Of a stretch of DNA of 64,000 bases, positions 1-64,000 are shown piece by piece. Source of the DNA: Acidovorax sp. HDW3 (GTDB taxonomy: Bacteria; Pseudomonadota; Gammaproteobacteria; Burkholderiales; Burkholderiaceae_C); assembly GCF_011303755.1 (NCBI RefSeq), contig NZ_CP049885.1, positions 1,594,001 through 1,658,000 on the forward strand, read 5' to 3'. The notes under the pieces were generated by a model. That model was not told the origin of the DNA. It saw only the letters and a program-made list of their open reading frames with translations, and ran no database searches. Position 1 is the stretch's first letter. Each line of letters begins with the position of its first letter. Position numbers and translations under genes: made by a program.

Positions 1-933
1 CGTCGGCTCGTCGATCTTGAGCATGGGCAGGGGCTGGGGGTTAGCGACGTCTGTAATCGTCTCGCCAATGCCCACGTTCTCGATGCCGTTGATGAGCACG
101 ATCTCGCTCGGGCCGGCTTCCGTCACCTGCACGCGGTCCAGACCCTGAAACTGGTGGATCTGGTTGATGCGGCCCTTGTAGCTGTTGCCATCGGGGCCGG
201 CCATGACCAGCACGTCCTGGCCCGCGCGCAGCGTGCCCTGGGTGATGCGGCCCACGCCGATTCGGCCCACAAAGGTGGAGTAGTCGAGCGCCGACACCTG
301 CATCTGCACCGGCGCGTTGGCGTCGCCCTTGACCGAGGGCACATGGCTCAAGATGGTGTTGAACAGCGCCGACATGTCCGGGCCCCACTGCTCGCCCGCA
401 GCGCCCTGCTCCAGCGCGCTCCAGCCGTTGATGCCCGAGGCGTAGACCACGGGGAAGTCGAGCTGCTCGTCGGTCGCGCCGAGCTTGTCGAACAGGTCGA
501 ACGCAGCGTTCACCACCTTGTCGGGGTTGGCGCCGGGCTTATCGACCTTGTTCACGACGACGATGGGCTTCAAGCCCAGCGCCAACGCCTTCTTGGTGAC
601 GAAGCGCGTCTGCGGCATGGGGCCTTCCTGCGCGTCGATCAGCAGCACCACGCCGTCCACCATGGACAGGGCGCGTTCGACCTCGCCGCCAAAGTCCGCG
701 TGGCCGGGCGTGTCGAGGATGTTGATGTGCGTATCGTTCCAGCTCACGGCGCAGTTCTTGGCCAGGATGGTGATGCCGCGCTCACGTTCGATGGCGTTGT
801 TGTCCATGACCGTGTCCACGACTTTTTCGTGCGCGGCGAAGGTGCCCGACTGGCGCAGCAGCTGGTCCACCATGGTGGTTTTGCCATGGTCCACGTGGGC
901 GATGATGGCGATGTTGCGGATTTGTTTGCTCAT
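1..933 (-). CDS. typA: Ribosome-associated GTPase TypA/BipA, C-terminus beyond window
   Basis: This is the N-terminal 311 residues of the translational GTPase TypA/BipA, a ribosome-binding EF-G relative used in stress and 50S assembly. The start [20 protein letters not shown] carries the G1 P-loop. ERERGITI is the switch I region, DTPGHADF is G3 and NKVDKP is G4, and the frame then runs into domain 2. The family is about 600 residues, so roughly the C-terminal half lies off the window. The start ATG overlaps the truB stop by four bases (ATGA), so it is probably translationally coupled as the last gene of the rimP-to-typA string. Confidence 0.96.
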   Translation of the reverse strand, partial: MSKQIRNIAIIAHVDHGKTTMVDQLLRQSGTFAAHEKVVDTVMDNNAIERERGITILAKNCAVSWNDTHINILDTPGHADFGGEVERALSMVDGVVLLIDAQEGPMPQTRFVTKKALALGLKPIVVVNKVDKPGANPDKVVNAAFDLFDKLGATDEQLDFPVVYASGINGWSALEQGAAGEQWGPDMSALFNTILSHVPSVKGDANAPVQMQVSALDYSTFVGRIGVGRITQGTLRAGQDVLVMAGPDGNSYKGRINQIHQFQGLDRVQVTEAGPSEIVLINGIENVGIGETITDVANPQPLPMLKIDEPT

Positions 934-1943
934 AGCGGTGTTTTCCAAAATGCCGCGTTGTCCACAGGGGCTTGGGTGCGCGGCGCACTTTCCAGAATTT
1001 GTTGAATTTCCAGTGGCGAGAGCAGCCGGTCGGCAATCAGCTCGCCCTGGGTGACATGGCCCACGCCCAGCAGGGCACGGGGCCGGTCGCCGTACACGGC
1101 GACAGCGCTCGCATCGGCCCAAGCGCCCCGGCGGCGCACGCCCGAGAGAAAGCGCCCGGCATCTTGCTCACCGAGCGTGACCGGCGCGTGTCCTTGCAGC
1201 AAGGCATCGACCGGCTGCAGGCAGGCCAGGCGCTGCGCCTCGTCCATGGCTTCGAGCGCGGCGAGCGTCACGCAGCCATCGAGGCCCAGGCCGCCGGTTT
1301 CGATGCGGCGCAAAAACACCAGGTGCGCACCACAGCCGAGCGCAGCACCCATGTCTTCGCCCAGGGTGCGGATGTAGGTACCTTTGCTGCATTGAACTAT
1401 CATTTTGATAGCTGGTTGCGCTTGCTCTGTATGGGTTAGAGCCAGATTTAATGCATGAATCGTGACGTCGCGCGCCGGGCGTTCGACCTCCACCCCAGCG
1501 CGCGCGTACTCGTACAGCGCCTTGCCGTCTTTCTTCAAGGCGCTGTGCATGGGCGGCACCTGGCGGATGGCGCCGGTGAACTGCGCCTGTACGGCGGCCA
1601 GGCGCTCGGGGGTGAGCTGCGCGGCATCGACGGGGCGCTCTTGCAGCACCTCGCCTTCGGCGTCGCCGGTAGTGGTGGTCACGCCCAGCAGGGCGATGGC
1701 CTCGTAGGTCTTGGGCGCATCGAGCTGCAGGGCGCTGAATTTGGTCGCCGCGCCAAAGCACAGCGGCAGCACGCCGCTGGCCAGCGGGTCGAGCGTGCCG
1801 GTGTGGCCGGCTTTTTCGGCGCGCAGCAGCCACTTGGCCTTTTGCAAGGCGTCGTTGCTCGATAGGCCCAGGGGTTTATCCAGCAGCAGCACTCCGTGCA
1901 CCGGGCGCCGCTGCACCCGGATGCGGGGAGCGCGTGCGGTCAT
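930..1943 (-). CDS. truB: tRNA pseudouridine(55) synthase TruB
   Basis: The 337-residue protein makes pseudouridine 55 in the T-loop of tRNAs. The catalytic motif [12 protein letters not shown] contains the nucleophile Asp52; further conserved blocks are [12 protein letters not shown] and [15 protein letters not shown]. An Ala/Gln-rich stretch just before CSKGTYIRT ([13 protein letters not shown]) is encoded by a copy of the dispersed palindromic repeat and is probably a surface-loop insertion. The gene overlaps rbfA by four bases upstream and typA by four bases downstream. Confidence 0.97.
1385..1447. repeat. Dispersed palindromic repeat, copy inside truB
   Basis: A degenerate copy of the window's short repeat, with arms reading TAGCTGGTTGCGCTT and GGGTTAGAGCC. 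It is in frame inside truB and read in the sense direction, giving the peptide [13 protein letters not shown]. The gluQ and yejF copies give closely similar peptides. Confidence 0.7.
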
Positions 1944-2317
1944 GCGGCGTCGTCGTCCTTGGAGCGCGAGGCGACGGCACGGGCAATCAGCGCGTTCATG
2001 TCGGAGGCGCGTTCGCTCGTGCGGTCGTAGATGAAGTGCAGCGTCGGCACAGTGTGGATGTGCAGGCGCTTGAACAAGCCGTTGCGCAAGAAGCCCGCCC
2101 CTTGGTTCAGGGCCTCTTGCGTCGCCAGGCCATCGCCGACGAGCACGCTGAAAAACACCTTGGCGTGCGCGTAGTCGGGCGTGACCTCCACGCCCTGCAG
2201 CGTCACCATGCCAATGCGTGGGTCTTTGAGCTCGCGCAGCAGCTCGGCCAGATCGCGCTGGATCTGGTCGGCCACTTTGAAGCTGCGGTTGGGGGCGGCG
2301 GGTTTCTTGGCGGCCAT
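1940..2317 (-). CDS. rbfA: 30S ribosome-binding factor RbfA
   Basis: The 125-residue RbfA is a late 30S maturation factor that binds near helix 1 of 16S rRNA, with a single KH-type fold. Recognisable blocks are [17 protein letters not shown] near the N-terminus and [12 protein letters not shown] near the end. It lies three bases after infB and overlaps truB by four, the classical infB-rbfA-truB order. Confidence 0.95.
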
Positions 2318-2320
2318 GGC

Positions 2321-5152
2321 TTACAGCGTCCGGGCAATTTCCTTGATCTCAAAGAGTTCGAGCTGGTCGCCTTCCTTGATATCGGTGTAGTTGCGCAGCT
2401 TGATACCGCACTCGAAGCCTTCCTTGACTTCCTTGACGTCGTCCTTGAGGCGGCGCACGGACTCGACTTCGCCGGTGTAGATGACGATGTTGTCGCGCAG
2501 CAGGCGGAACTTGCAGTTGCGCGTGACCTGGCCCGAGGTGATGTAGGAACCGGCAATGGTGCCGATCTTGGTCGCCACGAACACGTTGCGGATTTCGGCC
2601 GTACCCAGAGCCTCTTCGCGCTGCTCGGGCGCCAACATGCCGGACATGGCGGCCTTCAACTCATCCACAGCGTCATAAATGATGTTGTAGTAGTTGAGCT
2701 GCACGTCGTTGGCCTCGGCGTGTTTGCGCGCGTTGGCGTCGGCACGTACGTTGAAGCCAATGATGAGTGCCTTGGAGGCAATCGCCAGGTTCACGTCGCT
2801 CTCGCTGATACCGCCCACGCCGGCGTACACCAGCTGCACGCGCACCTCGTCAGTGGAGAGCTTGAGCAGCGACGCCGCCAGTGCTTCTTGCGAGCCCTGC
2901 ACGTCGGCCTTGATGATGATGGGCAGGTTCTGCACTTCGCCCGCCTGCATTTCGGCAAAGACGTTTTCCATCTTCGCGGCCTGCTGCTTGGCCAGCTTGG
3001 TGTTGCGGAACTTGCCGGCGCGGTAGGTGGCGATTTCGCGGGCACGGCGCTCGTCGGAGAGCACCATGAACTCGTCGCCCGCCTGCGGCACTTCGGACAG
3101 GCCCTGAATTTCGACCGGGATCGAGGGGCCGGCACTCTTGGCCACCTTGCCGTTCTCATCGACCATGGCGCGCACGCGGCCAAAGGTCTGGCCCGCGAGC
3201 ACGATGTCGCCCACCTTGAGCGTACCCGTCTGCACCAGCACCGTGGCCACAGGGCCACGGCCCTTGTCGAGCTGGGCCTCGATCACCAGGCCCTTGGCCA
3301 TGGCATCGACCGGCGCCTTCAACTCCAGCACCTCGGCCTGCAGCAGCACCTGTTCGAGCAGATCATCGATACCCATGCCGGTCTTCGAGGACACGGCAAC
3401 GAACGGCGAATCACCGCCGTACTCTTCCGGCACCACTTGCTCGGCCACCAGCTCTTGCTTGACGCGATCGGGGTTGGCTTCGTGTTTGTCGGCCTTGGTG
3501 ATGGCGACCACGATGGGTACGCCCGCTGCCTTGGCGTGCTTGATGGCTTCCTTGGTCTGGGGCATGACGCCGTCGTCAGCCGCACACACCAGGATGACGA
3601 TGTCGGTGGCCTTGGCACCGCGCGCACGCATGGCCGTGAAGGCTTCGTGGCCCGGGGTGTCGAGGAAGGTGACCATGCCGCGCGGCGTATCGACGTGGTA
3701 GGCACCAATGTGCTGCGTGATGCCGCCGGCTTCGCCCGGCGCCACCTTGGAGCGGCGGATGTAATCCAGCAACGATGTCTTGCCGTGATCGACGTGGCCC
3801 ATGACGGTGACCACGGGTGCGCGCGCCAGCGCCTCGGCCTGCTGGCTCGAAACCTCTTCGGCGGTGAACGCCTCCGGGTCGTCGAGCGCAGCGACGATGG
3901 CCTTGTGCCCCATTTCTTCGACCAAAATCATGGCCGTGTCTTGATCGAGCGGCTGGTTGATGGTGACCATCTGGCCCATCTTCATCAGCGCCTTGATGAC
4001 CTCGGTGGCCTTGATGGCCATCTTGTGCGCCAGCTCGGCCACGGTGATGGTCTCGGGCACGTGCACCTCCAGCACGCGCGCCTCCACCGGCGCCTGCTGG
4101 TGCTGGCGCTGGTCGTCACGGTCATTGCCGCGTCGGCCCTTGGGGCCACCGCGCCAGTTGCTGCGGCCAACGCCACCGCTGGAGTCGCCACGGGTCTTGA
4201 TTTCTTTCTTTTTCGCGCCGTCGTTGGCCCAGCTGGACGACAGCTTGGCCGACTTGACTTCCTTGTTCGCACCCGCGCCAGCACCAGCTGCAGCCGGTGC
4301 ACCCGCGCGCGCGCCTGCAGCGCCCGGCGTGGTCGCCGGCTTGTGCAGCGTGCCCTTCTTGGCGTCAGCGGCTGCGGCCGGCTTGGGTTCTTCGGGCTTT
4401 TTGGCGACCAGCACCTTCTTGGGTGCAGCCATCATGGCGCGGATGGCCTCGGCCTCGGCCAAGGCCTTGCGACGGCGCTCGTCCAAATCTTTGGCGCGGG
4501 CAGCCTCCTCGGCAGCGCGGGCCTTGGATTCGGCCTCGGCCTTGGCGCGGGCTTCTTCCTGTGCGGCAGCGCGTGCAACCGCCTCGGCCACAGCCTGGTC
4601 CTTGGCTTCTTTGCGTTCGGCGCTTTCCTGGGCTTTTTTCTCGGCCTGCTGGGCCAAGTAGGCCTGGGCACGCTCTTCGGCCTCGCGTTCGCGCTGCTCG
4701 CGCGCCTGGCGTTCGCTGCGCTCGACGGCCAGGTCTTCTTCCTGACGGCGAATCAGCTCCGCTTGGCGGCGCGCTTCTTCCTCACGGCGTGCCAGCTCCT
4801 GGTCTTCGGGCGAAGGGGCTGCGGCGGCCTCAGGGGCCTCGCCCGCCTCGACTTCATCGCGCTTGACGAAGGTGCGCTTTTTACGCACTTCCACCTGAAT
4901 GGTGCGCGCCTTGCCGGTGGCGTCGGCCTGCTTGATTTCGGTGGTGGATTTCTTCACCAGCGTAATCTTTTTGCCGGCGGCAGCCGTGCCATGGCTGGCC
5001 TGCAGGTAAGCGAGCAGCTTTTGTTTGTCGGGCTCGCTCAGCGCATCGGCGGACGAGGTTTTCTGCACCCCGGCTGCTTGCAGTTGCTCGAGCAGGGTTT
5101 CAGGCGATTTTTTGAGTTCTGCGGCGAACTCGGCGACAGTATTCATCGACAT
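2321..5152 (-). CDS. infB: Translation initiation factor IF-2
   Basis: The 943-residue IF-2 is the GTPase that brings fMet-tRNA to the 30S subunit and promotes subunit joining. In order it has a small N-terminal IF2 domain (about 1-55), a long charged Ala/Glu/Lys/Arg-rich region likely to be helical (about 90-300), a Gly/Arg-rich linker, a second IF2-N domain, and the G domain with [23 protein letters not shown] and ITKADK. The C-terminal domains end in [20 protein letters not shown] Shine-Dalgarno sequence precedes the start; an ATG two codons later is an alternative. It is 24 bases downstream of nusA. Confidence 0.98.
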
Positions 5153-5176
5153 ATTTGGTACGTACCTCCCTGACCC

Positions 5177-6661
5177 TTACTCTTGTCCCGTGAACCAGTG
5201 CGCGCGAGCCTTCATGATCAAGGCTTTTGCATCGTCGGCGGACTGGCCGGTCAGTTCGGTCAATTCGTCAATGGCCAGATCGGCCAGATCGTCACGTGTG
5301 TGCACGCCGCCTGCAGACAATTGAGCCAGCAGTTCGGGCGTCAAGCCTTCGAGGTCACGCAGATCCTCAGAGGCACTGCCCACGCTTTCTTCGCGGGCAA
5401 TTTCCATGGTCAACAACGCTGCCTTGGCGCGGGCGCGCAGCTCGTTGACCGTATCTTCGTCAAAGCTCTCGATGTCGAGCATTTCCTGCAGCGGCACGTA
5501 GGCCACTTCTTCGAGGCTGCCAAAGCCTTCTTGGATCAGGATGTCGGCAATTTCCTCGTCCACGTCGAGCTTTTCCATGAACAGCTGGCGCGTAACGCTG
5601 GTTTCCTCGGCCTGCTTTTGCGCGCTTTCTGCCGCATCCATGATGTTGATTTTCCAGCCCGTCAGATCCGACGCCAGGCGCACGTTCTGGCCGCCACGGC
5701 CAATCGCAATCGCCAGGTTTTCTTCATCGACCACCACGTCCATGGCGTGCTTTTCTTCATCGACGACGATGGACTGCACGTTGGCCGGCGCCAGCGCGCC
5801 GATCACGAACTGCGCCGGGTCTTCGCTCCAGAGCACGATATCGACGCGCTCGCCCGCCAGCTCGTTGGTGACGGCGTTGACACGCGTACCACGCACGCCC
5901 ACGCAGGTGCCGATGGGATCGACACGCTTGTCGTGGCTGAGCACGGCGATCTTGGCGCGGCTACCTGCATCACGGGCACAGGTTTTTATCTCCAGCAGGC
6001 CCTGCTCGATCTCGGGCACTTCGTTGCGAAACAGCTCGATCATGAACTCGGGCGCCGAGCGCGAGAGGATGATAGGCGCGCCGCGCAGCGTCAGGTCCAC
6101 ATCCATGATCATGGCGCGCACGCGGTCGCCGCTGCGCAGGTTTTCTTTCGGAATCATCTCGCTGCGGCGCAGGCGGCCTTCCACGCGACCGGACTCGACG
6201 ATGATGTCGCCCTTGTCCATGCGCTTGACGGTGCCGGTAAAAATCTTCTCACCCCGGCTCATGAAGTCGTTGAGCAGCATCTCGCGCTCGGCGTCGCGGA
6301 TTTTCTGCAGGATGACCTGCTTGGCAGCCATGGCGCCGATGCGGCCAATGGGCAGGGATTCGATCATTTCCTCGATGTACTGCCCGACCTCGATGCCCTC
6401 GGCGCGGTCTTGCGCATCCATCAGCAGCTCTTCGGCGTCGGGATTTTGCAGACCGGCATCGTCGGGCACGACCAGCCAGCGACGGAAAGTTTCGTAGTTG
6501 CCGCTATCGCGGTCGATAGCGACGCGAATGTCCACCTCACCCTCGTACAGCTTCTTGGTGGCCTGTGCCAGTGCCAATTCAACTGCGCCGAACACCACAT
6601 CGCGCTCGACGTTTTTCTCGCGCGAGATGGCATCGACCAGCATCAACAGTTCGCGATTCAT
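5177..6661 (-). CDS. nusA: Transcription termination/antitermination factor NusA
   Basis: The 494-residue NusA binds RNA polymerase and modulates pausing, termination and antitermination. It has the N-terminal polymerase-binding domain ([19 protein letters not shown]), an S1 domain around [22 protein letters not shown] domains containing [17 protein letters not shown], and two C-terminal acidic repeats, the full length of the proteobacterial form. GGAGAG lies about nine bases before the ATG. It is the second gene of the rimP operon. Confidence 0.98.
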
Positions 6662-6754
6662 GCAACGACTCTCCTGTTTTTCCTATGCATCCGGGCGGCG
6701 GCCCGATTGAGCCCGCCCCCCACTTTTTTCCAACCCTTGACCCGCCGCCGCGCC

Positions 6755-7342
6755 TCAGTCCTGCGCCGGCGCCTTGGCCGCACGTCCCTTGAAGCTCACA
6801 ATGGGGGCCAGGCGTGCTTCGCGCAGCTCATCGAAGGTAAAGCCCAGCGCCTGCAGCGGTGCGGGCACCCGTTTTTTGCTCACACGCTGGCCGGGTTTGA
6901 CCGGTGGCTCATCGCTCCAGACGATTTGCCAGCCACCGCCCTGCACCCGTTCGAGCTGCCCCCGAAATTTTTTCCGGTTCGCATTCACCTGCCCCTGCGC
7001 CGCAGCGCCAATGGGGGCCTTGAGGGTGATGTCGATGACTTCACCTGCGAAACGCTCAAAGTCGGCATCGCTGCGCAGCAGGCGATCAATACCGGGAGAG
7101 GAAACCTCCAGGCGCGCGTACTCGACGTTCTCGACCTCTAGCGCAAACTGCAGCTGGCGCGTGATTTTTTCGCAATCTTCGACCGTTACGAACTGCTCGG
7201 GCAGGGGCTGCGTACCCTCGGGCGCCGGCTGCCAGGGCCAGTCGATGGTGATGCGCAACAAGCCCCCGGCGGAGCGATCGATCTCCACCAGGTCGTAACC
7301 CAAGCCGGTCACGGTTTGTTCGACGATTTGCTGCAATGCCAC
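6755..7342 (-). CDS. rimP: Ribosome maturation factor RimP
   Basis: The 195-residue RimP is a 30S assembly factor with an N-terminal alpha/beta domain (GYDLVEIDRSAGGLLRITID) and the conserved VSSPGIDRLL segment. The likely start is GTG at 7342 with GGAG five bases upstream; the nearest ATG is in another frame. It heads the nusA-infB operon, preceded by a terminator at 7433-7464 that insulates it from the yej operon. The C-terminal tail is longer than in enterobacterial RimP. Confidence 0.95.
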   Translation of the reverse strand: MALQQIVEQTVTGLGYDLVEIDRSAGGLLRITIDWPWQPAPEGTQPLPEQFVTVEDCEKITRQLQFALEVENVEYARLEVSSPGIDRLLRSDADFERFAGEVIDITLKAPIGAAAQGQVNANRKKFRGQLERVQGGGWQIVWSDEPPVKPGQRVSKKRVPAPLQALGFTFDELREARLAPIVSFKGRAAKAPAQD

Positions 7343-7432
7343 GGGGCTCCAATTCCATCAGAGAAATACAAAAAACCCGACAACCACCACGCCTGCGGCG
7401 CGGCAGCTTCGAGCTCCACAATCCGTTGGACC

Positions 7433-7464
7433 AAAAAAAACGGGCGGTGGTAACCCGCCCGTTT
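7433..7464 (-). terminator. Rho-independent terminator after the yej operon
   Basis: A perfect 10-bp stem (AAACGGGCGG at 7438-7447 pairing with CCGCCCGTTT at 7455-7464) has a 7-base loop. On the minus strand it is followed by eight T residues (three of them in the stem). It lies just downstream of the thioredoxin-fold gene and upstream of rimP. Confidence 0.9.
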
Positions 7465-7512
7465 GGTCGTGAAGCGGCGATTGTACCCGGTAACGCATTG
7501 ATCTGCAAAGGC

Positions 7513-7929
7513 TCAGCCCTGCACGGTGCGCAGGCGCAAGAACAGCTCCTGGGCCTGCGCCGAACATGGCGCGAGCCCCGCCCCGCCCTGCTGCAAGCTC
7601 GACAACAGCCGTTCGAGCACCCCGATTTGCGGCAGCAACGGGCCCAGAAAACGCGCCTGGTGGCCATCGGCAATCAGCAGCGTGGGGAAGGTTTCCACAT
7701 CCAGGTCGCCCAGCAGCGCCTCCTCGTCTTCCACATCGAGCCACACCCAGCGCAGCTGCGGTTGGGCGGCGGCCAGGGCATCGAAAGCATGGCGGTACTC
7801 GCCGCACACGCGGCACCAGGCGGCGCACAGGCACCAGACGGCCCAATCAGCGACGGCGGGCGCAGCGGCGGCAGCAGCAGTATCGGTTGCAGCGGGGTGG
7901 TTCATGGCAAGGCAAGCAAAGGCCGTCAT
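7513..7929 (-). CDS. Thioredoxin-fold protein
   Basis: A 138-residue thioredoxin-like protein. The redox motif AAWCRVCGEY supplies Cys39 and Cys42 (a CRVC active site, unlike the CGPC of thioredoxin), and a cis-proline motif ETFPTLLI follows. There is no clear signal peptide, so it is probably cytoplasmic. The start ATG overlaps the yejF stop (ATGA); a second in-frame ATG (MNHPAATD) at 7905 is equally possible. It is the last gene of the yej operon. Its substrate is unknown; two extra Cys residues precede the motif (CLCAAWC). Confidence 0.85.
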   Translation of the reverse strand: MTAFACLAMNHPAATDTAAAAAAPAVADWAVWCLCAAWCRVCGEYRHAFDALAAAQPQLRWVWLDVEDEEALLGDLDVETFPTLLIADGHQARFLGPLLPQIGVLERLLSSLQQGGAGLAPCSAQAQELFLRLRTVQG

Positions 7930-9533
7930 GGTAGCGCCGCCGCTACCAGCTGCCGGGTGTAGGCGTGCTGCGGCGCATCGAGCACTTGGTGCACGCTGCC
8001 GTGTTCGAGCACGGCGCCGTCCTTCATCACCAGCACCTCGTGCGCCATGGCGCGCACCACGGCCACATCGTGCGTGATGAGCAAATAGGCCAGGCCGCGC
8101 TCTTTTTGCAGGCGCTGCAGCAGCGCCAGCACCTGCTGCTGGATGGTGACATCGAGCGCACTCGTGGGTTCGTCGAGCACCAACAGGCGCGGCTGCACGA
8201 TGAGCGCGCGCGCAACGGCCAGGCGCTGGCGCTGGCCGCCGGAAAACTCGTGCGGATAGCGTGCCAGCAGGCCGGGGAACTGCACCTCATCGAGCCCCAC
8301 CTCGGCCAAGGCTTGCAGCACGCGCACGCGCCGCTGCGCGGCATCGAGCGCGGGCTCGTGCACCTGCAGGCCCTCGCCCACGATTTCTTCCACCGTCAGG
8401 CGCGGTGAGAGCGAGGAAAACGGGTCCTGGAACACCACCTGCACCTGGCGGCGCAGGCGCTGGTTGGGCGCGCTGTTGTGGATGGCGGGCAGCTCCCAGC
8501 CTTGGCCCGCCAGCTGCAGTGCCCCCGTGCTCGGCAGCAGCCCGAGCACGGCCTGCGCCAGAGTGGATTTGCCCGAGCCCGATTCGCCCACCACGCCCAG
8601 GGTGCGCCCAGGCAGCAGGCGCAGGCTGGCACCCTGCACGGCCACGAACACGCCTTTTTGGAACCAGCCGCGCACGCCCGGCAGCGCCGTGGGGTAGGTC
8701 ACGCGCAAGTGGTCGGTCTGCAGCACGGGCGGGGTATCGGCGCCCAGCGGCGCTTCAACCACGTCGCGCCGGGGCTGGCTGGCGATCAAACGCTGGGTAT
8801 AGGGGTGCGCTGGCGCGGCAAAAATCTGCGCCACGCTGCCCTGCTCGACCAGATGGCCTTGCTCCATCACGGCGACGCGGTCGGCAAAGCGGCGCACCAG
8901 GTGCAGGTCGTGCGTAATCAAGAGCACGGCCATGCCGTTGCGCCGCTGCAAGTCGGCCAGCAGATCGAGGATTTGCCCGCGCAGGGCCACGTCCAGCGCC
9001 GTCGTGGGCTCATCGGCCAGCAGCAGCGTCGGCTCGCAGGCCAGGGCCATGGCGATCATGGCGCGCTGGCGCTGCCCGCCCGAGAGCTGGTGCGGGTAGC
9101 TGCGCGCGCGGCGTGCGGGCTCGGGGATGCCGGTGTTTGCTAGCAATTCAATAGCTGCTTGCGCGCTCTGGGCGGGCGTTAGCGCCTTTTTTAGCTCCAA
9201 AACCTCGGCAATCTGGCGGCCTATGGTCATGAGGGGGTTGAGCGCCGTCATCGGCTCCTGGAACACCATGGCAATCTCGCTGCCGCGCACGGCGCGCATC
9301 TCGCGCTCAGAAAGTTGTAGCAGGTCGCGCTGGCCCAGCAAGGCTTGGCCGGAGATTTGCGCCCCATCCACCAGTCGCAGCAGGCTGAGCGCGCTGATGC
9401 TCTTGCCCGAGCCCGATTCGCCCACCAGGGCGAGTTTTTCACCCGGGGCGATGTCCAGGTCGATGCCGTGCACCACCTCTTTGGCGCCAAAGCGCACGCG
9501 CAGGCCGCGCACTTGCAGGAGTTTTTCAGCCAT
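7926..9533 (-). CDS. yejF: Peptide ABC transporter, double ATPase YejF
   Basis: This is the ATP-binding subunit of the YejABEF importer, with two fused ATPase domains. The first has Walker A GESGSGKS, signature LSGGQRQR and Walker B LLLADEPTTALD; the second has GESGSGKSTLAQ, FSGGQRQR and LLVLDEPTSALD. In E. coli this system imports peptides and microcin C. The chosen start (MAEKLLQVRG) overlaps yejE by eight bases; an upstream ATG at 9557 would add eight residues. A repeat copy is embedded in the first ATPase (ALTPAQSAQAAIEL). Confidence 0.93.
   Translation of the reverse strand: MAEKLLQVRGLRVRFGAKEVVHGIDLDIAPGEKLALVGESGSGKSISALSLLRLVDGAQISGQALLGQRDLLQLSEREMRAVRGSEIAMVFQEPMTALNPLMTIGRQIAEVLELKKALTPAQSAQAAIELLANTGIPEPARRARSYPHQLSGGQRQRAMIAMALACEPTLLLADEPTTALDVALRGQILDLLADLQRRNGMAVLLITHDLHLVRRFADRVAVMEQGHLVEQGSVAQIFAAPAHPYTQRLIASQPRRDVVEAPLGADTPPVLQTDHLRVTYPTALPGVRGWFQKGVFVAVQGASLRLLPGRTLGVVGESGSGKSTLAQAVLGLLPSTGALQLAGQGWELPAIHNSAPNQRLRRQVQVVFQDPFSSLSPRLTVEEIVGEGLQVHEPALDAAQRRVRVLQALAEVGLDEVQFPGLLARYPHEFSGGQRQRLAVARALIVQPRLLVLDEPTSALDVTIQQQVLALLQRLQKERGLAYLLITHDVAVVRAMAHEVLVMKDGAVLEHGSVHQVLDAPQHAYTRQLVAAALP
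9139..9196. repeat. Dispersed palindromic repeat, copy inside yejF
   Basis: A degenerate copy (arms GCTAGCAATTCAATAGCTGC and GTTAGCGCC) read in sense and in frame by yejF, giving ALTPAQSAQAAIEL. It lies in the helical subdomain between Walker A and the ABC signature. Confidence 0.6.
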
Positions 9534-10557
9534 GGTTTTTTCGAGGGTCGAGCGCATCGCGCAGCGCGTCGCCCATAAAAGTCAGCAGCAGCAGGGTGAG
9601 TACCAGCACAGCGAACGTGGAAAGCGATATCCACCAGGCGTCGATGTTGTTCTTGCCCTGGCTCAGCAATTCGCCCAGCGACGGCGTTCCCGGCGGCACG
9701 CCCAGGCCGAGGAAGTCGAGCGAGGTCAGCGCCAAAATCGCTGCGCTCATGCGAAACGGCAGGAAGGTGACCACCGGCGTCAGGCTGTTGGGCAGGATGT
9801 GGCGCAGCATGATCTGCCGGTTGGGCAGGCCCAGGGCGCGCGCGGCTTTGACGTAGTCGAGCTGGCGGTTGCGCAAAAACTCGGCACGCACGTAGTCCGA
9901 CAGCCCCATCCAGCCAAACAGACTCAGCAGCACCAGCAGCAACCCGACGCTGGGCGCGAGCACGGCGCTGAAGATGATGAGCAGGTACAGCTCGGGCATG
10001 GAGCCCCAGATTTCGATGAAGCGCTGAAAGGCCAGATCCACCTTGCCGCCAAAAAACCCCTGGATGGCGCCCGTAAGCACCCCCAGCAGCACGCCCGTCA
10101 CCGTCAGCGCCAGGCCAAAGAGCACGCTGACGCGAAAGCCGTAGAGCAGCTGCGCCAGCAGGTCGCGCCCCCGGTCGTCGGTGCCCAGCCAGTTGGCAGC
10201 CGAAGGCGGTGCCGGGTTGGGCTGCTGGGCAAAGTAGTTGATGGTGCTCGCGCCGTAGGGGTTGAGGGTGTAGAGCGCCCAGTTGCCGCCGCTGGTGATC
10301 TGCTGGCGGATAAAGGGATCGAGGTAGTCGGTGGGCGTGTCAAAGTCGCCGCCAAAGGTTTTTTCCGGGTAGTCCTGGGCGATGGGAAAGTAGGTCTGGC
10401 CCTGGTAGCGCACCAGCAGGGGGCGGTCGTTGCTGACCAGCTCGGCGCACAAGCTCAGCAGCACCAGGGCGGCAAACAGCAGCAGGCTCCAGTAACCCAG
10501 GCGGTTGCGCTGAAAGCGCTGCCAGGCGCGGCGGGTGGGGGAGAGGTGTCTTTCCAT
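9526..10557 (-). CDS. yejE: Peptide ABC transporter permease YejE
   Basis: An inner-membrane permease of the oligopeptide/microcin C-type importer, about 343 residues. A first transmembrane helix follows a basic N-terminus (GYWSLLLFAALVLLSLCAEL), a long periplasmic loop contains NWLGTDDRGRDLLAQLLYG, and the BPD_transp_1 core has the EAA-type motif AARALGLPNRQIMLRHILPN. The ATG at 10557 was chosen; a GTG at 10575 would overlap hepT. It normally follows yejB directly, but here hepT and mntA intervene. Confidence 0.93.
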   Translation of the reverse strand: MERHLSPTRRAWQRFQRNRLGYWSLLLFAALVLLSLCAELVSNDRPLLVRYQGQTYFPIAQDYPEKTFGGDFDTPTDYLDPFIRQQITSGGNWALYTLNPYGASTINYFAQQPNPAPPSAANWLGTDDRGRDLLAQLLYGFRVSVLFGLALTVTGVLLGVLTGAIQGFFGGKVDLAFQRFIEIWGSMPELYLLIIFSAVLAPSVGLLLVLLSLFGWMGLSDYVRAEFLRNRQLDYVKAARALGLPNRQIMLRHILPNSLTPVVTFLPFRMSAAILALTSLDFLGLGVPPGTPSLGELLSQGKNNIDAWWISLSTFAVLVLTLLLLTFMGDALRDALDPRKNHG

Positions 10558-10567
10558 GGGCCAGCGC

Positions 10568-10984
10568 CTAACCACGGTCGTGCTGCAGCAGGCTCATGCT
10601 GTACTGCAAAAACTCATCGAGGTGCTTTTCGATGATGGTGACGGTGATCGGCAGCTGCAGGCTCTGGTAGTCATGCACCGCGATGTTGCGAAACCCCACC
10701 ATGCGCTGCAAGCCCTCGGCCAATTGCGGCGCAATCCGACCAGCGCGGGCCAGCAGGGCGAACACGTCACGGGCACTTTGCGGCACACCCAAGCGGTCGC
10801 GCCGAATCAGGTGCTGCCCCATATCGAGCGCCGCCTCACAGGCGCGCTGGATATTCAAGATGGCGGCATCCTGGCGGCTGAAGTTGGTAGCAAAAGTGGC
10901 CGGGTCGCTGAAATACTCCTCGCGTGCACGCCCAACGCAACGCTCTATCGTGGCCGCCTTGTTGATCAGCACATCATCTGCCAT
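10568..10984 (-). CDS. hepT: HEPN-domain toxin HepT (DUF86 family)
   Basis: A 138-residue, all-helical HEPN protein of the HepT class. The RNase motif R-x4-H-x-Y is intact as RNIAVHDY (Arg99, His104, Tyr106). In characterised HepT/MntA pairs this is an RNase toxin silenced when its partner adenylylates the motif tyrosine; that tyrosine is present here. The start ATG overlaps the mntA stop by 11 bases, so the pair is probably translationally coupled. It ends 10 bases before yejE, inside the yej operon. Confidence 0.9.
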   Translation of the reverse strand: MADDVLINKAATIERCVGRAREEYFSDPATFATNFSRQDAAILNIQRACEAALDMGQHLIRRDRLGVPQSARDVFALLARAGRIAPQLAEGLQRMVGFRNIAVHDYQSLQLPITVTIIEKHLDEFLQYSMSLLQHDRG

Positions 10985-11441
10985 ACACCGTCCCTGTTTC
11001 TCGAATATCGGCCAACAAGCCCGCGCGCGCGGCGTCCAGGGCTGTTTTCTCACTCAGGATGGTGCTCTCGTACAAGCTGGCCTGCGCATCGCGCGCCCAC
11101 CAACGCACCCCCTGGGTGATGACTTGGTACTGCATCACCGTCGATGCTGCGCGCAAATCAAGCAAATCGACGGTGCAGCCCGCCCTATCGGCCAGTTCAC
11201 CCGCAAGCTGCCACAGCAGCAGCGCATCGGCGTAACCGGCCACCAACACGGCCATGTCCAAATCACTGCCCTGCCCCGCCGTACCCTGCACGCGGCTACC
11301 AAAACCATACACCGCCAGCAGCCCCGGCACGCGCGCTTGCAGTGTGGCCACCAGGCGCTCAACCAATGGGGCAGCCACGGTGTGCGTGGGGGTGTCAGCG
11401 GTGGCCTTAATCGAATTTGACACGCGGATCCACCCACACAT
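10974..11441 (-). CDS. mntA: MNT-domain antitoxin, minimal nucleotidyltransferase MntA
   Basis: A 155-residue minimal nucleotidyltransferase. The catalytic motif GS-x10-D-x-D is exact (Gly48-Ser49, Asp60, Asp62 in GSRVQGTAGQGSDLD), and VDLLDL supplies the third acidic residue. It fits the MntA antitoxin, which adds AMP to HepT. The ATG start overlaps the 3' end of yejB by 35 bases; an in-frame GTG at 11423 would shorten the overlap. Confidence 0.88.
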   Translation of the reverse strand: MCGWIRVSNSIKATADTPTHTVAAPLVERLVATLQARVPGLLAVYGFGSRVQGTAGQGSDLDMAVLVAGYADALLLWQLAGELADRAGCTVDLLDLRAASTVMQYQVITQGVRWWARDAQASLYESTILSEKTALDAARAGLLADIRETGTVYGR

Positions 11442-12435
11442 AACAAAGATCAGACACCAGCTTGGTCACCAGCCCGATGAGCGTGAACAGGTACAGCGTG
11501 CCCAGCACGACGGGGTAGTCGCGCCGGATCACGCTCTCGTAGCTCAAGAGGCCCAGGCCGTCGAGCGAGAACAGCGTCTCGATCAGCAACGAGCCGGCAA
11601 AGAATGCGCCAATAAAAGCCGCCGGAAAGCCGGTAACGATGGGAATGAGCGCATTGCGAAACACATGGCCGTAGAGCACCTGGCGCTCGGAAAGGCCCTT
11701 GGCGCGCGCCGTGAGCACGTATTGCTTGCGGATTTCTTCCAAAAAGGCGTTCTTCGTCAGCATGGCGGTCACGGCAAAGCTGCCCGCCACCATCGCCGTC
11801 ACCGGCAGGGCGATGTGCCAGAGGTAGTCCACGATGCGCGCACCCCAGGAAAGCTCGTCCCAGTTCGCCGACGTCAGCCCGCGCAGCGGAAACCACTGCA
11901 GCTGGCCGCCAAAAATCACCAGCAGCGCCACGCCCAGTACAAAGCCCGGAATGGCGTAGCCCACCAGAATGAGCAGCGTGGTCAGCAAATCAAAGCGCGA
12001 ACCGGCACGCACCGCCTTGGCCACGCCCAGGGGCACGGCCACCAGGTAGCTGATGAAAAACGTCCACAGCCCCAGGCTGATGGAGACGGGCAGCTTTTCC
12101 TTCACCAGCTGCCACACGTCCTTGTTCTGAAAAAAGCTGCGCCCCAGGTCAAAGCGGGCAAAACGCCCCAGCATCTCGGCAAAACGCTGGTGCGCGGGTT
12201 TGTCAAAACCGTAGAGCGCCTTGATCTGCTCCAGGCGCTTGGGGTCCACCCCCTGCGCTCCCCGGTAGGCCAGGCCGCCGCCCTCGGCGCTGCCGCCAGC
12301 GCCCGCCTTGGCCTCGGCCAGGTACTGCTCCACCGGGCCACCAGGCACGAACTGGATGACGGCAAAGGTCAGCAGCAACACGCCCAGCAGCGTGGGCAGC
12401 ATGAGCAGCAGGCGTTTGGCGATGTAGGCAAGCAT
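11407..12435 (-). CDS. yejB: Peptide ABC transporter permease YejB
   Basis: The 342-residue inner-membrane permease starts MLAYIAKRLLLMLPTLLGV and has about six membrane segments. It contains TARAKGLSERQVLYGHVFRN (the EAA loop contacting YejF) and ends in LCYVWVDPRVKFD. A Gly/Ala-rich periplasmic insert follows the first helix. The start at 12435 gives the family length; the longer upstream frame is non-coding. Its 3' end overlaps mntA rather than leading into yejE. Confidence 0.94.
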   Translation of the reverse strand: MLAYIAKRLLLMLPTLLGVLLLTFAVIQFVPGGPVEQYLAEAKAGAGGSAEGGGLAYRGAQGVDPKRLEQIKALYGFDKPAHQRFAEMLGRFARFDLGRSFFQNKDVWQLVKEKLPVSISLGLWTFFISYLVAVPLGVAKAVRAGSRFDLLTTLLILVGYAIPGFVLGVALLVIFGGQLQWFPLRGLTSANWDELSWGARIVDYLWHIALPVTAMVAGSFAVTAMLTKNAFLEEIRKQYVLTARAKGLSERQVLYGHVFRNALIPIVTGFPAAFIGAFFAGSLLIETLFSLDGLGLLSYESVIRRDYPVVLGTLYLFTLIGLVTKLVSDLCYVWVDPRVKFD

Positions 12436-12446
12436 GGGGACGAAAT

Positions 12447-12908
12447 TTACAGCCAACGGCGCACGCGGCGCAGGTAGTCGGCATACGGCGCGCCAAATTT
12501 GGCCAAGAGCGCCCGCTCCTCCGGCTGGATTTGAAAGCGCGTGATGTAGGCCACAAACAAAACCAGCGCCACCAGCCCCAGCGGCTGGCCGCGCCACAGA
12601 CACAGCGCCAGCAGCAGCAGCGCCAGCCCCAGGTACATGGGGTTGCGTGTGAAGCAGTACGGCCCGCTTTGCACCACCGCGCTGGCACGCCCCGGCGCCA
12701 GGGGGTTGGCCGTGGTGCGCTGGCGGCGAAAGTTCCACAGGCTCCAGCCATCGAGCGCCAGGCCGAGCAGCGCGCACGGCAGCGCCAGCGGCAGGCGCAG
12801 CGCCTCGGGCAAGGGCCACAGCGGCCACCAGGCGCCGGCAACCCAGGCCAGCGCGGCGCAGGCCAGGGCGACGATGGGCGGGGGGATTTTGTGCTCTAGA
12901 AAATGCAT
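12447..12908 (-). CDS. Isoprenylcysteine carboxyl methyltransferase-family membrane protein
   Basis: A 153-residue membrane protein of the ICMT/PEMT-like methyltransferase family. Several hydrophobic helices are followed by the SAM-binding core GPYCFTRNPMYLGLALLLL and the C-terminal pattern EERALLAKFGAPYADYLRRV. Bacterial members methylate small or lipid substrates, so the substrate here is unknown. It sits between yejA and yejB in the same orientation, and its start codon lies at the edge of a dispersed-repeat copy with no clear ribosome binding site. Confidence 0.82.
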   Translation of the reverse strand: MHFLEHKIPPPIVALACAALAWVAGAWWPLWPLPEALRLPLALPCALLGLALDGWSLWNFRRQRTTANPLAPGRASAVVQSGPYCFTRNPMYLGLALLLLALCLWRGQPLGLVALVLFVAYITRFQIQPEERALLAKFGAPYADYLRRVRRWL

Positions 12909-12967
12909 TTTTGAGGGTAAAAACAGGCTCTAGCGCCCGCCAGGCAAGCGCGAGCAGCTATCATTTT
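12902..12967. repeat. Dispersed palindromic repeat between yejA and the methyltransferase gene
   Basis: A copy with arms GGCTCTAGCGCCCGCC and GGCAAGCGCGAGCAGCTATC followed by a T-run. It contains the stop codon of yejA and abuts the start of the downstream gene, so it could influence the yejA/yejB expression ratio. Confidence 0.75.
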
Positions 12968-14790
12968 TTTGCCCACCAGGTCATCACCGCCCACATCTCC
13001 CCCGGCGAATACGGCGGCAGGGCCTCGGGGCGCTCCAGGCGCCAGGCGTTGTAGGCCATGCGGTGGGTGCTGGCGTACCACTGGGGCACAAAGTAGTGGC
13101 TGTGCCAGATGACGCGGTCGAGCGCGTGGCAGGCCGGGCGCAGTTGCTGCTCGGTCTTGGCGCTGACCATGGCGGCGATGAGCGCATCGACCGCCGGGCT
13201 TTTCACGCCGGCGAAGTTGCCCGAATCCTCGGTGTCGGCGGCCTGGCTGCCAAACAGGTCGGCAAACTCCTGGCCGGGGTTGTTCGTGCCCTGGAAGGCG
13301 AGCGAGGTGATGTCGAAATCAAACTTCTGCAGCCGCTGCTGGTACAGCGCGAAGTCCACCGAGCGGAATTTGAGCGTGATGCCGAGCTTTTCCAGGTTGC
13401 GCATCCAGGGGGCGACCACGCGCATCCCGCCTTCGTTGCTGTCCATGTATTCCAGCACCAGGGGCGTGCCTGCGGCCACGCCGGGCACGTTGACGGCGCG
13501 CAGCACGCCGCCCTGCACCTGCCAGCCAGCATCCTGCAGCAGCGCCTGGGCGCGGCGCAGGTTGGCGCGCAGCGACGAGGGTGGGTGGGTGCTGGGCGGC
13601 TGGACCATCGTGCCGAAGGTGGCGGCGGGCAGCTGCGCGCGCCAGGGGTTGAGCAGCGCCAGCTCCTCAGGCGTGGGCGCGCCCGTCGCCTCGCAGGCGG
13701 TGTTGCCGAACAGGCTGTGCACGCGCCGATACGAGCCGTAGAACATCTGGCGGTTCATCCACTCGAAATCCAGCGCCAAATCCAGCGCCTGGCGCACGCG
13801 CGCGTCCTTGAGCAGCGGGCGGCGGGTGTTGAGCACGTAGCTCTGGAAACCGGCGGGCAGCTGGTGGGCAAAGTCGCCCTTGACCAGCTCACCGCTGTCA
13901 AATTTTTTGCCGTTCACGCGCCGCGCCCAGTCCCCGGCGCTGAAAAAGCGCATCAGGTCGAACTCGCCCGCCTTCAGCGCTTCGAGCCGCGCCGTGCCGT
14001 CCTTGTAGATCTTCACGTTCACGCGTGCGAAGTTCCACTGGCCCCGGCGCACGTTCAGGTTCTGCGCCCAGTAGTGGGGGTCGCGCAGGTAGGTAATGTC
14101 TTTGCCAAAGTTCACCGGGCCGATGCGGTAGGGGCCGCTGCCGATGGGGGTGTCGGTCACCACCTGGTCGAACGGCTTGGGCTTGCCGTCTTCGCCCAGC
14201 CCCCAGGCGCGGCTGAACACGGGCAGGCCACCCACGGTCAGGGGCAGCTCGCGGTTGGGTTTTTTGAAGCGAAAGCGGATGGTGCGCGCATCCAGCACCT
14301 CGGCGGCAGCCACGTCGGTGAGCAGGGTTTTGTAGCCCGGCGAGGTGTAGGGGCCCATCAGGGTGTCAAAGCTGTGCTTCACGTCCTCGGCCTGCACCGG
14401 AGCGCCGTCGTGAAAGCGCGCCTCGCTGCGCAGGCGAAAGGTGGCCGAGAGGCCGTCGGCGGCCACCTGCACATCTTCGGCCAGCAGGCCGTAGCCGGTG
14501 GCGGTTTCGTCCATGGAGCCCACCAGCAGGCTGTCGAACAGCAAGTCCGACAGGTAGGCCGGCGCGCTGCCCTTGATGGTGAAGGGGTTGTATTTGTCGA
14601 ACGTGGAGGTGCGCAGGTTGCTCACCAGGCGCAACTCGCCGCCCTTGGGCGCCTGGGGGTTGGCGTAGGCGAAATGCTCAAACCCCGCCGGGTAGCGCGG
14701 CTGGCCCCACAGGGCGTAGGCGTGGGCAGCCCAGGTCGGCTGGGCCCAAAAACCAAAAAAAGCGAGCAAAAAAAGGCGCCGGAACTGCAT
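12961..14790 (-). CDS. yejA: Extracellular peptide-binding protein YejA
   Basis: The periplasmic substrate-binding protein (SBP family 5) of the YejABEF importer, 609 residues from MQFRRLFLL. A signal peptide of about 21 residues (FLLAFFGFWAQPTWA) is followed by the mature protein. Recognisable blocks are GGELRLVSNLRTSTFDKYNPF, FHDGAPVQAEDVKHSFD and SRAWGLGEDGKPKPFDQVV. It heads the operon and is divergent from fabI. Confidence 0.93.
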   Translation of the reverse strand: MQFRRLFLLAFFGFWAQPTWAAHAYALWGQPRYPAGFEHFAYANPQAPKGGELRLVSNLRTSTFDKYNPFTIKGSAPAYLSDLLFDSLLVGSMDETATGYGLLAEDVQVAADGLSATFRLRSEARFHDGAPVQAEDVKHSFDTLMGPYTSPGYKTLLTDVAAAEVLDARTIRFRFKKPNRELPLTVGGLPVFSRAWGLGEDGKPKPFDQVVTDTPIGSGPYRIGPVNFGKDITYLRDPHYWAQNLNVRRGQWNFARVNVKIYKDGTARLEALKAGEFDLMRFFSAGDWARRVNGKKFDSGELVKGDFAHQLPAGFQSYVLNTRRPLLKDARVRQALDLALDFEWMNRQMFYGSYRRVHSLFGNTACEATGAPTPEELALLNPWRAQLPAATFGTMVQPPSTHPPSSLRANLRRAQALLQDAGWQVQGGVLRAVNVPGVAAGTPLVLEYMDSNEGGMRVVAPWMRNLEKLGITLKFRSVDFALYQQRLQKFDFDITSLAFQGTNNPGQEFADLFGSQAADTEDSGNFAGVKSPAVDALIAAMVSAKTEQQLRPACHALDRVIWHSHYFVPQWYASTHRMAYNAWRLERPEALPPYSPGEMWAVMTWWAKK

Positions 14791-14861
14791 GAGACAATTC
14801 TGCACCAGGCGCGCACAGCGCTTGCACAACGTATTTCCCCCTCATTTTCAGGAGAACCAAC

Positions 14862-15662
14862 ATGGGCTTTCTCGCCGGCAAAAAGCTGCTCATCACGGGC
14901 GTGCTGTCCAACCGTTCCATCGCCTACGGCATTGCCCGCGCCTGCCACCAGCAGGGCGCAGAGCTGGCCTTCAGCTACGTGGGCGAGCGCTTCAAAGACC
15001 GCATCACCGAGTTTGCCGCCGAGTTTGGCTCCACGCTGGTGTTCGATTGCGACGTGGCCGACGATGCGCAGATCGAAAAAATGTTTGCCGACCTCTCGGC
15101 CACCTGGCCGAAGTTTGACGGCTTTGTGCACAGCATCGGCTTTGCCCCGCGCGAGGCGATTGCCGGCAACTTTCTCGACGGCCTCTCGCGCGAGGGCTTT
15201 CGCGTGGCGCACGACATCAGCGCCTACAGCTTCCCCGCCATGGCCAAGGCCGCCCTGCCCTACCTGAACGACAAATCCGCGCTGCTGACGCTCTCCTACC
15301 TGGGCGCGCTGCGCAGCATTCCCAACTACAACACCATGGGCCTGGCCAAGGCCAGCCTGGAAGCGAGCGTGCGCTACTTGGCCGAGGCCGTGGGCCGCAC
15401 GGCAGATGGCCGCGCCATCCGCGCCAACGGCATTTCTGCCGGCCCCATCAAGACGCTGGCGGCCAGCGGCATCAAGGACTTCGGCAAGCTCCTGGGCCGC
15501 GTGGCCGACGCCGCGCCGCTGCGCCGCAACGTGACCATCGAGGACGTGGGCAACGTCGCCGCCTTTTTGCTGAGCGACCTGGCTAGCGGCGTGACCGCCG
15601 AGATCACCTATGTGGACGGCGGCTTCAGCCAGACGGCGGGGCTGTCGGCCGATCAGGTGTAA
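14862..15662 (+). CDS. fabI: Enoyl-[acyl-carrier-protein] reductase (NADH) FabI
   Basis: The 266-residue enoyl-ACP reductase carries out the last step of the fatty-acid elongation cycle. It has the N-terminal nucleotide-binding region [17 protein letters not shown] and the catalytic pair Tyr156 and Lys163 in YNTMGLAK, with Tyr146 also conserved and numbering like E. coli FabI. A strong AGGAG lies eight bases before the ATG. It is divergent from yejA, and a dispersed repeat follows it. Confidence 0.97.
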
Positions 15663-15711
15663 AGCGCCTGCACCAACTGCCCCTGGCCTGCATCGCAGGA
15701 CAGGGGTTTCT

Positions 15712-15772
15712 CTATGATTTTGGCCTCTAACGCTTACCAGTCAAGCGCTAGCAGCTATCTTTTTTACTATTC
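15712..15772. repeat. Dispersed palindromic repeat between fabI and the DUF262 gene
   Basis: A good copy with arms GGCCTCTAACGCTTACCAG and CAAGCGCTAGCAGCTATC plus a T-run. It lies between two convergent genes and may act as a terminator for fabI. Confidence 0.8.
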
Positions 15773-17822
15773 AACGTTTCGCCAAAGCGGCGAACATGGC
15801 ATCCGCCGTAGGCTGTTTTGCAGGTCGTGCCCACAACAGCAAAGCGGCGCGTTGCAAGGCCTGCCCGCGCGTGCGCATGGCGGCCTCGTCCCATTGCTGC
15901 AAATCGCTGCGATGAAACCAGGCCGCATTCATTAACAAGGCGCTCTGCCCCAACAGGGAGCGCTTGCCCAGCACCATGTTTCCTTGCCCATCATGGCTAT
16001 CGGCAAAAGGACCATTGCTGACGCTGCTGTTCAGCGCACTGGTCAACAGCGTCAGATTGCCAAAACCATGCAAAGCCAGTTGTCGTGTCTGGCGCTGCGC
16101 ATCTCCCATACCTGCTACCTGATAACTCGGTACCTTGTCCCAGCTTTGTGGCATGACATGCTCCACCGTCAAGACAGTTGGCACATCCTGGCTGCCCTGT
16201 TTGGCACCGCGTGCGGCGTACTCCAGAGCACGCAGCAGGGCGCACACCTTGCCAGACTTGAGTTCGGTATAAACCGGGCGTGTGAGCCACTGATCGCCAA
16301 ACGATTGATCGTCGGGCCAGCACTCGCTGGCCGCCGAGGCGTCCAGCAAGGCCTGGCGCAACGCCTCGTGGGGCTTTTCGGCAGCGCAAACCGCTTGCAG
16401 CACACGCAAAAAGAAACGGTTATAGCCCTTCGTCGTTAAGCCGCAGACGCTGCGGCGCACAAGGTAAGAAGCCAAGTCGCCCAAAGCCTGCTGAAGTTCG
16501 GCACTGTCGTCCTCCAGGCGCTCACGCAGCGCCAGCACCACCGGGGTAACCGTTCCTACATCCAATGCCTTCAGCAGGCGAGCAAATTCAGCCAAATAGC
16601 CCGTTCCCTGAGGCGAAATCAGCGCCCCAAAGTGACGACTGCTGGTTTGGATACGCCGCAGCTCGACTTCCAAATCGCGCGGAGCCTGCAACCACCAGCC
16701 CTTGAACGCCTGGAACACATGGCCGACAAGGGTGGTTTCCTGGCACCGAAGCACTGCGTAATGGTAGAAAAACAGATCAATGCGCGGGTGCAACAAACGC
16801 CCCTGCTTTTCCTTGTCACGCCAGTAGCGGTTGGCCGTCACGGTATTTTTTCCCGTTGCTACCTGATCAAAATCACTCCAATAGCTGGCATACAACATAT
16901 CTACCGCCTGGCCTTGGCGCGCGGCCTCCAGGAATAAAAAATTGCGAACCAGATCGGATGCCAACAGCGGTTCTCCACGCGCATTCAGGGTTTCAAAAAT
17001 CACCTGGGGATCATCATCCACGTCCAGCGACAAAGTCATCAGCTGCACCTGGTCTGCCAGCGCCATATACAGCGCCTGGGCACGAAGTACATCCGCCTTG
17101 CCCACTGCTGCCACTGGCGCTACGGCATTGGTATTGCGAAGGGCGGCCACCAGTGCGTCGCTGTGGCTGCGATCGGGATCAACGCCATCGGCGCGCGGGG
17201 CGGAGTCAGACAAATCCACACCATGCAGATAAGCCAGGCAGACGTGATACAGATACAAAAAGGTCTGCACCATCAAGGGCCGATCCATCCGATTGCGACC
17301 ATCACGCGCCGGGTAAGCCGCGCACACATCCGCAACCGAGCTGGCGGTATGCAGCGCCTTCATTTCCTGGCGCCCAGCCTGCGTGGGCCAAACTTTGTGG
17401 TGATCGTTGGCATCCACCACATAGGGGCCTGGATTGCGCACGACGGCAGCTACCATTTGTGCCACATTCATCTGGTCACTATCTTGCGCAGCGTGGCGCA
17501 ACGCCAATAGCAACAGATGCAAGGTGGTGCTGCGCTGCTGACCATCGATTACCTCGTACATGGGGACGCGCCCAAAAGCATTGGGCACTGGCGTCATGAC
17601 GATGGAGCCCAGAAAATGCTTGGGTAAGGGCCGCAGGGCAGCCACGGCTGCCGGAGCCAGTTGCTGGCGTTCGAGCAGCGCATCCGCCTGGTTTTGAATA
17701 TCGAACCACAGTGGCGCCACCTGTTTTTCCAGCGTCCAAACGTACCCCCGCTGAAAAATAGGAATTTGGTACTGAAAAGGAGCGTTAAAAAGGCCAATAA
17801 CGGTGGTTTTGCTCGGCTGCAT
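15771..17822 (-). CDS. DUF262/DUF1524 (GmrSD-type) putative nuclease
   Basis: A 683-residue protein with an N-terminal DUF262 domain and a C-terminal DUF1524 HNH-like nuclease domain. DUF262 motifs are QIPIFQRGYVW (residues 19-29) and VIDGQQRSTTLHLL (from residue 91). The nuclease motif is TVEHVMPQSW, with FGNLTLLTSALN after it. Relatives include GmrSD modification-dependent restriction enzymes and other phage-defence nucleases. It stands alone between housekeeping genes, has visibly lower G+C and more mixed codons than its neighbours, and probably arrived by transfer. The ATG at 17822 is preferred to a TTG four codons upstream. Confidence 0.88.
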   Translation of the reverse strand: MQPSKTTVIGLFNAPFQYQIPIFQRGYVWTLEKQVAPLWFDIQNQADALLERQQLAPAAVAALRPLPKHFLGSIVMTPVPNAFGRVPMYEVIDGQQRSTTLHLLLLALRHAAQDSDQMNVAQMVAAVVRNPGPYVVDANDHHKVWPTQAGRQEMKALHTASSVADVCAAYPARDGRNRMDRPLMVQTFLYLYHVCLAYLHGVDLSDSAPRADGVDPDRSHSDALVAALRNTNAVAPVAAVGKADVLRAQALYMALADQVQLMTLSLDVDDDPQVIFETLNARGEPLLASDLVRNFLFLEAARQGQAVDMLYASYWSDFDQVATGKNTVTANRYWRDKEKQGRLLHPRIDLFFYHYAVLRCQETTLVGHVFQAFKGWWLQAPRDLEVELRRIQTSSRHFGALISPQGTGYLAEFARLLKALDVGTVTPVVLALRERLEDDSAELQQALGDLASYLVRRSVCGLTTKGYNRFFLRVLQAVCAAEKPHEALRQALLDASAASECWPDDQSFGDQWLTRPVYTELKSGKVCALLRALEYAARGAKQGSQDVPTVLTVEHVMPQSWDKVPSYQVAGMGDAQRQTRQLALHGFGNLTLLTSALNSSVSNGPFADSHDGQGNMVLGKRSLLGQSALLMNAAWFHRSDLQQWDEAAMRTRGQALQRAALLLWARPAKQPTADAMFAALAKR

Positions 17823-17877
17823 AAAAAAACGCAATGGGTTGTTAAATACCAGCCCATTCTATGGTTCGGCTGCCTCC

Positions 17878-19506
17878 TCAACCCGTCGGCGCCGCCACCC
17901 GGTGCAGCAGCACGGGGTTGCCGCCCTTGCCGTCCACACTTTCAATCTGCACGCCAAAGCCCCACAGCCGGGCGACGTGCTTGAGCACCTCCACCGTGCT
18001 CTCGCCCAGCGGGCGGCCCTGGTATTGGGTGTGGCGCAGGGTCAGGCTGCGGTCGCCGCGCAGGTTCACGTTCCAGACTTGGATGTTGGGCTCGCGCGTG
18101 CCCAGGTCGTACTGCTGCGACAGGGTCTGGCGCAGCTGGCGGTAGCCGTCTTCGTCGTGGATGGCGCTGACCAGCAGCTCGCTTTGCGCGGTGTCGTCGT
18201 GGATGGCGAACAGGCGCAGGCTGCGCATCAGGTGCGGGCTCAGGAACTGGCCGATGAAGCTCTCGTCCTTGAAGTTGCGCATGGCGTGATCCAGCGTGGG
18301 CAGCCAGGGCTGGCCGGCGATGTCGGGGAACCAGTGCCGGTCTTCCTCGGTCGGGGCCTGGCAGATGCGCTGGATGTCGCGGTACATGCCAAAGCCCAGG
18401 GCGTAGGGGTTGATGCCGCTGTACGCCGGGTGGCCCACCGGGGGCTGGTAGATGACGTTGGTGTGCGAGGACAGCCATTCGATCATCACGCCGTCGGTCA
18501 ACCAGCCCTCGTCGTAGAGGGTGTTCATCAGCGTGTAATGCCAGAAGGTGGCCCAGCCTTCGTTCATCACCTGGGTCTGGCGCTGGGGGTAGAAGTATTG
18601 CGCCACCTTGCGCACGATGCGCACGATCTCGCGCTGCCACGGTTCGAGCAGGGGGGCATTTTTCTCGATGAAGTACAGCAGGTTTTCCTGCGGCTCGCAG
18701 GGAAAGCGCTCTTGTGCCTGGGTGGCGGCATCTTTGCCGGGGCGCACGGGCAGAGTGCGCCAAAGCTCGTTGACTTGCTGCTGCGCGTAGGCTTCGCGCT
18801 CGCTGCGCTCCAGGCGCTCGCGCGCCAGGCTTTTCTTTGACGGGCGGCGATAGCGATCGACCCCAAAATGCGCCAGCGCGTGGCAGGAGTCGAGCAACTG
18901 CTCGACCGCCTCCCAGCCGTAGCGCTCCTCGCACTGGGCCATGTAGTCGCGGGCATAGACCAGATAGTCGATGATGCTGCCGGCGTCCGTCCAGAGGCGA
19001 AACAGGTAGTTGCCTTTGAAGAAGCTGTTGTGGCCGTAGGCGGCGTGAGCAATCACCAGCGCCTGCATGGCGGTGGTGTTTTCTTCCATCAGGTAGCTGA
19101 TGCAGGGGTTGGCGTTGATGACGATCTCGTAGGCCAGCCCCATGTGGCCACGCCGGTAGCGGCGCTCGGTGGCCAAGAATTCTTTGCCATAGCTCCAGTG
19201 GCGGTAGTTGACGGGCATACCCACGCTGGCGTAGGCGTCCATCATTTGCTCGGCGGTGATGACTTCGAGCTGGTTGGGGTAGGTATCGAGGCCAAAGCGT
19301 TCGGCAGTCTCGGCAATGACGGCGTGGTAGCGCTCGATGAGCTCGAACGTCCAGTCGCTCGGGTCAGGCAGGGGCTGGGCCGGGCGCTGGCCGGCGGGCA
19401 GCAAGTCTGCGGGCACGCTGCGCTGGCGGCGCTCGCCGGTGGCGGCGACTTTCCAGGGGTTGTCGCCATTGCGCCGCTCAAGCACGGGGTACAGGGAGAG
19501 GTTCAT
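17878..19506 (-). CDS. spoVR: SpoVR/YcgB family protein
   Basis: A 542-residue SpoVR-family protein starting MNLSLYPVLERRNG. Family blocks include YPNQLEVITAEQMMDAY, MEENTTAMQALVIAHAAYGH and MNEGWATFWHYTLMNTLYDEG, rich in His/Glu. In non-sporulating bacteria spoVR travels with prkA and yeaH, as here, and is linked to starvation responses; the biochemical function is not known to me. Its ATG overlaps the yeaH stop by four bases. Confidence 0.95.
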   Translation of the reverse strand: MNLSLYPVLERRNGDNPWKVAATGERRQRSVPADLLPAGQRPAQPLPDPSDWTFELIERYHAVIAETAERFGLDTYPNQLEVITAEQMMDAYASVGMPVNYRHWSYGKEFLATERRYRRGHMGLAYEIVINANPCISYLMEENTTAMQALVIAHAAYGHNSFFKGNYLFRLWTDAGSIIDYLVYARDYMAQCEERYGWEAVEQLLDSCHALAHFGVDRYRRPSKKSLARERLERSEREAYAQQQVNELWRTLPVRPGKDAATQAQERFPCEPQENLLYFIEKNAPLLEPWQREIVRIVRKVAQYFYPQRQTQVMNEGWATFWHYTLMNTLYDEGWLTDGVMIEWLSSHTNVIYQPPVGHPAYSGINPYALGFGMYRDIQRICQAPTEEDRHWFPDIAGQPWLPTLDHAMRNFKDESFIGQFLSPHLMRSLRLFAIHDDTAQSELLVSAIHDEDGYRQLRQTLSQQYDLGTREPNIQVWNVNLRGDRSLTLRHTQYQGRPLGESTVEVLKHVARLWGFGVQIESVDGKGGNPVLLHRVAAPTG

Positions 19507-20771
19507 ACCGGCACCCCCTCTTTCTTGAACAAATCCCGGAACACGGGGTAGATCTCGCTCGCATCGGCCACCTTGCGCATCGCAAACTGCGGATACAGGG
19601 GCAGCAGCTGGGCGTATTCCTCCCACAGGTTTTGCTCCTCAGGGGCTACCTGCACGTAGGCAAAGTAGCGCACCAGGGGCAGGATCTTGTCCACCAGCAG
19701 GTTGCGGCAGTTGCCGCTGTCGTTGGTGAAGTTGTCGCCATCGCTGGCCTGGGCAACGTAGATATTCCAGTCGCCCACGGGGTAGCGTGCGCGCATGGTG
19801 TCAGCGAGCAGCTCCAGCGCACTGCTGACCACGGTGCCGCCGGTTTCCTGGGAGTGAAAAAATTCATCCTCACTCACTTCACTCGCCTGGGTGTGGTGAC
19901 GGATGAAAACGATGTCGATTTTTTCGTAATGCCGCGTCAAAAACAGGTACAGCAGAATGAAAAAACGCTTGGCCAGGTCTTTGCGCGCCTGGTCCATGGA
20001 GCCCGAGACGTCCATGACGCAAAACATCACCGCCTGGCTGTTGGGCACGGGCACCTTGGTGTGGGCACGAAAGCGCAGGTCGATGGGGTCGAGGTACGGC
20101 ACCCGCGCCACGCGCTCTTTCAGGGCCTGAATCTGGCGCTGCAGGGCGGCGGCCTCCTCGCTCGTGCCGTCGTCCTGCGCCAGCAGGGCATCGAGCTGCT
20201 GCTGCAGCTGCTGCCAGTGCTGCTGCGGCTGGCGGGTCAGGGCAATGCGCCGCCCCAGGGCGCCGCGCATGGTGCGCAGCAGCGCCAGGTTGTTGGGCGT
20301 GCCGTCGTGGTTGTAGCCGGCGCGGCGGTTCTTCCACTGCGGGTTGTCGCCCAGGTGCGTGCGCAGCAGACGCGGCAGCGCAAGGTCGTCAAAAAAGAGC
20401 TGCATGAACTCCTCTTTGGACAGGGTGAAGGTGAAGTCGTCCTCGCCTTCGCCGCTGTCGCTGGCCTGGCCACCGCGCCCGCCGGCGCCGCCCTCGGGGC
20501 GGGCAATGCGGTCGCCACGCACGTAGTCGCTGTTGCCTGGGTGCACCATGTCGCGCACCCCACCCCGGCCATGGTGAAAAACCGGCTCCTGGATGTTTTT
20601 CTTCGGGATGGTGATGTTCTCGGCCTGCTCGATGTGGCGGATATCGCGCTCGCCCACGGCGCGGCGCACGCTCTCGGTGATCTGCGCCTTGTAGCGGCGG
20701 ATGAAGCGTTCACGGTTGCCCACCGACTTGTTTTTGCCGGCGAGTCTGCGGTCGATGATTTGCATGGCCAT
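19503..20771 (-). CDS. yeaH: DUF444 protein YeaH, VWA-domain
   Basis: A 422-residue DUF444 protein. The N-terminal part is basic (DRRLAGKNKSVGNRERFIRR), followed by a Gly-rich stretch and a coiled coil of Gln/Leu/Glu. The C-terminal half is a von Willebrand A-type domain with the metal-binding MIDAS motif DVSGSMD. It is the middle gene of prkA-yeaH-spoVR, a cluster known in E. coli (yeaG-yeaH) for a role under nitrogen starvation. Confidence 0.95.
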   Translation of the reverse strand: MAMQIIDRRLAGKNKSVGNRERFIRRYKAQITESVRRAVGERDIRHIEQAENITIPKKNIQEPVFHHGRGGVRDMVHPGNSDYVRGDRIARPEGGAGGRGGQASDSGEGEDDFTFTLSKEEFMQLFFDDLALPRLLRTHLGDNPQWKNRRAGYNHDGTPNNLALLRTMRGALGRRIALTRQPQQHWQQLQQQLDALLAQDDGTSEEAAALQRQIQALKERVARVPYLDPIDLRFRAHTKVPVPNSQAVMFCVMDVSGSMDQARKDLAKRFFILLYLFLTRHYEKIDIVFIRHHTQASEVSEDEFFHSQETGGTVVSSALELLADTMRARYPVGDWNIYVAQASDGDNFTNDSGNCRNLLVDKILPLVRYFAYVQVAPEEQNLWEEYAQLLPLYPQFAMRKVADASEIYPVFRDLFKKEGVPV

Positions 20772-20804
20772 GGTGCTGCGCCCTCCCCTTGCCCGCAGGC
20801 GGTT

Positions 20805-22727
20805 TCAGCTGCTCTTGCGCACGCGCAGGTACCACTCGCACAGCAGGCGCACCTGCTTGGAGGTGTAGCCCTTGGATTCCATGCGGGTGACGAAATCTTC
20901 GTGCTTGCGCGCATCCTCGGCGCTGGCCTTGGCGTTGAAGCTGATGACGGGCAGCAGCTCCTCGGTGTTGGAGAACATTTTTTTCTCGATCACCAGGCGC
21001 AGCTTTTCATAGCTCGTCCAGGCCGGGTTTTTGCCCTGGTGGTTGGCGCGCGCACGCAGCACAAAGTTGACGATTTCGTTGCGAAAATCCTTGGGATTGG
21101 CAATGCCGGCGGGTTTTTCAATCTTCTCCAGCTCGGCATTGAGGGCGTTGCGATCAAATACTTCGCCGGTATCGGTGTCGCGGTATTCGCTGTCCTGAAT
21201 CCAATAGTCGGCATAGGTCACATAGCGGTCAAAAATGTTTTGCCCGTACTCGCTATAACTTTCAAGGTAAGCGGTTTGTATCTCTTTGCCGATGAACTCG
21301 GCGTAGCGCGGCGAGAGATATTCCTTGATAAATCCGGTGTATTTCGTCTCCAGCTCGGCCGGAAACTGCTCGCGCCCAATCTGCTGCTCCAGCACGTACA
21401 TCAGATGCACCGGGTTGGCCGCCACTTCGGTGCTGTCGTAGTTGAATACCTTGGACAAAATTTTGAAGGCAAAGCGCGTGGAGATGCCGCTCATGCCCTC
21501 ATCGACGCCGGCGTAGTCGCGGTACTCCTGGTAGCTCTTGGCGCGCGGATCGGTGTCTTTGAGGCTTTGCCCGTCATAGACCTTCATTTTGCTGAACAGG
21601 CTGGAGTTTTCCGACTCTTTCAGGCGCGTAAGAATGGCAAACTGCGCCATCATCTTGAGCGTGCCCGGCGCGCACACGGCCTGCGCGAGCGACGATTCCC
21701 GAATAAGCTTTTCGTAAATGCGAATTTCTTCGCTCACGCGCAGGCAGTACGGCACCTTGACGATATAGATGCGATCGAGAAACGCCTCGTTGTTCTTGTT
21801 GTTGCGAAATGCCTTCCACTCGCTCTCGTTGCTGTGCGCCAGCACCATGCCATCGAACGGAATGGCGCCAAAGCCCTCGGTGCCCTTGTAGTTACCCTCC
21901 TGCGTCGCCGTCAGCAGCGGGTGCAGCACTTTGATGGGGGCCTTGAACATTTCCACAAATTCAAGCAAACCCTGGTTGGCCAAACACAGGCCGCCCGAAT
22001 AACTGTAGGCGTCGGTATCGTCCTGGCCAAAATTTTCCAGCTGGCGAATATCGACCTTGCCCACCAGGCTGGAAATATCCTGGTTGTTCTCATCGCCCGG
22101 CTCGGTCTTGGCAATGGCGATCTGTTTCAAGATGCTGGGGTAGCGCTTGATGACGCGAAACTGGCGAATGTCGCCGCCGTATTCTTCGAGCCGCTTGACG
22201 GCCCAGGGCGAGAGCACGCGCGCCAGATAGCGCGGCGGAATGCCAAACTGCTCCTGCAGGATGGGGCCGTCCTCCTGCGGATCGAACAGGCCCAGGGGCG
22301 ACTCGTTCACCGGCGAGCCCTTGAGGGCGTAGAACGGCACCTTCTGCATCAGGTACTTGAGGCGCTCGGCAATCGAGCTTTTACCACCGCCCACGGGGCC
22401 GAGCAGGTAGAGGATTTGCTTGCGCTCCTCCAGCCCCTGCGCCGCGTGGCGGAAAAAGCTCACCACCTGCTCGATGGCGTCCTCCATGCCGTAGAACTCG
22501 GCAAAGGCCGGATAACGGCGGATGACTTTGTTGGCAAACAGGCGCGAGAGCTGCGGGTCGTTGCGCGTATCGAGCATCTCGGGCTCACCAATAGCGGCCA
22601 ACATGCGCTGCGCTGCCGTGGCGTACACCATGGGATCGCGCTTGCATTCCGCCAGGTACTCGTCAATCGACATTTCCTCTTCGCGCCCCCGCGCGTAACG
22701 TGCGGTGAAGTGGCTGATGGCGTCCAT
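20805..22727 (-). CDS. prkA: PrkA/YeaG serine protein kinase (AAA+)
   Basis: A 640-residue PrkA-family protein with an N-terminal AAA+ ATPase module and a C-terminal kinase-like domain. The P-loop is LLGPVGGGKSSIAERL. Family blocks include SPLGLFDPQEDGPILQEQFG and MVLAHSNESEWKAFRNNKNN. It heads the operon with yeaH and spoVR, 33 bases upstream of yeaH. Known relatives respond to starvation. No specific promoter was resolved in the 97-base gap behind it. Confidence 0.95.
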   Translation of the reverse strand: MDAISHFTARYARGREEEMSIDEYLAECKRDPMVYATAAQRMLAAIGEPEMLDTRNDPQLSRLFANKVIRRYPAFAEFYGMEDAIEQVVSFFRHAAQGLEERKQILYLLGPVGGGKSSIAERLKYLMQKVPFYALKGSPVNESPLGLFDPQEDGPILQEQFGIPPRYLARVLSPWAVKRLEEYGGDIRQFRVIKRYPSILKQIAIAKTEPGDENNQDISSLVGKVDIRQLENFGQDDTDAYSYSGGLCLANQGLLEFVEMFKAPIKVLHPLLTATQEGNYKGTEGFGAIPFDGMVLAHSNESEWKAFRNNKNNEAFLDRIYIVKVPYCLRVSEEIRIYEKLIRESSLAQAVCAPGTLKMMAQFAILTRLKESENSSLFSKMKVYDGQSLKDTDPRAKSYQEYRDYAGVDEGMSGISTRFAFKILSKVFNYDSTEVAANPVHLMYVLEQQIGREQFPAELETKYTGFIKEYLSPRYAEFIGKEIQTAYLESYSEYGQNIFDRYVTYADYWIQDSEYRDTDTGEVFDRNALNAELEKIEKPAGIANPKDFRNEIVNFVLRARANHQGKNPAWTSYEKLRLVIEKKMFSNTEELLPVISFNAKASAEDARKHEDFVTRMESKGYTSKQVRLLCEWYLRVRKSS

Positions 22728-22824
22728 AAATCCTCCTGTGACGATTGCGGCCTAGCGGTGCAATTCGTTGTAGCACCGGCGTGCTGCTTTGAACAGGGGA
22801 TTTATGGGGGCAACAGCGGGTGCT

Positions 22825-25251
<2,427 letters not shown>

Positions 25252-25360
25252 GGCAGGCAATTCAAAGCAGGTGGGGGTGGGCGCGCGAGTGTAGTGTGCA
25301 AGCGCTTCGCACAGCCACTCTGGGGTTTCTCCTTGATGCAAAACAGGCAAAACGCTCCCC

Positions 25361-25385
25361 GGAAGCCGTTAGACTCGCGGCTTCC
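25361..25385. promoter_or_regulatory. Inverted repeat in the livK leader
   Basis: GGAAGCCG and CGGCTTCC form an 8-bp inverted repeat around a 9-base centre containing TTAGACT, about 80 bases upstream of the livK-type gene and within the 212-base divergent gap with ygiQ. It could be an operator or leader hairpin; no regulator is suggested by the sequence. Confidence 0.4.
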
Positions 25386-25463
25386 GTTCGGGCGGGGCTG
25401 AGGAACCATAAGTTTCCGGTCAAGCGCCTTTTTTGTGTTCATTCAAGGTACCCAGGAGACACC

Positions 25464-26582
25464 ATGAATACCTCTTTTCGTATGAAAGCCGTGGTAGCAG
25501 CCATGGGCGCAGCAGGCGCCCTGTTCATGGCCGGCGCCCACGCACAAATCAAAATTGCGCTGGTCGGCCCCGCGACCGGCCCCGTGACCCAGTACGGTGA
25601 CATGGTCAAAGAAGGCGCCACGACCGCTGTTGAAATGGTCAACGCCGCCGGTGGTATCAATGGCAAGAAGGTCGAGCTCGTCGTCGTCGATGACGCTTGC
25701 GAACCCAAGCAGGGCCCGGTCGCTGCCAACCGCGTGATCAACGACAAGATCCATTACGTCGTCGGCCCCGTGTGCTCGGGCGCCACCATTGCCGCTGCCC
25801 CGATCTACAACAACGAAGGCGTGGTCGTCGTCACCCCGTCGGCCACCTCGCCGGCGCTGACCGAAGGCAAGAACTTCCACTTCATCTTCCGCACCATCGG
25901 CCGTGACGACCAGCAGGGCCCCGCCGCCGCCAAGTTCATCGCCGAGAAAGTCAAACCCAAAAAGGTTGCCGTTCTGCACGACAAGCAGTCCTACGGCCAG
26001 GGCATTGCCGCCTCCGTGCGTGACGACCTGAAGAAGGCCGGCATCAACGTCGCCCTGTTCGAAGGCATCAACGCCGGCGACAGCGACTACTCCGCCGTCA
26101 TCACCAAGCTCAAGAGCGCAGGCATCGATTTCGTCTACTACGGCGGCTACCACCCTGAAATGGGCCTGCTGCTGCGCCAAGCGGGCGAGCAGGGCCTGAA
26201 GGTCAAGATGATGGGCCCCGAGGGCGTGGGCAACCCCGAAGTCAACGCCATTGCCGGCCCCGCCGTCGAAGGCATGTTGCTGACACTGCCAGCCGACTTC
26301 TCGGCCAACCCCAAGAACGCCGCCATCGTCAAGGCCTTCAAGGACAAGAAGCGTGATGCTTCAGGTGCCTTCCAGCTGACTTCCTACGCAGCAGCGCAGG
26401 TCATCCTCGACAGCATCAAGGCCGTCGGTGACGATCCGGCCAAGGTGGCCGAGCACCTGCACAAGGCCACTTTCGAGACGCCTCTGGGCGCCATCAGCTG
26501 GAACAAGAGCGGCGACCTGAAGTCGTTCGATTTCCAGGTTTTCGAATGGCATAAGGACGGCACCAAAACGGTCGCCAAGTAA
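25464..26582 (+). CDS. livK: Branched-chain amino acid ABC transporter, substrate-binding protein
   Basis: A 372-residue periplasmic binding protein of the Leu/Ile/Val family. The signal peptide of about 27 residues ends AGAHA before QIKIALVGP. Family blocks include YGDMVKEGATTAVEMVNAAGG and VVGPVCSGATIAAAPIYN. CAGGAG lies six bases before the ATG. It heads the livKHMGF set, and a terminator-like hairpin follows it, as is usual when the binding protein is made in excess. The exact amino acid specificity cannot be read from sequence. Confidence 0.95.
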   Translation: MNTSFRMKAVVAAMGAAGALFMAGAHAQIKIALVGPATGPVTQYGDMVKEGATTAVEMVNAAGGINGKKVELVVVDDACEPKQGPVAANRVINDKIHYVVGPVCSGATIAAAPIYNNEGVVVVTPSATSPALTEGKNFHFIFRTIGRDDQQGPAAAKFIAEKVKPKKVAVLHDKQSYGQGIAASVRDDLKKAGINVALFEGINAGDSDYSAVITKLKSAGIDFVYYGGYHPEMGLLLRQAGEQGLKVKMMGPEGVGNPEVNAIAGPAVEGMLLTLPADFSANPKNAAIVKAFKDKKRDASGAFQLTSYAAAQVILDSIKAVGDDPAKVAEHLHKATFETPLGAISWNKSGDLKSFDFQVFEWHKDGTKTVAK

Positions 26583-26600
26583 GCGTTTTTCCCTCTCTGC

Positions 26601-26645
26601 CCCGACGCTCTCCCCACAAGGTTGAGGGCTGTCGGGGTTTTTCCG
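26601..26645 (+). terminator. Intrinsic terminator/attenuator between livK and livH
   Basis: CCCCGAC at 26601-26607 pairs with GTCGGGG at 26632-26638, with an inner CTCTCCCC/GGTTGAGGG arm, followed by TTTTT. It probably gives partial termination, so that the binding protein exceeds the permease genes. Confidence 0.8.
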
Positions 26646-26698
26646 TTTTTTTCAGGGTATCGCCCTTGTGATCCCAACTCTTTATCAAGAGGCCCAGG

Positions 26699-29650
<2,952 letters not shown>

Positions 29651-29654
<4 letters not shown>

Positions 29655-30373
29655 TGGCGCAGCCGCACCCCATGCTCGAATTCAAGGGCATCAGCACCCA
29701 CTACGGCGCCATCTGCGCCGTCAACAACGTCAGCCTGCACGTCAACCAGGGCGAGATCGTGACCCTGATCGGCTCCAACGGCGCCGGCAAGACCTCGCTC
29801 TTGATGACGCTTTGCGGCAACCCGCGTGCCAGCAGCGGCCACATCGTCTACGAAGGCGAGGACATCACCAACGCGCCCTCGCACCTCATCATGCGCAAGG
29901 GCATCGCCATCTCGCCCGAGGGGCGGCGCATCTTCCCGGCGCTGACCGTGATCGAGAACCTGCAGATGGGCGGCTTCTTCCAGAACAAGCTGGCCATCGA
30001 GGAAGGCATGGAGCACGCCTTCAAGCTCTTTCCGCGCCTGAAAGACCGTGCCCACCAGCGCGCCGGCACCATGAGCGGCGGTGAGCAGCAGATGCTGGCC
30101 ATTGGCCGCGCACTCATGAGCCGCCCGCGCCTGCTGCTGCTCGACGAGCCGACGCTGGGCCTGGCGCCGCTCATCATTGCGCAGATCTTCGAGATCATCC
30201 AGGCCATCCGCGCCAACGGCGTGACGGTGTTCCTGGTGGAGCAAAACGCCAACCGTGCGCTCTCCATCGCCGACCGGGGCTACGTGCTGGAGACCGGGCG
30301 CGTGGTACTCGAAGACACCGGCGCCAACCTGCTCACCAACCCCGAGGTGCGCAAGGCCTATCTCGGCCACTAA
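29651..30373 (+). CDS. livF: Branched-chain amino acid ABC transporter ATPase LivF
   Basis: A 240-residue second ATPase of the Liv importer. Walker A is GSNGAGKTSLL, the signature is TMSGGEQQMLAIGRAL, Walker B is LLLLDEPTLGLAP, and the switch is FLVEQNANRAL. The tandem ATG ATG start overlaps livG by four bases. It ends the transporter set. Confidence 0.96.
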
Positions 30374-30385
30374 AAGCCAAACGCC

Positions 30386-30976
30386 ATGGCGCAGACCCTG
30401 GCCGCTGCCGCGCACAGCGAGCTGATCATCAAGAAAAGCCGCTTCATCGGCTGCGTCCAGCCCATGGCCGACCGCGCCAGCGCCCAGGCCGTGGTCGATG
30501 GGCTGCGCCGCGAGCACCCCGGCGCCGCCCATGTGTGCTGGGCGCTGCTCGCAGGCGGTCAGTCGGCCGCCGTCGATGACGGCGAGCCCAGCGGCACCGC
30601 CGGGCGCCCCATGCTCGACGTGCTGCGCCACCAGGATCTCGAAGGCGTGCTGGCCACCGTGGTGCGCTACTTCGGCGGCGTCAAGCTCGGCGCTGGCGGC
30701 CTGGTGCGCGCCTACACCGACTGCGTGGCGCAAGCGCTGCTTTTGGCCGACAAGATCACCTTGCAGCGCCAGCACACCTTGCGCTGCCAGGTGCCCTACG
30801 CCCTCGAAGGTCTGCTGCGGCGCGAAATTACCGCTGCCGGCGCCGAACTGCTGGCGGTGGAGCACGGCTCCTTGGTGGCGCTGCAATGGCGCCTGCCCGA
30901 GACAGCCGCCAGCGCCATGGTGGTGCGCCTGAACGACGCCGGCCAGGGGCGCATCGCCTGGTGCGAACCGGCGTAA
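30386..30976 (+). CDS. yigZ: YigZ/IMPACT family protein
   Basis: A 196-residue YigZ-family protein. The N-terminal UPF0029 domain has KKSRFIGCVQPM, AVDDGEPSGTAGRPMLDVL and VVRYFGGVKLGAGGLVRAY, followed by the small C-terminal ferredoxin-like domain. In eukaryotes IMPACT regulates GCN2; the bacterial role is unclear. It follows livF by 12 bases and may be read through from the liv operon. Confidence 0.9.
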   Translation: MAQTLAAAAHSELIIKKSRFIGCVQPMADRASAQAVVDGLRREHPGAAHVCWALLAGGQSAAVDDGEPSGTAGRPMLDVLRHQDLEGVLATVVRYFGGVKLGAGGLVRAYTDCVAQALLLADKITLQRQHTLRCQVPYALEGLLRREITAAGAELLAVEHGSLVALQWRLPETAASAMVVRLNDAGQGRIAWCEPA

Positions 30977-31050
30977 CCGGATAAGCGCATAGCCTCAAGA
31001 TTGAAGCGCCAGTTGCCGATAACCTGCCCATCTATTGCCAGGAGTTTTTC

Positions 31051-31254
31051 ATGGACGTCAGCCTCTCCAACGCCATCATGCACACCGCCAACGCCCTGCA
31101 GCAAAGCAAAACTGCCGACGCCGTACAGGTGGCGGTGCTCAAAAAATCCATGGACGTGCAAAAAACCGCAGCCGCTACCTTGCTGCAGGCCCTGCCCCAG
31201 CCGCCGCTGGCGAGCAGCGGCACGCTGGGCACGCAGGTCAACACCTTTGCATAA
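31051..31254 (+). CDS. YjfB-type putative motility protein
   Basis: A 67-residue protein starting MDVSLSNAI and containing VAVLKKSMDVQKTAAATLLQ, the pattern of the small YjfB putative motility family. AGGAG is seven bases before the ATG. Family members often sit near flagellar genes, but no flagellar operon is in the window. The function is not established. Confidence 0.8.
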   Translation: MDVSLSNAIMHTANALQQSKTADAVQVAVLKKSMDVQKTAAATLLQALPQPPLASSGTLGTQVNTFA

Positions 31255-31275
31255 ACATCGCGCAGCGGCGACAGC

Positions 31276-32208
31276 TCACAGCTTGCGCCGCACCGCCAGG
31301 TAGCGCGCCTCATTGGTCACGTTGGCAGCACTGGCAAACTTGGAAGTCAGCAGCGGTTCGAGCTTGCTGGCCCGCTCTGCCGGGTTCGGGTGGGTGGAGA
31401 ACAGCATCTGAAAATTCACGTCGCTGCCCGAGCCACTGGCGGCGTACATCTTGAGCACCGAAGGCAGGCCATCAGCACGGTAGCCGGCGCGTGCAGCGTA
31501 GAGCAGCGCTTGGCGGTCGGCGTCAAACTCGTCAGATTGATCCAGCCCCTTGGCGTAGAGGTTGCGCACGGCGTTGACCATGGCTGCCGTCATCGCCCCA
31601 TTGCTCGTTTGCGTCTGGATGATGCCCCCCGCTATTTGCGCCCAGCCGCCCTTCTTCAAGGCCGCCAGGTAGTGCCCGCGCACCACATGCGCCACCTCGT
31701 GCGCCAGCACCCCGGCCAATTCGGCCTCGTTCTTGAGCTGGCGCAGCAGGCCCACGGTGACGAACACATAGCCCCCCGGCGTGGCGTAGGCGTTGACGGC
31801 GTCCGAATCAATGATGCCAAAGCGCCAGGCGAATTGAATGGCGCGCCCGTCCTTGTCCTTGGGTGGCTCCGCCTGCAGCGCCACCCACCAGCCGATCTGG
31901 TTGACGTAGCGCTGCGCCATGTCGTTGCGCAGCAGCGGGCGCGCGCCCAGCAGCACCGAAGAAAACTCCTGCCCCAGCGCGTGCTGCTCCTGCGGCGAGT
32001 AATCTTTAAAGGCCGCAGAGGCGCCACCGATGACATCTTGAATGCCGTTGGCCATGCCCGAGCCGCCGCCACCGCCGCCGCCGCCGCCACCCAGGGCAGA
32101 GGCCAGATTGCCCATCTGGCCAACGTTGGGCATGGTCTCGCAACCCGAGAGCAGCGCGCCACTGAGCGCCACAGCGGCCAGGAAGGGGTACAAAGCACGC
32201 TTTTTCAT
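31276..32208 (-). CDS. M48-family metalloprotease lipoprotein
   Basis: A 310-residue secreted zinc protease. The lipobox LSGC places the lipidated Cys at 23, so it is anchored in the envelope. A run of ten glycines lies at about 40-49. The zinc motif is LAHEVAHVVRGH (His170, Glu171, His174), and a downstream Glu is in SDEFDADRQAL. The family includes LoiP/BepA-type quality-control proteases, and the end STHPNPAERASKLEPLL is typical. It is the last gene of the operon and overlaps the SH3 gene by four bases. Confidence 0.92.
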   Translation of the reverse strand: MKKRALYPFLAAVALSGALLSGCETMPNVGQMGNLASALGGGGGGGGGGSGMANGIQDVIGGASAAFKDYSPQEQHALGQEFSSVLLGARPLLRNDMAQRYVNQIGWWVALQAEPPKDKDGRAIQFAWRFGIIDSDAVNAYATPGGYVFVTVGLLRQLKNEAELAGVLAHEVAHVVRGHYLAALKKGGWAQIAGGIIQTQTSNGAMTAAMVNAVRNLYAKGLDQSDEFDADRQALLYAARAGYRADGLPSVLKMYAASGSGSDVNFQMLFSTHPNPAERASKLEPLLTSKFASAANVTNEARYLAVRRKL

Positions 32209-32726
32209 GGCTGGGCTCCGTCGTAGGGGGCAAAGGACTGGACCTGGAGCTTGCCGTTCTTGGCAAACTGCTGCGCCTGGGCGGCGGTGGCGGCAAAGCT
32301 CTCCATGCGCTGCACTTCAGCCGGTGCTGGCTGGGCATTGGCCAGCTGCTCGGCCGTCAGGCCGCGCGTGCCGGTGGTGGCCGTGGGCCGGTTGCTGCTG
32401 GCGCTGAAAACGCCCGACAGGCCGGTGAGCGGGTTTTGCGCTGCCGGCGCCGCCGTGCTCAGGGCGCGCACATGGGTACTGCGCAGCCAACCCTCCTGGC
32501 CCTGCACCTGCACGCGCAGCCAGCCGCCGCGCACCTCCAGCTGCTGCACCATGGTGCCTACGGTGAGCGAGACCAGGTTTTTGGCATTGAGCGCCGGGCC
32601 CGCACGCAGCTCCGTGGCGGTGGACACTTGCAGCGATTGGGCACAGGCCCAACTGGCCGCCGTGGCCAGCAGGCCAGCAGCGAACAGCCGCTTCAGGGGC
32701 CGTGCAATCAGGGGTAGAGCAATCAT
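32205..32726 (-). CDS. Periplasmic SH3-domain protein
   Basis: A 173-residue protein with a signal peptide (LFAAGLLATAASWACAQ) and one bacterial SH3 domain at about 33-88 (ATELRAGPALNAKNLVSLTV, GGWLRVQVQGQEGWLRSTHV). The remaining half is low-complexity Ala/Thr/Gln. Such domains often bind peptidoglycan or protein partners. It overlaps the genes on both sides by four bases, so it is translationally coupled to the cyclase and the protease. Confidence 0.82.
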   Translation of the reverse strand: MIALPLIARPLKRLFAAGLLATAASWACAQSLQVSTATELRAGPALNAKNLVSLTVGTMVQQLEVRGGWLRVQVQGQEGWLRSTHVRALSTAAPAAQNPLTGLSGVFSASSNRPTATTGTRGLTAEQLANAQPAPAEVQRMESFAATAAQAQQFAKNGKLQVQSFAPYDGAQP

Positions 32727-34609
32727 GGGTTGGCTTCCTCCAGGTGATGGGGGCGCTCGGCCTTGCGCTGGGGCTCAAACAGGCGCACTTCCTGCTCGCG
32801 GCCTTTGACGTGAAACGCTCCCCGGTCGATAAAGTCAAACGCATCGCCGCATTGTGCGCGCGTTGTCTCCGAAACCAATACCGTCGCCACGCCCTTGGTG
32901 CAGCCTTCAATGCGGCTGGCAAGGTTGACGGTATCGCCAATGGCGGTGTAGTCCAGGCGCCGGCTGGTGCCCAAAAAGCCCACCACCGCCGGCCCGGAGT
33001 GCACGCCTATGCCAATGGCAAACTGCACCCCCGGCTCCTGCTGCGCCAGCTCGGCGGCAAAAACCTGCAAGGCATCGGCCATGCCCAGCGCCGCCTGCAC
33101 CGCCAGCACGGCGTGCTGCGGCTGCGCCAGGGGGGCGCCCCAAAAGGCCATGATGGCGTCGCCAATGAATTTATCGAGCGTGCCCTGGTGGCGAAAAATC
33201 ACCTCCACCTGCATCTCAAAATAGCGGTTGAGCAGCGCCACAATGGCCTCGGGCGGGCGGTGCTCAGACAGGCTGGTAAAGCCCCGAATATCGGAAAACA
33301 GCACCGTGACCTCGCGGCTGCTCGACACCTCGGCCTGCACCACCTGCGCCGGATCCGACAGGTCTTGCACGATGTGCGGATCGACAAAGCGCGCAAACAT
33401 GGCCTGCACATGGCGCCGCTGCTGCCCTTCGAGCCGCACCGACAGCAGGCCAAAGGCCAGCAGCGCCAGCGCCCCGAGCATCAGCGGCGACAGCGGCATC
33501 CAATACACCCGCCACTGCAGCGCCACCGCCGCGCCCAGCAGCGCCAGCAGCACCACGGCCACAAAACCACCGACCGTGTGCGCCAGCGATACACGGGTGG
33601 CAAAGCTGTAGCCCAGCGCACCAATGAGCGCCAGCGCCAGCGCCACATGGCTCGCCAGCGGCGCATCGCGCAGCCAGTCGCTGTTTTCAAGGTTGGCAAT
33701 GCCAGTGGCCAAGACGAACGGGCCGGGCGTGGTGGCGTCGATGGGCGTGGGCACAAAGTCGTGCAGGCCGCTGGCCGTGGCGCCAATGATGATGACCTTG
33801 CCACGCGGGTCAAAAGGCAGCGCCGCGCCCTCGGTCTGCGAAGCCAGATAGGCCCGGGCATAGGGAATGCGCGTGAACTCGCGCCCATACCAGTTCAGGC
33901 GAAAGCGCGCCGCGTGCGGGTGCGGCAGCTGCAGCGCATCGGCCACGCGGCCAATGATGTGCGGCAGCCACCAGCCCTGGTGCACGCGCCCGAGCTCGGT
34001 GCTGCGGCCAATGCCGTCCTCATCCTTGATGAAGTTGATGTAGCCGGTGCGCCAGACTTCGGGCGGCAGCGCCGTCGGGCCGTCGATGCCGTAGCGCGCC
34101 TGGGGCTGCGCCAGCGGCAGCGGGCGAATACCCATGGCCGGCGGCGCCAGCGCCAGCGGCGCCTGCTGCGTCGAGTCTTCGAGCAAGATCATGGGCACGA
34201 AGGCGCGTTCAAAGCGCAGCGCCTGCGCCAGGGCGGCGTCGTTTTCAGGGTGAAAACGGTCGGGCGGCGACAAAATCAAATCGAGCACGATGGCGCGCGG
34301 CGCCTGCGCCGCCAGCGCCTCGATCAGCTCGGCATGGATCACGCGCGGCCAGGACCAGGCGCCGGCGAGCTCAAACATCTGCGGGTCTTGCAACGAGGGC
34401 TGGTCGATGTCGATCAACACCACATCCGCCGGCGGTACCCGCGCCTGCGCGTGCCAGCGCAGCAGCACATCGCCCAGGCGGTGGTCAAGCGCGGCAAGGC
34501 TGTGCACATACAGCAATTCCAGCAAAGCCAGCGCCACCAAGGCCAGCGCCAGCAGCCAGTGCAGGGGGCCACGCTGGCCGGGCTTGAATGACAGGAAAGG
34601 TAAACGCAC
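32723..34609 (-). CDS. CHASE2-domain adenylate/guanylate cyclase
   Basis: A 628-residue membrane receptor cyclase. After an N-terminal helix, a periplasmic CHASE2 domain (about 50-330, DVVLIDIDQPSLQDP) leads into three transmembrane helices (about 335-405). The C-terminal class III cyclase domain has the metal Asp residues in VLFSDIRGFTSLSEH and KFIGDAIMAFWG. The Lys before FIGDA and the Asp in DYTAIGDTVNLASRIEG favour ATP as substrate, i.e. an adenylate cyclase. It heads an operon with an SH3 protein and an M48 protease. Confidence 0.92.
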   Translation of the reverse strand: MRLPFLSFKPGQRGPLHWLLALALVALALLELLYVHSLAALDHRLGDVLLRWHAQARVPPADVVLIDIDQPSLQDPQMFELAGAWSWPRVIHAELIEALAAQAPRAIVLDLILSPPDRFHPENDAALAQALRFERAFVPMILLEDSTQQAPLALAPPAMGIRPLPLAQPQARYGIDGPTALPPEVWRTGYINFIKDEDGIGRSTELGRVHQGWWLPHIIGRVADALQLPHPHAARFRLNWYGREFTRIPYARAYLASQTEGAALPFDPRGKVIIIGATASGLHDFVPTPIDATTPGPFVLATGIANLENSDWLRDAPLASHVALALALIGALGYSFATRVSLAHTVGGFVAVVLLALLGAAVALQWRVYWMPLSPLMLGALALLAFGLLSVRLEGQQRRHVQAMFARFVDPHIVQDLSDPAQVVQAEVSSSREVTVLFSDIRGFTSLSEHRPPEAIVALLNRYFEMQVEVIFRHQGTLDKFIGDAIMAFWGAPLAQPQHAVLAVQAALGMADALQVFAAELAQQEPGVQFAIGIGVHSGPAVVGFLGTSRRLDYTAIGDTVNLASRIEGCTKGVATVLVSETTRAQCGDAFDFIDRGAFHVKGREQEVRLFEPQRKAERPHHLEEANP

Positions 34610-34669
34610 GGCGGCGAGTATGGGCGCAGCCCCTGCCTGGCGTCAAGCTATTTTGCTATTATTTTTATA

Positions 34670-34708
34670 GCTGCCAGCGCTTATAAAATAAGCGCTGGCA
34701 GCATTTTT
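34670..34708. repeat. Dispersed palindromic repeat, perfect 15-bp hairpin
   Basis: GCTGCCAGCGCTTAT (34670-34684) pairs perfectly with ATAAGCGCTGGCAGC (34688-34702) around a 3-base loop, followed by ATTTTT on the plus strand. It lies between the SMR gene and the cyclase gene and is one of the two most symmetrical copies in the window. Confidence 0.9.
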
Positions 34709-34763
34709 CACTCATGGATTCAACGACAAGTCCAACGCGTGCATCGTGGCTTGGCAGGAGCGC

Positions 34764-35108
34764 TCAATGCGTGCCCGTCTTGGAAAACAGCTGGATGACG
34801 AATACGCCAGCAACGATCAGCCCCATGCCCAGCAGCGCCGCCAGGTCCAGCTTCTGGCCGTGCAGCAGCCAGCCCACGACAGAGATCAGCACGATGCCCA
34901 GGCCCGACCAAACGGCGTACACCAGGCCCGTGGGCAGGCTTTTCATCACCAATGACAGCATGTAGAACGCCAGGCCGTAGCCCAGGGCGCAGACCACGCT
35001 GGGCAGCGCCCGTGTAAATCCTTCGGAGGACTTGAGCGCCGTGGTGGCGATGACCTCGGCGACGATGGCAACGCCCAGCTGCGCCCAGGGCGGCAGTACC
35101 AGCGCCAT
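34764..35108 (-). CDS. SMR-family small multidrug exporter
   Basis: A 114-residue protein with four transmembrane helices of the EmrE/QacE family. The essential membrane Glu is in [19 protein letters not shown], and [19 protein letters not shown] is the family signature. It exports cationic compounds by proton antiport as a dimer. It lies five bases after rlmB. Confidence 0.93.
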
Positions 35109-35112
35109 CGGC

Positions 35113-35862
35113 CTAGCCCCCGCGCTGGCGCAGCGCCTCGTACAGGCACAGCGCGCTGGCCACGGACACGTTCAGGCTCTCGACCGCGCCCTGCATGGGG
35201 ATGCTGACCAGCGCGTCGCAGGTCTTGCGCGTGAGCTGGCGCATTCCCGGGCCCTCGGCGCCCAGCACCAGGGCCACCGGGCCCTTGAGATCGGCCTGGT
35301 ACAGGGTCTGCTCGGCGTCGCCGCTGGTGCCAATGATCCAGATGTTGCGCTCCTTGAGCTCGCCCAGGGTGCGCGCCAGGTTGGTGACCATGAAGTACGG
35401 CACCGTCTCGGCCGCGCCGCTGGCGACCTTGGCCACGGTGGCGTTGATGCCCACGGCATGGTCCTTGGGCGCGATGACGGCGTGCGCGCCCGCGCCATCG
35501 GCCACGCGCAGGCAGGCGCCGAGGTTGTGCGGATCGGTCACGCCGTCGAGCACCAGGAGCAGCGGGTTGGCCACGCCGTCGGCTTCGAGCTGGTCGAGCA
35601 AATCGTCGAGCGAGTGCAGCTGCGCCACCTCTTGCACCCGGGCGGCCACGCCCTGGTGGCCGTGGCTGCCGGCGAGCTTGGACAGGCGCAGGCCGTCGGC
35701 CTCGATCAGGCGCACGCCCGCCTCCTTGGCGCGGGCAATGAACTGGCGCATACGCGCATCGCGGCGCGTGGGCTCAAAGTAAATTTCAATGATGGATTGC
35801 GGCGCCGTTTTCAAGCGCACGCCAACGGCATGGAAGCCGAACAAGACTTTGGGGGTGGACAT
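35113..35862 (-). CDS. rlmB: 23S rRNA (guanosine-2'-O-)-methyltransferase RlmB
   Basis: A 249-residue SpoU-family (SPOUT) methyltransferase that modifies G2251 of 23S rRNA. The N-terminal substrate domain ([12 protein letters not shown]) is followed by the knotted domain with [36 protein letters not shown] and [18 protein letters not shown]. Confidence 0.95.
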
Positions 35863-36021
35863 AAGGGGCCATTATCTAATCTGCGCCGGCCGCAGGTTTT
35901 TACAATCGCCCCCCTACCCTTGTGATACCTCCCTTTTGAGCCCTGCAGCCACCCGCTGCGGCGGTATTCGCCCCAGGCATGACCTGCTTTGGCGGCGCGG
36001 CTCGCGTTCCTTGTTTTCATC

Positions 36022-37236
36022 ATGATCCTCTCTCCCTTGCTGCGCTGGGCGCAGCGCACCAGTCTGGTGGCGCAAATCGGCATTGGCCTGCTCGCCGGCG
36101 TGGCCCTGGCCCTGTTCTTTCCCCAGGCCACCCCGGCAGTGGCGTTTCTGGGCAACCTGTTCATTTCGGCATTGAAGGCGATTGCGCCAGTGCTGGTGTT
36201 CGTGCTGGTGATGGCCGCCATCAGCAACCACCGCCCGGGCGAGAGCACGCACATGCGCCCCATCTTGCTGCTGTACGCCATCGGCACGCTCGCAGCCGCC
36301 ACCGTTGGCGTGGCGGCCAGCCTGTGGTTTCCGAGCACGCTGGTGCTCAAGGCCGGGGTGCAGGCGCAGGCGGCGCCGGGCGCAGTCTCAGAAGTGCTGC
36401 TCAACGTCGTCAACAGCCTGGCCTCCAACCCGGTGAAGGCGCTGCTCGAAGCCAACTACATCGGCATCCTGGGCTGGGCCATTGCCCTGGGCGTGGCGCT
36501 GCGCCACGCCAGCGACAGCACGCGCAGCGCGCTGCAAGACGGCGCCCAGGCCGTGACGCAGGTCATCCAGTGGGTGATTCGCTGCGCACCGCTGGGCATT
36601 CTGGGCCTGGTGGCCGCCACCTTTGCCGAAGCCGGTGCGCAGGCCCTGCTGGGCTACGCGCAGCTGCTGGCCGTGCTGCTGGGCTGCATGGTGTTCGTGG
36701 CGCTGGTGGTCAACCCGCTGATCGTTTTTTGCACCATCGGCCGCAACCCCTACCCGCTGGTGCTGACCTGCCTGCGCGAGAGTGGCGTCACCGCCTTCTT
36801 CACGCGCAGCTCGGCGGCCAACATCCCCATCAACCTGGCCCTGGCCAAGCGCCTGAACCTCGATGAGGAAACCTACAGCATCGCCATTCCGCTGGGCGCG
36901 ACCATCAACATGGCGGGCGCGGCCATCACCATCAGCGTGCTCTCGCTGGCAGCGGCGCACACCCTGGGCATCGCGGTCGATGTGCCCACCGCGCTGCTGC
37001 TGTGCGTCGTCGCCTCGGTCTGCGCCTGCGGCGCCTCGGGCGTGGCCGGCGGCTCGCTGCTGCTCATCCCGCTGGCCTGCAGCCTGTTTGGCATCGGCAA
37101 CGACGTCGCCATGCAGGTGGTGGGCGTGGGCTTCATCATCGGTGTGCTGCAGGACTCGGCCGAGACGGCGCTGAACTCCTCCACCGACGTGCTGTTCACC
37201 GCCGCCGTCTGCATGGCCAAGCAAAAACGCGCTTGA
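36022..37236 (+). CDS. sstT: Serine/threonine:Na+ symporter SstT
   Basis: A 404-residue dicarboxylate/amino acid:cation symporter of the SstT type. It has about eight helices plus re-entrant loops. [17 protein letters not shown] and [13 protein letters not shown] are the substrate and sodium motifs, and [19 protein letters not shown] is near the C-terminus. The chosen ATG (MILSPLLRW) has little Shine-Dalgarno match. The 159-base leader behind it (35863-36021) contains GC-rich inverted stretches that I could not assign. Confidence 0.93.
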
Positions 37237-37239
37237 ATT

Positions 37240-37332
37240 TTGATAGCGCCTCGCGCTTGATTGGCGCGGCTTTGCAAATGATTCATAGCGCAAAGCCGCG
37301 CGCAGCAAGCGCGACTAGCTATTATTTTTGAT
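37240..37332. repeat. Composite dispersed repeat with nested hairpins
   Basis: The outer arms GCGCTTG and CAAGCGC resemble the standard repeat, but the centre carries a second perfect 12-bp inverted repeat, GCGCGGCTTTGC (37264-37275) with GCAAAGCCGCGC (37290-37301). The element spans the convergent sstT/ABC ATPase ends and supplies the last codons of the ATPase gene (AIKNNS). Confidence 0.75.
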
Positions 37333-38004
37333 AGCCCCAGCCTCGATGGTGATGCGCCGCTGGCAGCGCGCGGCAATGCCCAGGTCGTGTGTGACCAGCA
37401 GCAGCGTGGTGCCGCGCTCGCGGTTGAGGGCGAACATCAGCGCCATGATGGCTTCGCCCGTGGCGTGGTCGAGGCTGCCGGTGGGCTCGTCAGCGAGCAG
37501 CAGCGCCGGCTCGACGACGAAGGCGCGCGCCAGCGCCACGCGCTGCTGCTCGCCGCCCGAGAGCAGGCGCGGGTAATGCGCCAGGCGCTGGCCCAGGCCG
37601 ACATGCGCCAGCATCTCGGCCGCACGTGCACGCGCATCGCGCCGGCCAGCGAGTTCGAGCGGCAGCATCACGTTCTCCAGCGCCGTGAGGTGGGCCATGA
37701 GCTGAAAATTCTGGAACACGAAACCGAGCTGCGACGCGCGCAGCGCCGCGCGGGCATCCTCGTCGCGCGCGAACAAGTCCTCGCCCAGCAGGCGCACCGT
37801 GCCGCGCGTGGGCGTATCCAGGCCGGCGATGATGGACAGCAGCGTGCTCTTGCCCGAGCCCGAGGCGCCGACGATGGCCGCTGTCTCCCCGGCCGCCAGC
37901 GCAAAGTCGATATCGCGCAAAATCTCCAGCTCTCCGGTGCTGTCGCGCACCGATTTATAGACGTGATCGACCGCCATCAGCGGCGTGCGGGTGGTATCTG
38001 GCAT
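37315..38004 (-). CDS. YbbA-like ABC transporter ATPase
   Basis: A 229-residue ATPase of the MacB/LolD/YbbA group. Walker A is GASGSGKSTLLSII, Q-loop VFQNFQLMAHL, signature LLSGGEQQRVALARAF, Walker B LLLADEPTGSLD. It is divergent from tesA, as ybbA is in E. coli, but no YbbP-type permease follows; the repeat and sstT lie there instead. The ATG at 38004 overlaps the tesA start codon; MAVDHVYKSV at 37977 is an alternative start. Confidence 0.9.
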   Translation of the reverse strand: MPDTTRTPLMAVDHVYKSVRDSTGELEILRDIDFALAAGETAAIVGASGSGKSTLLSIIAGLDTPTRGTVRLLGEDLFARDEDARAALRASQLGFVFQNFQLMAHLTALENVMLPLELAGRRDARARAAEMLAHVGLGQRLAHYPRLLSGGEQQRVALARAFVVEPALLLADEPTGSLDHATGEAIMALMFALNRERGTTLLLVTHDLGIAARCQRRITIEAGAIKNNS

Positions 38005-38731
38005 GAATGGAATAGCAGTAAGAGAAAAAACAACGCGGCGCCACTTTATCGCGGCCCTGGCCCTGGCGGGCGCAGGCACGACCGCCTTGGCAGCCGAGCC
38101 GCCCCCAAGCAGCGCCCCCACGCTGCTGGTGCTGGGCGACTCGATCAGCGCCGAATACGGCCTGGCGCGCGGCCAGGGCTGGGTGGCGCTGCTGCAAGAG
38201 CGCCTGGCGGCGCAAAAAATACCGCTGCAGGTGCACAACGCCAGCGTCAGCGGCGAAACCACCGCCGGCGGGCGCACCCGCCTGCCCGCGCTGCTGGCGC
38301 AGCACCGCCCGGCCATCGTCATCGTCGAGCTCGGCGCCAACGACGCCCTGCGCGGCCTGCCCCTGGCGCACACCGAGGACAACCTGCGCGCCATGGCCGC
38401 CGCCGTGCGGCAGGCCGGCGCCCGCCTGCTGCTGCTGGGAATGCAGGTGCCGCCCAATTACGGCAAGGACTACAACCTGCGCTTTGCCGCCCTGTTCGCG
38501 CAGGTGGCGCAGGCGCAGCAGGCGGCGCTGGTGCCGTTTTTGCTCGCCGGCGTGGCCGACGCCAGCGAGCCGCTGGCGCTGTTCCAGGCCGATGGCATCC
38601 ACCCGAACGCACAGGCGCAGCCGCAGCTGCTGGCCAACGTCTGGCCGCAGCTGCTGCCCCTGCTCAAAAAGCCTGGGCCAGCGCCTGCGCCAGGTCGGCG
38701 CGCAAATCCTGCGGCGCCTCCAGGCCGATAG
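38003..38731 (+). CDS. tesA: Arylesterase/thioesterase I TesA-like (SGNH hydrolase)
   Basis: A 242-residue SGNH hydrolase. The catalytic Ser is in LVLGDSISAEYGL, the oxyanion Asn in ELGANDALRG, and the Asp/His in FQADGIHPNA. The signal peptide has a twin-arginine-like TRRHFIAALALAG, so Tat export is possible, unlike Sec-exported E. coli TesA. The C-terminal Pro/Ala/Gly-Arg tail overlaps metC on the other strand by 68 bases. Start choice is uncertain because it overlaps the divergent ATPase start. Confidence 0.9.
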   Translation: MNGIAVREKTTRRHFIAALALAGAGTTALAAEPPPSSAPTLLVLGDSISAEYGLARGQGWVALLQERLAAQKIPLQVHNASVSGETTAGGRTRLPALLAQHRPAIVIVELGANDALRGLPLAHTEDNLRAMAAAVRQAGARLLLLGMQVPPNYGKDYNLRFAALFAQVAQAQQAALVPFLLAGVADASEPLALFQADGIHPNAQAQPQLLANVWPQLLPLLKKPGPAPAPGRRANPAAPPGR

Positions 38732-39872
38732 CCAAGCGCACCAGGTGCCCCGGCTGCAGCTGCGCCTGCGGCGCCGAGCGCATGGCCGCCAGGCTGTAGG
38801 GCATGACCAGGCTGGTTGGCCCGCCCCAGCTGTAGCCGATCTTGAACAGGCGCAGGCTGTCGCAAAAGCGATCGACCTGCGCCTGGCTGTAGCGCGCATC
38901 AAACACAAAGCTGAACAACCCCGCCGCCAGGTCGCGCGCGCCGCACAGCGCCTGCCACTGCGCGTGCCCCGGGCTGCCGGCCAGCGCCGGGTGCAGCAGT
39001 TGCACCACCTGCGGCTGCGCCGCCAGCCACTGCGCCAAGCCGCGCGCGGCCTGGTCCTGGGCGCGGTAGCGCAGCAGCAGGCTGGGCAGGGCGCGCAGCA
39101 CGGCCTCGGCATCGTTGGCGCCCACGCCCAAGCCCAGGCGCATGTGGGTGAGCTTGAGCTGCAGGTGCACATCGGCATCGCGCGTGACGATGCTGCCCAT
39201 GAGCACGTCGCCACCGCCGCTGGGGTATTTGGTCAGGGCGTGGGCGCTGATGTCCACGCCCAGCGTGCCGTCGCCCAGCAGATCAAACGGCGCGAACGCC
39301 AGTCCGGCGCCCCAGGTGTTGTCCAGCGCCGTGCGCACGCCCCGGGCGCGGCACAGGCCGACCAGGGCGGGCAGATCGGGAAACTCCATGGTCACCGAGC
39401 CCGGCGCTTCGAGCCACACCAGGCGCGTGGCGGGCGTGATTTTGGCGGCCAGGTCGGCCCGATCGAGCGGGTTGTAAATCTGGTGGCGAATGCCGTAGTG
39501 CGCCAGCTCGACCTGCGCCAGGTCCTTGTTCGGGCCGTAGGCGTTGTCGGGCAGCAGCACCTCGTCGCCGGCGCGCAAGAGCGACAGCGCCACCGTTGCC
39601 AGCGCCGCCAGGCCGCTGGGCACGAGCAGGCATTGGGCGCCGCCTTCGAGCGTGGCCAGGCGCTCTTCGAGCAAATAGGTGGTGGGCGTGCCGTGCAGGC
39701 CGTAGGTGTAGGCGCTCTTGTCCTTCCACTCGCGCGCGCGCATGGCGGCGACGTTGGGGAAAAACACCGTCGAAGCCTTGTACACCCCCGGCTGCGGCGC
39801 GGCAAAACCGGCCGGCGGCACGTAGGGGTGGTGGATGAGGGTGGTATCGGGGCTGGGGGTCAAATCAGGCAT
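38664..39872 (-). CDS. metC: Cystathionine beta-lyase-type PLP enzyme
   Basis: A 402-residue Cys/Met metabolism PLP enzyme of the MetC type, cleaving cystathionine to homocysteine. The PLP lysine is in ISAHALTKYPSGGGDVLMGS, and TYGLHGTPTTYLLEERLATL is the family N-terminal signature. The start MPDLTPSPDTTLIHHPYVPP is as expected for betaproteobacterial MetC. Its 3' end overlaps tesA convergently. Confidence 0.92.
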   Translation of the reverse strand: MPDLTPSPDTTLIHHPYVPPAGFAAPQPGVYKASTVFFPNVAAMRAREWKDKSAYTYGLHGTPTTYLLEERLATLEGGAQCLLVPSGLAALATVALSLLRAGDEVLLPDNAYGPNKDLAQVELAHYGIRHQIYNPLDRADLAAKITPATRLVWLEAPGSVTMEFPDLPALVGLCRARGVRTALDNTWGAGLAFAPFDLLGDGTLGVDISAHALTKYPSGGGDVLMGSIVTRDADVHLQLKLTHMRLGLGVGANDAEAVLRALPSLLLRYRAQDQAARGLAQWLAAQPQVVQLLHPALAGSPGHAQWQALCGARDLAAGLFSFVFDARYSQAQVDRFCDSLRLFKIGYSWGGPTSLVMPYSLAAMRSAPQAQLQPGHLVRLAIGLEAPQDLRADLAQALAQAF

Positions 39873-39945
39873 GGGGCGATGGTAGCGCCGCACCACCCGT
39901 CCGCAGGCGCACAAAGGCCATGCACAAGCGGGACAATCACGTCCC

Positions 39946-41652
39946 ATGCTGCCCCCTGTCCTGGTTCGTTTTTTCCCCTTTCTCGCCTGGCCCCGCCCGA
40001 GCCGCGCCCTGCTGCAGGGCGAGTTCTGGGCCGGCATCACCGTCGGCCTGATGCTCGTGCCCCAGGGCGTGGCCTACGCCAGCCTTGCCGGGATGCCGCT
40101 GGTGACGGGCATCTACGCCTCGCTCGTGCCGGCGCTGGTGGCGGTGCTGTGGAGCTCCTCCACGCGCCTGGGCGTGGGGCCGACGGCGCTGTCGAGCCTG
40201 CTCATCGGTGCCTCGCTCAGCGGCCTGGCCGAGCCCGGCAGCGCGCAGTGGGTGGCGCTGGCGGTGTGGCTGGCACTGCTGTCGGGGCTGCTGCAGCTGC
40301 TGCTCGGGCTGGTGCGCTTTGGCTGGCTGATGAGCCTCATCACCTCGCCCGTGCTCAGCGGCTTTACGCAGGCGGCGGCGCTCTTGATTGCCGCCAGCCA
40401 GCTGCCGGCGCTGCTGGGCCTGCGCACCACCTGGCACGCGCTCGCCGTCAGCCCCTCGCTGCACCACTTTGATTTACTGGCCGCTGCCTTCGGCCTGGGC
40501 AGCCTGGCGCTGCTGGTGCTGGCGCGGCGCCTGCGCCCGGGCTTTCCGGCGCCGCTGCTGGTGCTGGCGCTGGCGGCCTTGCTCAGCTGGGGCCTGGGTT
40601 TTGCCGAGCGCGGCGGCGCCGTCGTCGGCGCCCTGCCCGAGGGCCTGCCGGTGCTGTACTGGCCAGGCTGGCTGACCTGGGATGAATGGGGCACGCTGGT
40701 GCTGCCGGTGCTCATCATCACGCTGGTGAGTTTTTTAGAGACGGCGTCGAGCGCCAAGGTCGATCACCAAAGCAGCGGCACGCGCTGGAACGAGAACCAG
40801 GACCTGATCGCCCACGGCATGGCCAAGATCAGCGCCGGCCTGTGCGGCAGCTTTCCCACCAGCGCCTCGTTCTCGCGCTCGGCGCTGAACCTGTACGCCG
40901 GCGCGCAAAGCGGCTGGGCCACGCTGTTTGCCTGCGCCCTGGTGCTGGCCACCTTGCTGTGGCTCACGCCGCTGCTGTACTACGTGCCGCAATCGGCGCT
41001 GGCGGCGCTGGTGGTGGTGGCCATCACCAGCCTGATCAAGCCCATGGGTTTTGTGCGCCTGTGGCGCATTGCGCGCGTCGAGGGCGCCATCAGCCTGAGC
41101 ACCTTCGCCCTGACGCTGGCGACCGCGCCGCGCCTGTACTGGGGCGTGCTCGCCGGCGTGCTCGTCAACCTGTGCCATTTTTTGTACCAGCGCCTGCACC
41201 CGCGCATCATCGAAGTCGGCCTGCACCCCGACGCCAGCCTGCGCGACCGCCACCTGTGGCAGCTGCCGCCACTGGCGCCGCAGCTGCTGGCGCTGCGCAT
41301 GGATGCGGAGCTGGACTTTGCCAGTGCCAACAGCCTCGAGCGCCTGATCGCCGAGCGCCTGGCCGCCGAGCCCGGCCTGCGCCAGGTGTGCCTGTTTGCC
41401 CAGCCCATCAACCGCATCGACATCACCGGCGTGGAAACCTTTGTGCGCCTGCGCTCACTGCTGCGCCAGCGCGGGGGGTGCTTACACGTCAGCGGCCTGA
41501 AGCTGCCGGTGCAGCGCACCCTGGAGCGCGCCGGCGCCCTCGCGCCCGGCCCTGACCTGGTGCTGCACCGCGCCGATGCCCAGGCGCTGGCAGCGCTGCA
41601 GCCAGACGTGCAACCAGACTTGCAGCCACCAGCGGCCCCACCCAACTGCTAA
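39946..41652 (+). CDS. SulP-family anion transporter with STAS domain
   Basis: A 568-residue SulP permease. The N-terminal signature is GITVGLMLVPQGVAYASLAGMP, followed by about 12 helices and the block GLCGSFPTSASFSRSALNLY. The C-terminal STAS domain (about 445-545) has RIDITGVETFVRL. Substrates in the family are sulfate, bicarbonate or carboxylates and cannot be told apart here. It is divergent from metC across 73 bases. Confidence 0.93.
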   Translation: MLPPVLVRFFPFLAWPRPSRALLQGEFWAGITVGLMLVPQGVAYASLAGMPLVTGIYASLVPALVAVLWSSSTRLGVGPTALSSLLIGASLSGLAEPGSAQWVALAVWLALLSGLLQLLLGLVRFGWLMSLITSPVLSGFTQAAALLIAASQLPALLGLRTTWHALAVSPSLHHFDLLAAAFGLGSLALLVLARRLRPGFPAPLLVLALAALLSWGLGFAERGGAVVGALPEGLPVLYWPGWLTWDEWGTLVLPVLIITLVSFLETASSAKVDHQSSGTRWNENQDLIAHGMAKISAGLCGSFPTSASFSRSALNLYAGAQSGWATLFACALVLATLLWLTPLLYYVPQSALAALVVVAITSLIKPMGFVRLWRIARVEGAISLSTFALTLATAPRLYWGVLAGVLVNLCHFLYQRLHPRIIEVGLHPDASLRDRHLWQLPPLAPQLLALRMDAELDFASANSLERLIAERLAAEPGLRQVCLFAQPINRIDITGVETFVRLRSLLRQRGGCLHVSGLKLPVQRTLERAGALAPGPDLVLHRADAQALAALQPDVQPDLQPPAAPPNC

Positions 41653-41680
41653 ACTCAAGAATCCTTTTTTGTTGCAGCCC

Positions 41681-42448
41681 GTGACACCTTCCCCACCCCG
41701 CCCTGCAGTGCCTTTGCACGACCTGCGCTTGAACACGGCCCACGCCCTGGTCACGCAAGGCGGGGGCGATGTGCCCGCACTCGAAGGGCTGGCGCCCACG
41801 CAGTACCTGCAGTCGCTGATCGACGGGTTGTGCGAGCTCTCACTCAAAGACCCGCTGACGGGGCTGGCCAACCGGCGCTACCTCTACGCCACGCTCGACC
41901 GCGAGATCGACCGCGTGACGCGCGCTGGCGAGTCGGCACTGCTGCTGATGCTCGACATCGACCACTTCAAACGCATCAACGACACCCACGGCCACCTGGC
42001 GGGCGACCTGGTGCTGCAGTCGGTGGCGCAAACCCTCAACGCCTGTGTGCGCCCCATGGACACCGTGGCGCGCTACGGTGGCGAAGAATTCGCCCTGGTG
42101 CTGCCCTCGTGCCAGGCGCAGTTTGGCTCCGTGATTGCCGAGCGCATACGCCGCAGCATCGAGACCACGGCGATTCGCATCTCCCCCGTCGAGCAGATTT
42201 ACATTACCGTGAGCGTGGGCGGCGCCTTTGCGCTGCAGTGGATTCGCAGCACCAAGCAACTGTGGGTCGAGCGTGCCGACCAGCAGCTCTACCAATCCAA
42301 ACAAGCCGGACGCAACCGCGTGCGCATCGAGGCCCAGCCCGACAGCACCGTCAGCGCCGAAGAAAAAAACATGCTGTTCGCCCCCATTTTTGCACCGTCC
42401 GGATGGGGCGAACTCCCCCCTCTGGACAGCCCTGGTAGCGTCAACTGA
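41681..42448 (+). CDS. Diguanylate cyclase (GGDEF)
   Basis: A protein of about 255 residues: a short N-terminus with no recognised sensor and one GGDEF domain (about 60-230). The active site is RYGGEEFALVLP, and an RxxD product-inhibition site (RPMD) lies five residues before it; LDIDHFKRINDTHGHLAGD is the nucleotide/metal region. No ATG is available after the sulP end, so GTG at 41681 is proposed (TTG 41672 or GTG 41708 are alternatives). It lies 12 bases before the ParA-like gene. Confidence 0.87.
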   Translation: MTPSPPRPAVPLHDLRLNTAHALVTQGGGDVPALEGLAPTQYLQSLIDGLCELSLKDPLTGLANRRYLYATLDREIDRVTRAGESALLLMLDIDHFKRINDTHGHLAGDLVLQSVAQTLNACVRPMDTVARYGGEEFALVLPSCQAQFGSVIAERIRRSIETTAIRISPVEQIYITVSVGGAFALQWIRSTKQLWVERADQQLYQSKQAGRNRVRIEAQPDSTVSAEEKNMLFAPIFAPSGWGELPPLDSPGSVN

Positions 42449-42459
42449 AAGCGACCGAG

Positions 42460-43293
42460 ATGAGCGACGCACCCCTGACCCCCTTCCCCCCTTCCGCGCA
42501 GGCCCCAGGCCCGCTGGGCTCGGCTGCCGGCGCCCACGTGATTGCCGTCACCAGCGGCAAGGGCGGCGTCGGCAAAACCTTTGTCTCGGCCAACCTGGCG
42601 GCGGCCTTGACGCGCCACGGCCTCAAGGTGCTGGTACTCGATGCCGACCTGGGCCTGGCCAACCTCGACGTGGTGCTCAACCTGCACCCCAAGATCACGC
42701 TGCACGACGTTTTTACAGGCCGCGCCTCGCTCGACGAGGCCGTGATCGAAGCCCCCGGCGGCTTCTCCGTGCTGCTCGCCGGCTCGGGCATGGTCGAGTA
42801 CTCGCGCCTCACGCCCGAGGTGCGCAACCAGTTCATCAACGTGCTGCAAACGCTCACGCCGCGCTTTGACGTCGTGCTGCTCGACACCGGCGCCGGCATC
42901 TCCGACGTCGTACTGTTCGCCGTCTCGCTCGCCGCCGAGGTGCTGATCGTCGCCACCCCCGAGCCCACTTCGCTGACCGACGCCTACGCCGCCATCAAAG
43001 TGCTGGCCACGCAGCAAAAGCGCCAGCACCTGCGCCTGATCGTCAACCAGGCGGCGCGCGCGGGCGATGGCCGCGCCATCACCAGCCAGCTGCAGCAGGT
43101 GCTCAATCGCTTCGTCACCACCGACTCCGGCCGCCCCGTGCGCCTGCTGCACCTGGGCGACATCCCCGCTGACAGCGCCGTGCGCGAAGCCGTCATGCGC
43201 CGCCAGCTGCTCATGCAAGGCGCGCCCGGCAGCCCCGCCGCCCTCGCCGTGGCGCAGCTAGCGAGCAAAATTCAAACCACGCTGCTGAACTAG
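42460..43293 (+). CDS. MinD/ParA-superfamily ATPase, FlhG-like
   Basis: A 277-residue deviant Walker A ATPase (VTSGKGGVGKTFVSANLA; DADLGLANLDVVLNL; LLDTGAGISDVVL). The sequence is closest in style to FlhG/FleN, which limits flagellar number. It lacks an N-terminal DQAxxLR motif and no flhF is adjacent, so an orphan ParA-like role is also possible. It is coupled to a diguanylate cyclase gene upstream and followed by a repeat-type terminator. Confidence 0.9.
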   Translation: MSDAPLTPFPPSAQAPGPLGSAAGAHVIAVTSGKGGVGKTFVSANLAAALTRHGLKVLVLDADLGLANLDVVLNLHPKITLHDVFTGRASLDEAVIEAPGGFSVLLAGSGMVEYSRLTPEVRNQFINVLQTLTPRFDVVLLDTGAGISDVVLFAVSLAAEVLIVATPEPTSLTDAYAAIKVLATQQKRQHLRLIVNQAARAGDGRAITSQLQQVLNRFVTTDSGRPVRLLHLGDIPADSAVREAVMRRQLLMQGAPGSPAALAVAQLASKIQTTLLN

Positions 43294-43315
43294 CCCCCCC
43301 AAGTGCTATTAAAAC

Positions 43316-43359
43316 AATAGCTTCTAGCGCTTACCCAATAAGCGCTAGAAGCTATTTTT
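43316..43359 (+). terminator. Repeat-type perfect hairpin terminator
   Basis: An 18-bp perfect stem (43316-43333 with 43339-43356; core TAGCGCTTA/TAAGCGCTA) around a CCCAA loop, followed by TTTTT. It is the best-preserved copy of the dispersed repeat. It lies between the convergent ParA-like and osmC genes and is well placed to terminate both. Confidence 0.88.
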
Positions 43360-43369
43360 ATGCCTGAAA

Positions 43370-43783
43370 TTAGCCCTCCAGGCGCTGCACCGTGGTGCTG
43401 ATCTCGGTCGTTACCTGCGTCATCAGCTTGTGCACCGGGCATTTTTGCGCCACCGCCTGCAGCTCAGCGAGCTGCGCGTCGGTGAGCACACCGCTGATGT
43501 GCAGCGTGGTCGCCAGGCGGTAGGTGCCGCTGCGCTCGGCGCTGGCGTCGCGCTGCACCTCGGTGCGCACGTCGTGCACCTCCATGCCTTTTTTGCGGGC
43601 GTACCACAGCACCGTCAGCGCCTTGCACGCGCCCAGGGCGGCGTCGTACAGGTCGTGCGGATTGGGGCCGGTATCGTCGCCGCCCTCGGTGGCGGTGCCG
43701 TCGATGCGCAGCGCATGGTGGCGCACCTGCAAAATCTGGGCCATGGCCGTATCGGGCACACGCTGCAAATGGATCGCGCTCAT
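43370..43783 (-). CDS. OsmC/Ohr family peroxidase-like protein
   Basis: A 137-residue OsmC-family protein. The two redox Cys residues are in LGACKALTVLWYA and AQKCPVHKLM, as in thiol peroxidases reducing organic hydroperoxides. NPHDLYDAALGACKALT resembles the YhfA/OsmC pattern. It is divergent from the FAD oxidoreductase gene. Confidence 0.9.
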   Translation of the reverse strand: MSAIHLQRVPDTAMAQILQVRHHALRIDGTATEGGDDTGPNPHDLYDAALGACKALTVLWYARKKGMEVHDVRTEVQRDASAERSGTYRLATTLHISGVLTDAQLAELQAVAQKCPVHKLMTQVTTEISTTVQRLEG

Positions 43784-43909
43784 CTGTCATCACCTCCAAA
43801 AAACCAAAGCAGCCACTGTAGCGCCCAGGACAAAAAACGCGCCCGCTTTGCCTGCCAAGCCCCTGGTGGGCGTGTAGAGTGGCCCCATGCGCTCTACGAA
43901 AGGATTGGC

Positions 43910-44977
43910 ATGTCTGACTCCGTTGTGAAGACCGTTTCTGCCCCTGCCGGCACAGCCCGCCGCTACGCCATCGTCGGCGCCGGCATGGCAGGCGTGGCCT
44001 GCGCCCGCACCCTGGTGCAGGCCGGGCACGAGGTACAAGTGTTTGAGCGCCAGGACAGCGCCGGCGGCCGCATGGGCACGCAAGAGAGCCCGTTTGGCCC
44101 CTTCGATACCGGCGCGCAGTACTTCACCGTGCGTGACGCCCGCTTTGAGCGCGCCCTTGAAACCGTTTCCGGCCTGTGCCGCCCCTGGAGCGCCAGCAGC
44201 CTGCGCGTGCTCGACGCCAACGGCCAGGTCACCGCCACCGAGGCGCGCGAAGCGCATTGGGTCGCCCAGCCCGGTATGCAGTCGCTGGTGCTCAGCTGGG
44301 CCCAGCCCCTGATCGACGCGGGCGCCCTGCACTGCCACCAGCAGGTGCAGCAGATCGAGCCCGACCGCCTGCGCCCACAAGCCTGGCAACTGCAGTGCGA
44401 AGGCCCGGACGGCAGCCGCAGCGTGCACGCCGGCTTTGACGCCGTGCTGCTGGCCCTGCCGGCGCCAGTGGCCCACGCGCTGCTGCCCGCCAGCGCCAGC
44501 GCCCTGGCCGCGCCCCTGGCGCCCATTGCACTTGCGCCCTGCTGGACGCTCATGCTCGCCTTCCCCCAGGCCGCGCAGCCGGGCCTGACCACGCTGGGGC
44601 CGCAGTGGAACGCCGCGCGCAGCACGCACCACCGCATCAGCTGGCTGGCACGCGAATCGTCCAAACCCGGGCGCAGCCAGGTCGAGCGCTGGACGGTGCA
44701 GGCCAGCCCCGCCTGGTCCGAGGAACACTTTGGCGACAGCCCGCAGCGCGTGCAAGCCAAGCTGCTGCGCGCCTTTGCCGAAGTCACCGGCATCCACGCC
44801 GAGCCCGCCTGGAGCGACCTGCGCCGCTGGCGCCATGCGCAAACGCGCACCCCCCTGGGCCGCAGCCACCTCTGGGACGCCCAGGCCGGCCTGGGCGCCT
44901 GTGGCGACTGGTGCCTGGGCCAGCGCGTGGAAGACGCCTTCGTCAGCGGGCTGGAGCTGGCACTGGCTGCGCGCTAA
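43910..44977 (+). CDS. NAD(P)/FAD-dependent oxidoreductase, renalase-like
   Basis: A 355-residue flavoprotein. The dinucleotide fold is [18 protein letters not shown] with [12 protein letters not shown] (the GR motif) after it, [12 protein letters not shown] follows, and a C-terminal FAD contact is [20 protein letters not shown]. The layout matches the renalase-like amine oxidase family of proteobacteria, whose substrate is not settled. AAAGGA precedes the ATG. It lies 11 bases before gluQ. Confidence 0.9.
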
Positions 44978-44988
44978 CCGCCTGCGGC

Positions 44989-45939
44989 ATGGGCTACATC
45001 GGCCGCTTCGCCCCCTCGCCCACCGGCGCGCTGCACGCGGGCTCGCTGGTCGCCGCACTGGCGAGCTGGCTGGACGCGCGCGCGCACGGCGGGCGCTGGC
45101 TGGTGCGCATCGAAGACATCGACCCGCCGCGCTGCACCCCCGGCGCGGGCGACTTCATCCTCACCCAGCTCGCCGCCTGCGCCCTGCAGCCCGATGCCCC
45201 GCCACTGTGGCAATCGCAGCGCGGCGCCCTCTACAGCCAGGCCCTGGCGCAGCTGCAAGCCGCCAGCTGGGCCTACCCCTGCGCCTGCACGCGCAAAGAC
45301 ATCGAGGCCGCCTGGGCCGCGCAGGGCCTGGCCCACCAGCGCCACATCGAACGCCCCTACCCCGGCACCTGCCGCCAGGGCCTGCACGGGCGCAGCGCCC
45401 GCGCGTGGCGCTTTCGCACCGTCGAATATGAACAAAAAGTGGCTCCAGCGCTTACCAGGCAAGCGCAAGCAGCTCCTTTTTTTATAGCAGAAAAAACCCT
45501 GCACTGGCACGACCGGCGCCTGGGTGCGCAGCAGCAGTGCCTGGCGCAGAGCGTGGGCGACTTCGTGCTGCAACGCGCCGATGGCCTGTGGGCCTACCAG
45601 CTCGCCGTGGTCGTCGATGACGCCGCCCAGGGCGTGACGCACATCGTGCGCGGCGCCGATCTGGCCGACAACACCCCGCGCCAACTGCTGCTGCAGCACG
45701 CCCTGGGCGCGCCCCACCCCCAGTACCTGCACAGCCCGCTGGTGCTCACTGCCGACGGCGAGAAACTCTCCAAACAACACGGCGCGCCCGCACTCGACCT
45801 GTCCGATCCGCTGGCTGCGCTGCAGCAGGCGGCGCAGGCGCTGGGCCTGCCCGCCGCCGCCGCCGCTGGCATGAAACTGACAGACGCACTCGCGTACTGG
45901 GTGGCCGCCTGGGGAAATTACTTACAATCTGCCGCGTGA
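44989..45939 (+). CDS. gluQ: Glutamyl-Q tRNA(Asp) synthetase
   Basis: A 316-residue paralogue of glutamyl-tRNA synthetase lacking the anticodon domain. It glutamylates queuosine in tRNA-Asp. The HIGH-type motif is [14 protein letters not shown], a zinc site is in [10 protein letters not shown], and [11 protein letters not shown] is the KMSKS-like motif. A dispersed-repeat copy inserts [15 protein letters not shown] between RTVEYEQK and the next domain segment. The stop overlaps the trmB start (TGATG). Confidence 0.94.
45430..45490. repeat. Dispersed palindromic repeat, copy inside gluQ
   Basis: A copy with arms GGCTCCAGCGCTTACCAGG and CAAGCGCAAGCAGCTCC plus a T-run, read in sense and in frame by gluQ, giving [15 protein letters not shown]. 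Confidence 0.8.
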
Positions 45940-46667
45940 TGGATACCGATACAACAACTCTCCCGGCCCCCAGCGGCCTGCCCCCCAGCGATGTGGCCCA
46001 CCCCAAGGCCATCAAAAGCTACGTACTGCGCGCCGGCCGCACCACCAGCGGCCAAAGCAAAGCCTTTGCCGAACTCGGCCCGCGCTTTTTGCTGCCCTAC
46101 CAAAACACCCTGCTCGACGCCCCGGCCGCCTTTGGCCGCAGCGCACCGCTGATCCTGGAAATTGGCTTTGGCATGGGCGACGCCACGGCGCACATCGCCG
46201 GTGTACGCCCGAACGACAACTTCCTGTGCTGCGAGGTGCACGAGCCCGGCGTGGGCGCGCTGCTCAAGCGCATTGGCGAGCAAAACCTGCACAACATCCG
46301 CATCGTGCAGCACGACGCGGTCGAGGTGCTCGAACACATGCTCGCGCCGGCCAGCCTGGACGGCGTGCACATCTTCTTTCCCGACCCCTGGCACAAAAAG
46401 CGCCACCACAAGCGCCGCCTGATCCAGCCGCCACTGGTGGCCAAGCTCGCGGCCCGCCTCAAACCCGGCGGCTACCTGCACTGCGCCACCGACTGGCAGC
46501 CCTACGCCGAGCAAATGCTCGAAGTCCTCAGCGCCGAACCACTGCTGCACAACAGCGCCGCCGACTACGCCCCCCAGCCCGCCTACCGCCCCCTGACCAA
46601 GTTCGAGAATCGGGGCCTGCGCCTGGGCCACGGCGTTTGGGATCTGGTGTTTGTGCGCCGCCCATAA
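45939..46667 (+). CDS. trmB: tRNA (guanine-N7)-methyltransferase TrmB
   Basis: A 242-residue SAM-dependent enzyme that makes m7G46 in tRNA. The SAM-binding motif is [17 protein letters not shown], and the catalytic/tRNA region is [20 protein letters not shown], with [17 protein letters not shown] at the C-terminus. The ATG at 45939 shares its A with the gluQ stop; a GTG one codon earlier is unlikely. Confidence 0.96.
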
Positions 46668-46686
46668 AACAACAAAGACACCGACG

Positions 46687-47721
46687 ATGAAAAAACCCAT
46701 TCTTCAGAACCTGGTCGAAATGACCGGCCTGCGCGACCATTTGCGGCTTGAGTTGTCGGTGCTCTCCACCTTGTTGGCACTGCCGGGGGTGATCGACATC
46801 CGTGCGCTGGAGCTCTACAGCCGCGACGACCAGACCTGGGTGCGCCCGCGCACCTGGCGCGATGCCGATGGGCAGCTGCAATCGACCGACACCGAGGCCG
46901 CCCTGGACGCCTGCAGTCAACCCCTGAGCGCCCACCCCGACCTGCAGCAATGCATCAACAACCGCAGCGCCAGCGCCCAGCACGCCCCGCGCCGGGGACG
47001 CTACATGCTATGGCTGCCCGTGTGGGTGGGCGAGAAGGTGCACACCTGCCTGGAGATCACACAGTCGCGCGCGATTTCACCGCGCCGGCTCGACGTCATC
47101 CTGGGGGTTTTTCAGGTTTATAAAAACTACCAAAGCCTGCTCGACTACAGCGAGCGCGACGCCCTCACCGGGCTGCTCAACCGCAAGACCTTCGACGAGC
47201 AATTCGCCCGCCAGGCCGCCGCCGCTGCCATAGCCGAAGCAGCCGACGCCATGGACACCGACAGCGACGGCCCGCTGCTGCAGTGGCTGGCGGTGATCGA
47301 CATCGACCATTTCAAGCAAGTCAACGACCGCTTTGGCCACCTCTACGGCGACGAGGTGCTAATCCTCATGGCCAACCTGCTGCGCAGCTCCTTTCGCAGC
47401 CGCGACCGGGTGTTTCGCTTTGGCGGCGAGGAATTCGTCGTCCTGCTGCGCAACGCCACCTTGGCCACGGCGCGCAGCGCCTTCGAGCGCTTTCGCACCC
47501 TGGTGCAGGCGCACAGCTTTCCGCAGGTGGGGCACGTCACGGTCAGCATAGGCTTCGTCGGCACACACAGCGGCTCACCGGTTGAAATCCTCGGCCAAGC
47601 CGACCAGGCGCTGTACTTTGCCAAGGAAAACGGCCGCAACCAGGTGCGCTACTACAACGACCTGATCGCCAGCGGCCACCTGCGCCAGCAAGTGGCGCAC
47701 GACGACGTCGAGCTGTTTTAA
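46687..47721 (+). CDS. Diguanylate cyclase with unknown N-terminal sensor
   Basis: A 344-residue protein. The first 145 residues look like a GAF-type sensor (no assigned ligand), followed by a GGDEF domain with the active site RFGGEEFVVLL. An RxxD inhibitory site (RSRD) lies five residues before. The start MKKPILQNLVEM gives 19 bases from trmB. It ends with a strong bidirectional terminator. Confidence 0.92.
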   Translation: MKKPILQNLVEMTGLRDHLRLELSVLSTLLALPGVIDIRALELYSRDDQTWVRPRTWRDADGQLQSTDTEAALDACSQPLSAHPDLQQCINNRSASAQHAPRRGRYMLWLPVWVGEKVHTCLEITQSRAISPRRLDVILGVFQVYKNYQSLLDYSERDALTGLLNRKTFDEQFARQAAAAAIAEAADAMDTDSDGPLLQWLAVIDIDHFKQVNDRFGHLYGDEVLILMANLLRSSFRSRDRVFRFGGEEFVVLLRNATLATARSAFERFRTLVQAHSFPQVGHVTVSIGFVGTHSGSPVEILGQADQALYFAKENGRNQVRYYNDLIASGHLRQQVAHDDVELF

Positions 47722-47735
47722 CCCCGCTGACATAC

Positions 47736-47771
47736 AAAAAGCCCCCCGGCATCGCCACCGGGGGGCTTTTT
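47736..47771. terminator. Bidirectional rho-independent terminator
   Basis: AAAAAGCCCCCCGG (47736-47749) pairs perfectly with CCGGGGGGCTTTTT (47758-47771) around an 8-base loop. The A-run and T-run make it functional in both directions, ending the cyclase gene and the convergent alaS. Confidence 0.95.
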
Positions 47772-47794
47772 GCTCTGCAGCAACCTGAGCGCGC

Positions 47795-50428
47795 TTACAC
47801 GCGTTCGCTCACCCAGCCCTGCACAGTGGCCAGCGCCTGCGCCAGCGCGGCGGGGTTGGTGCCGCCGGCCATGGCCATGTCGGGCTTGCCGCCGCCCTTG
47901 CCGCCCACCTGCTGGGCGACGAAGTTGACCAGCTCACCAGCCTTGAGCTTGCCCACGGCGTCGGGCGTGACGCCGGCGGCCAGCTGCACCTTGTCGCCAT
48001 CGACGGCGGCGAGCACGATGGCGGCGCTCTTGAGCTTGTCCTTGAGCTTGTCCATGGTGTCGCGCAGGGTCTTGGCATCGGCGCCGTCGAGCTTGGCGGC
48101 CAACACCTTGAGGCCCTTCACGTCCACCGCCTGGGTGGCGAGTTCGTCGCCCTGGCTGGATGCGAGCTTGCCCTTGAGCTGGGCGAGTTCTTTTTCCAGC
48201 GCCTTGATGTGTTCGAGCGTGCCGGTGATGCGCGCCGACAGCTCGGCCACAGGTGCCTTGAGCGTGCCAGCGGCCTGGGCCACGGTGGCTTCCAGCCCTT
48301 GCAGGCAGGCCAGTGCGTTCATGCCGGTCACGCCCTCCACGCGGCGGATGCCAGCGGCCACGCCGCTTTCGGCCACGATTTTGAACAGGCCGATGTCGCC
48401 CGTGCGCGCCACGTGCGTGCCGCCGCACAGTTCGCGGCTGCTGCCGATGTCGAGCACGCGCACGGTCTCGCCGTACTTCTCGCCAAACAGCATCATGGCG
48501 CCGGTTTGCTGCGCGCTTTCGATGTCCATCACCCGCGCCTGGGTGGCGGCGTTGGCCAGGATTTCCTCGTTCACCCGGCGCTCGATCTCGCGGATTTGCG
48601 TGTCGCTCACCGGCGCGTTGTGCGTGAAGTCAAAGCGCGTGCGCTCGGCGTTGACCAGGCTGCCCTTTTGTTGCACATGGCTGCCCAGCACCTCGCGCAG
48701 CGCCTTGTGCATGAGGTGGGTGACGGAGTGGTTGCGCACGGTGGCGGCGCGCAGCGCGGTGTCCACCTCGGCCTGCACGGCATCGCCCACGTTCAGGCTG
48801 CCGGACTCCAGCACGCCGTGGTGGCCATAGACGTCGGCCTTGATTTTTTGCGTGTCCTGCACGGCAAAGCGGGCGTTGGTGGCGTTTGTGGCGCTGATGA
48901 CGCCCTGGTCGCCCACCTGGCCGCCGCTTTCGGCGTAGAACGGCGTGCGGTCGAGCACGACAACGCCGTTTTGACCGGCTTTAAGGCTGGTAACGCTTGT
49001 CCCGTCTGCGTAAAGCGCTACGATTTTTGCAGCATCGGCCAGCTGCTCGTAGCCGGTGAATGCGTTGCCTGCGCCCTGGTAGTCCAGCGCCTTGTCCATC
49101 TTGAACTTGCCTGCTGCGCGGGCAGTGTCTTTTTGGTGCTGCATGGCGGCGGTAAAGCCCGCCTCATCCACGGTCACGCCGCGCTCGCGGCACACGTCGT
49201 TGCTCAGGTCCAGCGGAAAGCCGTAGGTGTCGTGCAGCTTGAAGGCGACGTCGCCGGGCAGCACCTTGGCATCGCCAGAGAGGGTGTTGTCCAGAATCTC
49301 CATGCCATGCGCCAGGGTCTCGAAGAAGCGTTCTTCTTCCACGCGCAGCACCTCGGTGATGCGCTGTTGCTGCTCGGCCAGGCGCGGGTAGGCTGCGCCC
49401 ATTTGCGCCACCAGCGGCGCGACGAGCTTGTGGAAGAACGGCGTCTTCTGGCCCAGCTTGTAGCCGTGGCGGATGGCGCGGCGGATGATGCGCCGCTGCA
49501 CGTAGCCCCGGCCCTCGTTGCTGGGGATGACGCCATCGCTGACCAAAAACGCCGTGGCGCGGATGTGGTCGGCAATCACCTTGAGCGAGGGGTTGGCCAC
49601 ATCCTGGCAGCCGGTGGCCTGCGCAGCGGCTTGGATGAGCGCGGCGAACAGGTCGATCTCGTAGTTGCTGTGCACGTGCTGCAAGATGGCGGCCAGGCGC
49701 TCCAGGCCCATGCCGGTGTCCACGCAGGGGGCGGGCAGCTTGGTGAGGCTGCCGTCCTCGTGCATCTCGAACTGCATGAACACGTGGTTCCAGATTTCGA
49801 TGAAGCGGTCGCCGTCTTCATCGGGGCTGCCCGGGGGGCCGCCGGGGATGTGCGCGCCGTGGTCGTAGAAAATTTCCGAGCAGGGGCCGCAGGGGCCGGT
49901 GTCGGCCATCATCCAGAAGTTGTCGCTCTTGTACTTGCCGCCCTTGTTGTCGCCAATGCGGATGATGCGCTCGGGCGGCAGGCCGATGACCTTGTGCCAG
50001 ATGTCGTAGGCTTCGTCGTCCTCGTGGTACACGGTGGCCAGCAGGCGCTCAGCGGGCAGGCCGTACACCTTGGTCAGCAGCTCCCAGCCCCACTCGATGC
50101 TCTCGCGCTTGAAGTAGTCGCCAAAGCTCCAGTTGCCCAGCATTTCAAAAAACGTGTGGTGGCGTGCGGTGTAGCCCACGTTTTCCAGGTCGTTGTGCTT
50201 GCCGCCGGCGCGCAGGCACGCTTGCACGCTGGCTGCGCGCACGTAGCTGCGCTTGTCCGTGCCCAGGAACACGTCCTTGAACTGCACCATGCCGCTGTTG
50301 GTGAACATCAGCGTCGGGTCGTTGCCCGGCACCAAGGGGCTCGAAGCCACCACGGTGTGGCCCTTGGAGGCAAAAAAGTCCAGGAAAGACTTGCGAATGT
50401 CGGCAACGGAGAAAGGGGTTGTGCTCAT
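47795..50428 (-). CDS. alaS: Alanine-tRNA ligase
   Basis: An 877-residue AlaRS. The class II catalytic core is at the N-terminus ([36 protein letters not shown]). The editing domain has the zinc-site His pair in [15 protein letters not shown] and [12 protein letters not shown], and the C-Ala domain ends in QGWVSERV-type sequence. The start MSTTPFSV was chosen; the longer upstream frame crosses the promoter region and the divergent aldehyde dehydrogenase gene. Confidence 0.97.
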
Positions 50429-50561
50429 GGTCAGAGTGTGTGTGCGGGGCGCGCCCAGGCGGCGCCAGTCCGTGGGGACGAACCTGCGATTATAGATTTC
50501 GCCCCTCACCAGCGCTGCCTGCAGCAGTATGCTGGCGCCTTTGCCGTTCTGGAGCCCCGCC

Positions 50562-52064
50562 ATGCCCACACCTGCCTCGCCCCTGTCCCTGCTGCAAGAC
50601 CCGGGCCTGCTGCGCACCGAGGCACTCATTGGCGGCCAATGGCAGGCTGGCAGCACCCGCTTTGCCGTGCACGACCCGGCCACCGGCGAGCTGCTGGCGC
50701 AGGTGGCCAACCTGGGCGCATCCCAGGCGCAAGATGCCATTGCCGCCGCCGAAGCCGCCGGCCCCGCCTGGCGCACCCTGGGCGCCAAGGGGCGCAGCCA
50801 GCTGCTGCGGCGCTGGTTCGATCTGCTGCTGGCGCACCAGGACGATCTGGCGCTGCTGATGACGGCCGAGCAAGGCAAACCCCTGGCCGAAGCACGCGGC
50901 GAAGTGGCCTACGGCGCCAGCTTTGTCGAGTGGTATGCCGAGGAGGCCAAGCGCGCCAACGGCCAGAGCCTGCCGGCCTGGGATGCCAACAAGCGCATCT
51001 TCGTGCTGCGCCAGCCCATCGGCGTATGCGCGGCCATCACGCCCTGGAACTTTCCGCTGGCCATGATCACGCGCAAGGTGGCGCCTGCGCTGGCAGCGGG
51101 CTGCACCGTGGTCATCAAACCTGCCGAGCAAACCCCGCTCACCGCCCTCGCCGCCGCCGAACTGGCGCAGCGCGCCGGCCTGCCAGCGGGCGTGCTCAAC
51201 GTCCTCAGCGCCGACGGCGCGCAATCGGTCGCCATCGGCCAGGTGCTGTGCGCCAGCCCGGTGGTGCGCCACCTCTCGTTCACCGGCTCGACCGAGGTCG
51301 GGTGCATCTTGATGGCGCAATGCGCGCCCACGGTCAAAAAACTCGCACTCGAACTCGGGGGCAACGCACCCTTCATCGTCTTTGACGACGCCGACCTCGA
51401 CAGCGCCGTCGAAGGCGCTTTTGCCAGCAAATACCGCAACGCCGGCCAGACCTGCGTCTGCAGCAACCGCTTTTACGTGCAAAGCGGCATTTACGAAGAT
51501 TTCGTCGCCCGCCTGGCCGCCCGGGTGCAGGCGGCCCAGGTTGGCAACGGCCTGACGCCGGGGGTGCAGATCGGGCCGCTGATCGACGAAGCGGCGCTGG
51601 CCAAGGTGCAGGCGCATATCGACGACGCCCTGGCCCTGGGTGCACGCCTGGTCACGGGTGGCCAGCGCCTGCAGCTGCCCGGCGGCGGCGCCTTCTACGC
51701 CCCCACGGTGCTGGCCGACGCCCACGCCGCCATGCGCTGCGCAAGCGAGGAAACTTTCGGCCCGCTGGCACCCATTTTTCGCTTTGACACCGAGGCCGAG
51801 GCCGTGGCTGCCGCCAACGCCACCGAATTCGGCCTGGCGAGCTACTTCTACAGCCGCGACATGGGCCGCATACTGCGCGTGGGCGAAGCGCTGGAGTACG
51901 GCATGGTGGGCGTCAACACCGGGCTGATCTCATCGGAGCAGGTGCCGTTTGGCGGCGTCAAACAGTCGGGCCTGGGGCGCGAGGGCGGGCAAGCTGGGCT
52001 GGACGAATACCTGGAGAGCAAATACCTCTGCTTGGGCAACGTGCTCGGTGACGTACCGCAATAA
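50562..52064 (+). CDS. gabD: NAD(P)-dependent succinate-semialdehyde dehydrogenase-type enzyme
   Basis: A 500-residue aldehyde dehydrogenase. The general base Glu is in [15 protein letters not shown] and the catalytic Cys in [14 protein letters not shown], with the double Cys (CVC) typical of succinate-semialdehyde dehydrogenase; [19 protein letters not shown] is the family signature. It would oxidise succinate semialdehyde in GABA breakdown. The start MPTPASP is preferred over a Met 11 codons upstream. It is divergent from alaS. Confidence 0.88.
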
Positions 52065-52142
52065 ATGCCTGCACAGAGCCTGCCTATGCGGCTGAATTTT
52101 TCGATAGCATCGAGCATTCTTCCAGCCTGACGAGCCCCCCTC

Positions 52143-55100
52143 TTGCCCACCGCCCCCACCAAGCGCTACGCCATCACCCAGCGCCTGTCCCTGAGTATCT
52201 GGGGGCTGTTTCTGGTGCTGTTGCTGCTGCTTTCGGCCCTGGGCTACGCCGCCTTGCACCTGAGCGCGGGCAAGATCGTGCCCCTGGTGCTGCAGCAAAT
52301 GGTGCAGCTCAAGGCCGAGGCCAGCGAAAAACTCTTTGAGCAGGCCGACGACAGCGTGCGCCGCCTACGCCTGGCGCTGGTGCAGCGCCTGGACGCGCAG
52401 GCCACGGAGCGCTCCATACCCGAACGCTTTGACCGCCTGTTTGCCCGCAGCCCCGATGGCCTGTGGCGCCTGCGGCCCGACAAGGTCGATCCCGAACACG
52501 CCCCCACCCTCTACCTGCACGCCGGCGCACAGGGGCCGGACGCATCCACGCGGCTGCGCGCCGTCGTCAGCTACGAGCTGCTGCGCGAGCAGGGGCCGGC
52601 CCTGGTGCCGCCGTTCTTCTCGGTCTATATGGACTTTGTGGAAGACGGTTTGATGGTGTACGCCCACGACATCGACTGGGGCGGCAACGCCGACGCCCAG
52701 GCCAGCAACGCCAACTACCCCACCATGCGCGGCGCCGACCCAGCACGCAACCCCGAGCGCAAAATTTTCTGGACACCGGTGTACCTCGACCAGCAAGCGC
52801 AAACCTGGATGGTGTCAGTCATCGCCCCGCTGGACTGGCAAGGGCGCTGGGTGGGCACGGTGGGGCACGACCTGTCGGTGCAAACCTTGATCGACGCCGT
52901 CGCCGCCGGCGAAGACGGCCCCAGCCAGCAGCTCATCATCGACAACACCGGACACCTCATCGCCCACCCGCAACTGCGCCAGCGCATTGCCGCCGCCGAT
53001 GGCCGACTCGACATGGCCAGCCTCAACGACCCCCTGCTGCTGCAGGTGCAAAGCCTGCTCGCAGCCAGCCCAGGAGGCCAAGGCGTGGAGCGCACGGCAG
53101 ACGGCAGCCACTGGGTGGCCTGGTCGAGCATTCGGGGGCCAGGCTGGTACCAGGTCATGCTGCTGCCGCAGGCGCAGGTCAACCAGCTGCTGCTGTTGGG
53201 GCTGGCCATTTTGTTCGGCGTGGGCACCGTTGCCCTGCTGCCAGGGCTATGGGCGCTGCGCGAGCAGCTGCGCGAACAAGTCACGCTGCCGCTGGAGCAG
53301 CTGACCCAGGCCGTCGATGCGCTGGGCCAGGGCCAGGCCCCGCAGCGCCTGCCCATCCACAACCACGACGAAATCGGCCACCTGGCGCAAGCCTTCAACA
53401 CCATGGCCGCCGAGCTGCAGCAGCAGCGCCAATTGCAAGCCGAGCACGCCCAGGCGCTAGAGCAGCAGGTGCAAGAACGCACCCAGGCCCTGGGCCGCCT
53501 GCACGAGGAGCGCACCCGGCTGCTGGCCCTGCTCGGTGCCATGGACAGAGGCATTTTGTTTGCCAGCGCCCAGGGCCACGTCACCTACAGCAACGCACAA
53601 TTTTTGCGCCTGTGGGGTCTGGCCAAAGACGCCCTGAGCCATTCCCGTGCCGAAGGCCGCGTTCTTGCTGCCATCACGCCGCAGCTGCAGCAAAGCGAGC
53701 GCTTTACCCAGCAGCTGCAGCACATCCTGGCGCAGCCGCAAGAAAACGGGCACATGGCGCTGGAGCTGCACGATGGGCGCAGCCTGCAGCTTGACGCCTA
53801 CCCCGTGCGCGATACCCACAACCACCCCATGGGCCGGCTCTGGGTGTGCGAGGACGTCACGCACAAGCGGCGCACCACCGAGCAGCTGCTGCACCTGGCC
53901 GAGCACGATGCGCTCACCGGGCTGTACAACCGCAGCCGCTTCGAGCAGGCGCTCGAACGCTTTTTCACCACCACGGGCCGTGAACCGCAGCCCGCAGCCC
54001 TGCTGTGCTTTGACCTGGACGATTTCAAATACGTCAACGACACCTTCGGCCACCAGGCCGGCGACCAGCTGCTCGTGCGCGTAGCCAGCAGCGTGCGCAC
54101 CGTGGTGCGCGAGGGCGACATCCTGTGCCGCCTGGGCGGGGACGAATTCGCCATCTTCATGCCCTACGCCAGCGCCGACGACGGCGAACAGCTGGCAGTG
54201 CAGGTGCAACAGGCCATCGCCCAAACGCCGCTGCACATTGCCGAGCAAACGCTGCGCCTGGGCAGCAGCCTGGGCCTGGCGCATTGCCCCGGCGACGCCA
54301 GCGACGCCCAAGAGCTGCTCGCGCACGCCGACGCCGCCATGTACCAGGCCAAGGCCAGCGGCAAGAACCGCATCAACCGCTACCGCGCCGACCGCGATGG
54401 CTCGCAGGCAATGGTCACGCGCATGGCCTGGAGCGAGCGCATCGCCCAGGCCCTCACACACGGGCGGCTGCGCCTGCACTACCAGGGCGTGTACCACGCC
54501 CAGACCGGCGAGCTCGCGCACCTCGAAGCCCTCATCCGCATGGTCGATGAGTCCGACCCCACGCGCCTGATTGCCCCGGCAGAATTCATCGGCCACGCCG
54601 AGAAAACCAACAAAATCCTCGACATCGACCGCTGGGTCATCCGCGAGAGCGTGCGCGTGCTGGCCACACACCCCCAGCTGCCGGCACTGGCCATCAACAT
54701 CTCGGGGCGCTCATTCGACGACCCACAGCTGCCCGCCTACATCAGCGACGAACTGCAGGCCCAGGGCGTACGCCCGCAGCGCCTGCTGGTGGAGCTGACG
54801 GAAACCTCCGCCATCTCCGACCTGAGCGACGCCGAGCGCTTCATCGCCGCCCTGCGCCACAACGGCTGCAGCATCTGCCTGGACGACTTCGGCACCGGCT
54901 TTGCCTCGTTTGCCTACCTCAAGCAGCTGCGCGTGGACGTGCTCAAGATCGACGGCCTGTTCATCCGCAACCTGCCCCAGGATCGGGACAACCAGGCATT
55001 CGTGCGCTCCATCATCGAAGTCGCCCACGGCATGGGCAAGCACACGGTGGCCGAATTCGTCGAAGACGAAGCCACCCTGCACATGCTCCAGGCCATGGGC

Positions 55101-55178
55101 GTGGACATGGTGCAGGGCTACCACCTGGACAAACCGCAGGCCGAGCATCCCGCGCTGGCCCCACGCCCGGCCCTATAA
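52143..55178 (+). CDS. Membrane GGDEF-EAL bifunctional c-di-GMP protein with Cache-HAMP-PAS
   Basis: A 1011-residue receptor. One transmembrane helix (LSIWGLFLVLLLLLSALG), a periplasmic Cache-like domain (about 50-340), a second helix (LLLLGLAILFGVGTVALLPG) and a HAMP/coil are followed by a PAS-like region and a GGDEF domain with LGGDEFAIFMPYA (RxxD site REGD). The C-terminal EAL domain has EALIRM, DDFGTGFASFAYLKQL and KIDGLF. Both active sites look intact, so it could make and break c-di-GMP. A TTG start at 52143 is needed to keep the first helix. Confidence 0.9.
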   Translation: MPTAPTKRYAITQRLSLSIWGLFLVLLLLLSALGYAALHLSAGKIVPLVLQQMVQLKAEASEKLFEQADDSVRRLRLALVQRLDAQATERSIPERFDRLFARSPDGLWRLRPDKVDPEHAPTLYLHAGAQGPDASTRLRAVVSYELLREQGPALVPPFFSVYMDFVEDGLMVYAHDIDWGGNADAQASNANYPTMRGADPARNPERKIFWTPVYLDQQAQTWMVSVIAPLDWQGRWVGTVGHDLSVQTLIDAVAAGEDGPSQQLIIDNTGHLIAHPQLRQRIAAADGRLDMASLNDPLLLQVQSLLAASPGGQGVERTADGSHWVAWSSIRGPGWYQVMLLPQAQVNQLLLLGLAILFGVGTVALLPGLWALREQLREQVTLPLEQLTQAVDALGQGQAPQRLPIHNHDEIGHLAQAFNTMAAELQQQRQLQAEHAQALEQQVQERTQALGRLHEERTRLLALLGAMDRGILFASAQGHVTYSNAQFLRLWGLAKDALSHSRAEGRVLAAITPQLQQSERFTQQLQHILAQPQENGHMALELHDGRSLQLDAYPVRDTHNHPMGRLWVCEDVTHKRRTTEQLLHLAEHDALTGLYNRSRFEQALERFFTTTGREPQPAALLCFDLDDFKYVNDTFGHQAGDQLLVRVASSVRTVVREGDILCRLGGDEFAIFMPYASADDGEQLAVQVQQAIAQTPLHIAEQTLRLGSSLGLAHCPGDASDAQELLAHADAAMYQAKASGKNRINRYRADRDGSQAMVTRMAWSERIAQALTHGRLRLHYQGVYHAQTGELAHLEALIRMVDESDPTRLIAPAEFIGHAEKTNKILDIDRWVIRESVRVLATHPQLPALAINISGRSFDDPQLPAYISDELQAQGVRPQRLLVELTETSAISDLSDAERFIAALRHNGCSICLDDFGTGFASFAYLKQLRVDVLKIDGLFIRNLPQDRDNQAFVRSIIEVAHGMGKHTVAEFVEDEATLHMLQAMGVDMVQGYHLDKPQAEHPALAPRPAL

Positions 55179-55179
55179 T
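55174..55179 (+). promoter_or_regulatory. -10 box of tRNA-Gly promoter, overlapping the upstream stop codon
   Basis: TATAAT lies 11 bases before the tRNA 5' end; its central TAA is the stop codon of the GGDEF-EAL gene. No convincing -35 box is visible in the G+C-rich coding end upstream. Confidence 0.65.
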
Positions 55180-55189
55180 GCGAGGCTTC

Positions 55190-55263
55190 GCGGGTGTAGT
55201 TCAATGGTAGAACGGCAGCTTCCCAAGCTTCATACGAGGGTTCGATTCCCTTCACCCGCTCCA
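55190..55263 (+). tRNA. tRNA-Gly, anticodon CCC
   Basis: A cloverleaf is readable. Acceptor arms GCGGGTG (55190-55196) and CACCCGC (55253-55259) pair fully, the anticodon loop TTCCCAA gives CCC, the T-arm is GAGGGTTCGATTCCCTT, and discriminator T plus CCA are encoded. The anticodon stem GCAGC/GCTTC has one C-U mismatch at its second pair. It decodes GGG. Confidence 0.96.
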
Positions 55264-55428
55264 AATCGACTTTCCAGGCACTTCCAGCGAAAGCGCCCTG
55301 CAGCTAGTGCAAACTGGCAAAAAAGCAACAAAAAATAATGTGCGAGATTCCTGCGCATGAGTGGATTGCCAGTGAAGAAGAAAGCACTCCCGTCCGAATC
55401 AGCCGCAGCTTCACTCAAACCGTGACAG

Positions 55429-56412
55429 CTATGTGTCAAGTCCCGCCTGTTTGTAAACACGCTTCTTGAACAATTCCGGCTTTTTTGCATACCAATCCTT
55501 CAACGCCTGAACGGGTGAAACGTGCTTGAGTGCACGCTGTGGAATCTGGTGGTTGTAGGTTTTGACGTAGTTCATCAATGTGGCCTCCAGCTGCGCTGCC
55601 GATGCAAAGCGCGTTTGCCTGACGATTTCGCTGATACGCCCGTTGAAGCGCTCCACCATGCCGTTGGTCTGTGGGTGACGCGGCGGACACAGCCGGTGCT
55701 CAATGCCCAACGCCTTGCAGCGCACATCGAACTTGTGCCGCCCGCTGGGTTCGCGTTTTTTGTTCGTGAACCGATCCGTGAACTGACTGCCGTTGTCGGT
55801 GAGTAGTTTGACGATCTTCATGGGTGCTGCACGCTCCAGACGCTCCAGGAAGTCCACGCTGGAGTCCTCGCTCTGGTCGGCATAGATGTGCATGAACACC
55901 CAGCGCGTTGCCCGGTCTATGGCCACGAACAGATAGCGCCGCTGGCGCTCGTCGGGCATCTGCGGCAGGTATTTGATGTCCACATGCACAAAGCCTGGTT
56001 CATAGTCCTTGAAGGTCTTGACGGGCTTGTCAGCAGTGCCTGCGTCGGCCTGGGCCTGGGCCTGAAGTTCACGCAAACTGGAGACACCGTGGCGGCGCAA
56101 GCAACGATCCAGACCTGCACGGGAGACCTGCGGGTTCACAAACTCTCGCACCACCGCCAGCAGGTCATCCAGGGGCAGAAACAGCAGGCGGCGCAGCTCC
56201 ACAGCGATGGCCTCTTGCACGGGCGAGAGCGTGGTATGCAGCGTGTGCGGACGGTGCGAGAGATCATCCGGGCTGTCTCGGTGCTTCCATTTGCGTGCTG
56301 TCGCACGGTTGATGTTGTAGCGATCGGCCAGTTCTGCAATCGATGCTGACGAAGCTTTAATCTCGGCTCTCGTACGCGGTGTGGTTCGTGCTTGCGCGTG
56401 CACTTGGCTCAT
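55429..56412 (-). CDS. IS481-family transposase
   Basis: A 327-residue DDE transposase starting MSQVHAQART. The N-terminal HTH is IAELADRYNINRATARKWKH. The catalytic triad is visible as FVHVDIKYLPQM (Asp), LTDNGSQFTDRF (Asp) and TNGMVERFNGRISE (Glu). It appears full length and uninterrupted. Upstream codons to 56481 are likely leader. Confidence 0.95.
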   Translation of the reverse strand: MSQVHAQARTTPRTRAEIKASSASIAELADRYNINRATARKWKHRDSPDDLSHRPHTLHTTLSPVQEAIAVELRRLLFLPLDDLLAVVREFVNPQVSRAGLDRCLRRHGVSSLRELQAQAQADAGTADKPVKTFKDYEPGFVHVDIKYLPQMPDERQRRYLFVAIDRATRWVFMHIYADQSEDSSVDFLERLERAAPMKIVKLLTDNGSQFTDRFTNKKREPSGRHKFDVRCKALGIEHRLCPPRHPQTNGMVERFNGRISEIVRQTRFASAAQLEATLMNYVKTYNHQIPQRALKHVSPVQALKDWYAKKPELFKKRVYKQAGLDT

Positions 56413-56520
56413 GTCGATTGCTCCTGTTTGAAGGATTCCACCACGTTGCGCATTACCTCTCTTGCTTGGAAGAATGCCCAACTCCTGTGGGGTATATGAT
56501 CACACGAGATGGGACAGTTA
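55432..56520 (-). mobile_element. IS481-family insertion sequence
   Basis: The element holds one transposase. Both outer ends carry TGT followed by a GTCCC block (TGTGTCAAGTCCC at the left; TGTAACTGTCCC read inward at the right), consistent with imperfect inverted repeats. The exact boundaries and target duplication could not be fixed by eye. It sits between tRNA-Gly and the rluA-type gene, about 70 bases past the latter's stop. Confidence 0.8.
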
Positions 56521-56588
56521 CATCCATTAGAAGTGGCAACACCATCCCTTTGTCATTCAGACCCTTTTTCCCCAAAGATCACAAACAC

Positions 56589-57497
56589 TCACAACGCCTG
56601 CAGCTGCCGCCGGCTGGCAAAGGCCCGCTCCTGCCCCGTCACCGGGTCGCAAAACGCCAGTTCCCGTGCCAGCAGTTGCAGGGGGCGGGAATAGTCGCCC
56701 GGCGGCGGGTCATTCACCTCGGGGTAGAACGCGTCGCCACGCAGCGGCAGGCCGAGCGCGGCCATGTGTACGCGCAGCTGGTGGCGCTTGCCGCTCACCG
56801 GTTCGAGGCGGTAGCGCGCCCAGGGGGCGGCCACTTCGATGATGGACATGCGCGTGCAGCTGTTGGCCTCGCCCGGCGCCTCGTGCATCCGAAAGAAGTG
56901 CCCGCATTCCTGCAGCCGGCTGCGGTGTTCGCGCGGAAAGTGCAGCTCTGGGCGCCAGGGGGCGATGGCCTCGTACACCTTGTGCACGCTGCGCTCGCGA
57001 AACAGCGCCTGGTAGCGCCCGCGCGTGGCGCGTTGCACTGAAAACAGCACCAGGCCGGCGGTGTCACGGTCGATGCGGTGGATGGGCGAGAGCTCGGCCA
57101 GACCCAGCGCACGCTTGAGGCGCACCAGCAGCGTGTGCTGCAGGTAGGCGCCGCCGGGCACCACGGGCAGGAAGTGCGGTTTGTCGGCCACCAGCAGGTG
57201 CTCGTCCTGGTAGAGCACTTCGGCCTCGAAGGGGATGGCCGCCTCCTGCGCCAGCGCCCGGTAGTAGTACAGGCGAATGCCGGGGGCGAAGTTGCGTTCG
57301 GGCGTGACGCACTGGCCGAACTCATCCACCACCTCGCCCGCTGCCATGCGCTGGCACCAGTCGGCGCGCGCCACGGCGGGCAGGCGCTGGCACAGGAAGT
57401 CGAGCAGGCTGCCCTGGCCCTGCGACGGCAGTACGACGCAGCTGGGGTTGACGCCGTCGCGCATGGGTAGCACGCGCGGGTCGTGGGGGTTGTGCAT
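56589..57497 (-). CDS. RluA-family pseudouridine synthase
   Basis: A 302-residue rRNA/tRNA pseudouridine synthase. The catalytic Asp is in SPIHRIDRDTAGLVLFS, and SGKRHQLRVHMAALGLPLRG is the second family block. An N-terminal S4-like part precedes it. The RNA target is unknown; RluA-type enzymes with this length act on 23S rRNA or tRNA. The IS481 element lies just downstream. Confidence 0.92.
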   Translation of the reverse strand: MHNPHDPRVLPMRDGVNPSCVVLPSQGQGSLLDFLCQRLPAVARADWCQRMAAGEVVDEFGQCVTPERNFAPGIRLYYYRALAQEAAIPFEAEVLYQDEHLLVADKPHFLPVVPGGAYLQHTLLVRLKRALGLAELSPIHRIDRDTAGLVLFSVQRATRGRYQALFRERSVHKVYEAIAPWRPELHFPREHRSRLQECGHFFRMHEAPGEANSCTRMSIIEVAAPWARYRLEPVSGKRHQLRVHMAALGLPLRGDAFYPEVNDPPPGDYSRPLQLLARELAFCDPVTGQERAFASRRQLQAL

Positions 57498-57556
57498 TTT
57501 TACTATTGTTTTTATAGCTGCTCACGCTTGCCAGATAAGCGCTAGAAGCGTTTTTT
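57498..57556. repeat. Dispersed palindromic repeat between rluA-type gene and sbcB
   Basis: A copy with arms ATAGCTGCTCACGCTTGCC and AGATAAGCGCTAGAAGCG, flanked by T-rich ends. It ends at the sbcB stop codon, which it supplies or abuts, and lies upstream of the rluA-type gene. Confidence 0.8.
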
Positions 57557-59015
57557 ATTCAGAATCCAGGGCCGCTGCCAACTCCTCGGCCCAGTCGTAC
57601 AGCGCCGCCAGCAGCTCTTGCGCACGCTCGTCGTCGCGCTCCTGGGCCTGCTCCATCAGCGGGTCGATGCGGTCGAACAGGGCCTGCACCGTCAGGCCCC
57701 CGCCAGCGCCGTGCAGCAGGCGTGCGGCGCAATGCGCCAGCCAGCGCTGCTGCTCGGGCGGCGTCAGGCTGGCGGGGTGGTTGCGCGCGCGCCAGCGAAA
57801 CACCAGCTCCGGCAGGCGCGGGTCGTCAAAGCCCGGGTGCGCCTGCGCCAGCTCCGCCGGCGCCAGGGCGCGCAGGCGGTTCAGGCGCTGGCGGTCTTCG
57901 TTGCCGATGAAGCCGCCGTACAAGTCCTGCTCCACGTCCGGCGCCTCGGCCGGGGCCGGGCGCGCAAACGCCTCGGCCCAGAGCGCGCTCATGTCCGGCA
58001 GCGCGCGCGCGGCCTCGGCGTGGCGCGCGGCCTGCGCCAGGTCTATGCCCCAGCGCTGGGCCAGCGCGGGCGTGAGGGTGTTGAGGTTGCCCACCACCAT
58101 GGGCGATTTGTTCAGGTGCACGCTTTTGAGCGCCAGGCGCGTCACGCCCTCGGGCAGGTCGGCCTGGCGTGTGAACAGGCGCTGGCGCAGTTCGTCTGCG
58201 CCCAGGCTGGCGAGCACCGAGGGGTCTTGCGCCAGGTCCCAGGCCAGCAGCTCGTTTTTGTTCGTCGGGTGGCTCGCCAGCGGCCACATCACGGCCAGGC
58301 AGCCGCGCTCGGTGCCGAACATGCCCGAGACGTGCAGGAATGGCCGTGCCGTCTGCTGCGTGGTCGGCAGGCGCAGCTCCTGCGCCACGCGGTCTTTCTT
58401 GTGCAGCGACAGGGCAAAGTCGAACAGGCGCGGGTTGTGCTGGCGCACCAGGCGCGCCAGGGCGATGGTGGCGCGCACGTCCGAGAGCGCATCGTGCGCC
58501 GCCTCGTGCGCAATGGCATTGGCGCGGCACAGGTCTTCGAGCTTGAAGCTGGGCGTGCCGTCGTCCTTCTTCGGCCAGACGATGCCGTCCGGGCGCAGGG
58601 CGTAGCACATGCGCACCACGTCGAGCAAATCCCAGCGGCCGCATTGGTTTTGCCACTCGCGCGCGTAGGGGTCGATCAGGTTGCGCCAGAACAGGTGGCG
58701 CGTGACCTCGTCGTCGAAGCGGATGGTGTTGTAGCCCACGCCAATGGTGCCCGGCTGCGCCAGCTCGGCCTCGATGCGGCGTGCGAACTCGTGCTCGGGC
58801 ACGCCTTTTTCCAGGCACAGCTGGGGCGTGATGCCGGTGATCAGGCAGGCCTCGGGCTCGGGCAGGTAGTCGGGCGCCGGGCGGCAGTAGAGCATCAGGG
58901 GCGCGCCGATCTCGTTCAACTCGGCATCGGTGCGGATGCCGGCGAACTGCGCCGGGCGGTCGCGCCGGGGCGTGGCGCCAAAGGTTTCGTAGTCGTGCCA
59001 GTAAAAAGTGTGCAT
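57555..59015 (-). CDS. sbcB: Exodeoxyribonuclease I
   Basis: A 486-residue 3'-5' single-strand exonuclease. ExoI is DnaQ-like: the first acidic pair is HDYETFG, with RDRPAQFAGIRTD following; NTIRFDDEVTRHLFWRN and HDALSDVRATIALARL carry further metal residues. It acts in recombination and mismatch repair. The start MHTFYWHDYETFG is unambiguous by family comparison. Confidence 0.96.
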   Translation of the reverse strand: MHTFYWHDYETFGATPRRDRPAQFAGIRTDAELNEIGAPLMLYCRPAPDYLPEPEACLITGITPQLCLEKGVPEHEFARRIEAELAQPGTIGVGYNTIRFDDEVTRHLFWRNLIDPYAREWQNQCGRWDLLDVVRMCYALRPDGIVWPKKDDGTPSFKLEDLCRANAIAHEAAHDALSDVRATIALARLVRQHNPRLFDFALSLHKKDRVAQELRLPTTQQTARPFLHVSGMFGTERGCLAVMWPLASHPTNKNELLAWDLAQDPSVLASLGADELRQRLFTRQADLPEGVTRLALKSVHLNKSPMVVGNLNTLTPALAQRWGIDLAQAARHAEAARALPDMSALWAEAFARPAPAEAPDVEQDLYGGFIGNEDRQRLNRLRALAPAELAQAHPGFDDPRLPELVFRWRARNHPASLTPPEQQRWLAHCAARLLHGAGGGLTVQALFDRIDPLMEQAQERDDERAQELLAALYDWAEELAAALDSE

Positions 59016-59079
59016 GGTGTGCTGCCGCTGCGGCGCCCCTGCGCCGATGAAGGCGCAAGTATGCCGGGACAATGGCGCC

Positions 59080-60357
59080 ATGAAAGCTACGCCCCGCCCC
59101 CAGCTTCCCCGGCCTCCCCTGCTGCCCTGCCTGCTCACCAGCGCCGCCCTGCTCGCCGGCTGCGCCAGCCCCTTGCCCACCCCCGCCCCCACCCAGCCGC
59201 CAGACGGCCACCACCGCGCCGCGCCGCAGGCCACGGCCTTTGCCGATTGGCTGCGCAGCGTGGGCGACGAGGCCATTGCCGCCGGCCTGCACCCCGAGCG
59301 CGTGCGCCAGGCCCTGGGCCAGGCCGAGCTGCTGCCGCGCGTGATCGAGCTCGACCGCGCCCAGCCCGAGTTCACGCGCCAGCCCTGGACGTACCTCGAC
59401 AACGCCGTCTCGCCCCAGCGCATCACCCAGGGCCGGGCGGCGCTGGCAGCGCAGCAACCGGCCTTGCAGGCGGCGGCCCAGCGCTACGGCGTGCCGGCGG
59501 CCATCGTCACCGCCATCTGGGGCGTGGAGAGCAATTACGGCCAGAACTTTGGCAGCTTCAGCACCCTCAGCGCCCTGGCCACGCTCGGCTTCGAGGGCCG
59601 GCGCCAAGCCTGGGCGCGGCGCGAGCTGCTGGCGGCGCTGACCACCATCGACCAGGGCGACATCGCGCCCGAACGCATGATCGGCTCCTGGGCCGGCGCC
59701 ATGGGGCACACGCAGTTCCTGCCCTCGGTCTACCTGGCGTACGCCGTGGACGCCGATGGCGACGGCCGGCGCGACATCTGGGCCAGCGTGGCCGACGTCG
59801 CCGCCTCCACCGCGCATTACCTGGCGCGCTCGGGCTGGCGCGCGGACGAGCCCACGCTGGTCGAGCTGCAGCTGCCGCCCGACTTTGACTGGCAGCAGGC
59901 CGACCCCGCCGTGCGCCAGGACAGCAGCGCCTGGGCCCGCGCCGGCCTGCGCGGCATCGACGCCAGCGCCCTGCCGCCCCTGGCCGACGCCTCGGTGCTG
60001 GCCCCCGCCGGTGCGCAGGGCCCGGCGCTGCTGGTGGGGGCGAATTTTCGCGCCCTGCTGCGCTACAACAACGCCATCAACTACGCCCTCGCCGTGGCCC
60101 TGCTGGCGCGCCAGATCGAGGGCAACAGCGGCCTGCAAACGCCCTGGCCGCGCAGCGAGCCGGCGCTCTCGCGCCCGCAGGTGCAGGCGCTGCAAACGGC
60201 GCTCAACGCCCTGGGCCTGCAAGCGGGCGCGGCCGACGGCCTGCTCGGCCCGGCCACCAGCGCCGCCCTGCGCCGCTACCAGCGCAGCCAGGGCCTGACG
60301 GCCGACGGCTTTGCCACGCGCGCCCTGCTCGAACGCCTCACGGCCAGCGCACCGTAA
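59080..60357 (+). CDS. mltB: Membrane-bound lytic murein transglycosylase B with peptidoglycan-binding domain
   Basis: A 425-residue lipoprotein. The lipobox LLAGC follows a short signal peptide. The MltB-type SLT domain has the catalytic Glu in TAIWGVESNYGQNFG, with GSWAGAMGHTQFLPSVYL after it. The C-terminal PG_binding_1 domain (SRPQVQALQTALNALGLQAG) binds cell wall. It cleaves peptidoglycan glycan strands to anhydro sugars. It is divergent from sbcB. Confidence 0.94.
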   Translation: MKATPRPQLPRPPLLPCLLTSAALLAGCASPLPTPAPTQPPDGHHRAAPQATAFADWLRSVGDEAIAAGLHPERVRQALGQAELLPRVIELDRAQPEFTRQPWTYLDNAVSPQRITQGRAALAAQQPALQAAAQRYGVPAAIVTAIWGVESNYGQNFGSFSTLSALATLGFEGRRQAWARRELLAALTTIDQGDIAPERMIGSWAGAMGHTQFLPSVYLAYAVDADGDGRRDIWASVADVAASTAHYLARSGWRADEPTLVELQLPPDFDWQQADPAVRQDSSAWARAGLRGIDASALPPLADASVLAPAGAQGPALLVGANFRALLRYNNAINYALAVALLARQIEGNSGLQTPWPRSEPALSRPQVQALQTALNALGLQAGAADGLLGPATSAALRRYQRSQGLTADGFATRALLERLTASAP

Positions 60358-60386
60358 ACCCAGCCCTCCACCCAGGTGCTGAAAGC

Positions 60387-60412
60387 AAAACACCCCGCCG
60401 CAGCGGGGTGTT
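60387..60412. terminator. Terminator-like hairpin between mltB and the small gene
   Basis: AACACCCCGC and GCGGGGTGTT form a 10-bp stem with a short loop. The minus-strand exit is followed by TTTTGC, so it more probably ends the small minus-strand gene, though it could act both ways. Confidence 0.7.
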
Positions 60413-60429
60413 GTCGCCTTCGAGCGCGC

Positions 60430-60639
60430 TTACAGGGCCTGCAGAGCGGCCTGGATTTTCTCCAGGGCGTCGTCCGTGATCAGGCCGCCCGAGAACTTGG
60501 CCACCGTGGCCAGGGCCATGCCGCCGGCCATGCCGATCTGCGGATGCGCGGAAATGCCCGGCAGGTACTGCTCCAGGATGGCCTTGGTGGCATCGCTGGC
60601 GAGCAGTTCACGCACGGTGGATTCGATGGAGTACGCCAT
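60430..60639 (-). CDS. Small hypothetical protein
   Basis: A 69-residue protein starting MAYSIESTVRELL, with the Gly-rich centre PQIGMAGGMALATVAKFSGG. AAAGAAAGAG precedes the ATG, and a terminator follows it. I have only an impression of similar small Gly/Met-rich helical proteins or domains elsewhere and assign no function. Confidence 0.7.
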   Translation of the reverse strand: MAYSIESTVRELLASDATKAILEQYLPGISAHPQIGMAGGMALATVAKFSGGLITDDALEKIQAALQAL

Positions 60640-60788
60640 GGGTCACTCTTTCTTTGGGATGTGGGGGCCTGCCAAAACCCGGCGCGGCGGAATTGCCGCT
60701 GGCCGGGCGGGGCGCGGCGCCACCGCCTTCCGCACCCCTGTCTCCGGGCCCGCACTCTACGGCACGGGCGGCAGCTGCAGTAGAGGGA

Positions 60789-63824
<3,036 letters not shown>

Positions 63825-63848
63825 TTACCCGCTATAGACTGCGCGCCC

Positions 63849-64000
63849 ATGTCCCTGCCCCACGCCGTGCTCACTTCGCTTTTGGAAAAATCCACCTCGG
63901 GCTACGACCTGGCGCGGCGTTTTGACAAATCCATAGGCCACTTCTGGCACGCCACGCACCAGCAGATTTACCGCGAGCTCGCGCGCATGGAGGCCGCTGG
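63849..64000 (+). CDS. PadR-family transcriptional regulator, cut by window end
   Basis: The first 50 residues of a PadR-type winged-helix repressor. It starts MSLPHAVLTSLLEKSTSGYD, and ARRFDKSIGHFWHATHQQIY continues the recognition region. No Shine-Dalgarno is visible, and a possible -10 lies about nine bases before the ATG, so the message might be leaderless. It is divergent from the fadH fusion and is the natural candidate to bind the two palindromes. The C-terminal effector domain is outside the window. Confidence 0.9.
   Translation, partial: MSLPHAVLTSLLEKSTSGYDLARRFDKSIGHFWHATHQQIYRELARMEAA

Follow-up and report, generated by a model that had tools for sequence, protein, structure and literature searches.

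Several bacterial systems are known in which CHASE2 receptors work with partners in the cell envelope. In Sinorhizobium meliloti, the CHASE2 adenylate cyclases CyaD1, CyaD2 and CyaK act with the outer-membrane protein NsrA (PMC13001267). In Campylobacterota, CHASE2-cyclase genes are clustered with FecR, TPR and phosphodiesterase genes (PMC9239204). The Burkholderia BiofilmReg operon encodes a response regulator, a LysM-FecR protein, a CHASE2 histidine kinase and a DUF4136 protein, and its description states that the factors recognised by CHASE2 domains were not known as of 2016 (PMC5192318). Among M48 metalloproteases, the plug histidine H246 of Escherichia coli BepA coordinates zinc (PMC7950410).

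In the present study, a stretch of 64,000 nucleotides from the genome of Acidovorax sp. HDW3 (single contig, 3.15 Mb), here called the window, was analysed. Open reading frames and Pfam searches placed a gene for a CHASE2 class III cyclase, followed by genes for an SH3 protein bearing a signal peptide and for a lipoprotein protease of the M48 family, at positions 31276-34609 of the minus strand. The features of this trio are:

32723..34609, minus strand: CHASE2 receptor with class III adenylate cyclase domain, 628 aa, GTG start; Pfam CHASE2 7.2e-40 and Guanylate_cyc 2.5e-28; best solved relative CyaB (3r5g)
32205..32726, minus strand: secreted SH3 protein, 173 aa, with signal peptide, one SH3 domain (residues ~31-88) and a conserved C-terminal tail (~115-160); Pfam SH3_3 and SH3_4
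31276..32208, minus strand: M48 metalloprotease lipoprotein, 310 aa, BepA-type peptidase domain without TPR; Pfam Peptidase_M48 4.8e-27; lipobox; Foldseek matches 3c37 and BepA
32723..32726, minus strand: ATGA stop/start overlap of the cyclase and SH3 genes, 4 bases; a start at the same offset is available in 3 of 8 relatives (listing of all candidate starts)
32205..32208, minus strand: ATGA stop/start overlap of the SH3 and M48 genes, 4 bases; a start at the same offset is available in 8 of 8 relatives (same listing)

The first-pass annotation had described an operon at 32205-34609 with four-base stop/start overlaps at 32205-32208 and 32723-32726. Both overlaps were found, each as ATGA on the minus strand; the span covers the cyclase and SH3 genes but stops 4 bases into the M48 gene, whereas the whole operon extends over 31276-34609. 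Overlap counts from the order survey described below were excluded as evidence because the start-choosing script preferred 4-base overlaps.

The S. meliloti system shares the CHASE2 class III cyclase with the trio, and for its cAMP output it relies on a partner in the outer membrane; unlike in the trio, this partner is a beta-barrel and the effector is Clr, and the consulted part of the report mentions neither SH3 nor M48 (PMC13001267). The excerpted Campylobacterota clusters likewise place a CHASE2 cyclase beside envelope proteins, theirs together with a cAMP phosphodiesterase, whereas FecR and TPR proteins replace SH3 and M48, and a phosphodiesterase-like gene adjoins just 8 of the present loci (PMC9239204). 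The SH3 protein of the trio does not qualify as a FecR-type partner as in the CHASE2/FecR operons, the Pfam scan having returned SH3 models only and no FecR domain. BiofilmReg resembles the trio in combining a CHASE2 receptor and a secreted domain protein within one operon and differs, as far as the excerpt describes it, in its kinase output and in having neither M48 nor SH3 (PMC5192318). BepA, YcaL and LoiP share the fold, the zinc ligands and the HPx4R plug motif with the M48 protein of the trio, and YcaL and LoiP are lipoproteins as well (PMC7950410, in part). In contrast to these enzymes, the trio's protease is linked to SH3 and CHASE2, gave no TPR match in its 310 aa and scored far under the NCBIfam cut-offs for the BepA equivalog (86.9 bits vs 570) and LoiP (45 bits vs 365), and was assigned to neither. 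The literature search returned no paper joining CHASE2 with M48, nor the M48 family with an SH3 domain and adenylate cyclase, which agrees with the earlier statement that no pathway of this make-up has been described; analogues are published (PMC9239204, PMC5192318, each consulted in part). CHASE2 receptors with envelope partners are thus known already, and what is new is SH3 and M48 as predicted partners, with a broad distribution.

Domains and conserved residues of the three proteins

In the cyclase, CHASE2 was located at residues 27-333 and Guanylate_cyc at 429-607, both over the Pfam cut-off. Aligned with the solved CyaB cyclase 3r5g, the window's protein retains D440, K480, D484, D553, N562 and R566, which we take to be the metal, adenine and transition-state residues of class III cyclases. 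In the alignment of 59 cyclases, K480, D484, N562 and R566 are kept throughout and D440 in 58 with one gap; position 553, which pairs with adenine, holds D in 42, E in 14 and another residue in 3. By domain order and catalytic residues the protein is classified as a class III receptor adenylate cyclase, and synthesis of cAMP is predicted. The cyclase activity supposed in the first-pass annotation is supported to the extent that the window's protein and its relatives have the residues that an active adenylate cyclase needs. The window's genome contains one match to this CHASE2 protein and two Guanylate_cyc proteins altogether. In one related locus (L060, genome G003), the cyclase and SMR genes are each broken across frames; due to the fact that the adjoining SMR gene is split too, the three-frame cyclase was not accepted as a real state and a sequencing error is likely.

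The SH3 domain was modelled at a pLDDT of ~97 and the short tail helices at ~70-77. Foldseek matched SH3 folds weakly, with two matches at E up to 0.001. Across 21 sequences the tail is conserved as strongly as the domain (T115, T117, G119, R121, G122, L123, E126, A131, P133, Q150, A151, F154 and A155).

The M48 protein begins with a lipobox-like LSGC-E sequence, and a lipobox is present in all 8 close M48 sequences, the window's among them. It carries the HExxH motif, the third ligand Glu and the HPx4R plug of M48 metallopeptidases, and resembles 3c37 and BepA both by sequence and, in Foldseek, by fold. H170, E171, H174, E227, H273 and R279 are kept in 122 of 122 aligned sequences and P274 in 121. 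H273-P274...R279 is the counterpart of the active-site plug HPx4R of BepA, with H273 aligning with BepA H246. With the catalytic residues intact in 58-59 of 59 cyclases and in 122 of 122 proteases, the activity of each enzyme probably matters. Locus L078, where the frame runs through, was considered as a natural SH3-M48 fusion and set aside: its protease motif lacks the first histidine and the tail is absent, so this is a decayed copy and no evidence for SH3-M48 contact.

Distribution and history of the gene set

In 150 genomes of the family, searches with the cyclase, M48 and SH3 proteins matched in 110, 19 and 35 genomes at the chosen cut-offs, most cyclase matches being other CHASE2 or cyclase proteins. 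Among 399 family genomes, M48 matched at 1e-25 in 40, of which 10 showed 61-100% identity and 30 showed 37-42%, and the cyclase matched at 1e-90 in 12, including the 10 close-M48 genomes. In all of these 10, the cyclase (69-100% identity) lies ~600 bases upstream on the same strand; the remaining two have a diverged copy (44-46%) without close M48, and in the one whose locus was read (G130) no SH3 or M48 match was found near the cyclase. Six named Acidovorax/Paenacidovorax loci from the related-locus search all have the order cyclase-SH3-M48. In the 15 distant family pairs L064-L078 (M48 at 37-42%, L078 decayed), the cyclase was absent from the fetched stretch in 15 of 15, and the proteases of L064-L077 lack a lipobox where the 8 close sequences have one. 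A frame (c4) considered as upstream partner in these pairs was dropped, as it lies antisense over a divergent short-chain dehydrogenase gene. As a control, 26 other CHASE2-cyclase loci (L005-L030) were read, and none has this SH3 or M48 within ~1.5 kb; in many of them the upstream frame looks FHA-like by its motif.

After the first family survey the trio appeared limited to one genus or narrow clade, with a plain SH3-M48 pair elsewhere; this was overturned by the order and class searches. At the order level, the SH3-family profile matched 75 of 250 genomes. The loci returned first numbered 29 without the window's own, and 25 of them had a match to the window's cyclase directly upstream. Up to 13 kb were then read around 80 matches with profiles of all three proteins, lipobox calls in this survey being simple pattern matches. 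A cyclase is located directly upstream in 39 loci, a CHASE2 protein with another cytoplasmic tail occurs in 15, and a CHASE2 cyclase lies downstream of M48 in 7; of the rest, 16 have no same-strand CHASE2, 2 are at contig ends and 1 lacks M48. CHASE2 accordingly accompanies SH3-M48, upstream or downstream, in 61 of the 79 order loci with M48. Among these 16, L203 does have a CHASE2 gene close by, in divergent orientation.

Loci from class and phylum span a flank of ~1.5 kb, beyond which a CHASE2 gene would be missed. At the class level, a wider SH3 profile matched 35 of 224 genomes, and 30 loci were fetched, one being the window's own. The other 29 comprise 14 with a cyclase domain upstream of SH3 (L224 stopping before any M48), 10 with SH3-M48 and no cyclase domain (L212 at a contig end) and 5 with the SH3 match only. 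At the phylum level, 8 of 249 genomes matched, the window's own included: L238 is a cyclase trio, L237, from another class, a trio with the other tail, L236 has part of a CHASE2 gene downstream, and four further loci have SH3-M48 with no cyclase within the short flank. The three-gene unit is hence borne out well past the genus, and rare co-occurrence in relatives, which had been named as grounds for giving up the idea, was not what the family, order and class surveys found. A constant fourth partner was looked for and rejected, the recurring flanking genes that were scanned being mostly housekeeping genes (MTHFR, AdoHcyase), with the exception of the PDEase_II-like gene treated below.

The history of the gene set was approached with a quick M48 tree of 122 rows, unrooted and without bootstrap, which does not separate gain from loss; L154, L204, L207, L224 and L226 were left out, and L078, L082, L084, L205 and L232-L242 are absent from its list. 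Neighbourhood types are strongly clustered on this tree (15 changes vs 54 in shuffles), which is partly automatic because of near relatives. Among the rows with the trio, 14 family codes of the order are represented, f1 being one of them, and the class adds another 11. The clade of 8 that includes the window lies beside two cyclase-bearing rows from another family of the order; the SH3-M48 pairs of the window's own family fall elsewhere, together with loci of family f23 that have no cyclase. Cyclase-upstream loci fall on both sides of the tree midpoint. As the tree is unrooted, we infer rather than read from it an old trio that would have undergone several losses and at least one change of output, with two family lineages of separate histories.

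Output of the CHASE2 protein

The 15 CHASE2 proteins with another tail (L161, L163, L164, L168, L171, L172, L177, L179, L184, L188-L190, L192, L199 and L202) are mostly ~570 aa long, have a cytoplasmic tail of ~150-230 aa and occupy the gene position of the cyclase. In the 6 of 15 scanned, the cytoplasmic region gave no Pfam match. That the tail is a dead cyclase was not upheld by profile comparison: the alignment kept the register of the cyclase core, with a probability of just 1-2%. The tail may be a cyclase that has degenerated or else a new kind of output domain. Since the tail was not recognisable as a cyclase in these 15 of 79 order loci, cAMP is not always the output. The other-tail proteins represent a natural swap of output in one gene position.

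A gene for a PDEase_II-like MBL-fold protein is located beside the module in 8 loci (L146, L155, L166, L182, L185, L195, L197 and L198). All 8 have a cyclase, upstream in 3 and downstream in 5 (of 7 downstream-cyclase loci), and the gene was found in 0 of 15 other-tail and 0 of 16 order loci without CHASE2. The L155 protein scored 49.1 bits against a Pfam cut-off of 23.7 for class II cAMP phosphodiesterases and had no NCBIfam match reaching the cut-off. The association of this gene with cyclase-bearing modules favours cAMP as the output where the cyclase is present. The gene is absent from the window.

Of 9 cNMP-binding matches in the window's genome, 8 were read, and none joins a CRP-type RS cassette to a helix-turn-helix. 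A stand-alone cNMP-binding protein (L119, G000:C1:3141613-3141855) has a CRP-like RSA cassette, and no helix-turn-helix was seen in it; this protein is a possible candidate for a cAMP effector.

Proposed mechanism, rival explanations and surroundings of the trio

On balance, and by a narrow preference, we read the three genes as one conserved envelope-to-cAMP signalling module, on the basis of the observed gene order, recurrence, domains and conserved catalytic residues. The CHASE2 protein would be the receptor, with an outer domain located in the periplasm and, on the cytoplasmic side, a class III cyclase making cAMP, and the SH3 protein and the M48 protease would be its periplasmic partners. 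The SH3 protein probably cooperates with the protease via its conserved C-terminal tail, and a histidine plug of the BepA type may close the active site of the protease. Within the clade of the window, the outer membrane is the predicted destination of this protease, which is a lipoprotein there. The SH3-M48 pair would handle faulty envelope proteins or wall, and its occupancy would be reported to CHASE2, changing the synthesis of cAMP. The contacts between the proteins, the direction in which control runs, the nature of the signal and the role of cAMP as working output in the window are proposed from the observed features. Of the envelope stress pathway using cAMP that the first-pass annotation had suggested, the recurring unit and the cyclase residues stand; the pathway itself is conjectural, and SH3-M48 also occurs without a CHASE2 neighbour. 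If the module reading is true, M48 quality-control proteases gain a second messenger. Moreover, the conserved trio offers two named, putatively periplasmic partners for CHASE2, one with a testable enzymatic activity, and what CHASE2 senses becomes approachable through two small genes and cAMP. A wider version, tentatively held and judged somewhat less probable than not, is that SH3-M48-CHASE2 constitutes a widespread, undescribed transmembrane unit of beta- and gammaproteobacteria, in which CHASE2 would read the load of a BepA-type protease with exchangeable outputs, mostly cAMP and elsewhere another cytoplasmic domain, giving a cAMP-using envelope stress response beside sigma-E, Cpx and Rcs.

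Against the module reading stand the SH3-M48 pairs without CHASE2, the other tails, the lack of an obvious CRP, the variable D553 and, for the phosphodiesterase-like gene, its absence from the window and the lack of an NCBIfam match over the cut-off in the L155 copy. The pairs in particular, without same-strand adjacent CHASE2 in 16 of 79 order loci and in 15 of 15 family pairs read, mean that SH3-M48 can work without CHASE2 or with a distant one. They would also be expected if SH3-M48 were the true unit, a protease with its adaptor in envelope quality control, and the CHASE2 cyclase shared the operon only for the timing or place of synthesis; the SH3/M48 overlap, possible in 8 of 8 close relatives as compared with 3 of 8 for cyclase/SH3, points the same way. 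We regard this explanation as rather unlikely, though deserving attention, because CHASE2 lies on one side of the pair or the other in 61 of the 79 order loci, because within the family the cyclase is missing where close M48 is missing, save for two diverged copies, and because co-expression alone leaves the other-tail CHASE2 in the same position unexplained.

A less probable alternative, to which we give little weight, is proteolytic signalling, in which M48 would cleave either CHASE2 or SH3 and thereby switch the cyclase on or off, the protease being the sensor and SH3 an inhibitor or ligand. The operon order suits it, as does the invariance of zinc ligands and plug histidine in 122 of 122 sequences, which a gated protease requires; however, no cleavage site or processed form is visible in the sequence, and the family has other CHASE2 cyclases that lack this protease as a neighbour. 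Bacterial genes that adjoin often overlap by four bases, and for the window on its own this would allow chance neighbours in a compact genome. The neighbourhood survey refuted that explanation by recurrence in family, order and class amid other flanking genes, and it is now exceedingly improbable. That the trio goes beyond chance is confirmed by the gene order repeated amid different flanking genes and by dN < dS in all 9 pairwise comparisons, for which each of the three genes was set against those of three relatives.

In the window, the same-strand upstream neighbours of the trio are an SMR transporter gene and rlmB, and a convergent yjfB-like gene lies downstream. The stretch that separates the cyclase gene from the SMR gene contains a perfect palindrome (34670-34702), which may represent a repeat element or a terminator; a similar core is found at 43327.
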